A stretch of DNA of 64,000 bases from Antedon mediterranea (taxonomy: Eukaryota > Echinodermata > Crinoidea > Comatulida > Antedonidae): contig NC_092672.1 of assembly GCF_964355755.1 (NCBI RefSeq), positions 11,590,501 to 11,654,500 of the forward strand. The letters run 5' to 3'. Under the pieces are notes generated by a model. It did no database searches. It saw nothing but the letters and a program-made list of their open reading frames with translations, and had not been told where the DNA came from. Each line of letters starts with the position of its first letter. Position 1 is the stretch's first letter. This document shows, one piece after another, positions 1-64,000 of this stretch. Both the position numbers and the translations under genes were made by a program.

Positions 1-1170
1 TTAATGCCTTACGTACGTTTTTAATGATGTTGCCACATTTCCGTCAAGGTCACGAGAAGGGCGACGAAATGTCAAGGTGCCCTATACGGCATTTTGTTGC
101 TTGCCTTTGATATTTTTATTTGATTATTTCTGAAGTGTCCATGGCCTAGAGTATCGACGCCCTCTCAACCTTAAACAAACACGTAAAGATAATTTGTCTA
201 CGATTGGTGAGAGTGATTTTGTAAATTTTAATTTAATTTGTGTAAAGCCTCCAATGTTACGCCTTGGTGATTCATCCTAAAAGGACAGACGCTAGGCTAA
301 TAAAAATTATCATTTTATTCCGTTCAGTAAATATTATTTTAAAGTAAAAACAAACATTGGAGCACAGAGGAACGTCAGAGTGAGATAGGCCTACCAATCT
401 CGCTGGAAATGATTTCCCATCCCAACCCAACCAGTACATCTAAAAACAAACAAAATAAATAAATGACAAATTATAACAGTTATTATCAAACACAAGTTTA
501 TTTATCACTATGGGTATATTGGGATATAAATGTGAATAACAGTGTGTTAATTACATTTTTTCTTTAACAAGTGGAAACTCACACGGACACTTTTAGAAGG
601 TTTCAAAGACATACGGATCAGGCGTCCACAGTGATTCCTTTCAATTGCGTTCAGTATAGGAAACGGAAGGGATGGAAGAACGTTTGCATTCTGAAATATC
701 TACACGCATGCTAGCGCTACGAGTTGCCAATAAATCAGCTTATAATTTTCATCATTGAAGGCTAGGCCTAGATGAAAAATATATATGTTATCGTGTCAAG
801 AATTGTATCGATATTTACACGAATTGAACATCACAAGAGTAACACGTACACATAGAGTAACCAGGTGTAAACGCAATATCATTCCACAGAATTAAACGGC
901 ATAATTGAGTTGAAAGAGTAAACCCAAGAGGTTATCGAAAGTCGATTCCTAAGGAGAAAATGTTCAAAACTGTGTAGAACATGTCGGATCCGGAAACGAG
1001 GGGAAGAATGCCAACTTTAGAGACATCAGGTGCACATGATCTAATTATAAAAATGTACATATTGAGAAAGATGTTGCAGACAAAACATTGTCTCTTGTGA
1101 CAAACTAAACATCTTAACTAGTTCGAGAAGCTGACTCATCTGATTTCTACACTAACTTTGAAGAACAAAT

Positions 1171-1480
1171 AATATTATTGTAGGCCTACTAAACTCTGCA
1201 GAAAATGTAGGCCTACCCAGCAAAGCCCACTTTTACCCTGGTCTAACTAAAGGTTGGTAAGGGTAAATAAATCATTTTAATATTCATTTTACGCTAGTTA
1301 TTATATAAGAAATTCTCAACAATATATGCATTACAATTTAATTTTCTTATTATTGTACTAAACTCTGCAGAAAATGTAGGCCTACCCAGACCTTACCCGG
1401 TCTACCTAATGGTTGGTAAGGATACTTAAGTCACTTCAATAATTATTTTACGCTAGTTATATAAGAAACTCTCAACGATG
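1171..1480. repeat. Two-copy tandem repeat, ~170 bp unit
   Basis: The block with ACTAAACTCTGCAGAAAATG followed by a GGCCTACCCAG tract and the word GGTTGGTAAGG occurs near 1190 and again near 1357. Both copies continue into a shared ACGCTAGTTAT segment. A weaker echo of the downstream part, with the word CAACAAGAAATA, recurs near 1480 and 1638. No coding sense is visible. Confidence 0.7.
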
Positions 1481-2525
1481 TCAACAAGAAATAGTTTTCA
1501 GCAACCGAAGCAAAACCCTGTATTGTTGCTAAAATTTCTGTACAAGATTCAGAAGATTTTGAATTTAAAAATAAAGAAATTATAACCAGCAGTATATCCA
1601 TCGTACAAAATCTCAACAATCTAATATTTCTCAAGATGCCAACAAGAAATAATAAAACCGAAGAAAACCTGGTATGGATTCTAATATCTTTCCAAGATTA
1701 TTGACTTCAGATGAGTTTGTATTTAACTTATAAATAAGTAAACAAGTAGTTCTAACCAGTATTATCCATCGTGATTATGTTTGTTGTATTATTCCGATTT
1801 TAGATAATCGTGAAAATAAACTTTGTTCTCAATATCTCTTCGCTATATTCTGTACACACTTTAGAAAATAGATTTTTTTTTTAAATAGTCTTCGATAATT
1901 ATATCTAAATTTCCTTTTATGAATTGTCTTTTTATGTTTTCTGGAACAAAACGTCCCTCGTCATTTTCCAAAAATGAAACTATACTAGCCTGATAAAAAG
2001 AGACCCTGTTGTGAATTAAAACAAAGCAAATGTCATTTTCTTGTCTGCTTGTCAAGAGTACTTGCATCCTAACGTACTCCCGGGAATACCTCACTGTCTT
2101 TCATTTTAAATACTGCTTCGTCATGTATCAGTTTAATAGAGAAAATATGTGCTAGGGCAAAGGTATGCAACCTAGCTACAGCAGTTTTCATTTCATCATT
2201 ATTTTGCTCTACTGTATTGAGAGGCGACTTTATTAAGTTCATATTTTGGTTAATGCATCTCTTTTGAAATGTTGACCAATCTACAGACGGTTAGTCCTAC
2301 ATCTACTATGAACATTTATGTCCCGGAAGATGAACATTTCTACGAAACTAATTTTAGGACGGTTTAAAAAAAATATGAATTGTCTTTACACAACGTTAGG
2401 AAATTGTTGCCATCATGTGTAACCTAATTTGCATTCTTTCTTAACTGACGGCCATTTTAATTGTGCATCTTGTTATGGTAAATTAATTAGGACTACTTAT
2501 TAGTTTTGTCTAGTTAAATTATTTT

Positions 2526-2846
2526 TATTTTTTATTTATTCGACTTCTCACTAACTCAGTTAGTGAAGGATCTGGACCAACAGGTGGTAAACACCTCTAA
2601 AACGGTCCAGTCCCAATTTGCACAGTGGCTGTGTGTGACAGTGGCTGTGTTTGTGTGGACTAATACACCGAGGTAACCCCCTACTCGTCTCGAAAGATGT
2701 ACTAGGTTTTAAAGTGCGCATGAGCTATGTGTACACTGGACCTACGGTTTATAGTCCTTATCCGAGAAGACTCGTTCTACCACCAGAACCATGGAGCGAG
2801 TGAGCCTCGAACCCTTGCCGATGTTATGGCTACGTAATTACGGTTC
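2526..2846 (-). repeat. SINE-like interspersed repeat, copy 1
   Basis: The block containing CTCGTCTCGAAAGATGTACT, TATAGTCCTTATCC and CCATGGAGCGAGTGAGCC recurs at about 57535-57905. A shorter echo (GGGGTAACC...CTACTCGT) lies near 50005. On the minus strand the GGGTTCGAGGCTC word resembles a pol III B box, but no well-spaced A box is evident, so SINE identity is tentative. Confidence 0.55.
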
Positions 2847-3905
2847 CTCACGGTGAGTATAGGTAGATTTTGTCTTATTTTGAACTCTTATTATATTGGA
2901 TTAACTGATAATAATAGCTGGTATTTTGTGGTAAAATGCATTGCTTTATTTAGTAGGCCTATAATACGTCTGCATTATTATAACACATCATAGCCAAGTT
3001 TTATTTTAATTATTTAAGGTTAATAAATGGTTATGGTTATGTTATGATTTGGGTCTAAAAAAACACATTTTATAAACAAAATGAGATTCGTCGAATAACC
3101 AGATTAGTTTAAATCTCTAATGTAGGCAAATCTTTTGTTTCAGAGAGTAAGTCTCTGATAAATGTGCAGAAACATGTAAACCTTCGTTCAAGAAGATTCT
3201 AGGCGAGGCCACACTTAAAAAAGAGAATAAAATGTGCTTCGATTCTGTTCTTTATTGTTCAAATTGTAAATGTACAAGAGAGTCTTAATGAACGACAATG
3301 GGCATGTGGTTAGCATCGATCGGTTAGTTTCTAAAACTTGTTACTTGGTAAAATAGAATTTTGCCAAGTACTGTAGGCCTAGTATTTATTTTGTCAAGTA
3401 CTTTCTGAGTGCTTTCATTGAATGATTAAAAACCTGTGTTGAAATGTTCTTATACTCTTGGGAAAGTGAATAGGCCTAAAATTAAACTTATCAGGAGGCA
3501 AGAAGATTGCTTATATATGTTAATGGCTACAAAAACTAGAAAAAGAAGACTGAAACACTAAAAAGTGAACAATTAACCATAATACTGGAATTGCATAGTT
3601 ATGTGTAAATAGTGTGCGCTATACAAAATAAAGCTAAAAAAAATACAAACTTCATAAAAATCCTTATAATTATAATACATTATTTTACAGAAAATTAAAA
3701 TTAATACTGTAAAACACATTTTATATGTTCATGTTCGTAACAGTACTGTTATTTATTTTATTTTTGAAATTTACCATTTAAAAAAAAATAAAGTTTTTGC
3801 TTATAAATATATACTGTTTATTTGTGTTTACAATACCTTGTTTATTTATAATACTGTTTCCTTCTCGCACCTTTGTTTTTTTAACCGTGATTGGCTCCTG
3901 AGAAT

Positions 3906-6900
3906 TTACTGTTCGTTTGAAACACCTTCACTACTATTTTTACTGGCTCTAGACATTTTACTCTTCTTAAGATCGCCCTGTGATTTATTCTTTATTTTTG
4001 ACATTTCCTTTTCTGTGTCAGATTTTTTATTTTCATACCAGTGATTTCTTCTCCTTCCATTTTCGAACCTTTCATTTTTATAATCTTTTTTAATAGATTG
4101 AGCAAAATGGGTATCATGTGGTGGATATCTACCGAATTCAGTTTCATTACTATTACTGTTACCATTAACAGCCTGATCAGTATGTTGGTAAGTGGTCGAC
4201 TTTTTCCATCTGAATTGTTCATGGTTTTTGTAATGTTTGTTTACAAACACCCTGTCTTTCCCTTCAACCTTAAATGGACCTTTCTTTTGGTTCCTATGTT
4301 TTCCACTATTTAATAAACATTCCTTATATCTGTCAGCGGCTGACCGGTTGGTGGAACATGCCATTGGTAGTAGAGGGGCAGACTCTTTATTAAACTCATT
4401 TGGAGAAAATGAACCTCTCTCTGTAGATTTATCTGATGGTGGAAATTGCACCAGTTGAGAACCTGAAGTTGGTAATAGCGAGGTTGTTGGTGTTGGTTGC
4501 AGAGGAGCTGATCCCTCTTTAAACTTATTTGGTAGTGGAAGTGAACCAGAATGTTCTGTTAAGTTACCTGATGTTGGTAACACTAATGGTGATTGAGCAA
4601 ATTGTATTGGGGATGGTTTAAAGTTGTCCACAACCTCAGACTGCAAGTCATTTCCAGTTTCAGTCCATTTAGGCAAACTTTCATCAACTGTATGTGAAAT
4701 AAAATTTATTTATTTTTTATGCTCTTGTCAGAAAATTTAGTTATGTGCTAGCTAATTCAACATCAATAGAGACATCTATGACACTGTAATAATGAGGGAA
4801 TAAATACTATATAAAACAAGGGTATGGTGACTACAAGAACACAGAACGCTCATTGAGAACTGGAAATCCATTCATGAAAAATGATCAAATACATGATGAA
4901 AGATGTACTGTATTCCAAAAAAAAGATTTAAAAAAAAGATATTGAACGGGTCATTTCGCAGTTTTAACAAATGTAATCAAGTCCATAGAAAAAAAAATAT
5001 AAGAAATAGTTTTCACTTATAAAAAGACATAATAAACGTTAAAATTCAACCAAAAACTCATTTACTTCCTATTAATTTGAATATTTTTGTGTTAAACTAC
5101 AGTTTCTTCAGGTAAATATTTTTTTTTTCGATCACATTTTTGGTCAAAGTGAATAACTATTGTGACATTAAAATTAAAAACATATTTTAAACAAGTACAC
5201 TAGTTTTATTTTATATCAAAGTATTCAGTGGATCTTCTAATAACAATTAATTATATTAAATTATTATACTTAATTTCAAAGAAAACATCAGAAAATCTCA
5301 CAAAGAATTAAACACTTACGTATGTGTATTATAATGAGGAATGCAAACTGGCATTTTATTCTAAAATATTTGCCAGTTCGTGGTTCACATGGATCTTACA
5401 TGTACACTGATTACAAAATACAGAATAAATGATAAAATAATATATATCAATAAAGATATAAAATCAAAATATTGGTTTTAATCAAAGTAATGTCTTACAT
5501 TTCCATGCTTTTTCACCAGAAAAATTGTTGTGTTGAGGGATACTTGAAGGCGTGAACTCTCCAGATACTGCTGCTTCCGAGTTCATTTGCAATTGGAACA
5601 TGGCAAAGCTCCGCATAAGATCTTTCAATTTCTCAGATGTACTCGGTTCTGTAGCATCATCAAAATCAAACCCAGAACCACCAGATGGAAGAATAGGTGG
5701 TAGACCGTTGGCAATATAGCGCCTGAAATGTCTGCCAGTGGTATTGTTTTGAGCAATCCACTCCGGAGATGGCATGCTGTCTTTTAAATTTGCAATATAC
5801 TGTAATTAAACAGAAAACAAATCTCATTGATACTCATCATTCGAACATCGCATAAACTTCTACATTAAAACAAACTAACATCATATGACAAGCAATAGTA
5901 ATGCAAAATTGAAACTTTCTTAATTTAGGAACCAGCAGTAAATACATTTCTGTTTATTTGCTTAGTTTATTTTAGAAACCTTTTGTGTTAGTCATTGGAC
6001 TGCCTCATAAACTTCTGCATTGACGAACTAAAATCATACTTTGTTGCAGTGGAAAGATGCGGTATTGCAGTAACTGCAGTAGATTAATTAAATTGAACAT
6101 GGTCCCTTAAGAAATCGTTTCTTACGTGACCTACCAATTGTTGCGTTACAACGTTGTCTTCCGATTTTACAGGAAACCGGGATTTGTTATCTTACGCTTG
6201 AATGAACGCCCTTGTGTCACGTTTCTTACGTAAGCGCAATCGTAACAAGCAACCAATAAGCGAAAAGAGTTATGACGTAATGTGTATGTCCTTATAGTGA
6301 AATAAAGCCGGACAATAACATTTGTATATGTATTTTTACTACTATAATTTTAGCCCACTTTACGATGTTATACATACTTTACAAATGCACAGTAGTTTCG
6401 ATATAATAATGTTCTAATCAGGGAGTTTACAACTCATATCAAAATATAATACTCTTATTTATGGACGTGCAATAAACAATCAGCATTTCAAAGAAATCGA
6501 CATTCTTCTGTTCTATTTGTCGGTAGAAACGTCGCGAAAATGAACATTTGCAACAAGATAAGATATAGAAAGCCCCTTTGTAAGCAATATAATATTATTA
6601 TGTAACTTTAAAAAAAAATTGTTTGCTTGATTTTGTATAATTTATATTGTTTTGTTAAATTTATTCTTATTATAGGCCTGTAAATAATGGGTATCTTACT
6701 GCGGTAGTACTATCTCATGCTCGATTAGATATGCTTATAGGCCCATAGGCCAATGACTAGCCTAGGGCCTAGATAGGTTTAATAATAATAGGAATCTCGA
6801 AATGATTTGCCTTTTTTAAATTTTGAAACTATTTAAGGCTAGGCCTAGAGGGCCAGGATAATTCATTTATATTTTGATTCATACAATAGTACAAAGGCCT

Positions 6901-9900
6901 ACTAGCATAGGCTCCTAGGCTAGTTTGATTATTTGGTCAAATCAATTCCTATTAGTACAGTATTAATTAAGTATTTTACTAATACTAGGGCCTAGCCTAT
7001 CTACTGAAAATAATATGTTGGTGTGCTGCACTGCTGCTGAGTAGCTACAGGTACAATAACAACATTCAACATTTCGCGCGAAAAATGATAAAACCCGCTC
7101 TAAAAAGAAACACCAATCAGAGATGTTGTTTCAAATACGTCATAAATCTGACCGACGTAAGAAAAAAATTTCAACTTTCGTAACAACACTAAAATCGACG
7201 TAAGCATACGACGTGTGTTTCACAGCCAAAATTTCAACTTTCGGGAGCAGCATAACTACAGATGTTTCTCTGCGGCCCGACACGATCTTGACTAAGGTCA
7301 ACGACGTCAAATTTTTCTCAACTTTCGTAAGAGACGTAAGAAGCGTATGAAACGCAAGAATCGTTGCAAAGTTTGACTTCTTACGTCGACATGAAACCAG
7401 CCTTTAGTAAAAAAAACATGGATTCCTAATAATATATCTAGAAGTTATAAACAAGTAAACCACATATTTAAAGGTTTACCTGCTTACGTCCATATTGTTT
7501 TAAACCTTGGCTATAGAAATGCTGCATTAACTTCGATGCAATTGGTCCCTTGATAGTAATATCTACCAGTTCCTGCCTAAAGTGATGAGGTTCACTACAT
7601 TCCTCATAAAGTTTTCTTAAACCATCCATATCCAAACCATTCCCCAAAAGCTTTTTGATAATAAATTTCTTTTGAATATGGGGGATTGAAGATGGCAAGT
7701 TTTCTGAAAATGAAGAAATTGTTTGAAATGAAATCATAAACACTTATATAATATATATAGTATACTGTAAATAAATTGCACTGATGAAGGGCTAGTGTTG
7801 CCCGAAAGCTCTGCTAATTTTTCTGGCTGTTTTACTTTATCGTTTTGATTTAGCTTTTCGCTTTTTTTTTGTATCTCTATTGAAATCCAGCCACTGATAG
7901 TACCCACAGCATTGTCATTTTTTCAGTAATTTGCCTTTGGATTTATATATGTAAATAAATATATACTGTATATAAAACAGAACAAAGGTTTTTACCTGCT
8001 AAATTTCTTTTTGCTTCATTGTGATACTTCCTTTCGTTATAATATTCGATCCTATAAAGAATTTTTACAAAATCAAGGTAAATACGTTTGAATGTTTTGC
8101 AGAAGCTCCCATATTATTCACACACTTTTCAAAGGGTAAGTAATGCATAACGGCAATTCACACTAAGCCCTGCCTACTTTTATACTGTGGATGCTCCAAT
8201 CTCCCAACCACAATTTTCTAGGAGCGATAAACTACAAATTTACCAACGTCTCAAAACGTCAAGACTTCTAAAACAATTTAATACCAAAATACAATTCTAA
8301 TTTGGATTAAAACGGTTTTCAAGTTTGAAACTTGTGTGCCGCCTAGTCTCTGAACAAAGCCGGACAGACAGACAGAGATTTGTTGAATAATAGTAAGATT
8401 TATAAATGTATTAACTAGTTTTTACATTAAACACAAGGAATTAATAGGATACCTTTGGTGAAATCTTTTTCTATATTAATATATCATTATTGTGAAATAA
8501 AAATGTGCCACCTAGTCTCTGAACAAAGCCGGACAGACAGACAGAGATTTGTTGAATAATGGTAAGATTTATAAATGTATTAACTAGTTTTTACATTAAA
8601 CAGAAGGAATTAATAGGATACCTATGGTGAAATCTTTTTCTATATTAATATATCATTATTGTGAAATAAAAATGTGCCACCTAGTCTCTGAACAAAGCCG
8701 GACAGACAGACAGAGATTTGTTGAATAATGGTAAGATTTATAAATGTATTAACTAGTTTTTACATTAAACACAAGGAATTAATAGGATACCTATGGTGAA
8801 ATCTTTTTCTATATTAATATATCATTATTGTGAAATAAAAATGATGCAATTTTACCAATCAGTAGTATTGTATATTGGTATGTCTTGCAGGAATGTACAC
8901 AGAGGTGTCTGGGTGAACAATTTAAACATTGCTTCAACATCTACTTCTGCATGGTGGAATTCTGTATATTATGAGTAAACAGGTGTAAATGGGTTAGCAT
9001 GAGTTATATACAGTACAACTTAAATACCGAATATAATATGAACAATAAGATTAATTGTATTGTTCTTACTTAAAGGCCAGGTGCGGGCAAAAAATTTCTA
9101 TTGATCATACATTCCAATAATTATCGATCTATAGTTTCCCCTATGTTTCATATTTTTTTGGATTTTATTTGTGTTACACGAGCTTGTTGAAAATAAGCAC
9201 TTTCTTATCAGTGGGGGGATAGTTCAAATTACACAGTAAAATCTCTATTCTTTTGTACACAAATTTTGTAAATAGAGAGGCATTTTAAAAAGCTATAAAA
9301 AATAAACGGTGTGGTAAAAAATTTTATCAGATGACTAAATATAGGTAATATAACTTGAATATTACATTTCTGATATTTTTATTCAACTTCAGATTTTTAT
9401 TTTCATGCTATAGCAAAAATTATCCACCGTATATCCACCATCTTTTTTTACCATCTAGGGAGTCACCAGACATGTTATTACATTAGGTTAACTACCTAAC
9501 TACTGAAAAAAAGTCTTCCTGGTTTTTATGGAATAATTTTGCCAAATTTTGTATTTGACCATATTAAGGGAAATTCATGTTTTTTCGTCTTGATTTCTCT
9601 TACAAATATTTGATTTATGTACAATTAACCAAATATTATATTTAAAATTCATGCCTGTACCTGAGCTTTAAAATAAAATACATGTTTTATGTCGGTCATC
9701 TTAATTTGTAATTGGAAAATAAAGATTGATTAGGAATGATTAGAAACATACACTACCTTTATCTTGTTGAGGTCCGAACCACTTCTTTTCCATATTTTCT
9801 AAACCCAAAGAACCACAGTCAACCAGAAGCGGATGTTCTGCCAGTTTATACTGAAAGTTAGAGAATTTATTTGACATTTTGTTCGAAATTTTTTTTTTTT

Positions 9901-11835
9901 CTAAATCAGTATAAATAATATAATTATTTTTTATGGCTGAAATTGCCAATTTAAAGTGCCACAGATTTAAAATGCAATTATAATTTTGTTTACAAACAAT
10001 TTCTCAAAAGTGGGCATAACAATTTCTTTTCTGTTACAGCAATACAATTTGTGGCTGTTTTAAGTTTTGTGTTATCCCGAGACCGAAACAATGCTTTTAA
10101 AATTTTAAAATCCATATTGTTTGACATTTTTAAAGCTTTTCAACACTATTAAACTTTATGTAACAAAAATATGTGATGTAATCATATATAGACAGGATAA
10201 CTTCATATCACTTCTACCATATTTGGAAACATTACGCTTTTTTTTTGTCAAACTAGTTTGATATTGTAGACAAAGCTTTAAAGGATACCACAACATGTCA
10301 CGAACATGCCACCAATTAACTACAGTAGGCCTACAGTACCTGTATATTATTTCCTACACAGTACATCTTGTAAGGTGGGGTTGGGATTTTTGTTATTTAC
10401 ATTTTATTTATGATTGCAGCTCTACGCTATGGTTTAACACTAATTACAGTATTGAGAATTCATTTTATTTTACCATTTCCATATGCGGGAATGTATCTGC
10501 AAAATGCAGATTTATTTCATTGAGACATTGAAAGGAAATTCCTGTTCGTTCCAATTGGCTGAACAGCATGAGGTAGTCAAAGCCTTCTCCACCATGACAG
10601 AGAAGGACTAAAAGAAAAATCCACAGTGAAATATTATTATTATTATTCTACAAACTTTAGCTTGTAAAAAACATGTGTTATGTGACAGTTTAAGCCTGTT
10701 TTCCAGTCAACATTGAGTTGTGGAAAGTTGTGTGTTAAGTTAACAAGGTTCAACAGGAAAACATGGTAAAAATACACTCAAACAAACAATTTAACGATTA
10801 CAATTGTTGAATTTTAAACTGAGTTCAACTTTAACAATACGATCGTTAAAACTGACCAATCATATTATTATATCTGATATTTCTGATTTTACATTATTCA
10901 ATCGACTTGTGTCTAAATTTAGCCTAATTAGGGGGTGGGATTATACTCAACCAGAGGATTATACTTGAATATACACTGTAATACATTTTGTTCTTTACCT
11001 GGGAAGACAGGAACATTTAAGTACTGTGATGCATCGGATGCCTTTCTCTTTAACCAACATAGCAGGCTGCTTATGACTTTTTTGAAATATGGTTGATTCC
11101 TTAATAGTTTTCTTGTAAACCCATGATTAAGTGCTAAAAAAATATATAGAAAAAAAGTACTTTACACCTATATATTCTTGAAGGGAAGATGGTGAAAGCT
11201 TTATGTTCAGGATTACTGTGAGGAAGAAATTGGCTCTGCTTAGGAAGAAATCTGGAAAGAAAATTCTAAAGAAAATATTTTATCTTTCCTAACCTTTGTG
11301 TATCGAGCACTCTACCAAGATACGGTAATCTGAAATTATTATTTTCTATTTCTAATTCTACTGAACTGTAATGCTTGTTCCATAATAATTATTTTAGGAC
11401 TACCAAAAAGTGTTCTCTTATACACCAAAACCATTAACTTTCCTAATTACAAACTCTGCCGGGTATAAAAGTAATGAGTGTAGGTAGGTTCAGTATAGAT
11501 TAAACTTTTTATAAAAATTTAGTCTCAATATAGAAAACCGTACCAAATTTACAGAGATACTTGGATGTGTAAATCAAACTATAAAATAAAGAATCTTCAA
11601 CTTGTTCTTTATACGGCCAACATCTGACAGCAATCTCCACTATATCATCTCTGTATGGCACCCCAGAAGATGCTTCACAATCCATAAAGCAGAACAATGG
11701 AACAGATTGATCATCAACTTCCTGTGGTACGATATCTGCTGCGGCTATGTCTTCATCTGGTCTGATGTCTTCTCTTTCATATTTTCCAGCACCATTTTGG
11801 ATTGGCTCTCCATCTGCAGAAGCTTGGGCATTCAT
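3906..11835 (-). CDS. DEDDh-type 3'-5' exonuclease domain protein
   Basis: Nine exons, read on the minus strand: 11835-11544, 11133-10999, 10607-10474, 9850-9757, 8961-8856, 8051-7996, 7703-7480, 5799-5499 and 4687-3906. All junctions are GT-AG and in phase, giving 707 aa. The N-terminal half holds a complete DEDDh set: motif I DxE (D52, E54 in FMDCEASS), motif II D153 in EGFDYLML, and motif III HxAxxD (H221 to D226 in HHAEVDVEAM). Known members of this fold remove nucleotides from DNA or RNA 3' ends using two metal ions. Residues 240-450 have no domain I recognise. Residues 450-707 are low-complexity and rich in S, N, K and P, ending in a strongly basic tail that may bind nucleic acid or act as a nuclear signal (inference). 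The domain recalls the TREX/PML-type exonuclease branch, but I cannot name an orthologue. The short HxAxxD exon 5 is easily missed by gene finders. Confidence 0.82.
5110..5190. mobile_element. Relic of TTAA-flanked MITE family
   Basis: The stretch with TTTTTTTCGATCAC...TTGGTCAAAGTGAATAACTATT is the reverse complement of the interior of the 51074-51420 MITE. It lies in an intron of the nuclease gene. No terminal repeats remain. Confidence 0.5.
8342..8848. repeat. 169-bp tandem repeat, three copies
   Basis: The unit begins CCTAGTCTCTGAACAAAGCC and ends GTGAAATAAAAATG. Copies start at 8342, 8511 and 8680, exactly 169 bp apart, and differ at only a few bases, so the expansion is recent. Each unit carries the word GGACAGACAGACAGAG. 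The array ends about 8 bp from exon 5 of the minus-strand nuclease gene (donor at 8855/8854), so it is purely intronic. Confidence 0.9.
10128..10285. mobile_element. MITE, TCTACA-terminal family
   Basis: The left end reads TTAAAGCTTTTCAACACTAT. The right end, reversed, reads TTTAAAGCTTTGTCTACAAT, giving an inverted repeat of about 25 bp. The interior carries ATGTGATGT and CATATCACT words shared with copies at 39036-39192, 48160-48293 and 48342-48540, and with a solo end near 31900-31930. It lies in an intron of the nuclease gene. Confidence 0.7.
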
Positions 11836-12730
11836 TCCTAACGTTTACTAACAAAATGAAATGATAAACTTGTATGAAACACAACTGAGTTTAAAATATG
11901 TTTTTCATTGTATCCTGTTTCTGACTACTAAGTGGATGCCCAGCATTAATGGTATTATGTCATCAATCTGAAATCAAATTAGTGATTATTATTAATTTTA
12001 AACTACATTTGAACGATTTTAAATTGCACAAGGATCTCCTTAAAAGCAATTTCTTGCGTTTGATCTTGTCTTCGAACTGATACACAACCAAGGGTTAGAC
12101 TGGCGAGAGGCTAAAGCATTTTTTTTTATAGGGGGGGGGGGGGATGGTAAAAATGTTGTTCCCCAGTGGAGTGCCTGCCAGTGGTAGAAGAAAAATTCGC
12201 CTTGTCAATTTTCATTACCCACCCGAATTCACTAGCACAGATATATAGGCCTATATATATTTTTATATTAGTAATTATATTTAAACCATCTCGTCTGTTG
12301 TTAACCTCTCGGGGTACGGGTTTGTCCAAAAAAGGTCAGAGAGCAACAACAAGGACTTGACCGTTGGACCGTCCCGAGCCGAATCCGAATCGTCCCTGCC
12401 TGGTGGTGGTGGTGTATGCCGGTGGTGGTGTATGCCGGGGCTGGCCGCTCGGCTTACTTTATTAGTCTAGAGAGAGCTCGGTTATGGCATAATTTAAATT
12501 GACCTACCCACACACGATGTCCTCTTCTAAATAATGCTTATTTTCAAATAAACTACAAGTACAAGGCACTTCACGGATCAAAACATTTCCCTACTAAAGT
12601 GTACACATATGATATGTACTTGTCACGCACGTGCAGGCATTTGTTTTGTACAGAGAACAAAAATAATATAAAAACATAAACAAGAAACTACCCCCTCTAC
12701 GCTCTACTCCAAAAAATAACGATAGAGATC
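11836..12730. other. Upstream flank of nuclease gene, no gene seen
   Basis: This is the 5' flank of the minus-strand nuclease gene followed by intergenic DNA. It contains a poly-G run (12129-12142) and a GGTGGTGGTG/TATGCC microsatellite at about 12403-12437. No TATA or initiator element stands out, and open frames are short and unremarkable. Confidence 0.5.
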
Positions 12731-12766
12731 CTGCTGCAGACTGTCCGCCATGCGGTATGTCTGCCA

Positions 12767-12940
12767 GGCGGTATGTCCGCCAGGGGAACATATTCTCGAC
12801 GATACCATTTTTTTTAAAGGGAAAATATCTGTACTTTGTTTCTGTAATGTCTGCAAGGCGGTATGTCTACAGGGGGAACATATTCCTGACGATACCATTT
12901 TTTTAGAGGGAAAAATTATATGTACTTTGTTTCTGTAAGT
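12767..12940. repeat. ~90-bp tandem repeat, two copies
   Basis: Two units share GGCGGTATGTC, GGGGAACATATTC, GACGATACCATTTTTTT and TGTACTTTGTTTCTGTAA. They start near 12767 and 12857. They directly follow the left terminal repeat of the surrounding candidate element and may be part of its subterminal region. Confidence 0.75.
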
Positions 12941-14029
12941 AAATTGCGTTACTAAAGCGTCACTTTTCCTAGAGTTGCGTCGACATATCCAAATGGCAGT
13001 TTGATAGACCATAATCCGAGGTGTTTTGTATATGGAATTTTTTCTGTTCGGTTTTTATATACAATATTTTTATCAGTAGAATATTCTGTGAATCTAACCT
13101 GTTTCTTGCAGGTGGTTTATCCCATCTTAGATCTCCACATGATGAATACATTAAAAAATAACATCAAAACTATAACAACCTTAAAACAAACAAATTAATG
13201 CTAGACATCACACAACGTAGGCCTAAAAAATAACTGCATTGTCCGTATTGTAGGAACGGCTGAAAACCGTCGCCGGTGGCCATCCTTTGCATATAATACT
13301 AGTACTAGTAGTATTATTAACTAGCATAGCTATATCCTGCGCAGCATTATTATACTGTTATTGTTATACTACTGTGTAGGCCTACTACATTGGCCATTAT
13401 TTACCGAATTACTGTATATCTGATTCTTCATAATTTCAAAATCATATTAATTTTTCATATCATTTTTATTGTTTCACAGTACATACAATTTTATAAAACA
13501 AATTACAAGAAAAAGCCTTGTTAAAAATGATGTGTGGAATCTAAAAAAAGGGATTTTTGGTCTGAGTTTCCAAAAGACATTAAACATTACAATGTAAAAA
13601 ATAAAAAAGACTTCCTAAACATATAAGATATAATTTATAAATTCCATAGGAGCAAACTATCATGAATATTGATAGATTGACTTATTATTTGTATTTTTTT
13701 AAAAGAAAGTAAGGTTCGGGTAATAATTTAATGTTTAACCAATGTAACCTTCATTATGATTATTGTTTTAAATACACCCTAATTTAAGTAGCATATCTTT
13801 CAAAATACTACAGAATACTGTAGCAGAAATATTACAGACAAACTGTAAATTCAAACATACTGCACCCTTCAACACAGTGCATTTAATTAAGACATTTGTA
13901 ATAGTAAAACGAAAGGCTTGTAGACGAATGGACAAATGACATCTGCATGCAAAAATAAGGTTAAGTTTAAAAATGGATAGGCCTAAATTGGGTTATGAAA
14001 ATATTCATACTTGTGTCTACTGTTTTGTT

Positions 14030-14173
14030 TTAATTTTAAATCAACTTTTTTCGACTAATTTTTGGTGAAAGTTAATAACTATTATGATACTTCAAAATGA
14101 CCAACTTTTTTTCGAAATATTAATTTTTTTAAATAAATTTATTTTGTTGAATTAGTCAAAGGGACAATACATC
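14030..14173. mobile_element. TTAA-flanked MITE, partial copy
   Basis: This matches, in reverse, the left part of the 27021-27507 MITE (TTTTTGGTGAAAGTTAATAA, then TTCAAAATGA). It ends in GGGACAATACATC followed by TTAA at 14174-14177. Only one terminus is present, so the copy is truncated or deleted internally. Confidence 0.65.
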
Positions 14174-14660
14174 TTAACGTTGAAATAATATTGAAAAACA
14201 AACGTAATAATGGCGTTAACACAATGTAATTTCAACCTTTATTCAATGTTGAAAAAATGTTGTCATTTTAACCAAAAATGCCAAATGGATTTTAACGTTG
14301 AATTAACGTTAACATTATATTGTGTTATAAACGTAACACAATGTTCAATTCAAATCATGTTGCCATTTTAACCAAAAGCCAGCTCGATTATAACGTTAAA
14401 TTATCGTTGAAATGAGATTGATATAGAAACGTAATACTGTAATGGAGTTAAAACATGAAAACATAATTTCAACTTTTATTCAATGATAAATTAACGTTGA
14501 AAAGAGATTGCTAAAGAAACGTATACTGTAAAGGGGTTAAAACATGAAAGCATAATTTATAACTACCTCTTTCAATCTTTTTTCAACATTGAAAACATAT
14601 CCCTTTAACCAAATTCGACTGGATTTCAACGTTAAATTAAATTGATAAATAAACGTAAAC
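14160..14660. repeat. AACGTTGAA-rich degenerate tandem repeat
   Basis: About four loosely related units of roughly 110-120 bp repeat the words TTAACGTTGAA, AACGTAATA, TTTCAACNTTTATTCAATG and TTTTAACCAAAA. They look like diverged copies of a short self-complementary unit. No coding potential is seen. Confidence 0.6.
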
Positions 14661-14663
14661 GGT

Positions 14664-16050
14664 TGGGCGATGACATCAACGGCTTATCTGATGTTTATAT
14701 AGAACGTACCTGTTGCTATAATTTGTAATTGATTCATATAAATGTACAAAATAAAAATGTATGTAAAGATGCCCTTAAACACTCTCTGGCGGACAATTCG
14801 GTTACACAAGGTGTAGGCTTATCCCTTCACGTCCACACCATCCCACTCCCCCTCCGTTCAACACATTGACCAACTCTCTCCCCCTCCCCATCCATGCTCA
14901 AATACACGATCACACCCAGACAAATTATTAAGAACGTAGGTCCAAAAACTCACTCTGGTAGACAAACTGCATATTAGGCCTATATCTATATTAAAACAAA
15001 CTGTATTTCTCTGCTATTTTAAACGGACATTCAAAAAACGGTACGATGTATAGTCAAGACTCATAATTTATCTCAGTCTGGAAGTATCACATTTAAAAAA
15101 TTAAATGTAAATCAAATTTTTTTCGGTGATAGAATATCGTAATTCAATAAACTGTCTCTCTAATGGACAGTTTGGCTATCTTTACCGTTATAACAAATAT
15201 TGGAACGTTTTTGGGCGATGAAATCAACGGCTTATCTGATGTTTATATAGAACGTACCTGTTGCTATAATTTGTAATTGATCCATATAAATGTACTAAAT
15301 ACAAATTAATGTAAAGATGCCCTTAAACTCTCTCTGGCGGAGACTTCAGTTACACACGGTGTAGGCCTATCTCTACACACCATACCCCCTCCCACCCCCT
15401 CCGTTCAACATATCGACTAAACATGAACTAACGCCCCCTCCCCATCCAAGCTCAAATATACGATCACAACCAGACAAATTATTTGGTTAAAAAAGAACTT
15501 AGGCCCGTCCAAAAACTCTCTCTGGTGGACAAACTGCATATTAGGCCTATATCTTTAGGCCTATATTAAAACAAACTGCATTTCTCTGCTATTTTTAAAC
15601 GGACATTCAAAAACGGTACGATGTATAGTCAAGACTCATAATTTTAACCGTCTGGAAGTAGGCCTATCACATTAAAAGAAATTAAATGTATATCATATTT
15701 TTTTCGGTGACAGAATATTGTAATTTAATAAACTGTCTCTTTAGTGGATAGTTGGGATATCTTTTACGTTATAACAAATATTGGCACGTTTTTGGGCGAT
15801 GAAATCAACGGCTTATCTGATGTTTATGTATCATAACGTACCTGTTGCCTGTTATAATTTGTAATTGATCCATATAAATGTAAATATAAATTAATGTAAA
15901 GATGCCCTTAAAAGCTCTTTCTGGCGGACACTGTTACAGTTACACACGATGTAGGCATATCCATTGACACCATGCCCCCTCCTACCCCCTCCGTTTAACA
16001 TATTATTGACCAAACATGAACTCCCCCCCCCCCTCCCAATCCAAGTCCGT
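14664..16050. repeat. ~550-580-bp tandem repeat, 2.5-3 copies
   Basis: Units begin at the word GGGCGATGAMATCAACGGC at 14664, 15211 and 15794, spacings of 547 and 583 bp. Each continues with GGCTTATCTGATGTTTAT, GTACCTGTTGC and a C-rich tract such as CCCCCTCC; the first two also carry AAACGGACATTC, while the third unit ends after the C-rich tract. Copies differ by substitutions and small indels, including extra GGCCTA words. The third is truncated near 16050. Confidence 0.85.
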
Positions 16051-17027
16051 TTTCCTTTGTAAAAATAATAATAAACAATTAAACATAATGTCACATGGGC
16101 CTAAAACAACTTAAGATTAAACAATAATTATAATTATAGATAAAATTCGGAGAGCTATATAGGCTAGGGTGCAAGATAATAATAATAACAATATTTAATA
16201 ATAATAATGAATAATCATAGGCTTATAATGAGTTATATATGAGTATGAGTTTATGAATAACCCTTCATCAATGCATGTGAGAGTACTTGACAAAACTGTC
16301 GGGATATCTAAAATGTTAACTAAGCTAAAATATTCTGTATCTCCCAAAACATGCGTAAATTTCGTAGGAGCATGCAACGTATTATTGTTGTAATTCAATA
16401 GGGGGTTTACTCTGTTACGGGATACTAAAATTGTAGAACAGTGTAACTGTACCACTAACAGAGAGATTTTAAAATCTTTGGTCGTATTACTTACTCTTTC
16501 ATTATTATTACTGTATTATTATTTCTGTAGAAATAGCGCCCTCTGTTGCCAATATTTTCTAATTCGTCAATGTTTAAAAAAAACACAATAGACAATTGTA
16601 AAAGGTCATTTATTAATTAAAAAGAACAAAAAACTACACACAGTATATCAAATACCAGTATAAGTAATACCAATACGAGTAATTGACGGTCTACCACACT
16701 GTAGATACAATAATTACCCACTGTAAAATGGAATCGCCGGGCTATTGTACTAGTTACAGTAATTACCCACTGTAAAATGGAATCGTCGGGCAATTTGACA
16801 AGGTACCGGTTGGCGGACACAAACTCCCTCTAGTAGACATACCGCATGGCGGACAGTCTGCAGCAACATGCAATTGAAAATAACTGTACACACAAAACAC
16901 ACGTGTCTGCTCTTCTTGCTCTCGGTGGTCGTATCGGATTCCTAACCTACACTTCTGCCCTCTTGTCTTTTCTAGGGTTCTAGGGCTAGCCTAGCTATAA
17001 GCTGAGATAAAAACAGAACAAAGAAAA

Positions 17028-20000
17028 ATGGGTAGATCTTCAAAAGATAAACGTGATATTTATTATCGTCTTGCTAAAGAAGAAGGTTGGAGAGCTAGAA
17101 GTGCATTTAAATTATTGCAAATTAACGAAGACTTCGATATATTTTCAGGTAAGTTTTACTCCATCCATGTCCATACATATGGCATGTATCGGGATCCAGT
17201 CAAGTCGCCCCATCGCAAAGTCGCCCCATACAAAGTCGCCCAATACAAAGTCGCCCCATCGCAAAGTCGCCCCAAAACAAAGTCGCCCCGGCACAGTCGC
17301 CCCATTACAAAGTCGCCCCATCGCAAAGTCGCCCCATCGCAAAGTCGCCCCAACGCAAAGTCGCCCCATCGCAAAGTCGCCCCATCGCAAAGTCGCCCCA
17401 TCGCAAAGTCGCCCACGGTTTTATTTCGGAAGTGCCGCCGCTAGTAGTAGTACGCTGTTTTAATCATATAGCGGTTGCGTTTGATATCGATTGCGTTGTT
17501 ACTTTGGTCGCGCTAAAGGTCGTATACATTATAATGTTTATCCTATTAATATATACATAATTTGTGTTTTAATTTTTATTTTACAGGTTTTAATGGAGTG
17601 ATGTGCTTTTTAAAAATCATTAAAAAATAGTCCCTTGTTTGAAAGTTCTAAAAAGATTTCGAAAAGATTATCCCTGATTTATAGTTTCGAAAATAATTTA
17701 ATATGATTTTAAAATTAGTTACCAGAGCCACAATTACGAATCTTTCTTCAACCTACGCGTGGATACCAGCTCATTTTTTAGGATAATATAATAAGTGTAT
17801 AAATAGTAGGCCTTCGTATATTTACAGTAGTTAAAACAATAACAGCGTTGTAAGACAATAAATGTTATATATAGGCTACTTATTGATCATTTTGCATTTA
17901 TTGACAACTTATGTGTCTATAGTTATTTAATTTTAATTATGACTTGAAGAAATAAAAAAAGGGGGATTTCTTCGCCGATATGATCGTTTTACACATGCAG
18001 GTATTTTAGTAAAATTAAAACGCTACATTTTGACCATGGAAAAACCATCGTACAGTATGATTATCGTGTGCGTGTTTTTTTTAAAAGGGGAATCCCCGAC
18101 GGGCAGCAGAAAGACGTAGCAGCTGTGAGAAGGAAACAGATACGAGAAGGAGCAGCTCCGATTGGTTTCAGAGAATGTTTCAGATTGCGAGTCGCTTTTT
18201 ATTCAACAGCAGAATGATCATTTTACTGAAGAAATTCTTTTCAACCCTTTTTGTAATAGAACATTCTAATTATCAATGTATCATGCCTAATAAATATCCT
18301 CATATCGGGTGTTTATTTAATTTTAATAAACAAGACAGTGAAGAGGCACGGAATTACGTACACGGACGTACGACGAATACACACATGCACGTCATCATTT
18401 ACGACATATAGTGGCGATATGATGCAATTTTATAATGGATATAATGATGGGATTGCATTTCCAGGCTTATAATCAATGTTCATTGTAATACTATGTATAT
18501 AATAGTAAACTGAATGTTTATAAATAAATTGTTTTACCTAATTTGTTGCATATAAAAATAAAAGACACAGACGTAGCCTACGTTCCCTATAAAATATTTC
18601 ACATTTAAATTTATGTACTGTTAAATGACATTATGCTGAATAATAGGCTTACTATAATCTTAAACTATGTTTACAAATTGTCATTTTTAAGGCACACATC
18701 TTTCTCTCATCATAGACCTCAGTGTAAAATAAAAACAAAAATCAATTATTAATATAGGCCTAATAATAATAAATATTCATCGACCAAAGTAAAAATAATC
18801 TAGATCGTATAACATCATTTTATCGCGACCAAAATTAAACGCCACCGATTTCGAACGCGACTGATATCATCGTAAAACTCCGACGGGGTTTCCCCATCTG
18901 CAGATGGTGCGTTGTAGTGCGACAACGGCGGAGTAATTACGGGGGGTTTCCCTCTGGTGAGAGCTAGCACGTTAGTGCGACCGCGGAGTGATTAGTTGGG
19001 GGCTTCCTCTCTGATGATTGGGGAGCGTGCCGATCGTGTGACCTGAGACTACATGGCGGGGCTTCCCCTTTTATGCCTACACGTTCCGTGTTATTTTGTG
19101 TATCATTGCGACATTTTACGCACTTTTAAACTATTTTTTAACGTTTTGGGGCGACTTTGCGATGGGGCGACTTTGTGTTGGGGCGACTTTGCGATGGGGC
19201 GACTTTGCGTTGGGGCGACTTTGCGATGGGGCGACTTTGCAATGGGGCGACTGTGTCAGGGCGACTTTGTTTTGGGGCGACTTTGCGATGGGGCGACTGT
19301 GTATGGGGCGACTTTGTATGGGGCGACTTTGCGATGGGGCGACTTGACTAGCATCCCATGTATCATGCGGCATGGTCCTGCATGGTAAGCCTAACCTGGT
19401 CCTAGGCCTCGGCCTAGTTAGGCTAGCCTAGGCCGGTCCTACTACTAGGTAGCCTAAAGCCTATTTTAGACTTTAATTAATAGCCTGCAGACAGGTTAGT
19501 TTAGCTAGCTAGGCCTACAACTACATTCTAAAAAGGCTAGGCCTAGCCTAGTAGAAGATAGTAGAGTAGTAGTAGTACTAGGCCTAGTAAGTAGTAGGTA
19601 GTACTACTAGCCTAGTAGGTTGAATAGGCTCGGCCTACCTAGTAGGCCTAGTAGTACTACTATATATGGCTCGGGCTCAGTATATTAGCAACATTAGGAA
19701 ATGAAAATTCTCAAAAACAAATGTTGACGAAACATTTTATAATTGTTACTAAACTAAAGTGCAACATCTATATTTACTTCTCTGTTATTTTCCTCACATA
19801 ATATTTATCAATGTAAAATTGTCAACAAAATGAATGATTGCAACTGGAATCGTGGTTGTAACCTACGTTACATGTTTTATTTTCGACTTTCAATGTAAAC
19901 GATTATAAAGGCAACAATATTATATTTCTATGAATATGAAACTATAAAATAGTGTATGTAATCAAACAAAAACATGTATAATAACTTACATATTGTTACA

Positions 20001-23000
20001 TTCACTAATACATATTGTATTTTATAGTTTATACTTTATTAACATCTATAATAAAATGAGTCGTCAATCAAAGGTTGTTGTTGATTTCTTGTATGTCCGC
20101 ATACATTCCTGTCTTAAATTCACATAAATTAACACTCATTATTGTACTCTATTAAATAGTCATATGACAAAACTGGTGTTATCTTTCTTAGAAAATGTAT
20201 ACTGTGTTACAATTGAGTAACGTAAATTACGTATTCAGTAACGTAAATTACTGAATTGAAAGATGAATTCGTCATCAAAATAGTTAAATAAAAACAACAT
20301 TTGTAACTTTTAACAATAAACCTCATTGGTATTTTAGATCATTGCCATCACTTTAGTAGGCAAACAGATTATATGTTTCATTAAATCATCCCTTTTTTTT
20401 ATCTTCTATTAATTCAATGCATATTTTATATGTATAATATATATTTATTCATAAAAACTCTCATATGAAAATGTAAATTAGTGAATTTTATAATGCTAGT
20501 GTACATACTATTGTTTTGGTTAATATGATTATTATTATTTATTATAATTCTGTGAACTTTACAGTTGCTTGGCCTAATGCTTATATCAGTCTCAACTTTC
20601 TTAGTAACGTAAGTTACATTTCCTTTAATGTTTCAATTAATTGATTTGATTGCTTCATCGGGGCTTGTGATTGTGATCACACCTAGAGATTTTAATACGT
20701 TTAACTGAAGGGCAAAGTTCTGATGTTTTTGGCAAAGACTTGTGTTTCTTGCTGTGAATTTGACAAGTTTAATATTAGCATTTCTTTGTCGGATTTTCTT
20801 AAACGAGGAAAAAGAAACCTTCCGTTGCTCGGGATTTTCACTTTTGTACTTGGCAAACAAGTTCATCATGTAATCATTGAGGTATCTTATCTGGCGTTTT
20901 TCTTTGGTAGAAGATGTTTTGCAGGCATCTCGTTTTCCTGGCATCATCCTGGAGTTGTCATCTCTTTCCATGAAGCCTAATACTTCATTATGAAGAACTC
21001 CCCACGCCTTTTTTACATACTTCGCAGCTGTGATTCCTTGCTTTTTCGTCTTGGATAGGTTACGTTGACCAAGGCCCGACTCCCTTGAAACACGCGCGAT
21101 TAACCTGTATTTCTTGATTATCTTTCCAGATAGAACATTGCTAATCATTCTTCTGGCCTTCTGCCCTTGATTTATCTCTGTGCTCTCTCTTATTTCATCG
21201 AGCAGTGCATGTGAAAGCAGGAGTTGTTTTTTCAACCCTTTGGGTACTGATCTTGGTGACATACCTAGAAAATTGGAAATTACATCAATACTAAATTAAG
21301 TACGGTTTAGAATATTTAAATATTATCTCAATTGATATGTTCAGGAAGATAATGGTTTAAGCGGCATGTAATGGGCAGAAAAAGAAAATACGTATATTCA
21401 CATCACCATACACGACATGGAACAAGTTATCAATTATAAGGCCTTGAGTACATTTTGTGGATATTTGCTCTATATTATAAATAGCCAATATTATCATTAT
21501 TAATAATAATTATGCGTGAATAAAACAGTACATTCATTCGTGACCTACCTGCATTTCGTAAATCCTGATTTGCTTTCGATCTTGGAGAGTCAGTACTACT
21601 CATGGACGAGTCATGACTGGTAGATGGGATGCAATTCTTATTTACTTTCTTCAAAGCTCTTTCATAGCGCTTGTTTATGGTTTTTTTTTGTATGGTCATT
21701 TTCTGTAACTCCAAATTTAATTTTTCGATGCGACGATGGGCTCGACTTAGTGCTCTGCCAACACGTTTTCGAGTAGAAATACGTCTCTTAAACGACATCT
21801 TGATGCGTAGAGGAGAAGTTGGTGAAACCACATCGGAAGATATGGCTGAATCATCATTACTACTACTAGGTTCGTCAGCTTCTTCTGGGTGTTGTACTTG
21901 TAGTTGGGCTTGAACTTGCTTCACGTACCTTCAATGTTTCTGTACTCTTCTTTTCACCGTCGCTCTCCGTGCATTTCTATCTCTTGTTGTAAGTTCTGCT
22001 GACGGAACATAGTATTTCATTGCACGTCTTGCTTCTGCTTGCAAGTACTCTGCTCCTCGCTTCTCTTTTTGTCGTTCCCGATACGCTGCCTGAATCTCGG
22101 CTCGTGACTTTACCATTATCACCAGTGTCACCTAGTGTTTAACAAAATGTATTAGTATTAAATCGAAATAAACAAATAGTAAACTATATTTTTACACTTT
22201 AAATAACCATAATGTAAAAAAATACATTGACTTTGTATGTAGTAAATTATGTAACTTACGTTACCATGAACTTACTATTAATACTTGTGAGTATCGATAT
22301 TACAATGAAACAAGATGTATCCAGGTACATGACATACGTTTGACAATGAATATTCATAAACATATATACACAGATATTATCTTAATATCATTGCTATGTT
22401 CGGTAATGTTACAACAACATAGACATACAACATCAATGTGAAACTTACGTTACCATAGTATCAAGGGCAAAGAAACTTCCCATAAAATAACCCTAAATAA
22501 AATCAACTCCGGTTGGAGGTAATGTTCATTATTGCCTGTATAATATAACTTAAATTATTTGAATATACTGAGTAGAAAAAAAACAAGACGTCTTAGAAAT
22601 GAGGTATATAAAATGGTAACCTACGTTACATGTAGTGTAATTTACGTTACGTTGTTGCCTATACTAGCTTACTAGTGTAAATTGTACAATGTAATAACAT
22701 ACTTGCATATCTGTCTAATTTCCTAAATTATAAACATTAGGAAAGTTGTTCTAAATGATCTTTAGTGAATTAAGCATTTGAATACTTACTAAAATATACT
22801 CGAAAATCTGATATATGACGAATAAACTATGAAATTGTGAAGAAGTATTTATAAAAACGTGGTCAAAATTGCCGCTGTCTGCCGAATCACGTGGTTAAAA
22901 CTTTTTATTGTTTCAGAGGGCGTTTTCTTGATCATAAGAATATCTGTATTCCTTAGAAATGTCCACAATATTAAAGCTCATCAGTAACAATATATATGGT

Positions 23001-26000
23001 AACGTAAGTTACCATAACGTAAATTTCAAATGAACTTCAAAGGCTCAAATAATTAAATCTTAAAACAACAACAAAATAATCAGTTTAAAATTAAACTTGA
23101 CGTAACTAATCTTATAAATTATTATAACATGTGTGTACACAAACCGGATCCTAAGAAGAAATGGGGTAACGTAGGTTACATCGCTTAACCAATCGTTTTT
23201 CATTAACACTTTCCAGGCAATTTTATAACGTATTTACATTATATTTCATCCGCGCAAGCAATATAATCGTTATCAAGAGTACAAATCACATATAATACGA
23301 AGAAAAACACTTTTATAGGTAATTATTAATTGATATTTAATGCATTTTTTAAAGTCTGTAACGTAAGTTACGTCATTTGTGCGACATATTTAATTGAAGA
23401 ATTTTTTTAAATAAAACTCATTTTTTGTCAAAATTTCACTTACATGCATTAAACGTATAGGTAAGGCTTCAAAATATACAGTATTTACAATGATAAATGG
23501 GATTATATTTAATTTTTACACTAGTGAATATTATGAAATTGGCCGGCGACAGGCGGTTTTGTGTCATATCATGAAGTTTAAAGTGACATTATTTTTTAAG
23601 GGCAAGGATTTTCAAAATGAAACTTGGCCAATACAAAGAATAACGTTTCCTGTACCGTCATAACGCTTTAAATCACACTTTTAGTGCATAGTTTTAAATA
23701 TATACAGTAACACAGTAATTATAGGCGACATTGGTTTTTCATATTCGTGTTGGTATAGTGAGCCTGAGCCATATACCTATATATGGTAGGCCTATATAGG
23801 ATAGGGATCTACTAGATAAGCTAGTGGACTAGAGTAGAGAGCATTCGACTCGGGGACATTTCACCTTTTTTGTATACGTCATTGTTGTTGCAGAAAACTC
23901 TCCCTAGTCTAAGCCCTCTAAGCACTGGGATCCAATGTAGTAGAGAGGAATATGGCCGTCGGTCTAAAGAAGAACTGAAGGAGGAACAAAACAATACAGT
24001 GAACGCCCATCCAAACTTGAAGTTTCTGCATCTGAACATTGGAAACCAGCAGTTAATGCACCAGTCATCAGCCTTATGCACTTATCAATTGTATGACCCA
24101 CTATACGACCCCCGGGAGAGGTGCGTCATGGGTGCGTCATTTACAAATAATTACTGACGCAAGGGTGCGTCAAAAAACCTAGATGGTACGTCACATCAAT
24201 GAACAAGGTGTGTCAATGTCCGTCACTTTACCACCCACCATATCATAAACAACATGGTCACAGTGCATCAAAATAGGTGCGTCATGGTCACCTAAAGGTA
24301 AGTCACATTTTTGACGCACAGGTGCGTCATGGTATTCAAAGGTATGACGCACATCGGACAAATGACGCACCTCTCCCGGGGGTCATATAGTGGGTCATAC
24401 AATTGACAAGTGCATTATTATTTCGTAGAACGAGAGTACTGCAGACTTTGGCTACTGCTGATGCTGGCTAAGTTGTGCAGTCTCAATTTGATTGATCAGG
24501 AACACTAGCTTGAACCACCAACGGATGGCCTGGAAAATACCAGCCGGCCCGGTTGTGTCATTGTAATGCAAAGATAGAACACTAATTTGAGTTTGGCACC
24601 TAAAATTTTCCATTTTTAGGCCCTGGCCCCTATTTAAAATGAGGCACAGTTGTGAAGTGGGCCTAAAGTGGCTCTTGGCAATGTTGGCTCAATTGATTGA
24701 TCAGGAACATTAGGTTAAATCACCAACAAATGGCCTAGGGAAGACCGAATTTTGGTGGTGGTGTGACGTTGCGTTGATAGTGGGGAAGAACAGTGAACAA
24801 CCATCCAAATTTTAAGCTTCTGGATCTGAGTGTTGGAAGCCAGCGGTTGCCCCAGTCATGGTTGCCCCAGTCATGGTTCTCCCAGTCATGGTTCCCCTCA
24901 ACTGTTTATATTACAACTGTCAGATATCTGGCACATGGAACGAGTAGAGCAAATGGAAAGTGAACTTCAGCCTGTAGAGGCAACACGGCAGATTGCCTTA
25001 TTTTGGCGATCCCACTACATTCCCCACTAATTTAATTGTGAAATCAGCGCTCTGATGGCTCCTGGCCACTTCTAATGCTGGCTCAGCTGTGCAGTGGGCC
25101 GTTAAGAGTGGCCCCTGGCTACTGCTAATGCTAGCTCAGCTGTGTAGTAGCCCTAAGAGTGGCTACTGCTAATGCTAGCTCAGCTGTGCAGTGGGCCTAA
25201 GAGAGTGGCTCGTGGCTCCTGCTAATGCTGGCTCATCTGTGCAGTGGGCCTAAGAGTGGCTACTGCTGATGCTGCTCAGCTGTGCAGTGGGCCTAAGAGA
25301 GTGGCTCGTGGCTACTGCTAATGCTGGCTCATCTGTGCAGTGGGCCTAAGAGTGGCTACTGCTGATGCTGCTCAGCTGTGCAGTGGGCCTAAGAGAGTGG
25401 CTCCTGGCTACTGCTGATGCTGGCTCAATTTGATTTCAGGAACATTGGGTTGAACAACCGATGATTGTCAAGAATGTATACTTTTCCCTGCAGTGGCACT
25501 GTTATGGACGTTTCAGTACTTAAGGTCATAATCTTGTTTCATCCACTTCTGGGTTTGGTTGAGTGTCTTCCTTCCTGGTGACTCCATGAGCATCGCAAAT
25601 GCTTTCACTACTGTATTTCAGCATCACACAGTTGGTGCTTCCCCATCGGACAGTGGATCGGTATTGCCCGAACATAAGGTTGTCTGAAAGGTTGACTCCT
25701 CATTCTTACACCTGAAACAGCTCACCTCCCAGAACTTCATCAGATGCATTGCCATTCAGAATGAATTTGTCCATCCCATTCGGCAAGTCGAGGAGAGAGA
25801 TTGGATCCCAGTGAAATTGGTCACTTCACAGACGTGTAGCTTGTCTATCAAACTTCCCAATGAACTCTTTAATATTAATTACCAGCTCTAAGAACAGTTG
25901 AACTTCAGTGCATTTACTTTGTACAAGCACTATACAGATCAGATGATAATTATGTATGTACATTTTCATATTGTAGCAGACAAAAGCTTGGATGTGGTAG

Positions 26001-29000
26001 CACTATAATATGGAAACATCAACGGAGATGTATATTTATTATACAATTTTAGATAAACAGTGTGGTGGTGATTAAAACATTTTGCTATACCTGTTTGTAT
26101 TCATAATAGAATAATGCACTTGTCAATTGTATGACCCACTATACGACCCCCGGGAGGGGTGCGTCATGGGTGCGTCATTTACAAATAATTACTGACGCAG
26201 GGGTGCGTCAAAAAACCTAGATGGTACGTCATATCAATAGACAAGGTGTGTCAATGTCCGTCACTTTACCACCCACCATATCATAAACAACATGGTAACA
26301 GTGTGTCAAAATGGGTGCGTCATGGTCACCTAAGGTAAGTCACATTTTTGACGCACGGGTGGTATTCAATGGTATGACGCACATCGGACAAATGACGCAC
26401 CTCTCCCGAGGGTCGTATAGTGGGTCATACAATTGACAAGTGCATAATATAATTGTATCAAAGATCTTTAGTTAGAGCGAAATATTTGGTTGTGTTAAGT
26501 ACTGTATGGTTACAACGAATATTTTTTTCCTATATTTGTAGGTGTTACTAGAGCTGTTGATTTATGTGCAGCACCTGGGAGCTGGAGCCAAGTTTTAAGT
26601 CGTAAACTACGGTAAACATTACACAGGCACTATTATTTATTGTACCAACTTAACTCACACTCGCAACACCGGAATATGTTTGGTCCAGCCTAATACGTTT
26701 GGTCTTCCAGAAATGTTTGAATTTTATTTTAATGGTAGAAATCAAATTTAAGACCATTACTTAGCAGAGTTTCTGGAATTGATAGAATTGAATATACGGT
26801 AAATCAAATTTGTGACCATTTAAAATTTCATGCTTTGGCAGAATTTCTGGTATTGAGAGAGTCGACTGAAAATCAAATATGTGAGCATTTAGACCTCATG
26901 AAAATCTGTATTGGGAGAATCGACTATACTGTATTTCAATTTGTTTGCCTTGTGCTAAGAAGTCACACTTGGATATTAACTTAGCGTTCAACCTATGCTC
27001 CTATTATTTTCCTATGTATACAGATGTATTGTCCCTTTGACTAATTCCCCAAAAATTTTTTTAACAGATTTCGACAAAAAGTGGATCATTTTGAAGCAGC
27101 ATAATTGTTATTAACTTTCACCAAAAATTAGTAAAAAAAATTTAACTGAAATAGAGACATTTTTTTTGTTAAAAACATGTTTGGCTACGCTGTATGCATA
27201 ATCATAACATTTCCTCGCGATCTGTTTGAAAACACCTTCTCAATCGTGACAAGTTGTAAACAATCTTCATTAGCACCATACATAATGCATATTCATGGTT
27301 TGAAATCTTTGTTTACTTTCGCTAGCGACGATTTTCCAGACAAAATGTAATCAAATTAATTTACCTGTTAATTACGTAGACTTGTTGTTTTTGGCTTGAA
27401 TTTTTGACTTAAAGTGAACAACTTTAATATTACTGTGATATGGCCAATTTAAATTTAGAATATTTTGACCTTCATTTTTGTGTGTTTCAAGGGACAATAC
27501 ATCTTAACAAGTAATACAAGCTAACCATTAAATATTAACCATCACCATATTAACATTTTGTAAATGGTTTTCATGATGAGTTAACATTTTTGGTTTTTCT
27601 AGTCACATATTTTATACTGCATAATGAATTAATTTTACTAATAAATAGTGCAAAAGAAGAGACCAGAGACCAGGTAAAGATTGTTGCAGTAGATCTGCAA
27701 GCAATGGCTCCATTACCAGGTGTTACACAGCTACAAGGTGACATTACAAAGGTACTGCTCAGAACTAATTAAAAATCAGTACATTAATGGGCAGTTTTAC
27801 ATTGAATGATTACAAATTCTTGTAAACCTTGTATAATTATTTAGTGATAATTTTAAGATTCAGAAAAAATCTGTGCTACTGGTGTAACTCTATAAATAGA
27901 ATATATGTCACTCTCCTAAGTGAGGCGTTCATAGAGAGACCTTGTTGGTTGAATAGAGACTGTTAAGGAAGAGACAATTGTTGATATCAAATAAACCTGT
28001 AATTATTGTTTAACTACTTTTAGTAACTGGCTTTATCTGCTAATAATGTTACACATTTACACTGGTGTCATAATTGTCTGACTATCTATATGCTTGGTTC
28101 CCACTTAAACTCAACACAACATTCAAAACGCACAACACACACAAAGTGAGTTGACGAATCACATAGACAATTTGGATGATTCATGTCGTGATTGGTCAAA
28201 TCACTTAAAGACCAGTTGTATCCTTGAGTTGAGTCGAAGTGAGAACCGAGCTTTAGATTTGAGCTGCTTCGGGATATTGAGTGCTTAAAATACACATATA
28301 TTTTCTGTTTGCATACAGGTGTCAACAGCCAATGAAATTGTCAGTCATTTTGAAGGAGAGAAAGCAGATCTAGTGGTCTGTGATGGAGCCCCCGATGGTA
28401 AGACCAACTATTATAAATTATTATGTAACACCTAAATAAATTCCTGTCATTTGATTGGACGATTGTGGGTCAACATGGCGTGCAATAGTACGGACTATTA
28501 AACGCTGTCGCTATTCACCTCATGCCATTATTTGTACCATTACACTCATAAACATTCATTACTTGTATATTATTACATTGCTGTAAAGTAATGATGGAAA
28601 CAAGCATAAAGCTGTGTTTTTCATAATTACAGATAATACTAATAATAAACTCACAATATTTACAATTTCCATTATAGTAACAGGACTTCATGATATAGAT
28701 GAATACATACAAGCGCAGCTGCTTCTGGCTGTAAGTACAAATAACTTATTGTGAGACAAGGATAGCACTATTATAATACAGTACAATTATTAAAGACAAC
28801 TTCCCCTAACAACAAGACACCAGAATGATGTTCTGTGTGAAAAGATCATATTTAAAATGCGAAAACCAGATAAATTTTCAGGAGAACAAGGTTTTTGCAA
28901 GCCTGTTGCTGATCATCAGTGAAATATTTTCAGTATACAGTAGGAGCCCCTCGTTTGGGACACCCTGCATGGAACATCCCTATTTCTATGTTTTTTCTTA

Positions 29001-31073
29001 AAACAAATGATAATAAATGATACTTGACTTGACTTGATTATTAAGAAAGAAACTTCATATGAACTGTGTCCAACCCCTTTCAGGGTTGAATGTAAAATTA
29101 GGTATTGTTATTTACTATACAGTAAAAAAAAATTATAATGATAAACAGGGGATATAATGTAATAAAGAAAAATAATTATATATTTGTTTTTATTTATTTT
29201 TTTATAGGCTTTGAACATTACAACACATGTTTTGAAATCTGATGGTACATTCGTTGCCAAAGTAAGATCTGTACAACAATCATTTGAATCCATAACCATG
29301 CGTAATTATATAGATTCTTGATTAGCCCAACCTGCCATATGGTAGCAAATTCATGTAAAGTGACTTTTAAAGTGGAAAAAGTTTGATTGAAATATTTAAC
29401 AGTTCGTAAACTAAACTAGAAATGTAAATGAGTTTGTCCTATACTTTGTAATCAACATTTACCTTTTTTTTATAGATTTTTCGTGGTAAAGATGTCACTT
29501 TGCTATATTCTCAGTTAAAGATATTCTTTCCAACAGTGACTGTTTCAAAGCCAAGAAGTAGTAGAAACTCAAGTATAGGTACAGTGTGATGTAAACATGT
29601 TCTTTGAGTGGAGTTTATTTCATAAATCAAGATCTGTAATATTAGTACTGTAGTAATAAAGATAATCATTATAGTTAATACTAGTTAATTTTGTTTTTGT
29701 TTGCTTAGTTATTGTTTAGTTATTCATCTTTTTATTTTTCTATAATGTTCTGCATTGTTTGCTGGACCGCACCGCATATTGTGAGTGCCACTGATACAAA
29801 GGTGTATATGGTCAACAAATAAATGAATAAATTATAATGCATACCAATTGTTTTTGCAGAATCCTTTGTGGTCTGTCAGGGCTACTCGCCACCAAAAGGC
29901 TATGTACCTAACATGTCAAATCCACTGCTGGACCAGCACTATGGTAAATTTTCTTCTTACTACAGCGTGATGTCTTCGTTATAAGACAGTTCTCCCAGAG
30001 GGCCCAGTAAAGGACCATGAACAGTTCCTCTACCTCTACTCCTTGTGAATATTGTAACAAGTTCTTTATCATGCACATGTTCAATTTACTGTATGTATAA
30101 TGAACCAACAGCTTTAGGTTCCATCCAAAAGATGAAGCAATGATAGTAAAGTATCTTACCCAAGGATACATACTATACAATATGGCACTTGAACACATGC
30201 CCCTCACATACATACCCCTATTACGCCACTCCATTCTTGCAATTTACTTTACATTTCTGATGTTCTTAGATGTTGACTTCAACTCACTAACAGGGGTAAA
30301 TCGTGTCATTGTACCCTTTCTTGCTTGTGGAGACCTCAGTGCTTATGATTCAGACAAGAATTATCCTCTAGAAGTAAGTTATTTCAGGTTTTAACTAACG
30401 CGAAACAAATCAACTACTTATGTTTGTATTGATACAGTTTTCAGTAGAAGTGTAAATCTAAAACACTATATCATATAATGTGCATGTATAAGTGCACATA
30501 TTGATCTGCACATGTTCAAGTATTACAACAATAATGTACATTGAGAATCTTATTTCTAATAATTAACATCAAACAAAATGGATGAAAGAATACTTATTAC
30601 TTACTTATTTTTAAATCAACAATAAAAAGAGTTTTTCATCACTAATTCCATATCTAATGCAAATAAAAAGTCTATTCAGACTTTTTTAAAATGTTGTGTA
30701 CTACATAATGTATGTGCGATACATTACTGTATATCTTGCATATCTTCCATATTGAATAAAATAAAAAAAAAATAATTCAACCTTTTGCAAGTACTGTACT
30801 ATAAATGCTGCCATACAAATTAATAGAATGATGACATCCGTTTAAATTTAAGGTATTTCCTTTTCATTGCAGCTTGAACATGGGGCTGGCTACAAGTATT
30901 TACCACCAACCCAGTCCCCAATCAACCCACCCTATCAAACAGCTTGCAAATTAAAGAAATCGGATCAGTTAGCAAAACAGGATGTGGCTGGTGCTTCTAC
31001 TACACAAGAAGAATCAGACTTAGCTGCTGCTACTAGTGATAAAGAAGAGGCAATAGTACAACCAATGACTTGA
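17028..31073 (+). CDS. FTSJ1: tRNA 2'-O-ribose methyltransferase FTSJ1/TRM7
   Basis: Ten exons: 17028-17148, 26542-26611, 27649-27751, 28319-28397, 28678-28730, 29208-29261, 29476-29578, 29860-29943, 30270-30373 and 30873-31073. All introns are GT-AG with matching phases, giving 323 aa, close to vertebrate FTSJ1. The family methylates riboses 32 and 34 of tRNA anticodon loops with S-adenosylmethionine, with partner subunits. The N-terminus [20 protein letters not shown] is diagnostic. The SAM site is [11 protein letters not shown] (47-57). The K-D-K-E tetrad maps to K28, D120 (VVCDGAP), K160 (FVAKIF) and E195. The C-terminus keeps [14 protein letters not shown] and ends in an acidic, S/T-rich tail. 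Intron 1 is 9.4 kb and densely invaded by transposons; the others are 0.2-1.0 kb. A fold-back element starts within about 50 bp of the exon 1 donor. Confidence 0.96.
17150..19385. mobile_element. Fold-back element with tandem-repeat inverted termini
   Basis: Left arm, 17201-17414: about 14 units of the 16-mer GTCGCCCCATCGCAAA. Right arm, 19146-19346: the reverse complement. Both arms start from AGTCAAGTCGCCCC at the outer edge. Reading inward, unit variants occur in nearly the same order in both arms: ATCG, ATAC, ATAC, ATCG, AAAAC, a short CACA unit, ATTRC, ATCG. The arms are therefore copies of one ~210-bp terminal repeat rather than separate expansions. Weaker inverted similarity (GCATG...GGGAT) continues outside both arms, so the true tips lie somewhere in 17150-17197 and 19342-19385. 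The interior has no transposase frame. Open frames inside the arms simply read the repeat. Confidence 0.85.
18885..19075. repeat. GC-rich imperfect ~58-bp repeat, three units
   Basis: Three degenerate units share GGGGYTTCCYC at the start, then GTTAGTGCGAC-like and GCGGAGTGATTA-like words, with a fourth partial start at the end. The tract is much more GC-rich than its surroundings and sits just inside the right arm of the fold-back element. Its role is unknown. Confidence 0.55.
19385..19662. repeat. TAGGCCTA/TAGTAGTA low-complexity tract
   Basis: Dense overlapping TAGGCCTAG, CTAGCCTAGG and TAGTAGTACTA words form many short palindromes. A similar tract lies at 54775-55125. It separates the fold-back element from the GGCTC-terminal transposon. 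No coding content is seen. Confidence 0.8.
19858..23371. repeat. Palindromic GTAACGTARGTTAC motif, ~11 copies
   Basis: Copies, allowing one or two changes, lie at 19858-19871, 20217-20230, 20238-20251, 20604-20617, 22251-22264, about 22441-22453 (partial), 22616-22629, 22637-22650, 22999-23012, 23166-23179 and 23358-23371. Each is GTAAC, a CGTA-type core, then GTTAC, so both strands read nearly alike. Four sit on one side of the transposon gene and seven on the other. Motif density outside the element is far lower. Confidence 0.8.
20633..22131 (-). pseudogene. Transposon-encoded protein, two exons, in-frame stop
   Basis: Exon 1 is 22131-21549 and exon 2 is 21264-20633. The intron (21548-21265) has GTAGGT and TTTTCTAG borders and joins in phase. 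Together they span 404 codons plus the natural stop. Codon 67 (21933-21931) is TGA while the frame continues unchanged with [11 protein letters not shown], so one substitution disrupts it; a CGA to TGA change fits both the codon and the basic context (inference). The start could also be the internal Met at 22116, just before [16 protein letters not shown]. Exon 1 continues with an S-rich acidic stretch, then a K/R-rich coiled-coil-like segment (about 105-165). Exon 2 is basic, with R-x-S-R motifs and [11 protein letters not shown] near its end. I see no DDE or DDD catalytic core. The protein resembles repeat-encoded proteins of unknown function in marine invertebrates, from general memory only. 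Confidence 0.65.
24077..24414. mobile_element. Harbinger-like MITE, copy 1 (338 bp)
   Basis: The termini are ~50-bp inverted repeats starting TGCACTTRTCAATTG and running through GTATGACCCACTATA and CCCCCGGGAGAGG. The flanks are TTA at 24074-24076 and 24415-24417, a 3-bp target duplication. PIF/Harbinger elements duplicate TWA, so TTA here and TAA at the second copy fit that superfamily. The interior is packed with GGTGCGTCAT/ATGACGCAC words. It is non-coding and lies in FTSJ1 intron 1. It is inserted in a local repeat whose sister copy lies near 24785. Confidence 0.85.
24480..25470. repeat. GGCTACTGCTAATGCTGGCTCA minisatellite and larger duplication
   Basis: From about 25040 to 25430, units of roughly 50-65 bp repeat GCTACTGCTRATGCTGGCTC, AGCTGTGCAGTGGGCCTAAG and GAGTGGCTC. 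Diverged members with TTGATTGATCAGGAACA and CCAACRRATGGCC occur near 24480, 24690 and 25420, pointing to an older, longer repeat of about 200 bp. The block sits in FTSJ1 intron 1 between the two Harbinger-like MITEs. Confidence 0.8.
26115..26444. mobile_element. Harbinger-like MITE, copy 2 (330 bp)
   Basis: Near-identical to the copy at 24077-24414, in the same orientation, but flanked by TAA (26112-26114 and 26445-26447) instead of TTA. It has a small internal deletion after GACGCACGGGTG. Different flanking triplets show two independent insertions rather than a local duplication. It lies about 100 bp upstream of FTSJ1 exon 2. Confidence 0.87.
27021..27507. mobile_element. TTAA-flanked MITE, long copy (~487 bp)
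   Basis: The left end is CAGATGTATTGTCCCTTTGA and the right end is CAAGGGACAATACATC followed by TTAA, a terminal inverted repeat of about 18 bp. The interior matches 32578-32848 (TTGAAATCTTTGTTTACTTT) and, in reverse, 14030-14173. TTAA next to the right termini of several copies suggests a TTAA-targeting family such as piggyBac or Kolobok derivatives (inference). It lies in FTSJ1 intron 2. Confidence 0.8.
28091..28255. mobile_element. GGTTCCCACT hairpin MITE, diverged copy
   Basis: It starts GCTTGGTTCCCACTTAAACT and ends GAAGTGAGAACCGAGCTTTA, an imperfect inverted repeat that continues inward (AACTCAACAC against TTGAGTTGAGT). It belongs to the family clustered at 57.7-59.9 kb. It lies in FTSJ1 intron 3, about 60 bp before exon 4. 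Confidence 0.65.
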
Positions 31074-31310
31074 TGATGATGATGACCCTGATGGATGATG
31101 ACCCTGATGAGTGCCGATGAATCAGACTTACTGCTGCTACTAGTGATAAAGAAGAGGCAATAGTACAACCAATGAGTTGATGATGATGATGACCCTGATG
31201 GATGATGACCCTGATGAGTGCCGATGAATCAGACTTAGCTGCTGCTACTAAGTGATAAAGAAGAGGCAATAGTACAACCAATGACTTGATGATATGATGA
31301 CCCTGATTGA
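31011..31310. repeat. 107-108-bp tandem triplication of FTSJ1 tail and 3'UTR
   Basis: The unit starts GAATCAGACTTAGCTGCTGC and covers the last ~20 codons, the stop codon and ~45 bp of 3'UTR with GATGATGATGACCC words. Copies start at 31011, 31119 and 31226. Only the first is translated, because its TGA at 31071-31073 ends the frame. Copies 2 and 3 have small indels. Confidence 0.9.
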
Positions 31311-32029
31311 GTGCAAAGACAATGTATATTCCTTATGGCCAGGAATCGATGTGGTTATGTTTTCACGGTGCGCAATAAAAAATTACACAGTCTACGCACG
31401 ATTTAACGAAATCACGTTTGTAATCATATCTTCACAAGCATGAATCACAACTAAATAAAATTTGGGACTAATAAATTTCAGGGCATAAATCATCATATGG
31501 CAATACAATTACGTGCGTAGGGCATGTAAAGCATGCGTACACACGCTTAAAATTTTCCAAATTGTCAAAATTTATTTTCGATGAAATAAGAATACGTTTC
31601 AGGCAATTTTAAGCGTTTAAAAAATTGCCATGAGTGCGCAGATTTTTGCATGTGTACTGCGCGTTGAATGTTAATACGCACTCTTTTTGCCCGATTTCTG
31701 TTTTCTTGACTTACTTTTCAACTCAAATTTCGTTATACGAGCACGTCAAAAGTGACAGGCTACGCACGTGTAAATTATAAAAATATAGGCTAAATGTTTT
31801 TAAACATTTTTAAACATGTTCAGCAATTTCAGTTGGTCGATTGGTAAACACTAACTTGAGCACGTGACTGCAGCCATCTTATATGGCCTTGTTTTGACAC
31901 ATAAAAGTTTGATAGTGTAGACAAAGCGTTACTACTACTGTATTTATTCTATGTTGGAATGGAAAGTTTAATTAGGTTCTTTACTTTAACGATTCTTATT
32001 TTATTTAAAGATGCAGCGAGTTTGATGCT

Positions 32030-32341
32030 TGTAATAGTTGCCTTCTCTCCTTTTGTTTGCATGAATGTTGAGGTTGTTTTTTAATGTATTTGAGCTGTTA
32101 ATGACATATTCTGGCCGCGAGTTCCATTTATTAATTGCTCTGACGTAAACAAAATTATCTCTCCCGATAGTATTATGTTTTTTTTAATGAGAGAGTGTCC
32201 TCTAGTTGTGTACCGTCTTTGAGTGAAAAATGAATTTTCCTTGATATTTTCTATACCATGGATGGTTTTGAACATTTCGATAAGACCACATCTACTTCGT
32301 CCTTCTCCAGAGGTGTTGGTAAATGTAGCTTTGTTAGTCAT
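32030..32341 (-). pseudogene. Non-LTR retrotransposon remnant (C-terminal RT tail)
   Basis: On the minus strand one frame reads CGLIEMFKTIHGIENI...TTRGHSLIKK. After a one-base shift near the A-run at 32172-32179 the next frame reads NFVYVRAINKWNSRPEYVI followed by SSNTLKNNLN. That pattern (LIEMFK, RGHS, then W-N-S-x-P and a K-N-x-L end) is typical of the extreme C-terminus of LINE-type polyproteins. The rest of the element is absent, as expected for a truncated, frameshifted copy. Confidence 0.7.
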
Positions 32342-32577
32342 AATTTAGCGGGAAGATTCTTTTAATAGTTTTGACACAAGTTTGATTTCTGAAGTATTCA
32401 TGACATTTTATTTTGAATAAATCATACAAAAGCTGTATCATTATTATTGGATTTTGCCACAATTATGTTTGATTTCACCTTTTAAACGCTAATTTTGATA
32501 CAGAATATTAAAACTATGTGTAATATACAATAAAGAAATAATGTGTGTATGTATTGAAAACATATCTCATAATGCAA

Positions 32578-32848
32578 AGCGCGTGTTTGGCTACTCTGTG
32601 TATGGATAATCATAAAACGTCTTCGCGATCTGTGTGAAAACACCTTTTCAACCGTGACGAGTTGCAAACAATCCTAATTAACATGCATAATGCATACTCT
32701 TGGTTTGAAATCTTTGTTTACTTTCGCTCTTGACAATTTTCAAGATGAACTGTGTTAAAGTGAAAACTTAAATATTACTTTGATATGGCCAATTTAAATT
32801 TAAAATATTTTGAGCTTCATTTTTTTTGTTTCAAGGGACAATACATCT
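32578..32848. mobile_element. TTAA-flanked MITE, partial copy
   Basis: Aligns with 27178-27505: GTTTGGCTACNCTGTNTATG, CGCGATCTGTKTGAAAACAC, GGTTTGAAATCTTTGTTTAC, then TCAAGGGACAATACATCT before TTAA at 32849-32852. The other terminus is missing. Confidence 0.75.
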
Positions 32849-33423
32849 TTAAGTAATATAGACATAATTCTTTTAAGACTACTTTATTTCAACATTATTT
32901 TAAAACATTTTAAAATCTGCTTGCGGAACACTATAGTGTATACAGCTTATAAACTAATACTAAAATAATGGTTCTACAGTCTACAATAAGAGTAACTATT
33001 CCTATTTCAACAAAATACAAACATTTGACAATGTCAAAAATAATAATATTAACATATTGTCTTACTCTATTCAAATTAAGTACTCTACATAAATGCATTT
33101 AAATTATATTGGAAATTGGAAAATTATTTATTGTTAGTGTCAAATAGTTTACTGTATTTTAAATAATGAATATTCATGCATTATCAGATCTGTAGATTAA
33201 AGATTTCAATTGGTCAATGTTTTAAAGGTCAAACAGCTATACTTGAACACATCTTTGTACACTCATATTACTGCTACATCACAATGCAAATCAACTGAAA
33301 ATTTAGAATATCAACCACAATTTTGGTTGCAATGCAAGATCAAGAAACACAAAAGTAGAATATGGTATTTTATAAAAAACAAATGTATCTTTAAAATTGT
33401 TTTAAAGGATTTTTAAAAGCTTT

Positions 33424-36400
33424 TTATTTTCCAAAATTGGGAAATTCTTCAGCAAACTCATCACAGTGTATTTTATGGCACTTTCCCCACGCCTTAGCCT
33501 GACAGGTACGGCTACAATACACTGCTGTACACCGCTTACAACGTCGCAACTTTCCTTCACCACCACCACACTGGTCGCAATTCATTAAAATCTCCGGACC
33601 ATAACGTCTTCGGTATCGAAGCAATACCTGTAAAAAAAATATTTAAAATTTGTGATTCTAGGCTAAAGAGGAAACAATTTTTCAATTAAAAAAATTCTGT
33701 ATTTTTAAAGTGAATACCACTTAAGCGATTGGTAAATAAAGGCCTCGCAGAAACAAAAGGATAACCAGTGTCAGAGATTTGGTTGTTCTCTCAATGTCTT
33801 GGTTGCCGAAAACCTGTGGCGGCCGAAATTTAGATTGAGACTGAATTGTACTATTGTATTCAATTTGGTTGTCCATCAAGACCAACCATTAAAATAAATA
33901 ATTTGCTTGACATAAATTATTGGTTACCACATGACCAAGAACAACTGATTCTGTGAACCCAGCAGCTACAGACACCCTGATACCACCAAGCAATTCATAT
34001 AATGGAACATTGATACATTGTTTACATACCTTTCCTAAAAAGTCTTTAAATTTGTAATTTTTGTTATCAAGTATAATACATCTGTATATATCAGCTAAGG
34101 ATCTATGATAATACCCAAGTTTGTATAGAGTCTGTGCTCTACGGTAAAATGCTTTCAACATTGTGAGACCAGTCTCTTCAGTTTCTGTAATGCAAAATTA
34201 CGATACAATAAACATTATTGCAATTATTATATGTATAAATAATACAAGTAATAATACAAGCTAAATTTATTAGTATTAGTATAATTTTATTTAACAAATT
34301 CCCATTTTCAAAAGGGGAAATAACATCTGGGCTGAATTGTGCATTGGCCATGTGTACAACATGCAAAAACCTTTATTTCCACAAAAAATGTCTTTCTCGG
34401 TGTCAATTAACCACCACAACATCACTTCCATGATAGTGGTAGAGTTGTACTAGTAAACCAGGATTCTATCAGATCCAGACTAGCCTTGAACCTGTGCTGA
34501 TTTTAGGCTATGCCACCCTTAACCGTTCAGCTATTGAATGACAGCATTATCTACAGATAACCCTTAATAAAGGTCAATGGAAGCTTGTCAACGCTTACCT
34601 GTATGTCCACATAAGCCAATTACTCTGTTGCAGTCGTCCAGGGCTTCTTTATGCATCTTAAGGTTTAGGTAACATTGAGCTCTGTTGCTAAGTATTTTTA
34701 CACGTAAATCTTCCCTGAAATAATAATAATAATAAATGAAATGGTAAACTTTAATTGAAGGTAGGACTTGTTCAATTGTTTTAAAGAGAAAGAAAACAGT
34801 GTGAAATATGAGTTCTAGCATGGTTGTGTCATATAACCCATTTATGATTTCTTATCCATTTTAAGAAGAATATGTTAATGGGGTGCTTAAACAAACATAC
34901 TGCGCAATAGCTACAGTAATCTCTACATATTATTATGTCTTAGTTAATTTCACTAAGGCCAGATATGTATAATACACATTCAACCACTATTGTTTTGGTA
35001 TAGATATTAAATTTCAGCTTTGGCCATCAACACAAAATCCGCTCTTTCTATTCTGAATTGGATGTCAAAGGCCACATAAATTGATGATTGGATATTGACA
35101 GAGGTGAAGAGCAACAATAGATGACACACACTTGACTACTGTATCACATTTTTTACCTCAATTTATATGAAATCAACCAATATAATAGCTTTTGATTTCA
35201 CGTAACATCACATGGTTGTGTGAAAATAAAATCAACCAATCCAATGACAATGATATATTCTACCTAGTGTGAAATAACATTTCTGATATGATTCAACTCA
35301 ACTGTAATAACAATGTTCTTACCATAAATAAGGTTTACCATTTTCCTGTGTATTGATTTTTACATATGGACACAAGGTTATAGCTCGACTGTATGCGTTC
35401 ATAGCAGATTTATATTTTCCATCCTTAAACAGTTGGTTGCCTTTTTCTTTCAGCCTATCAGACTCTGCACGATTTAAACCTTGAGATCCTTCTGCCTTAG
35501 CAGTCTCGTCCGTAAAAAACCTTAATGATTCAAGTAAATTTGATATATAGTTATTTATATAGTGTATATAAAAAAAAAGAACATTCATAATTACTACAGC
35601 AAATCCTTTGTTTTAAGTACCCTGATTTTACGTATGCATAATTTTAATACATAAAACTGTAGTGGTATTTTCTTACATTGAGGGCGCAATTTATCAACAA
35701 CCAACCACAAAGCCATGGCTATGATACAAGCCACACACATGCATTCCCTCTACACAGCGGTGACTGTTTTATTGATAGAAAATACATAAACATTGATGTT
35801 TTATTTATAAAACTTTATTTAAACATCGCAAACACGGCGAATTAGTCTTTTTAGCTACGACTTACGTATTTGGGGTCAATTTAAGGTCAACTTGGATTTT
35901 ACAAATCCCATGTTTTACATATGTCCCTCAGTTCTACTGTATTCAAATTAAAGGGGCACCTTGAGATTCAACAAATGTTCCTTGATAGTTGGTGGCCTTA
36001 TATGTAGTGTTGTAGTGTGGTGGTAGTGTTATATTTTCAATTGTTAATTGTCTCACAGGACAGTATCCCCTCAAAGAAGGATGCTACTCTATTATATTGT
36101 TTCTGGTTCTTTTCAAAGGAAATTGTCCCAGAGAATGGGTTGAACTCCCATCCTCGCAACCACAATTTAACTGGTTACTTGTAGATGTTAGCAGTATTCT
36201 TTAATAAATCACACCCTCAAGTCTTATGTGTTCAGGATTACTTATGTAGTTCCAAAGTTGTGCATAATCATTAGACATTTTAATATTTTGTAGACAATAT
36301 TTCTATACTCACTTATTATTTGCACTGCTTAATTTTGATTTGTAATCCATCAGTGGACTATTCCATTTTTCTTTCTTGAAAAAAAAAAGAAATCAGATTG

Positions 36401-39400
36401 ATTAATTTCTGTCAACTGCTGCAAGTACAATATTAAAAAAAAAATTAGGGACCAGGGTTTTATTTGTTGTAAAGCCATGTTGAATGTTAGTACCACACTG
36501 CACTGCATTGCATCGTGGAAATTTGTGAATAATTTGTGAACTGTGCACAACAAGGTGCATGCTATGGTTGCAGTAATAAGTACCGTATGTGTCATTGTAG
36601 GATGTGGCATGCAGTTCACATTCAGAAATTGCACATATTTTACAACAAGTTTGTGAATGATACGCGCATAGGTTGCCTATGCAGGCGTGACCAAGCATAT
36701 GTAATGTTACAGGTGTTATGTATGGTTCACATGGTTTAATATCCGTATGTAAATGGCAATATGTGCCAATAAATGGAATACATTGTCTCACATTGAATAA
36801 AATACAGTGCGAACAACAATTTGTGCAAGGGGCATATGTTTTCAAATAAAATAGTATTGTCATATGGAATGCCCTGTATACAAATCAGCATGGAAGGACC
36901 AACTGTTGATGAATTTGTTACTTACTGTCTTAGTGAACGTGTAAGGATAATCATATATTTCCCTTGGTCCAAAATATTTGAAAAGGTGTTTGTATGTGCC
37001 TTCGTCAGTTGTCCTGTTAACTTGTTGAAAATTTGTCAGTGCCAAATCACGAAGAGTCTCATCAATTGAAAATACGAAATTACTCATTGCAAACACAAGT
37101 TCCTACAGAAAGGACAAAAGAATGTTTATTGAGGGGTATTAAATCCACTTGGTCTGATTGGAATTAGTAGAAAGTGATGTAATATTAAAAATTGGTAGGT
37201 GGTCACTAAATATCGCTGTAGATCAGTCCATTAATATTAGGGAATTCAATATTGTTGGTAATTATGTTATCAATTAACATTGAGGAGGTTTGTGTAATAC
37301 GGATGGGTTTGTGGATTAAAAGGAAGGATTACTAGTAAGTTGACAAAGTGTCTTGACTGATGTTTTGAAGGTCAATGTTAAAATCCCCTAATAAACATGG
37401 CAAGATAACACATGTTATATTCCCCCTCTAGATCTGCCAAGGGTTAATTACAGTATGAAAATAGAAATCGAGTTTACAATAGGGTTAGATTTTTTCCTGC
37501 TAATTGTTCTATGAATACATTGAGGTCATAAGGTAAGAATAGATTAAACATTGGTATTAAATAATCATTTTAATAGATTATATGCATAAAAATGAATTCT
37601 TATAAGATTAATATTGGGACTCATTCGTGCATGAACGAGTCTACACACTATTATTATATAAACAAAATCATACTTCTCTTTCAAATATTTTATCTTTTAC
37701 TGATCCATCTTTCAAAAGACATGATATAATCTCCAAATATCCACGGATGATGACAGGAGAACTTGGAAAGAAAACTAAAAAGAAAAACACAAAATATTGT
37801 TTTTAATATATTATTTGTTTTTAGTTTATTAGAAAATAAACTCTATGCTTGATTTTTTTTGCCCAAAATTTCAACTATATACTAATATAATAAACAGACA
37901 ATTTTATTTTCAGAAAAGCACATTCATTCTATTTAGGACACTTTTGTAAACAGTTGGAAATTGAATTGAAAATAGATCACATTATACATAACATTTAAAT
38001 TAAATGCAGTAAATTCTCCCACAGAAAGGAGCTAGACCTGCTGATTATCTGCTCAAAACACCACAGTAGAATAGACCAATGTTTAAATCACATCCTCAAT
38101 TTTCTATTTTTGAAAGGTCATAACTGTACAATAATACCTTCTTTTTTTCTATTACTTTTCTTTTATTATGTATTACTGTACATATATTAATATTTTGTTT
38201 TAAAAATATCTTACCAACAGCCTCTAGGACTTTCAATAGGTAATAATTAGAAATCAATAATTTTGCCATTTCACGATTTTTAACGAGATGAAATACAAGT
38301 TTGGTAGTACATCCAACGATCAACTGGTCTCGTTGGTTGCGCTGTGGGCATTTAAACCAATCCATTATTGCCTGTAGTTTTAAAGATAAAAACCAACTAA
38401 AATAAATAAATAAACAAATAAAAAATATAACACAAAGTCAGTAGATATAAATTTGTATAAAAAATGGGTAAAATGGTGATAAAAAAACTTAAAACAAGAA
38501 ATATTTCTTACAAAAAACGCCGCGTAACTTTTTGACTGGGCAGTTGTAAGAACAGTCTTCATTAATCTAATATAATAGGTCGGCCAATCAAAACGCAAGT
38601 GAACAATTGGGACTTTACTTGTGATTTATGTCATTGGCCTGTCAGCACAGTCGTTTCTTTCTAGAATTAAACGCACAAACTTGTATTGGGAATAATGTAT
38701 GTGGTTATTACTATCGCATTTAGGTATTGATAATAATAATAATATGGCTTTTGAATATATAATTACTGTCTGTAGAATAACATTTATACATTTTCGGTTC
38801 GCGATCAAAAGTTATATGAATGGATTTGTAATAGGTATTTATAATAATAGTATATGGGTTGTATTATTGCTAAGCTATCACCAAATCGCGTTATAACATT
38901 ATTTCTCAGGGTTTTTTGCACCATTGATCAATACCAAACGCGTATCGGTATAGTTTTTAATGAATCATTACATTAATAAAAATACCCAATTAAATCAATC
39001 GCGTCAGTCCAATTCCGACTTATGTTTCGATCACATAGTTCTGTGTCTACACTGTCCCAACTAGTTTAACAAAAAAAGTGTGATGTGCCCAAATATGGTA
39101 GTGATATGCCCGAATATCGTAGTGATATGACATCGTCATGTCTATATAATATGGGCACATCATATTTAGTTTGATAGTATAGACAAAGCTTAAGGATTAT
39201 ATTTAAAAAATGTTTTCTTACATTTTGAACGGAAGTATTTATTTGTTTATAAGCCCAATTTTCCAGTCTTAATTTTAAATTTTGAAAAAAGTATTTATTT
39301 GTTTATAAGCCCAATTTTCCAGTCTTAATTTTACATTTTGAAAAAAAGTATTTTATTTGTTGATAAGCCCAATTGTGCAGTCTTATTTTACATTTTGAAC

Positions 39401-42400
39401 GAAAGTATTTATTTGTTGATAAGCCCAATTTTGCATTCTTATTTTACATTTTAAATGAAAGTATTTATTTGTTGATAAGCCGAATTTTCCAGTTTAATAA
39501 TAATGACCCCTTCCACAGTGCTTATAACATATACATTTTACATGATATTGACCGTGGGTTCTTTACGCCTCTGTTGCATTTGTTTTTATTGTACCTTTTT
39601 AATAAATTATTATATGTTTAGGCCTAATCACACCCAATTTAATGAAACGGTCAGATTCCGATTTCAATTGAACGAAAGTAGTACTGTATTTATTATTCAT
39701 TGATAAGCCAAGGGTCCCATGGCGTTAGCTGATATCTTGAGCATTTGACTCTTGTGTGAACCTGTAACACAAATCATTCTTCAAAATCTAAAGAAAGAAC
39801 CTCACACGTCTTTTTTGTGAGTGATACACTATGGATATGCCCACGGAAATAATATGTGGACATTGCAAACAATCATAGGCCTACAGTAACAAACATAGAA
39901 TGGCTAATAAGCATAACATTCAGACTTGCTTGTTTTCTAGTGGATTTTTATTTACTTTAGCATGTAGAATAAAACTAGTAACAGTGGCTATATTAATAAT
40001 TATACTGATTATCCTTGATGTTATCGCGTCTAATAATAAAATATTTTGTTGTTGATAAGTCCAATTTTTCAGCCTTGATTTTACATTTTGAACGAAAGTA
40101 TTTATTTGTTGATAAGCCCAATTTTGCAGTCTTAATAATGACCCTTCCACAGTGCATTTTACATGATATTGACCGAGGGTTTTTACGCCTCTATAGCCAC
40201 TGATCAATACCATAATTAATGTACTTTTTTAAATGAATATTGAAATGTTTCAACATACCCAATTCAAAAAAACGGTCCGTTTTCGAGTTCAATCTTTTGA
40301 TTAGAGAGGTTGGAGTTTCATTTTGAATTATAACATTGGCCTAGATTGACAGTCATAAAAAAGAAAGTCATTGTAAATACTTCCCTTTATGTTGACAGAG
40401 CCAAAATAAAGTTTTGACCATTATCGAATGATTATTTGACAGTGACTTATTATAATACCGGCCTGGTTGACAGCAAAAACGAAGTTATTATTTATTAAAC
40501 AAGATTTTACAGATTTCCGTCTACATCTCAATAATACTGTATTATCAGCAAAGGCTTTCATATAGACTCTCTTCTCCCAGACGTTTTTTGGGTCCAGCAG
40601 CTACCTATAAATTATAGTCGAGTTTCCAAATTCACAAAACTGTCAGCCTTAGATACTAAAGCTACCGCTATGAAACAGCTTATTAATGAATGTGTCCTCC
40701 TGGGACATAGCTGGCTAGAGCCGCGGCGCGAAAAAAAATGTATTTGCCATATTACCCTCAGAAACCTTTTTGCTCAACAGAAAAACTGTTTTTGAATAGT
40801 AAGGCATTATTAAAAATTACTGTACAAGCTTGTACGTTCTCAATGCTCGAAAGTAACACTTAATACTACTCAATACTGCTCAATGTAGTCCAAATTGACT
40901 GCCAAATGTATACACTATCACGTTAGTTAATTACCTTTTATAGTAGGTACAGGTAGTATAAACATTAATATGCTTAATTTCATTTAAAGGCCTACAAAAA
41001 ACAAAATGTTATGCTAACCCAAATTGAGCAAAATCTAGATAGCTTTTTTTGAAATTAATCATTTATGTATGTACATATTATATTTATATATGATTATGAA
41101 ACAAAATCGGTAAACTTTAAATACAAATATTTAACTTACCTTCATGCATAGTTTATCTTCCATTAACAATTTTTTGGCACTATCATCATCTGCAATAGTC
41201 TGTAATGAATAAAAAGAAATGTAAAAGAATAAATTGTAGTGGCTCAAATTTTTTTTAAATAAAGGACGCTTTTGATACGAATGACGATCTAGGAACAAGT
41301 ACAGTATGTTAATATATTGTGTGCATGTGGGTTGAGAAGTACTTAAGTAGGATGTGATTCCTTTTATTTTTATTAATTCAACTTTTCAATAAAATGCATA
41401 TACTGAACAAATAGAAAAAACGGACATTTAGTGAAGGATAGGACGGGGGTAAACATGGTCCAGTTCCAATTCCTTTATTCCTTGACATGGTTCAGGCGGT
41501 TTCTAGGGTTCCAGACGACGGTTATTGCAATTTAAAAGCTACCTGGTTTGTTGAAGGTTCCACGTCAACAACTTTGGAAGATCATGGATTTTAAGGTCTC
41601 TGAATTACACATGAAAGTATAGTTTATTGGATTTGTAAAACTTGCTAGTGAAGAAGAAAATTTCAGCATAATCTGATTTTAACAAATGCATGTAAAAACA
41701 CTAGTCTTGGTGGTTCTAGACTGAAATTAGTAAAAACATAAATATTTTGGCACATATGGCGTTTCATACATATAATATGAGCTCAAAGGCTGAATAGTGT
41801 ACTATTCATAAAAAAGAACAAAAAAAAAAACAAACAAACAACAAATCATAATTTTACCATTTGTAAAATTCCCATAGAATATATACGAAGATAATACGCC
41901 CATCGATTTTTTGTTGAAGTCATATCCTTTAGACCTGGCTCCATTTCTAGATTTCCAAAGTCAGATCGTGGTAGGATGTATATAGGCGAGTCCATCATTG
42001 CTTTTTCTTCAAATTGGTAAAGCTTTTTACGTTGGTAGATTTTACTTAGAAGCTTCAATGCGTTATCTCTGTATAGGAAGTAACCAAGTGTCTGGATTCC
42101 ATTGGCTGATGTGAGCGCCCTGCCAAAAACCTGTGGTGCTATGTCAAACATATCATACAGGGCAACAATAGCACACACACCAGGAACTATGTAGGCAGAA
42201 GTATCAGATTTTGAATTCATGCATGCTGCAAACAAACAAAAATGGTAAATAAAAGTGCAGATTACAGTAAATAAACTGAAAATGGAAAGTTTAACTTAAA
42301 ATTTGTCTTTTCTAATTTATTTCATGTGCATCTAACAGCAAGTAATTTGCCAATTACAGGATGAATAAAGTATTTTTTTTTTATTTGAGGCTTAGAGAGT

Positions 42401-44042
42401 GGAGTTGAAAGAGTTGTGAGTTACAATCTTGGAAATAGGTCGGGATTGAACCCTGGACCTTAGGATTGAAAGGCAAGAATATTAACCACAAAATAGCACC
42501 ACACTACATCAAGGAACATAACAAATAATTTTTTACAATTTTTTGCCTTTGAAAATGGAGCATAAATTTGCATAATTCTACTTTTTTAAACTTATTTCTT
42601 CAAGCAAAAATCAAAGTTGGCCTCATAGACTCGTATATGTGTCGGGTTTCATGTTGCAGATTTTTTTTATAGTCTTTGTTGTAGCCTGAAAAGAGGGCAG
42701 TGACCGATATTTAAAATATTTGATACAGCATGGATAATTTGGTATAACAAGTAAAAATAATACTGAATTGTAAATATTTTCTTTTGTTATATTTCATCAT
42801 ACTGTTAAGACTAAACAATGGCCTTTTGTTAGAACACTGTCAATTGTCTAATATTTCTCACATCTTTCTGGGTAAGTTTTTGTAAAAGAAATGAATAGTT
42901 CAGTAGTATTATCTGTGATCACTAGCTTCAAACGTTGGCACCATCGATTAAAAATAGTGAGATTTAATTTTGGGACAGTAGACAAAGGAGAAACTTAAAT
43001 AAATAAAAAAAGCATAAATAAAATCCAGTTATATACTAGACATTTTTCCAATAAACAATTTTCAGCATAATCATTGTTTAATGTTTTACTTACATTCAAC
43101 ACATTTGAGAAGTATCTGAATACCACCTTCTTTCTCCATCAATTTAATGATACCCTTCCTGGACTTTGGTTCATCACAACCTCTAGCTAAGTACGCATTT
43201 AAAAGGAAGCTAAAAATTCTGATACAGTGATAATGCACACTGAGCCAATGGTCTCCCTCTTTAGATACACTGGATTCAAATTTCATCATAGCTCCACTAT
43301 TTGGTCGAAGTTTCAGAATCTGTATGACATCCGACATGAGGTCAAGTTTTAACAGGATTGCGAGTACTACTTTGTTACCGTTGAACAGCTATGAAATAGA
43401 AATACACTTATGGTTTAATAACGAAATTTGATTTCACATCCCACAGGGCACAGAGCATACATGTTACAAGCTATTGCATGCTCCTCTCGGTAGCCTTTTT
43501 GATAACAAACTTGAATTTAACATTATTTCTGATTTAACTTGGAACAAAATGACTATAGTTTCATAGAGTCGGTACTAGGCCTACACACACAATATGCAAA
43601 AGCAGTCCAGTCATTATGTTTAGCGCCAGTGGCGTTTCATAAATATCATTGAACTACTCTAGAATTTAGAAAGCTCAACACAGAAAACACAACTAAATAT
43701 AAAAAAACAAAATATAAAGTGGTGACTAACTCCAGTATGGTTTTCCATCAAATATTTTGATAAACTTGAAATAAAATAGTGTTGGATCTTCTGTCTGTTG
43801 CTGTCTTTACTGAGTTCAGCAGTTCGTGCAGAAACGTCCCTCACATCCTCGCACTTCAGAAACCTCCACAAGCCTGCAATCTCGTCCCAAATCTGCCTGT
43901 CTTTCTCATACAAGCGGCTAGCCTTTTTCTCCGGTACTTCACCATCTTTGTCGCTGACGCCAGATAAATATTTGCTAAGTCTACCATACAGTTCTTCGGC
44001 CTGTTCTATACTATGTATAGATATTTCTATATTGTGAGCCAT
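33424..44042 (-). CDS. TPR and MYND zinc-finger protein
   Basis: Twelve exons on the minus strand: 44042-43731, 43388-43094, 42225-41858, 41199-41140, 38371-38215, 37774-37674, 37102-36926, 36374-36313, 35520-35323, 34714-34599, 34184-34030 and 33627-33424. All phases match, giving 734 aa. Residues 1-510 are mostly helical with no domain I can name; the look is of armadillo-like repeats (inference). Residues 511-667 hold three TPR units (RLKEKGNQLFKDGKYKSAMN, then ILSNRAQCYLNLKMHKEALD, then AFYRRAQTLYKLGYYHRSLA). Residues 684-722 are a MYND finger with its seven Cys plus a final H-x3-C: CDQC, CKRC, YC, C, then C and HKIHC. Such proteins usually act as protein-interaction scaffolds or co-chaperone adaptors. 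I do not recognise a vertebrate orthologue. The weakest join is the start of exon 9, whose acceptor TCATTAAG has a poor pyrimidine tract. Confidence 0.87.
34391..34560 (-). repeat. tRNA-derived SINE remnant
   Basis: On the minus strand GAACGGTTAAGGGTGGC (A-box-like) is followed about 30 bp later by AGGTTCAAGGC (B-box-like), the spacing expected of a tRNA-derived pol III promoter. No full tRNA cloverleaf can be drawn. It is intronic in the TPR-MYND gene. Confidence 0.5.
39036..39192. mobile_element. MITE, TCTACA-terminal family
   Basis: The left end is TTCTGTGTCTACACTGTCCC and the right end is GTTTGATAGTATAGACAAAG followed by CTTA. The interior has tandem GTGATATGCCC and ATATGGTAGTGATATG words. 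It is intronic in the TPR-MYND gene and the same family as 10128-10285. Confidence 0.75.
39225..39500. repeat. ~60-bp tandem repeat, five copies
   Basis: The unit is GAAAGTATTTATTTGTTGAT then AAGCCCAATTTTCCAGTCTT and TTTTACATTTTGAA. Five copies run 39225-39500. The downstream flank (AATAATGACCCCTTCCACAG and on to TTTACGCCTC) is itself repeated at 40045-40200. It lies in intron 4 of the TPR-MYND gene. Confidence 0.85.
40045..40200. repeat. Duplicate of the 39.2-39.56 kb repeat and flank
   Basis: About 1.5 units of the ~60-bp repeat are followed by TAATGACCCTTCCACAGTGC and TTTACATGATATTGACCG, as at 39500-39570. It is a partial segmental duplication within the same intron. Confidence 0.8.
42420..42505 (-). 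repeat. tRNA-derived SINE head
   Basis: The minus strand reads TGTGGTTAATATTCTTGCC (A box) and then GGTCCAGGGTTCAATCCC (B box) at tRNA-like spacing. The body is AT-rich and ends are unclear. Most likely a SINE rather than a functional tRNA, because stems do not pair well. Confidence 0.6.
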
Positions 44043-44819
44043 ACCTTTTTAACAATTACCAAAACATAAATTTCGGCGGAGATCACAGAGAGAGGAGTAG
44101 CTACTAAAACAAAAGAGTTCAACAAAAAAACGCCGTTGAATCTTATGGAACGCCACATGGGACAATTTTCCCGTGCACGCGTTCGGGCGTTTAATACTAC
44201 TGTACTTTGAACTATTATTAATCGTCGAATCATCCAGTCCACTCTTATCTTAGTATAACTGAATTGAATAATACAATTAATTTCGGCATGGAGGTTTTTA
44301 TAGAGTGGCTAAAGTGAGTTCCTTTTTTGCAGCACACTTTTTGTTTTGGTAATTCATTAATTTAAACAATTTGTACTTTTCTATCTTCAAGTACTAAGCT
44401 ATTTGTATGTTCACACAACATAGAGAAATAATAAAAATAATTTGTATTCTATCATTCGGGACGAGAGAGAGAAAATCTAATCCACGATATCACATTAATG
44501 AGTTTAGCAATTTCATGCAATACACCATTCCAACAACAAATCAACAGTTTATTATAGGTTCAATATATGTATTTTATTGTTCAACCACTACACACTAATA
44601 AAAACTAGACACAATAAAAATTTACAATACACTGTAATTTCAACCTATGCTTTTAAGACACTTTATCACTTATCATATTCACAAGTATTTTTAAGCTACA
44701 AAGAGAGTGACACACAAACTATTTTAATACTAAAGTTGCATTATTTGCATAAAAAGTTGAAAAAAACTTCGCTGGCAGGTACGTAGTAATTTGAATGTTA
44801 TTAGGATTGAGACTAAAAA

Positions 44820-45686
44820 TGTGCATATGTTATGCGCGATTTGAACGATTTGCGCAATTTGAAATTGCGCAAAAAAAATCCTTGCGCAATTTGAATTGAA
44901 ACATGTGTTTCAAATTGCGCAAGCAACGTATTAAATTGCGCAAGTAATCTGCAAATTGCGCAAGTTTTTTCGACAGATTGTGAAATCATGCACACCCATA
45001 TTTTTATAGTAATTTCTAATGATTCAAAATTAAAGATAAATATTGTTATAAGTTAGCATACCGTCGAAGAACCGACGAAGGAAAACGAAGCGGTGGTGTT
45101 CCACCAGGCGGGCACGGCGCGGGCGGCCGGCTATACTACTCTAGCCTAGCTAGGGTCTGGACTACTGATACTGACTAGGTTACATGGCCTAGCTTAAACT
45201 AATATTAAAAACTCAATTTTTACATTTATTTTGATTTATTTCAAGTTACAGTGATAGTATTATTTAATTGTAATAATAAATGTTATGTATTTATTATATT
45301 ATACACATGTTATCTTCGCATTTATTATGTTTTATTTTGAGTTATTTAGTTTCCAATAAATTATTATAATACCGATTGTCTGGTAGAATTTTGTTGCGCA
45401 ATTTGAAAATTTACAGTTCGTTTTCAAATTGCGCAAAGGTGTCATATTGCGCAAGAACTATCTTGCGCAATTTACAAATTGTGCAGCGCAATTTAAAATT
45501 GCGCAAAGATTTTCTTGCGCAATTTGAAATTGCGCAAGTTGATTGCGCAATTTGAAATTGCGCAAAAAAATCCTTGCGCAAATTTAAATTGCGCAAGAAT
45601 TCTTTGCGCAATTTCAAATTGCGCAAGGATTTTTTTGCGCAATTTCAAATTGCGCAAATCGTTCAAATCGCGCATAACACATACAC
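44820..45686. mobile_element. Fold-back element built of GCGCAATTT palindromes
   Basis: The left tip is TGTGCATATGTTATGCGCGA and the right tip reversed is TGTGTATGTGTTATGCGCGA. Both continue with TTTGAACGATTTGCGCAATT, giving about 75 bp of near-perfect inverted terminal repeat. Each arm is an array of the palindrome GCGCAATTTGAAATTGCGC and relatives, at 44850-44965 and 45394-45662, spaced by A-rich links. Arms diverge after ~75 bp. The core (44966-45393) is non-coding and includes a short GC-rich tract at 45060-45135. No target duplication is evident. Confidence 0.85.
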
Positions 45687-45776
45687 AATTTTATGAACAG
45701 CAAAAATTCGTAAAATTATTCTTCATTTTAACATCTAATTCCAATTGGTTCATCTCAAAATCTTGTTTGATTACCA

Positions 45777-46030
45777 TGCATTTTATTCCCAATGGAACAT
45801 GGTCCACTTTATTCCCAATGAAACATGGTCCATTTTCTTTCAAAATGGAACATGATCCATTTTCTTCCCAATGGAACATGGTTTATTTTCTTCCCAATGC
45901 AACATGGTTTATTTCTTCTTAATGGAACATGGTTTATTTTCTTCCCAATGGAACATAGTTCATTTTCTTCCCAATGGAACAGAGTTTATTCTCTAATCTT
46001 TCCAATGGAACATTTTTTTCTCAATGGAAT
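45777..46030. repeat. ~28-bp minisatellite, about nine copies
   Basis: The unit is CCCAATGGAACATGGT followed by a TTTATTTTCTT-type spacer, with substitutions among copies. Frames through it encode only repeats such as NGTWFIFFPMEH and are not genes. Confidence 0.9.
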
Positions 46031-46453
46031 TCAATTGGATCTCCTTAGCAATTTAGAGACATGCATTTATTTAATTGCTTTACTCAGGGTGTGAGAAAAA
46101 GAAATTATAACATGTAACAATTTTTGTTTACATAAAATCTCAAAAAGGTTAAAAGGTAATTTAAAGGTAGATATCACTAATATCATTAGAGAAAGGAATA
46201 CCAATGACTGCAATACTAACATTTTACAAAAGTTATTTTCTCAAGCTGAGACAATCCTGGGAAGAACACTGCTAGTATTGTGATAATTTCACTGGTTATA
46301 GAAAATAATATTTAAAATTGAACAAAATATATTCACTTTTCTTACAGATTATTTTAAACAATGTAATTATATTTATTTAGGTAGGAATTAATTGAGAATG
46401 AATTCAAACATTAAGATTGCATTTCAATGCTAAACACATTTATTGCATTTTCA

Positions 46454-49400
46454 TTATTCAGACTTTTTCTCTTCTGTAGCCTTTTCTGTGGGTTGACTTG
46501 CAGTACTAAAAAAAAAAGGTACAAATTAGTAAATAAAAATTGTTGCATCAACATCGGAAGGCTTTTACTTGTCTAATGTCCGAATTAATGAGTACATCAG
46601 GCAATTATTAACTGGTTTTAGTTTACATATACATTAAGAGACCAGCAATTTGATTCATAAAGTAAGTATTTACAGTAGTGCCTCTTAATGTTACTGGTAC
46701 AGTACATTCAAAGATTTTATAATCGAAGGCTAGATTGCAAACTGCAATGTTATTGCAGTTCAAAAAGTGATTCTTTATGGAGGAGGGAACCAACAAGATG
46801 GGGCTGCAATCGACCAATCAGATATGCTCTACGTAGTACGCAGTAATATACGCCTGTGTTGCTTTTATATCAAAGAATGTTTTTGAATACAATTACGGCC
46901 ACCATCTTGTTGGTTCCTCCTGTTGGAATCACTTTTCAGTCTGGAGTACGCCCTCTATGCCCTTTCGGCTTATAACAACTCTCTGTGTCTATTATTTTAG
47001 GTAATGTATGTATTCTCAGGGAAGAGTGGTAATTCTTTTGGTAGTATGGGATCACAAGAATTAACAAATTCTATATTTATTTTTCACACAACCAACGACA
47101 AAATAATAATAAAAAATACACTTAAAATATAATAAGAATCTACTTAAAGAAAGTTTGTTGACATCTTTTGTTAAGCCGAATAATTTTAATTTGTTGTAAA
47201 CAAATTTATCATTAATATTTTATTACTAATAATTATACTCTAACTCACCTTTTGGGTTTTCTAAACATAGGATTAAGAACGAATTGAAATAGTGGTATCC
47301 ATGCCAAGATCACAATGGTCCAAATGTGGTACATGCTCCGGTATACCTTTAATAATACAAACATTGATTATGGTACAGAATCATTAAGGTAACCCCATTA
47401 AGGCACATATCCATACACATTGGGTATGGGTATCAAAAGCACCAGAATTGTACTGGAGAGGTGAGTTGTTGGGGGTGTACTGTGGTAAGAAAATGCAGTT
47501 TTTCAAACTACATTTGAATAGCACCAAAAGAGCATTGGAATGATCTGCATAATAAATTAAGGGGGAACAGAAACGTCAAATGGTACAAAAATGTGTATTA
47601 TAATATCTTTATTATAGAAGAACCAAAATTTTCTTGTTTTCTCTATTGCAGTGGTCGTATTTAACAATCACACTTTATCATTAGGTCACCATAGTCAATA
47701 AATATTTAATTTAATTATCTAAAATCTTAGGATATAGATTTGAAGTTTGAATAGTGAATAAAGCTATATTGGCCTTTTGGTATATTACAGAGCACCTGTC
47801 CCTCAAACCTCTAAATTACTGACTGTACAAGTAATTGAATTTATTACCTCTGAAAACCGATGGTATCTTAACAATGTGAAGGCAACAAGTGCATAACCCA
47901 TTATTGATGTGGTTAGAAAACGACTACAGATATAGGATATTGGCTTTACAACTGGATTATTGAAGAACTTCTTTAACTTGGGACTTTTCTCAATCAGAGA
48001 CGTAACCTAAATAAAGATGAAACAAAAGAATAGGTATGGAGACAAGTTAATCATTTCTGTTTTGCTTTGGACTGTTTTGAGATTAAAAGAGAATGAAATG
48101 AAATTGAAAGATTCAACTTTGTTCAGAGGAACAGTTGGATGTCACCAATTATAAAATTTTTAAGCCTGTCTACACTTTATGTTACAAAAAAATGTGATAT
48201 GCTTATATATGGATACGATATACCACTACCATTATTTGGACACATAACACAATTATTGTCAAACTAGTTTGATACTGTACACAGAGCTTAAAGTTTTACA
48301 TATGATCATGATTTTTAAATGTGATGTTTTTGCCATATTTCTAAAGTTCTGTCTACAAACTTTATGTAACAAAAAAAAAAAAAATGTGATGTGCCCATAT
48401 AATATTATATGGACATGATGATGTCATATCACTACCATATTTGTGCATATCACTACCATATTTGTGCATGTATCACTACCATATTTGGGCACATCACATT
48501 TTTGTTGTCACAAAGTCTGACAGTGTAGACAGAGGTTAAAACAAAATTTTTGTTAAATAGTATTAAATAAAAAGTTTCAACATACATGGTTTTCTAGCTG
48601 AACACAGAGCATTTCTAAGAAGAAACAAACAAAGTAACCAAGGAAGTAACCATGCCAGAGGGCAAGAAAGAGCAATGTCACAGCTTGTGAATATAACTTA
48701 TTTCCTAAGAAACGTAATCGCTTGTAAATATATCTAGAAAAAAAAAAATATTCTAAAATTATATCAACAAACATTTAATTGCAAACTACTACAGTTGGTT
48801 TTTTCTTCTTTTGTTTTTTGGAATTTTTAAAAATTTTAGCAGAGAATTTTATATTATTTTGCAAAAATAAAATTATGATACCTTGCTGCCCACTGGCTGG
48901 TGTTAATGTTGAACGACTCAATCAAGCCTTTCCAACCGCAACTTGATTCATACTTTCGGATTTTAACATTTGCAACGCCGTCCCATTTTACTTTGTTGTT
49001 GTCGTCATAACCATTAAACGCTAAACCACTTAATATGCAGCTTCCCTCCTATTAAGAGAAAACAACAATTCGTAAGCGATGCCACAAAATGAAACTACAA
49101 AATGGAGGGGTTCGATTTGAGACGACCCAGAACCAACCTTGGTCAGGTCAATTTATGTGTTGTAGTCTGGATCTAGACACTACACATACAAAATGAATTT
49201 TATGTCTTTAATAATAATAATAATAATAACAACAACTGGTACTTGATATAGCGCATTATGCTGAAAGCCTCAATGCACTTTACATAGACAGAAAAATTTA
49301 TAAAATTTAAAATTCAAAAGGTGGGTTTTGAGGAGAGATTTGAAGGCACTGGTGAAAGTTGCCTGACGGATGTCAATAGGCAACACATTCCAAAGAGAAA

Positions 49401-52400
49401 CGGATGCAGAAGAAAAAAAAGAAAGATTTCAAAGAGACACCATATCTGTACTATTTGAAATTTATTGATCTGCCTAGAGAGTCACTACAGTGTTTGTTTA
49501 CACTTTTGGTTTCCATTCTGCTGTGCTTTGTGGGGAGAGTGATCTTTTATATCATTCTATTTTTATTATACAACATAATAGAATAAAATGAATAAGATTA
49601 CAATTAAGCTACACTGTTTATAAAGCTGAATTACCTACAAATTGAAAGCGTGAATTCATATTCGTTAATAAGTTAAAATATTTGTGTTTTTTTAACCTCT
49701 CTACTAAACGCATGTTTTATAAAACCACTACCCAGTTATTGTCACTTCGTGGCATCATTAACAAATTCATTAACAATAGTTTGATAAACAAAAATAAATT
49801 AAATTAATTGTAAATGATTTTTGTGATGAACTTTTGATTAAGCAGGTCTTTTAGGTGCAGCGCCTTAAAAATCTATTATGGATATATTTTTAAATTTTTA
49901 TTTATTATTATTGTCTTTAGGTACGGATTACCAAAAGTAAATGAATCACTGTCCTATCATATAGGTGGTAATCCCCTGTTACAAGGGCTGTTTAGCTCAC
50001 CGGGGTAACCCTCTACTCGTTTTGCATGATGAAATGGACACCATCGGGCTACCGATAATGAAATTTTAATAATGGTAAAAAAAAAAGTAATGTTGGGAAG
50101 AGTTGGTCTGGAGGAGTCTGGTTTGTGAAGAGTTTTCCGGAGAGTTATATAGGGAGAGTATATAAATCAGTCAAACGTAAGAAAATTCCCAAAAATTCAA
50201 AATACGAAATATAATAATATACTCACAGCAAACAACCAGATGGATATGTACCTTGCGATTAGTACTCGTCCCCAGATACAAACAAAGAATATTTTGTAGA
50301 ATAAAGACGAGTCCTAAAAATAATGTAAATACAAGTAAAATTATTATTTAAATAATCATATTCCCCCAACCCCTGATCCAATTTTTGATAAGCGTGGTTC
50401 CCACTAGCAATGCAAAAAGAACATGGAGATTGAGTTTTAGTTGTACATCTAGTACAGGGCAGTATTTTAATTTTTATATATTATAAGTTAAATTCTACTT
50501 ATATACACTGAATGCGACTATAAATTGATTCATTCACAATTACAGTGTTATTATTGTTGAATCAGCAAAATAGTCAGTCAGTGGAGTAAATTTTAAGTGG
50601 CAAATGTTTTTTGAATGTTTTTAATATTTCTGCCAGGAAAGCAATTATTTTGTAATCTATGTACGGTAGGAATAACCTAATATTAAAAACTAATTTATTT
50701 TAAACATTGTTGATTTTTTAATATATAAAAGATTCCTAACAATCCAAACAATTCTTTCTTTATTTATTTTATATTAAAATAATGTATGGATTTTTAAATT
50801 GATTTAATACATCACTATTTTAGACTGTAAAATTATTTACATACGTTAAACTCTTGACTGGAAAGGAATTCCGTAGGAAATAGAGAGCCTAGGATAGTGT
50901 GCGCCATTGCATACACAACTCCCATGAATAAGCGTTTCAAAGCTGGAATCGTTGTAGCTGGAGGTTTGCCATCAGAATTTGCCAAAAACTTCTCATCAAC
51001 AAAGTCTTGGAAACGTCGCATAGGAAACTATGAATGAAAACTAAAATAGTTTAAAAATTAATTCTTACGTTAAAGATGTATTGTCCCCCTGAAAAAAATA
51101 ATTATTAACAATTTTTTTTTTAAATATACCATTTTAATGTCACATAATAGTTATCCACTTTGACCAAAAAATAGATCGAAAAAAAATGTATTTACCTTAA
51201 AAAACTGTAATTTAAAGTAAAAAATAGTCAAATTGGCTGCCAGCCAATGGATTTTTGGTTAAATTTAACCATTTATTTTGTCATTTTATAAGTGAAAACA
51301 TTGATTTTTTTCTTTTTTTTTCTACTGAAGTGATTAACTTTATTAAAACTACAAAATAACCTATTCAAAGTCTGATTTAATTAATCTTCATTTTTCATGT
51401 TTTTGGGGGACAATACATCTTTAAGGCTCATTTACAGTAGGATGATACTGATGGCCAATAAATAGATAACTGTGCATTTTTTCTACATAAAACAAAAGAA
51501 TTTTAAAAGTTTTCATTCTAGAACTATAAGATTACCATCTATGCTGCTTTTGATGAAAATACTGAAATGTATTCACTCAATCAAATGATGAGCAATAATA
51601 TCGTGATGGTACTGTTCTAGTAGTTTTACTACGCCTAGTAGTTTTCAAAATAGAAAAATGTGTAATTTGACCCCTATGACCTTAAAACCCCTTAAAAAGT
51701 ATGTTTCACTGAACTGATTTTGGTAGATTTTGGAAATGATCTTCCCAGATGCTTATAGAATCAAATAAAAAAGGTTTGGAAACTATTGCAATTTGTTTTG
51801 TTATACGCCATTTTTTGTCATAGATTGACTGGACTATATTGATCATGATCTCATTTAATTGAATTTTTACAAATATTATCTTTATAGGGTTATCCTATAG
51901 TTCTAGAATGTAAACTGTTTAGATGTCTTTTGTTTTATGTTAGACAAATTTATGTTTTTTTATTTATCGTCTATCGTCCTAGTGTTAATGGGCCTTTATT
52001 AATTATGATTTATCCTAATATGATGAAACTAAAAAATATAATGACCTATTTATGCTAATGTCCTGCTACATAAAAGGTGTGGCAATATTAGAGGAAATAC
52101 TAAAACAAATACTGATTGGTGGATTAAAATCTCAAACTAGGTTAATTACTGTATATGCAATTGTTGAAAGAAAACATGATTATGTAAAAAGTCCTCCAAG
52201 AACGTTAATTACACCAGTAATTAGTACTACAGTACCAACCAGAACGTCTGGCGAAAAAGCGTCGTACGCGTCAAAAAATTGGACTTATTCTGGATGCATT
52301 CAAATTGGGGGGTTACGGGTTCTTCTGGTCGGTACTGTACTACTACTAAATGATATTATCGCGCCTGTATTAGAATTAATTATGTGCAATAGAATGCAAA

Positions 52401-55209
52401 TAATTCTTACAAACTTAATATTTTATTTCAAATGTTAAACAATGACTGCAATCAACATACTTGTGGTCCTACTAAATAGCCCCCAAAATAGAAGGTATAA
52501 CTGGTGATCTCCAACAGACTTGGTGCGGCTTTGATACATAGCTGACTTTGCTCTTTTGAAAGTTCTCCCTATATAAACAAAACACAGAAAATAAATTCAT
52601 AAACATATTATTAGGATTTCAAAATCAGGTGGAATTGAAGTTGTCAATTTTGATATTCACACATAAAAAATCTGTTTGTAAGAAATATAATTATAAAGGA
52701 TTTTCTCACACCCTTTGTATCACGAATTGAGTGCAACTAACAGAACCGACCGCTTACACCCCAAGAGTGTGTCGTAATAAAGAAAGTTAATGCAACATTT
52801 TACCGATGATTTCCTCATATTTATTTGTAAATTCTATTTTTCGTTTTGTTTTAACCTCTGTACAGTATAAATTATTATTTTAGCACAATAAAATTGAATT
52901 TAAAACAACTTACGATAATAAATTGAGTGTACTCACCTGTGGACGGTGGCCATCATAGAGGTCAAAGGCCAATCCAATCAGTCGTAAACACATAATGCAT
53001 TGTGGGGTAGTCCATAGGATGTCATAGTCATCAGTGGATACAACGAGGTAGGCTATCACTAGGTATGACTTACATTTAAAGTAAAATAAAATTTAATAAA
53101 CTTTTCCATCAATTATTTAGTAAATTATATAAAATATAAAAAAGTAGTTACCTTTAAGTCCCCCTCTCAATATTTATAAAGACAAATACTACATGGTAAA
53201 TTAATACAAAACAATGGTTGTAAATTCTGCCTATTTAGTCTTTTTGTTTAGCATTTTGATATATACCGTTAAAAGAATTATTTCCTGATACTTTACACAC
53301 ACCTTAATTAGTTTATCATAGTACATGAAAAACAAGAAAAGCTGTTTGATTTGATATTAAAGTGCCTTTAACTAACGTTTGTCCTTAGACAAAGGTATAG
53401 AATTTATATAGAATTATCTGTAATTATTAATCATAATTTAGGCTAAATACGTATGATGCTGTTTTTCAGTGTAACATGTTATGTAACTGAGGCCCTTTTT
53501 GTTTATCAACATTTTAAGTTCACTTAGGTTGACCCTGGTCTCCCCAATTTCAGTTTTTTTTGTTATGTATATACTCAAATAGACCAAATAAATAATGAAA
53601 TGAAATATAACATACACATTTGCCTTTTAGGACCTGTTTCTGTTGCAACTGCTCAAAATACGGTATTTTTTATACCGTATTTTCAGTTGGCCAGACATTT
53701 TAGCTTTTATAGATACTTACGAGGTTGAATGTAAAAGAGATGATGACCATTGGTAATGTTCCACCCAAGATCGCAAGTATTAAGTAGTTTGCCAAAATGT
53801 TAATCAAGGAATGGTACAAGTAGATTCCTGAAAATTAACATTTTAGAATTATTGTAAATATACAAACAGTACAAACAATCTACAATAAAAATAAATCAAA
53901 GAATAGAATAATTATTTAATTATCTAATATTGTTGTATACTGTACTGCACAATCAATTATAAATATATTATATATTTCAAGATGCCGTTAAAAGTAAAAC
54001 TAAAATGTTATAGTTTGAAATTACAAGATACATACCATAGCAGAAGTATGAAATAATAAGACCAGTTACCGAGAAGTAAACATGCTTAACTGTTGAACTT
54101 TTTCCGTGTAAAAAATCCCTCTGAAACCATGCCAATAAATAACCTGAAATATGTAAAAAAATATATATATATTCAGAGCCGAGCACCTGAAGATTGAGTT
54201 CATACTCATTAAACAGCCTGTAGTGCAATAAAATGTTCAGTTGGTAATTTACTAGCGTCTTTATCATTTATTTATATTTGGCTCTACATTTTGTATTGAG
54301 CACTTTCGCTTGTCATGATCTGCGTTAAATTTACCACAATTTATATATATTGTCATATATTTAGTTGCAAGCCTGTAGCCAAAATTAGAGGGATTTATTT
54401 TTCCACAAATGGAGCAATAATCGCCATGAGAATTGTACACCATGCAATTCAGTGTTTTAGATGCTACTGTATATTAATTAAAACGGGACCCACCATTAAA
54501 ACATATAAAGATATGGTATATCAATTTATTTTCTTATATTATATTGAGGATTCGAAAAATACAAATACATTAAAATAAAGTACATGATTGAATAGTTAAA
54601 ATATCTTTTAAACAATCATTTGTTTTTGCCTTAAACGGTCAGATTTAGCCTATAAAAGTTGAAAGTTTTGGCCAAAAACATCATGACATTAGCATTTGTC
54701 GTTTCATCGAAAACGTTTTTCTGATGGCGGCTCAACTTGGCTTAATTAATCACCACCACCTGTGTGTGAACCCCAGCAGGGCCAGGCTAGGCTAGTACCG
54801 GTAGGCCCCTACTAGCTAGCTAGGTTATGATATGATGGAAATAGACCTAGGCCTATCTATGTTATGGGCTAGTAGGCCTATGTGCTACTGGCCTACTGGC
54901 TAGGCACTACCTAGCCTAGGGATGTCTAGGATAGGCTTGTCCTCCTTCAGCTCCTGCTTACTACAAAGGCTAGGCCTAGGCCCTCTTAGGCCTACTACTA
55001 GCTAGTCCTAGGCTAGCCTAGTAGTATAGGCCTACTAGTACTAGCCTAGGCCTAGTAGGCCTAGCCTAGGCCTAGATAGGCTAGGCGGCCTAGCCTAAAA
55101 GTTAAAGGCCCTAGGCCTACTTACCACACAGTACTGCAAACAACAGTCGTATCCCTGGTTCTGGAATTTCAGTAAGATTTGAAATATACTGCAACAAATA
55201 TCCCAACAT
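46454..55209 (-). CDS. LPCAT3: Lysophospholipid acyltransferase LPCAT3/MBOAT5
   Basis: Twelve exons on the minus strand: 55209-55125, 54143-54036, 53827-53721, 53068-52937, 52568-52461, 51027-50845, 50313-50227, 49048-48882, 48733-48586, 48006-47848, 47346-47249 and 46505-46454. Every phase matches, giving 477 aa, near the ~487 aa of the vertebrate enzyme. The family re-acylates lysophospholipids with polyunsaturated acyl-CoA in the ER membrane (Lands cycle). Family landmarks are DDYDILWTTPQCIMCLRLIG, SLLEITSYTFYFGGYLVGPQ and EGSCILSGLAFNGYDD. The MBOAT active site has the NINT asparagines (316 or 318) and H353 in LALWHG. Repeated hydrophobic segments fit a multi-pass protein. The C-terminus is a short K/E-rich tail without a KKxx ending. 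Exon 1 is followed by a GGCCTA-rich tract in intron 1. Confidence 0.95.
48160..48293. mobile_element. MITE, TCTACA-terminal family
   Basis: The left end is TTAAGCCTGTCTACACTTTA and the right end is TTTGATACTGTACACAGAGC followed by TTAAAG. The interior shares ATGTGATATGC and TACCATTATTTGG words with the family. It is intronic in LPCAT3. Confidence 0.7.
48342..48540. mobile_element. MITE, TCTACA-terminal family
   Basis: The left end is TAAAGTTCTGTCTACAAACT and the right end is GTCTGACAGTGTAGACAGAG followed by GTTAAA. Three tandem TATCACTACCATATTTG words make it longer than its neighbours. It lies 49 bp from the previous copy and is intronic in LPCAT3. Confidence 0.75.
49206..49400. repeat. Interspersed repeat with (TAA)n and TAGCGC...CACTTTACA
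   Basis: A TAATAATAATAA run is followed by ACTTGATATAGCGC, CAATGCACTTTACA and a GAGGAGAGATTTGAAGGCAC/GACGGATGTCA block. This layout, a microsatellite next to an AGCGC...GCACTTTACA word, is a very common dispersed repeat in aquatic animal genomes (general knowledge). It is intronic in LPCAT3. Confidence 0.55.
51074..51420. mobile_element. TTAA-flanked MITE, complete copy (347 bp)
   Basis: The left end AGATGTATTGTCCCCCTGA and right end GGGGGACAATACATCT are inverted repeats of about 16 bp. The element is directly flanked by TTAA (51070-51073 and 51421-51424). The interior includes AGTTATCCACTTTGACCAAA, seen reversed at 5110-5190. It is intronic in LPCAT3 and the clearest member of this family. 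Confidence 0.85.
54775..55125. repeat. TAGGCCTA low-complexity tract
   Basis: Dense CTAGGCCTAG, TAGCCTAGG and GGCCTACTA words occupy the first part of LPCAT3 intron 1 and abut the exon 1 donor. It is similar to 19385-19662. Many short perfect palindromes make this tract prone to slippage. Confidence 0.8.
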
Positions 55210-56564
55210 TTTCGCTAAATAATTATTGAATTTTATTAACTAAAAACACCACCACTAGGCCTCAGGAGGCTAGATAGTAGAGGTACGTACGGTAGATAGG
55301 CCAGGTAGGTGTTCAGAGGGAGCACGCCACACGCATGGGGGGCTTTACGTTTACACAATTGAAAAAAATCGTACGATTTCATGAATTGCGCCCCCTCTCC
55401 CAAATCGATTGACAATATGACACGCTACACACGTCAAAAAGTTGCGTACACTGTTAGGAAATCCCTACTAACTGTACATTTTATTATTTTGTATTTTCTG
55501 ACTACTGTACCAGCAATGCATGAACAAATAAAACAAATGAATAACAATTTTACTGAATATTGACATAACTCGAAAACTGTCGCCAATAAATTCAGTTTTC
55601 GTTTTATGTCAATTTTCAGTAATAAATGTTTGTCGTAACCATAATATTATACGAATTTGGAAACTTGTACGGCCCAAAAAACTGTTCTGTAACTTTTTAT
55701 TGTAGGCCTAATTGTCCAGAGTTAATGATAATTATCTAAAATATAATCATTTAAAATTACACACGCAAGCAATTTTAACACACGTTTTAGAAAACTTTTC
55801 TAAAGTAAGCCTATTGATTTATAGTGAAATATTCAAGGTCACTTCTAGAAATTAAACATTCAAAACTTCAAACATAAAGAGTAATGACATGGTTATAATG
55901 ATCGTTGAACTTTATTGACATACAGGTAGGCTACAACAGCAAACAAGAAGAGGCCTAATAATAGTAGGCTACAGATTAACTTTGTTTTCAACTACTTTAA
56001 ATTTTGCAATCGACATAACCAGTGCTGTAATGTTTATGCTCCTAAAATAGTAGTTTAGGCCTATTTTCATTTTAAAATGTCTATTATCAGGAATTTTCTG
56101 TGTATTCGAATTATTTTACCAATAATGTGAAAGTAAGGCCCCATGCTCACATGTTGACATCCTTATCATAGTCCCGCTAAACTCATTTCAGCTTCTTAGA
56201 GGATAGGATAATATTTCATGGATTTAGAGTCACTGTTTTATATATAGAACTTTATTGCAAAAGGAAACCACAATCTAATCTATTCACTACCGCATCTTTA
56301 TTCTTAGTCATCTGTTTTCCAGGTCTTCCAGAATAGTTTTCTACCTTTACTTAATAGTTGAACAAGAAATCCCTTTATCAACCTCGCATGTCTCATAAAT
56401 AAAGGTAAATTAAATTGATAGGCACGCCAGTCATGTTTTGATCGTAAATTATCTACATTCAGCTGCAGTTTTTAATCATAAATTCCGCCACAGTTATCGA
56501 TATCGGTAGCTAGTTTACCGAAAAGAACATCCAGAATAGTTTACGTTAAAACTCATCTAAAATT
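55210..56564. other. Divergent spacer: LPCAT3 to first Ig gene
   Basis: This is the 5' flank of LPCAT3 (minus) and of the first Ig gene (plus). TATATATAG at about 56238-56246 is the only TATA-like word I see, too far upstream of the Ig start to be assigned. No gene or clear repeat is found. Confidence 0.45.
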
Positions 56565-57269
56565 ATGTTACGTTTTTGTTTTGCAACTGTGTATATTCTG
56601 TTTGCTGTTCAAGCACAAACTGGATCATTTGCAGCACTTTTATACAAACCTCCAAATAATGTCAACGTGCGAGTTGGCGAGACTTTTAATTTAAGCTGTG
56701 GAATATCATATCAAACTGAAGGTGAAAACCGTGCTTGGATTCGATACATAGATAATAACCCTTTTATTCTGAGCGTAGCTGACGGTAATTACGGACCGAA
56801 CAAACTTAGGCAAACGGTAGCGAAAACCACGGAATATGCGATCATTATTCGAGATGCTGTTTCTTCCGACGAAGGATTTTACGAATGCGGAGTTCTTGAC
56901 AGATCGCTGTATACACCACTGGCAACTGCAATAGTAACAGTTATAGAAGTTGCAACAGAATACGTTACGCCAACAGTCCTGCAGAAAACCGAACTGCAAA
57001 CATCACAGTTTGGCAGACATAAAAACAAGACGATTACTCAGTTGCCTCCGACTTGGACAACCAACCAAGTGCGAACCGTATCAGTGGGCCTAAGAGGAGA
57101 CGAATTGCAAGATACGACAGACACGTACACGATCAGTGAAATGATTTCAATGGAATTCAATGTTACTTTACACGATATGGATGTGACATATGAAAATGGG
57201 AAATCAAAGTTGTTGATAAGTTGTGAACAACTCTTTTTTGTTTTAATGTTTGCATTTTTTGTGGACTGA
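56565..57269 (+). CDS. Single V-type Ig domain, probably GPI-anchored protein 1
   Basis: One uninterrupted exon of 234 aa beginning MLRFCFATVYILFAVQA, a good signal peptide. The Ig domain spans about residues 27-128, with C45 (FNLSCG), W58 and C108 in SSDEGFYECG, the usual disulfide pair, core Trp and D-x-G-x-Y-x-C pattern. A 75-residue stalk rich in T, S and V follows, with N-glycosylation sites (NKT, NVT). It ends in a short hydrophobic run (LLISCEQLFFVLMFAFFVD) reaching the C-terminus with no cytoplasmic tail, typical of a GPI-anchor signal (inference). It belongs to the same cluster as the genes near 60.4 and 62.8 kb but its stalk is unrelated. A cell-surface recognition role is likely but unproven. 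Confidence 0.85.
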   Translation: MLRFCFATVYILFAVQAQTGSFAALLYKPPNNVNVRVGETFNLSCGISYQTEGENRAWIRYIDNNPFILSVADGNYGPNKLRQTVAKTTEYAIIIRDAVSSDEGFYECGVLDRSLYTPLATAIVTVIEVATEYVTPTVLQKTELQTSQFGRHKNKTITQLPPTWTTNQVRTVSVGLRGDELQDTTDTYTISEMISMEFNVTLHDMDVTYENGKSKLLISCEQLFFVLMFAFFVD

Positions 57270-57534
57270 TGGAATCGCTAAAAGGGACATCAATAATTAT
57301 TTTAGTAATACAGTACATCTTTTCTTTTACAGTAACTTATATGATGCCTAATAAGTAGTGGTTATAGTATTGTAATTATGTAACAGGCCTATAATGTAAC
57401 TTTGAGAGATATTGTTGTTATGCTTAAATTGTATAAAATAAGGTACCGGTATAAAATACATGGATGACGATTATTAAATAAAATTTAAAGTTGATCAGTT
57501 TTCGAAAATGTTTGTTTGTTTGTTTGTGTTTATA

Positions 57535-57905
57535 CTGGGCGACCTCTTCAGTCAAAGACTGGTCTCCCAGAGGGCCCAGTTGGTGATCAGTGGTAACCCC
57601 TTACTCGTCTCGAAAGATGTACTAGGTTCTTTAAAGTGCACACGAGCTAGATGTGTACACTGGTGGACCTACGGTTTATAGTCCTTATCCAAGAAGACTC
57701 GTAAAGCTTGGTTCCCACTAGAACGTAACTCAAGGACGTAAACGCAACGCAAGCGTTTTAACCAATGACATGCGAAGTTATAGGCAGTTAGCAATCACAA
57801 GCGAATAAGCGTCCTTGTGTTGCGTCGCCAGTGGGAACCACGCATTATACCACCAGAACCATGGAGTGAGTGAGCCTCGAACCCCCGCCGATGTTATGGC
57901 TACGG
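57535..57905 (-). repeat. SINE-like interspersed repeat, copy 2, MITE-interrupted
   Basis: Shares CTCGTCTCGAAAGATGTACT, CCTACGGTTTATAGTCCTTA and ATGGAGYGAGTGAGCCTCGA with 2526-2846. It is split at GAAGACTCGT by a GGTTCCCAC MITE (57703-57843) and resumes at TACCACCAGAACC. Copy 1 shows the uninterrupted site. Confidence 0.75.
57703..57843. mobile_element. GGTTCCCACT hairpin MITE 1 (nested)
   Basis: It starts AAAGCTTGGTTCCCACTAGA and ends GCCAGTGGGAACCACGC. Inner arms carry GGACGTAAACGCAACGCAAG against GCGTCCTTGTGTTGCGTC. It is inserted in the SINE-like repeat. Confidence 0.8.
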
Positions 57906-58222
57906 ATAAGCACGGTATTTCTTATTTTAAGTGACTGAAAAAAGGTGGTAGAAGTGTAGCTTCGGATTTAAAATGTCTACTATTGTTTATATAAGCCAAC
58001 ATTGATAATAATAATCCTTATAAGAAGCCACTTATTTTTCATCGGCGGTAAAGTACTATGATCATCTTGAAATAAGCCAATTTTGTAAGTGTTGCTATAT
58101 GAATTTTTTTGGAATGTTATAAGATACAACATTCATCAAAATTGTCTGCCTTTATGCAAAATTCGCTTCAGATGTATTTTAATTATCTGAAACGTAGCCT
58201 ATATTTAAATCTTACTGGGCAT

Positions 58223-58450
58223 AAAGATCGGTTCCATTTGAACACAACACAAGGACGTAAGCGCATCGCGCGCAAGCGAGTTGAACAATGACAAGCGAAA
58301 GTCCGGATAATCCATCACGTGATTGTAAGACGTGACGAAACGAAAAGTGAGTGACGGCAACACCAGTTCAAATAATCCATCGCTTGTGATTGGTAAATTT
58401 ACTTGCGTTGCGCTTACGTCCTTGCATTGCGTCCAAGTGGGAAACAAGCT
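58223..58450. mobile_element. GGTTCCCACT hairpin MITE 2
   Basis: A diverged left end (AAAGATCGGTTCCATTTGAA) pairs with the right end CCAAGTGGGAAACAAGCT. Inner arms have CAAGGACGTAAGCGC against GCGCTTACGTCCTTGC. Confidence 0.7.
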
Positions 58451-58631
58451 CCCGTCGGATGACATATTAAAAAACTAAGACCAATTGTGTGTAAAGAGGA
58501 CTTTGCTAATTTGATTTAGGTAGACCAAATACAATGGGATTTCTTCAATGTGAAAACAGGTAGAAAAACAAGCACAGTCATGTTAAGGCGATGTAATGCA
58601 CCCCCCCACCCCCCATACATCGTTAAACGTT

Positions 58632-58858
58632 AAAGCGTGGTTCCCACTAGGACGCTACGTAACGCAACGCAGCGACGTATTGACGTAAAGTGCTGTATTG
58701 CGTAATCACAAGTGGGAACCGACGACACATATAGTGCTGCAAACATCGCAGATTTTATTTCGCGCAGGCGGGGGAAAACACAATTATCGGAAGGGTATTT
58801 TCTTATGTTGCGATACGTAGGTTACGTTACGTTGTGTTGCTAGTGGGAACCACGCTTT
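58632..58858. mobile_element. GGTTCCCACT hairpin MITE 3
   Basis: It starts AAAGCGTGGTTCCCACTAGG and ends TAGTGGGAACCACGCTTT, nearly perfect inverted termini. The interior has GACGTATTGACG and AAGTGGGAACCGACGAC, shared with members 4 and 6. Confidence 0.85.
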
Positions 58859-59214
58859 TCATCCTGAAACAGGAAACAGAATCCATTTGGCCGAAGTCAG
58901 CTTTGACCGATTGGGTTTTATTTTATATTCGTTTCTTTCTTTACCCAGTCAGCAATTACCCAGTTATCTCTCCCGTTCATGTGGTTTTCATGTCACATAG
59001 GGGTTAGTATAGTCAAAATTCTAAGAAAGGAAAAGATAGTCAAATAACATAGTACAGTCTTAATTCTCCTTACACATAATAATATGTACCTACAGAGTGT
59101 CATAAATATAAACCAAGCTTTCACAATAGATGACACGATATAGGCCTGCATCAGCCATTCTAACGTAACAATCAACGACTAATGTAACATTAACCACTAA
59201 CGTAACAATTTCAT

Positions 59215-59427
59215 TAAGCGCGTGGTTCCCACTAGAACGCAACGCAGCGACGTATTGACACAAAGTGATGTATTGCGTAATCACAAGTGGGAACCGACGA
59301 CGCAACAGTTCTGCAAACATCGCAGGTTTGAATTCACACTGGCGGGGGCAAATACAATGATTGGAAGGGCATTTTCTTACGTTGCGTAGATTACGTTACG
59401 TTACGTCGCTAGTGGGAACCACGCTTT
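59215..59427. mobile_element. GGTTCCCACT hairpin MITE 4
   Basis: Termini AAGCGCGTGGTTCCCACTAG and CTAGTGGGAACCACGCTTT. The interior is close to member 3 (GTATTGCGTAATCACAAGTG), so these two form a subfamily. Confidence 0.85.
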
Positions 59428-59457
59428 AACCACTAACGTAACAACAGTTTAACCACT

Positions 59458-59638
59458 AAAGCGGGGTTCCCACTGGCGACGCAACGCAAGGACGTAACGC
59501 AACGCAATTGAATTGACCAATCACAAGCGATGGCTTATTCGCTTTTGATTGCTAACTGTCTATAACTTCGCTTGTCATTGGTTAAAACGCTTGCGTTGCG
59601 TTTACGTCCTTGCGTTACGTTCTAGTGGGAACCAAGCT
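59458..59638. mobile_element. GGTTCCCACT hairpin MITE 5
   Basis: Termini AAAGCGGGGTTCCCACTGGC and TAGTGGGAACCAAGCTT. The interior contains GACCAATCACAAGCGATGG, like member 1. It abuts member 6. Confidence 0.85.
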
Positions 59639-59639
59639 T

Positions 59640-59926
59640 AAAGCTTGGTTCCCATTAGGACGCAACGCAAGGACGTAGACGCAACGCAAGGTGATTTGAC
59701 CAATCTCAAGCGAAGGATTGGTCAACTCACTTTGAAGAACGCAACGCAACGACGTATTGACGCAAAGTGCTGTATGGTGTAATCACAAGTGGGAACCGAC
59801 GACGCAACAGTGCTGCAAAAATCGGTTTGATTTCACGCAAGCGGGGACAAACACAATTATTAGAAGGGCATTTGCTTACGTTGCGTAGATTGCGTTACGG
59901 TGCGTCGCTAGTGGGAAACAAGCTTT
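59640..59926. mobile_element. GGTTCCCACT hairpin MITE 6
   Basis: Termini AAGCTTGGTTCCCATTAGGA and CTAGTGGGAAACAAGCTTT. It begins with a member-1-like arm and continues with a member-3-like interior, so it looks recombinant or nested. The neighbouring bases are TTA and TAA. Confidence 0.8.
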
Positions 59927-60433
59927 AATGTTACATTAGTGGTTGATTATTACGTTAGTGGGTTATACAAGGCCTACCAATCAGGCTAATATAATTCGAT
60001 TCCAACATTATATTATCACTGTATTATATAAACAAAATGAATGGGCTATGTTAAGTGTGTACAATGTTGCTTCTTATATTGGACGACCTGTTTTATTAAT
60101 ACCTTTATTTAAAAAATTTTAGAATGTCACTGTTTATGTTTATTAGCCTATACTAATTGCGAAAACAAATATAAAACAAGGGAATCTATACCCGTTTATA
60201 TATTCACATTAATTTAATGGTTGCCCTTGATCATTAATGTAAGTTCTAATCCATCCTAATGTTTGTTTTAACCAATGAAAGCCTAATTATAAAAGTTTAT
60301 GTAAATAATAGAATAATATAATATTTACCGAAGCACGTTCTGAAATAAATAGAATTAAACAGTGTTCAGTAGTATCCGTGAGAAATTGACAGGTTGGTGC
60401 TCACAAGGACGTCTGAAGAACGTCTGTGTCGTA

Positions 60434-61146
60434 ATGTTACGTTTAAGTGTAGCGAATATGTTTATTATTTTCTGTTAAATCAGGGTTCATGGTTAAACGT
60501 ATCAGTTCAACCAACAGATGGGGGAACTTTAGAGAAATCGCCTACTGGTGCCATCCAAGTAATTGTTGGACAGTCGTTCAACTTAACTTGTAGAATAGGA
60601 AACTTAAGCAGTACCGAAAGCCGTGCTTGGGCTAGAGTACAAAACAATTATACGTTGTTATCTGTTGAAGATCAAATTTACTTTTCAGGCGGAAACTACA
60701 AAGTATATTTAAGCCCAGAATATACTGTGATCATCACGAACGCAACTAAGTCTATGGCAGGTCGTTACTATTGCGGTGTTGTTACGTCAGATAAGAAATC
60801 TAACGTTTTCCTTTTTAAGGAGTTGGCAGGTGTTTCTGTTTATGTTTTACCAGGACCTCTTACAACAGTCCCATCTAGATTCCCCAGATATCTTACTATT
60901 GTACAGGAGACCAGTGTTTCAAACGGGAAGGAAAACTTTGTTTCCGAATCGATGGAGTACCAACAGACAACATCTGAATCGATGGAGTACCAGCAGCAGA
61001 CAAGAACCAAACCTACAGTTCCTCAACCTGAGAGTAACCTGCCAAACTCGGATGCCAACGGAAACGACAAAATTACAGGCAGAATGGGATTCATTTTTAT
61101 TATGACATTGCTTGGCTTAATAACAACCGATATCTCGCAAACATAG
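60434..61146 (+). CDS. Single Ig domain, GPI-type protein 2, disrupted leader
   Basis: A long frame carries the Ig domain (Cys codons 60589-60591 and 60772-60774, Trp 60628-60630, pattern SMAGRYYCG) and the stalk ESMEYQQ...PESNLPNSDANGNDK. It ends in a hydrophobic tail like that of gene 3. It has no ATG of its own. The ATG homologous to its sister genes (60434) opens the leader MLRLSVANMFIIFC in another frame and reaches a stop at 60476-60478. Relative to gene 3, a 32-nt segment (60474-60505) is extra; it starts GT, ends AG, and without it the leader and domain are in frame. It is either a frameshifting insertion (pseudogene) or a remarkably short intron. The stalk also repeats the ESMEYQQ word, once more than gene 3. 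Confidence 0.7.
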
Positions 61147-62800
61147 GACAAGAATATCAACAATAACATTCGTCACGAAGTAAAAGATTCGTCATTTGAA
61201 ATGTTTTGTTTACAAATGATATATTTATCTAACTAAAACCATATCATCTAGTAGAGACCATTGTAATTAAACTAAACGGGAGTGTACCAGATGACTAAGC
61301 TTATCATAATTATTATATTTCTTTCGAAACGTAATATAATTGTTTTGTTGTTAAATAATATGTTTCTCTTTATCAATGGTGTCTCTGAATCATGCATAGT
61401 TTTTCCGCCCTTCTTAGGAGCAGGAAATTAGAAACTCTTATGCCATGTTAAGTTGTTTGTTCATTCATTACAATTTGGCGAGGATGGATTTCAACTTTTA
61501 CCAAGCAACAAATGCTAGTAAAGTATATTCATTGTATTTGGTAATAGTATACTGTTTTAAGATCATTTTTATTTTCATCATAACATAATTATTATTAAAT
61601 CAAGACATTATCTTCATTTTGAGACTGATACCCCCGATTACTATTGTACCGTAGAAACCAGTGATTCAAACGGAAAGGGAAACATTGTTGTCGGATCGGC
61701 ATTTATTTATATCATTACATTGTTTAGTATTATAACTTATTAAAAGTGCAAGTGAGTGCCCGAATGTCAGAATTAGAACGCTTCTCATCCTGCCACAATC
61801 ATCGGCTGAAATAATTGATTTTACCCGCAGAGAGCGAAAGCCGTAAACTTAGCCTAGGTCGTCGTAGGCCAATTGTTTGCAGACAAACCATGAACTTTCG
61901 GGTCTGACAAGCAATATAGCGTGACAAGAGGTCACATTTCTGTCAAAAATTTTTCTGCAAGGCAGCATTAATTTCCCCAAAACACATACGCCTAGTAGGC
62001 CTACAATATTATTCAGTATGGTTCGGAAGAATATTTAAAGAATGAAATGAAACACTGAGGCTTGAACTAAACAACTAACGAGTAATAATACGTCATAAAA
62101 CTGGAAAACACTTTAAGTATAGTTCCTTGTAATACATGACGTGTGTTTCTTATTTTAGAAACAAATATTCGTGTTAGAATAGTTCTGCTATTAGTAATTT
62201 CTAATAGCAAGTTTTTTTTACAAATTTACGTTGCAATTGTCTTATGTAATCACATTATAAAAGTGTATACATATGTAATTATGATATACAGGCCTAGTTA
62301 TACCCCAACCACTTTCATTCAGAATTGGTACTGTTATTAATCAGAATAATGCATATTTCTAAATTACCTTATCAATTAAATACTTGAGTGGAAAGTAACA
62401 CATGCATGCTTATAGGAATAGTATTATGGACAATGATTTTTAATTTATTTTTTTTATATTAAAAAAAAAAGATACAAAAATAAAAACAAAAATAGATAAA
62501 ACAAAAAACAAAATGGCATGCATGCATATTCATTATTGCGTGTATCCAGTTGTATTAGTCATAACATAAAACTTTAATATGAAGAACGTTATACTGGTAT
62601 AGTCCACAGACTTTTATTTTGGTGATTGACATTTCAACGGTACGACGGTTGGTCTAACCAATGAACGTTCATAATTTGTAGTTTATTAATAAATTAATAA
62701 ATCAATATAGAGGTAAGTACGCACGACATGGTTTTATTAATAACAGTTTGGTGACCAAGCATAGTTATAAACGTAATAGTCTATTGAGTTCAATATCATT
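61147..62800. other. Spacer between Ig genes 2 and 3
   Basis: 61150-61290 is 3'UTR-like sequence of gene 2, closely matching the region after gene 3 (GAAGTAAAAGATTCGTCATT). A relic of a further gene lies at 61621-61743. The rest is AT-rich and featureless apart from short A-runs near 62450-62515. Confidence 0.6.
61621..61743 (+). pseudogene. Relic of a fourth Ig-family gene
   Basis: The frame from 61621 reads ETDTPDYYCTVETSDSNGKG and ends in a hydrophobic segment (SAFIYIITLFSIITY) and TAA at 61741-61743. DTPDYYC matches the F-strand cysteine motif of an Ig V domain. The DNA words GAAACCAGTGATTCAAACGG and TTTATATCATTACATTG recall gene 2 (GAGACCAGTGTTTCAAACGG; TTTATTATGACATTG). The upstream domain half and leader are missing. 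It is too short to be functional alone unless it is a terminal exon. Confidence 0.55.
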
Positions 62801-63457
62801 ATGCTACGCTTAAGTTTGACAAGTTTTGTTATTATCTTTGTATTCGAACTAACAGATGGAGCAAAGCTATATAAAGCTCCGAGTAACATCAACGTTAAGG
62901 TTGGCGAGTCGTTTAACTTATCTTGTGGAATCTCAAATGTAAAGGGGAATAAAAGTCGTACTTGGACCAGAATGGTTGATGGTAAATACTCTCTTGTATC
63001 TTTTGGAGAGAGTTTATATCCGCCGTATAGCAGCTACAAAGTATCTTCAGCATCGGATTATACTGTGACGATTACCAACGTTGCTCCTTCTATGGCTGGT
63101 AATTACAGTTGTGGCGTGGCGTGGATAATGGAACAAGACAACGTATTCTTTTTCGAAAGCTTGGCATCCATCAACGTATCTGTCACGGTACAACGTGCTC
63201 CTACAACAACTGGGCCTGGGTATGTTGTTATCAAACAGGAAAACATTTATCCTACTGATAGTCAACCTTTCAATCATCATACAACATATGAATCGATGGA
63301 GTACCAGCAGCAGACAAGAAACAAACCTACAGTGTCTCAACCTGAGAGTAACCTGCCAAACTCGGATTCGGATGTCAACGGAAATGACAAAATTACAGGC
63401 AGAATGGGATTTATTTTTATTATAACATTGCTTGGCTATATCTCGCGACAAGAATAA
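62801..63457 (+). CDS. Single V-type Ig domain, probably GPI-anchored protein 3
   Basis: One exon, 218 aa. The start MLRLSLTSFVIIFVFELTDG is a signal peptide, with the ATG supported by the shared MLR start of its sister gene. The Ig domain covers residues 23-128, with C42 (FNLSCG), W55 and C104 in SMAGNYSCG, and several N-glycosylation sites (NLS, NKS, NYS, NVS). The stalk is S/T/P-rich and holds ESMEYQQQTRNKPTV and QPESNLPNSDSDVNGNDK. The C-terminus is a short hydrophobic stretch (GFIFIITLLGYIS) and a few polar residues, fitting a GPI signal or marginal membrane anchor. Stalk, tail and 3'UTR are nearly identical to gene 2, while the Ig domains differ widely. A recognition or defence role at the cell surface is inferred only. 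Confidence 0.87.
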   Translation: MLRLSLTSFVIIFVFELTDGAKLYKAPSNINVKVGESFNLSCGISNVKGNKSRTWTRMVDGKYSLVSFGESLYPPYSSYKVSSASDYTVTITNVAPSMAGNYSCGVAWIMEQDNVFFFESLASINVSVTVQRAPTTTGPGYVVIKQENIYPTDSQPFNHHTTYESMEYQQQTRNKPTVSQPESNLPNSDSDVNGNDKITGRMGFIFIITLLGYISRQE

Positions 63458-64000
63458 TAAATAATAATATTCGTCGCGAAGTAAAAGATTCGTCATTTGG
63501 AATGTTTTGTAAATGATATATTTATCTAATACAACCATCTATGAGGTATAGACACCATCGTAATTATTTTGTTAGGTAATACTATTAGTAGTTAATTAAA
63601 TTTCAATATAAAAAAGAAGTAATAAAGAAATGTATTTGCCTCATAATAATGTATAAGTTACGATTAATCATGAGATAGGTGGACACAATGCAAACACATA
63701 TTTGTGGAAATAACTGTCATCAGAGGAATACCATCTGCACAAAACGTAGTTTTGATAATGTTATAACTTTATAAAACAACAATTTCGTTGCTGGGTTTTC
63801 TTAAATCATACTTTCTTGTTTAATGTTTTCGACGGAGTATTCGTAATAAAAACAGATTTAACGCACTCTCGTGGTGGCTATTATACTTATTACAAATTCA
63901 GCAAACAGACCAAAAGGAAGTCATGGTCTCTTCAACGATAATAATATAAATACAGATACATTTTAGAAGCTCGAATTGACACGATGAATTAAATTTTCCG
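63458..64000. other. 3' flank of Ig gene 3, window end
   Basis: The first ~110 bp match the 3'UTR of gene 2. Further along I see no coding frame, repeat or promoter. The cluster may continue beyond the window. Confidence 0.5.

Follow-up and report, generated by a model that had tools for sequence, protein, structure and literature searches.

Within the 64-kb stretch of DNA analyzed here (referred to as the window), positions 19668–23770 are occupied by a DNA transposon of 4103 bp whose gene lies on the minus strand; comparison with other genome copies identifies the whole element as an internally deleted, non-autonomous copy. It is bounded by 17-bp terminal inverted repeats, delimited by repeat search and by the copies: GGCTCGGGCTCAGTATA on the left, the gene's 3' side (19668–19684, plus strand), and GGCTCAGGCTCACTATA, read on the reverse strand, on the right, the gene's 5' side (23754–23770, minus strand). 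The two repeats are identical at 15/17 positions and are flanked by a target-site duplication, ATAT, evident from the sequence and the copies (19664–19667 and 23771–23774). A first-pass annotation of this DNA had described a transposon with inverted ends and flanking ATAT; this description is confirmed, with ends of 17 bp and a true start at 19668, the 19669 originally given being one base inside the element.

The element carries 14-bp palindromes composed of two GTAAC half-sites with 4 bases between them. Ten sites of the form GTAAY-N4-RTTAC (GTAAYNNNNRTTAC) are present in the window, every one of them within the element, compared with a mean of 0.61 and a maximum of 3 in 100 shuffles of the window. 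By motif count these are GTAACCTACGTTAC at 19858–19871 and 22616–22629, GTAACGTAAATTAC at 20217–20230 and 20238–20251, GTAACGTAAGTTAC at 20604–20617, 22999–23012 and 23358–23371, GTAACTTACGTTAC at 22251–22264, GTAATTTACGTTAC at 22637–22650 and GTAACGTAGGTTAC at 23166–23179; motif search adds a near-palindrome with one mismatch, GAAACTTACGTTAC, at 22440–22453. This agrees with the original count of about eleven subterminal palindromes, and none of the ten lies in an exon. Six are located upstream of the ATG, at distances of 135 to 1242 bp, and the other four past the gene's 3' end; the closest lies 190 bp inside the element and none adjoins the ends. Genome-wide, GTAACNTANGTTAC occurs at 107 places, 82 of them in the window and loci L001–L016; the remaining 25, some of which may sit where partial copies were left unfetched, compare with a higher count, 62, for a reversed control pattern. 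These counts do not point to a 14-mer occurring independently of the ends, and on the shuffles and genome-wide counts we reject chance or ordinary genomic sites.

As originally described, the gene has two exons and encodes a basic protein. Reading frames and copy comparison place exon 1, with the ATG start and the basic N-terminal region, at 22116–21549, a GT-AG intron of 284 bp (AG/GT donor, acceptor TTTTCTAG) at 21265–21548, and the remnant of exon 2, with a stop just past the deletion junction, at 21264–20633, all on the minus strand. The junction, located by copy alignment at 20637–20638 (position read from the window sequence), corresponds to a net loss of about 1.27 kb relative to 5.37-kb copies. 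Furthermore, codon 62 of the window copy is an in-frame TGA (21931–21933, minus strand) that is absent from L005, L008, L010 and L011. Because of this stop and the loss of residues 399–834, the window copy is unable to make the enzyme described below. Neither the TGA nor the deletion, which is visible only through other copies, was recorded in the first-pass annotation.

The genome search suggested by the first-pass annotation recovered eleven two-ended copies, including intact ones with an 834-aa coding region. Exact 4-bp duplications flank 10/11 of them, the eleventh having one mismatch, and the duplication is TTAA in 0/11. L013, L015 and L016 were rejected as copies: they have only an end-like 17-mer, and BLAST shows no similarity between them and the window element. 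Six copies, including the window copy, form a 4.1-kb class sharing the 1.27-kb internal deletion with an identical junction (6/6), and this class is a deletion derivative of the 5.37-kb class. L003 and L009 are 100% identical at separate sites with different duplications, suggesting recent movement and a family that was apparently active recently. An empty site for L003 was also found: its joined flanks plus one copy of the duplication match L028 at 197/200 bases without gaps, within a longer flank match of 498 bases (97.8%).

All ten palindromes are retained in 6/6 copies of the 4.1-kb class, and the codon-62 TGA is present in 5/5 copies with a start codon matching the search (window, L002, L003, L004 and L009). 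Both features would fit a class kept as a regulator, in which the 61-aa basic fragment of exon 1 could occupy the palindromes and repress, as truncated P-element proteins do. We nevertheless consider this very unlikely: stop and deletion are what neutral decay of a derivative mobilized in trans would produce, and L001 has an altered start context and further stops.

In the full 5.37-kb copies, where exon 2 measures 1937 nt including the stop, the two exons encode one protein of 834 aa. Full-length genes are open in L010 and L011 (834 aa) and L005 (830 aa). The 834-aa protein comprises a basic N-terminal region, a DDD core (D486, D568 and D610) and, at the C-terminus, a small conserved domain. 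The triad is spaced D-81-D-41-D in L010, and D(75–83)D(40–41)D holds by alignment in 6/6 measured proteins (L010 and five relatives) as well as in L038. Judging by the conserved triad, the protein is predicted to be a DDD cut-and-paste transposase. The earlier failure to name a catalytic core is explained by the deletion of that core from the window copy, and a new superfamily on the grounds of an absent core is rejected, the full copies having the DDD. More generally, a transposon ‘gene without a catalytic core’ can stem from an internal deletion seen only via sibling copies. The profile search suggested for the protein gave no convincing match: in Pfam, NCBIfam, PHROGs and PDB alike, the core of the full copies matches only unrelated families, and these below threshold, and the exon-2 protein of L010 has no Pfam match at E <= 1.

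Divergent relatives sharing the triad are found in the same genome, where the core tree contains 13 cores in several lineages, and on one contig filed as bacterial. Scans of viral contigs, phages and a first bacterial set, which reach close relatives only, found none. Among the 13 cores, L030 lacks the second D, L028 and L032 lack the third, and L023 stops before the third; the missing aspartates of L030, L028 and L032 are taken for decay. Exact 4-bp duplications flank 10/12 delimited relatives, L036 and L038 having no matching ones. Four further lineages (L021; L024; L029 with L031 and L038; L030) have repeated 13–14-bp quasi-palindromes of their own, GTAAY-like in three of the four, with a motif sequence that varies between families. 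In L021, L024, L029/L031, L030 and L038, one quasi-palindrome adjoins the inverted end on the gene's 3' side. No GTAAY palindromes were found in the GGGTC-end relatives L017, L018, L025 and L033, and therefore palindromes are not required by every relative. Likewise, GTAAY-N4-RTTAC sites are absent from L020, which is the nearest relative in the core tree, and no array was found in L032 or in L023, whose ends are not established.

N-termini are basic in the window family, L021, L024 in part, L029 and L038, which have palindromes, and contain Cys in L017 and L019, which do not. This apparent correspondence between N-terminus and palindromes was rejected, L023 having a basic N-terminus without an array and L030 no N-terminus that could be found. 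N-terminal similarities are weak, the best being about 7e-8 (L021–L024) and 0.005 (window–L023).

The Sola superfamily, reportedly described by Bao and colleagues in 2009, is said to comprise Sola1, Sola2 and Sola3. Published excerpts describe Sola elements as having a DDD triad, 4-bp duplications, a length of mostly 2–9 kb and inverted repeats of 11–1124 bp (PMC10741241), with AT-rich 4-bp duplications in Sola2 (PMC3627910). The present family shares the DDD triad (by alignment only), the 4-bp duplications, in the window family and its relatives, and inverted ends of variable length (17 bp here, about 520 bp in L017/L018), and its 5.37 kb falls within the 2–9 kb range. The first-pass annotation knew no superfamily with the combination it described; this is not supported as stated, since 4-bp duplications, DDD and inverted ends of variable length make up the Sola profile as excerpted in PMC10741241. 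We think it quite probable that the element in the window is a copy, internally deleted and no longer autonomous, of a cut-and-paste DNA transposon that works by the docking mechanism outlined below; by its fit to the described profile, this transposon most likely belongs to Sola. The family itself is probably new, and of a kind already known.

A transposase of an unnamed superfamily, distinct from Sola and merely sharing 4-bp duplications and DDD, appears unlikely. Such a superfamily would fit the lack of a transposase-family match in Pfam, NCBIfam, PHROGs and PDB, a Sola likeness drawn from published descriptions, and the common GGG-ends and subterminal quasi-palindrome arrays, which the excerpted Sola descriptions do not mention (PMC10741241, PMC3627910). 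We found no description of this shared end architecture (inverted ends with subterminal quasi-palindromes), and the papers listed as matching the letters of the palindrome motif and of the ends were unrelated by title. However, a single genome contains a diversity of 13 cores from several lineages, so that the family is unlikely to have been overlooked by Repbase curators. Among the 20 DDD/E superfamilies in the excerpted PMC9587614, only Sola is known to have a described profile that fits.

Membership in a TTAA-specific superfamily (Kolobok, piggyBac) or in CACTA/Chapaev is improbable in the extreme. Chapaev elements have 4-bp duplications. Kolobok and piggyBac have them as well, but theirs are TTAA (PMC9587614, in excerpt), against 0/11 here, and no Pfam domain of Kolobok, piggyBac, CACTA or Chapaev was found. 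CACTA, Mirage and Chapaev are characterized by CAC ends and C(2)C and H(3–4)H motifs (PMC12730594, in excerpt), whereas the element's ends are GGCTC and the 41-residue segment between the second and third aspartates of L010 contains no C-x2-C. Alignments judged by eye likewise show in the D2–D3 segment no conserved motif of the C/DxxH type placed between the second and last catalytic residues of Kolobok, hAT, P, MuDR and Dada (PMC9587614, in excerpt). Ginger, with a Gypsy-like integrase and 40–270-bp inverted ends (PMC10741241, in excerpt), differs from the 17-bp ends and the L010 exon-2 protein without a Pfam match.

We propose that the palindromes and the related arrays are probably transposase-binding sites. 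More specifically, a transposase dimer would dock on the subterminal 14-bp palindromes, both element ends would be assembled cooperatively, and the enzyme would cut at the GGCTC ends and insert the element via a 4-bp staggered cut; the class of the window copy, retaining both ends and all palindromes, would be mobilized in trans. The first-pass annotation had suggested an element-encoded factor binding the palindromes, and this is made more likely by the presence of comparable arrays in further families that encode a transposase of this type. CACTA/Spm and MULE elements have subterminal transposase-binding repeats. The likeness is one of working mode, with short motifs repeated in both subterminal zones beside short inverted ends and possible cooperative end binding; ends, duplications (4 bp here) and catalytic motifs differ, and the window element is not a member. 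Similarly, the oligomeric Hermes/hAT transposase binds the transposon end at multiple sites (PMC10368747, in excerpt), but hAT duplications are usually 8 bp (PMC12730594, in excerpt) and Pfam detects no hAT domain here.

The palindromes could instead be host transcription-factor sites or the element's own promoter or enhancer, a reading we hold to be doubtful. Dimeric transcription factors typically use palindromic half-sites, and six of the window palindromes are located upstream of the ATG; yet the other four lie beyond the gene's 3' end, and in L021, L024, L029/L031, L030 and L038 one copy sits at the 3'-side inverted end, where a promoter is not expected. Furthermore, the motif sequence is family-specific and, outside the fetched copies, rarer than the control pattern (25 versus 62).

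A broader proposal is tentative, and somewhat unlikely as a whole: in an unnamed superfamily or an undescribed Sola lineage, DDD and eukaryotic (probably animal), the basic N-terminal domain would read arrays of 13–14-bp palindromes with GTAAY-type half-sites, one site would be fused to the 3'-side end in most families, and half-site sequence and spacing would have shifted with the N-terminal domain. If half-sites co-change with this domain, binding specificity would be written in the DNA ends.

The family is complete and, apparently, recently active, and it provides a natural variant set of intact autonomous copies, a deletion derivative, an empty site and related families. The derivative is presumably mobilized in trans with all presumed binding sites, and the ends of related families have a comparable but altered motif. 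This set makes end recognition by such transposases directly testable, in a group of enzymes for which neither a Pfam model nor a PDB relative was detected here.

AlphaFold predictions without alignment (single-sequence folds) gave a mean pLDDT of 33.3 for the L038 core and 35.6 for its C-terminal piece, values too low for an RNase-H-like DDE/D fold to be read from them. Against PDB, the C-terminal domain matches Agenet and DUF724 proteins (E 0.14–0.7 and 0.24–0.36) and one other protein (E 0.33), all below threshold; its Pfam matches, among them the MORC2 chromo-like domain (0.014–0.045), are weak.

The element occupies window positions 19668-23770, has 17-bp inverted ends identical at 15 of 17 positions and is flanked on each side by ATAT. 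All ten GTAAY-N4-RTTAC palindromes of the window fall within it, compared to a mean of 0.61 and a maximum of 3 in 100 shuffles. Exact 4-bp duplications border 10 of the 11 two-ended copies in the Antedon mediterranea genome (TATA, TGTA twice, TACA, TATT, TGTT, TTGA, TACT, TTTA and ATAT); the remaining copy, L001, has an inexact one (TCCT/TTCT). The flanks of all 11 copies were compared with the fetched loci, and those of L003, joined with a single copy of the duplication, correspond to an empty place in locus L028 over 197 of 200 bases without a gap. This is the only end-to-end match across a joint among the 11 copies; the flanks of L007, which lie in a repeat, gave partial matches. Together, the duplications and the empty site of L003 show that the element is a real insertion with these boundaries.

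Searching the 354-Mb genome with the 17-mer end pattern, allowing up to two mismatches, returned 59 places (23 exact, 5 with one mismatch) versus 38 for the control. The copy set was built from the 28 places with at most one mismatch, leaving out the 31 with two; these 28 resolve into 11 two-ended copies (22 ends) and 6 single ends, so that L001-L016 represent ten two-ended copies besides that of the window plus the 6 single ends. BLAST against the window element identifies L006, L012 and L014 among the single ends as partial copies; L013, L015 and L016 have no similarity to it and were rejected. Six copies (window, L001-L004, L009) measure 4084-4103 bp and share one common deletion junction (6/6), three (L005, L010, L011) measure 5360-5373 bp, L007 has lost a different internal part and is 3720 bp long, and L008, which carries inserts, is 9461 bp long. 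In an alignment excluding L008, identity is 99.2-100% inside the 4.1-kb class (100% for L003 versus L009), and 99.4-99.6% among L005, L010 and L011; copies of different classes are about 98.5-98.7% identical to one another. One insertion of about 600 bp within L008 (1166-1761) appears SINE-like, since visual inspection shows A-rich runs and a stretch resembling a tRNA.

Joined, the two exons encode 834 aa in L010 and L011 and 830 aa in L005, interrupted by a 284-bp GT-AG intron. The window copy retains residues 1-398, the remainder, including D486, D568 and D610, having been lost by deletion; its codon 62 is TGA, as in 5/5 of the 4.1-kb copies whose start codon matches the search pattern. The start codon of L001 is outside this pattern, and other stops are present. 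No further frame of at least 100 aa was found within the L010 and L011 elements; L005 has an extra 109-aa frame on the opposite strand.

An exon-2 search of the genome gave at least 71 matches, a lower bound since 69 of 217 candidates were scored, and the divergent relatives are mostly 28-45% identical. Six proteins (L010 and five relatives) share the spacing D-75 to 83-D-40 to 41-D and the motifs DF[AS][EQ]N[YF], D[GS]..Q[YF][KR] and HGK..xDG[IV]GG. Hydrophobic stretches precede the first and second aspartates, and after the third comes a stretch resembling a helix, a pattern suggestive of an RNase-H core. Searches of Pfam, NCBIfam, PHROGs and PDB returned no transposase and no other convincing match. 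Proteins of this DFAENY type are presumably common among the unannotated proteins of animals. In a core tree of 13 proteins, L017, L019, L028 and L033 group together (0.989), as do the window family and L020 (0.958), L023 and L032 (0.997), and L021, L024, L029, L030 and L031 (0.986). Some of the 13 seem to have decayed: the second aspartate is missing from L030 and the third from L028 and L032, and L023 stops early.

Ends were also recognized in many relatives: GGGTCATTCC in L017, L018, L025-L027 and L033, GGGCAATTCC in L021, L024, L029, L034-L036 and L038, and GGGCTATTCC at the left end of L030. Exact 4-bp duplications flank 10 of 12 delimited relatives (L017, L018, L021, L025, L026, L027, L030, L033, L034 and L035), which are not independent since several are copies of one family; L036 and L038 have no exact 4-bp duplication. 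A single end was found for L019, L022, L024, L028, L029, L031 and L037, and neither end for L020, L023 and L032. The L017/L018 transposon has inverted ends of about 520 bp, and L025, L026 and L027 are its 2.58-kb internally deleted derivative, mutually 99.96-100% identical across the three copies read. A 142-145-aa frame occurs at no fewer than 29 further genomic places in the exon-2 search; these may be the same derivative, which may form a related non-autonomous family with a recent burst.

Several relatives carry a repeated subterminal motif of their own: GTAACTCGCGTTAC in L030 (4 exact copies plus one each with one and two mismatches), GTAATGCGAGTGAC in L021 (6 exact, 2 one-mismatch), GTAATTCCGTCAC in L024 (3 exact, 1 one-mismatch) and GTACGTCCGAC in L029 (6 exact). 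We counted window-motif half-sites with up to two mismatches against 200 shuffles per stretch, the stretch being a guess or the whole locus for relatives lacking two known ends. L021 (9 versus 1.5 expected) and L030 (6 versus 1.3) exceed 200/200 shuffles, as do the window element and L010; L020 is borderline, its count being reached in 22/200. No excess over shuffles was seen for L017, L019, L023, L024, L025, L028, L029, L032, L033 and L034. L024 and L029 thus have a motif of their own, built on a 3-bp spacer or on different half-sites. The motif sites lie outside the coding frames found, L030 having been judged without its first exon. On the gene's 3' side, a motif copy abuts the inverted end in L021, L024/L034/L035, L029/L031 and L030 (imperfect in L030). 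In L017 (1490-1513) and L033 (2197-2220), the terminal 24 bp form a quasi-palindrome, GGGTCA...TCACCC, at the extreme end, perhaps the counterpart of subterminal palindromes in families without them.

One relative lies outside this genome. L038 (JAAEPJ010000558.1), a prokaryote-collection contig assigned to a bacterial MAG, holds the gene of a 705-aa relative (best segment 39%). It has the ends GGGCAATTCCAT and eight TGTACGTCCAACAC-like sites with at most two mismatches, of which the last directly adjoins the right end. Its motif nearly equals that of L029, and the architecture is therefore not private to Antedon mediterranea. Structure predictions made without alignment gave mean pLDDT values of 33.3 for its core and 35.6 for its C-terminal piece, such low values being expected under these conditions. 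The contig of this 'bacterium' is largely a eukaryote-type transposon, probably stowaway eukaryotic DNA contaminating a public bacterial genome record.

In the simplest reading, a dimeric transposase would dock on several palindromes per end, draw the two ends together and cut at the termini, leaving 4-bp duplications. The putative docking is suggested by the position, recurrence and symmetry of the sites. A transposase group as large as this would probably already have a name in Repbase. Excerpted accounts describe Sola as a DDD superfamily with 4-bp duplications, mostly 2-9 kb long with inverted ends of 11-1124 bp (PMC10741241), AT-rich duplications in slime-mould Sola2 (PMC3627910) and an average of 5445 bp for curated bivalve Sola1 elements (PMC10294476). 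By these descriptions, the element agrees with Sola in all the features compared (duplications, triad, end length and size); membership itself would be decided by transposase similarity. Among the literature matches listed, as excerpted, we found no published description of this subterminal architecture or of these ends.

Two other structures neighbour the element in the window. At 17198-19349, 318 bp to its left, a 2.15-kb structure carries an array of the 16-bp tandem repeat AAGTCGCCCCATCGCA at one boundary and, in inverted orientation, an array of the complementary repeat at the other. Its 203-bp arms are 96% complementary, and it may be a further transposon, unrelated to the element, that has tandem repeats for ends. 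At 24076-24415, a 61-bp inverted repeat (92%) has arms 218 bp apart and repeated GGTGCGTCA words.
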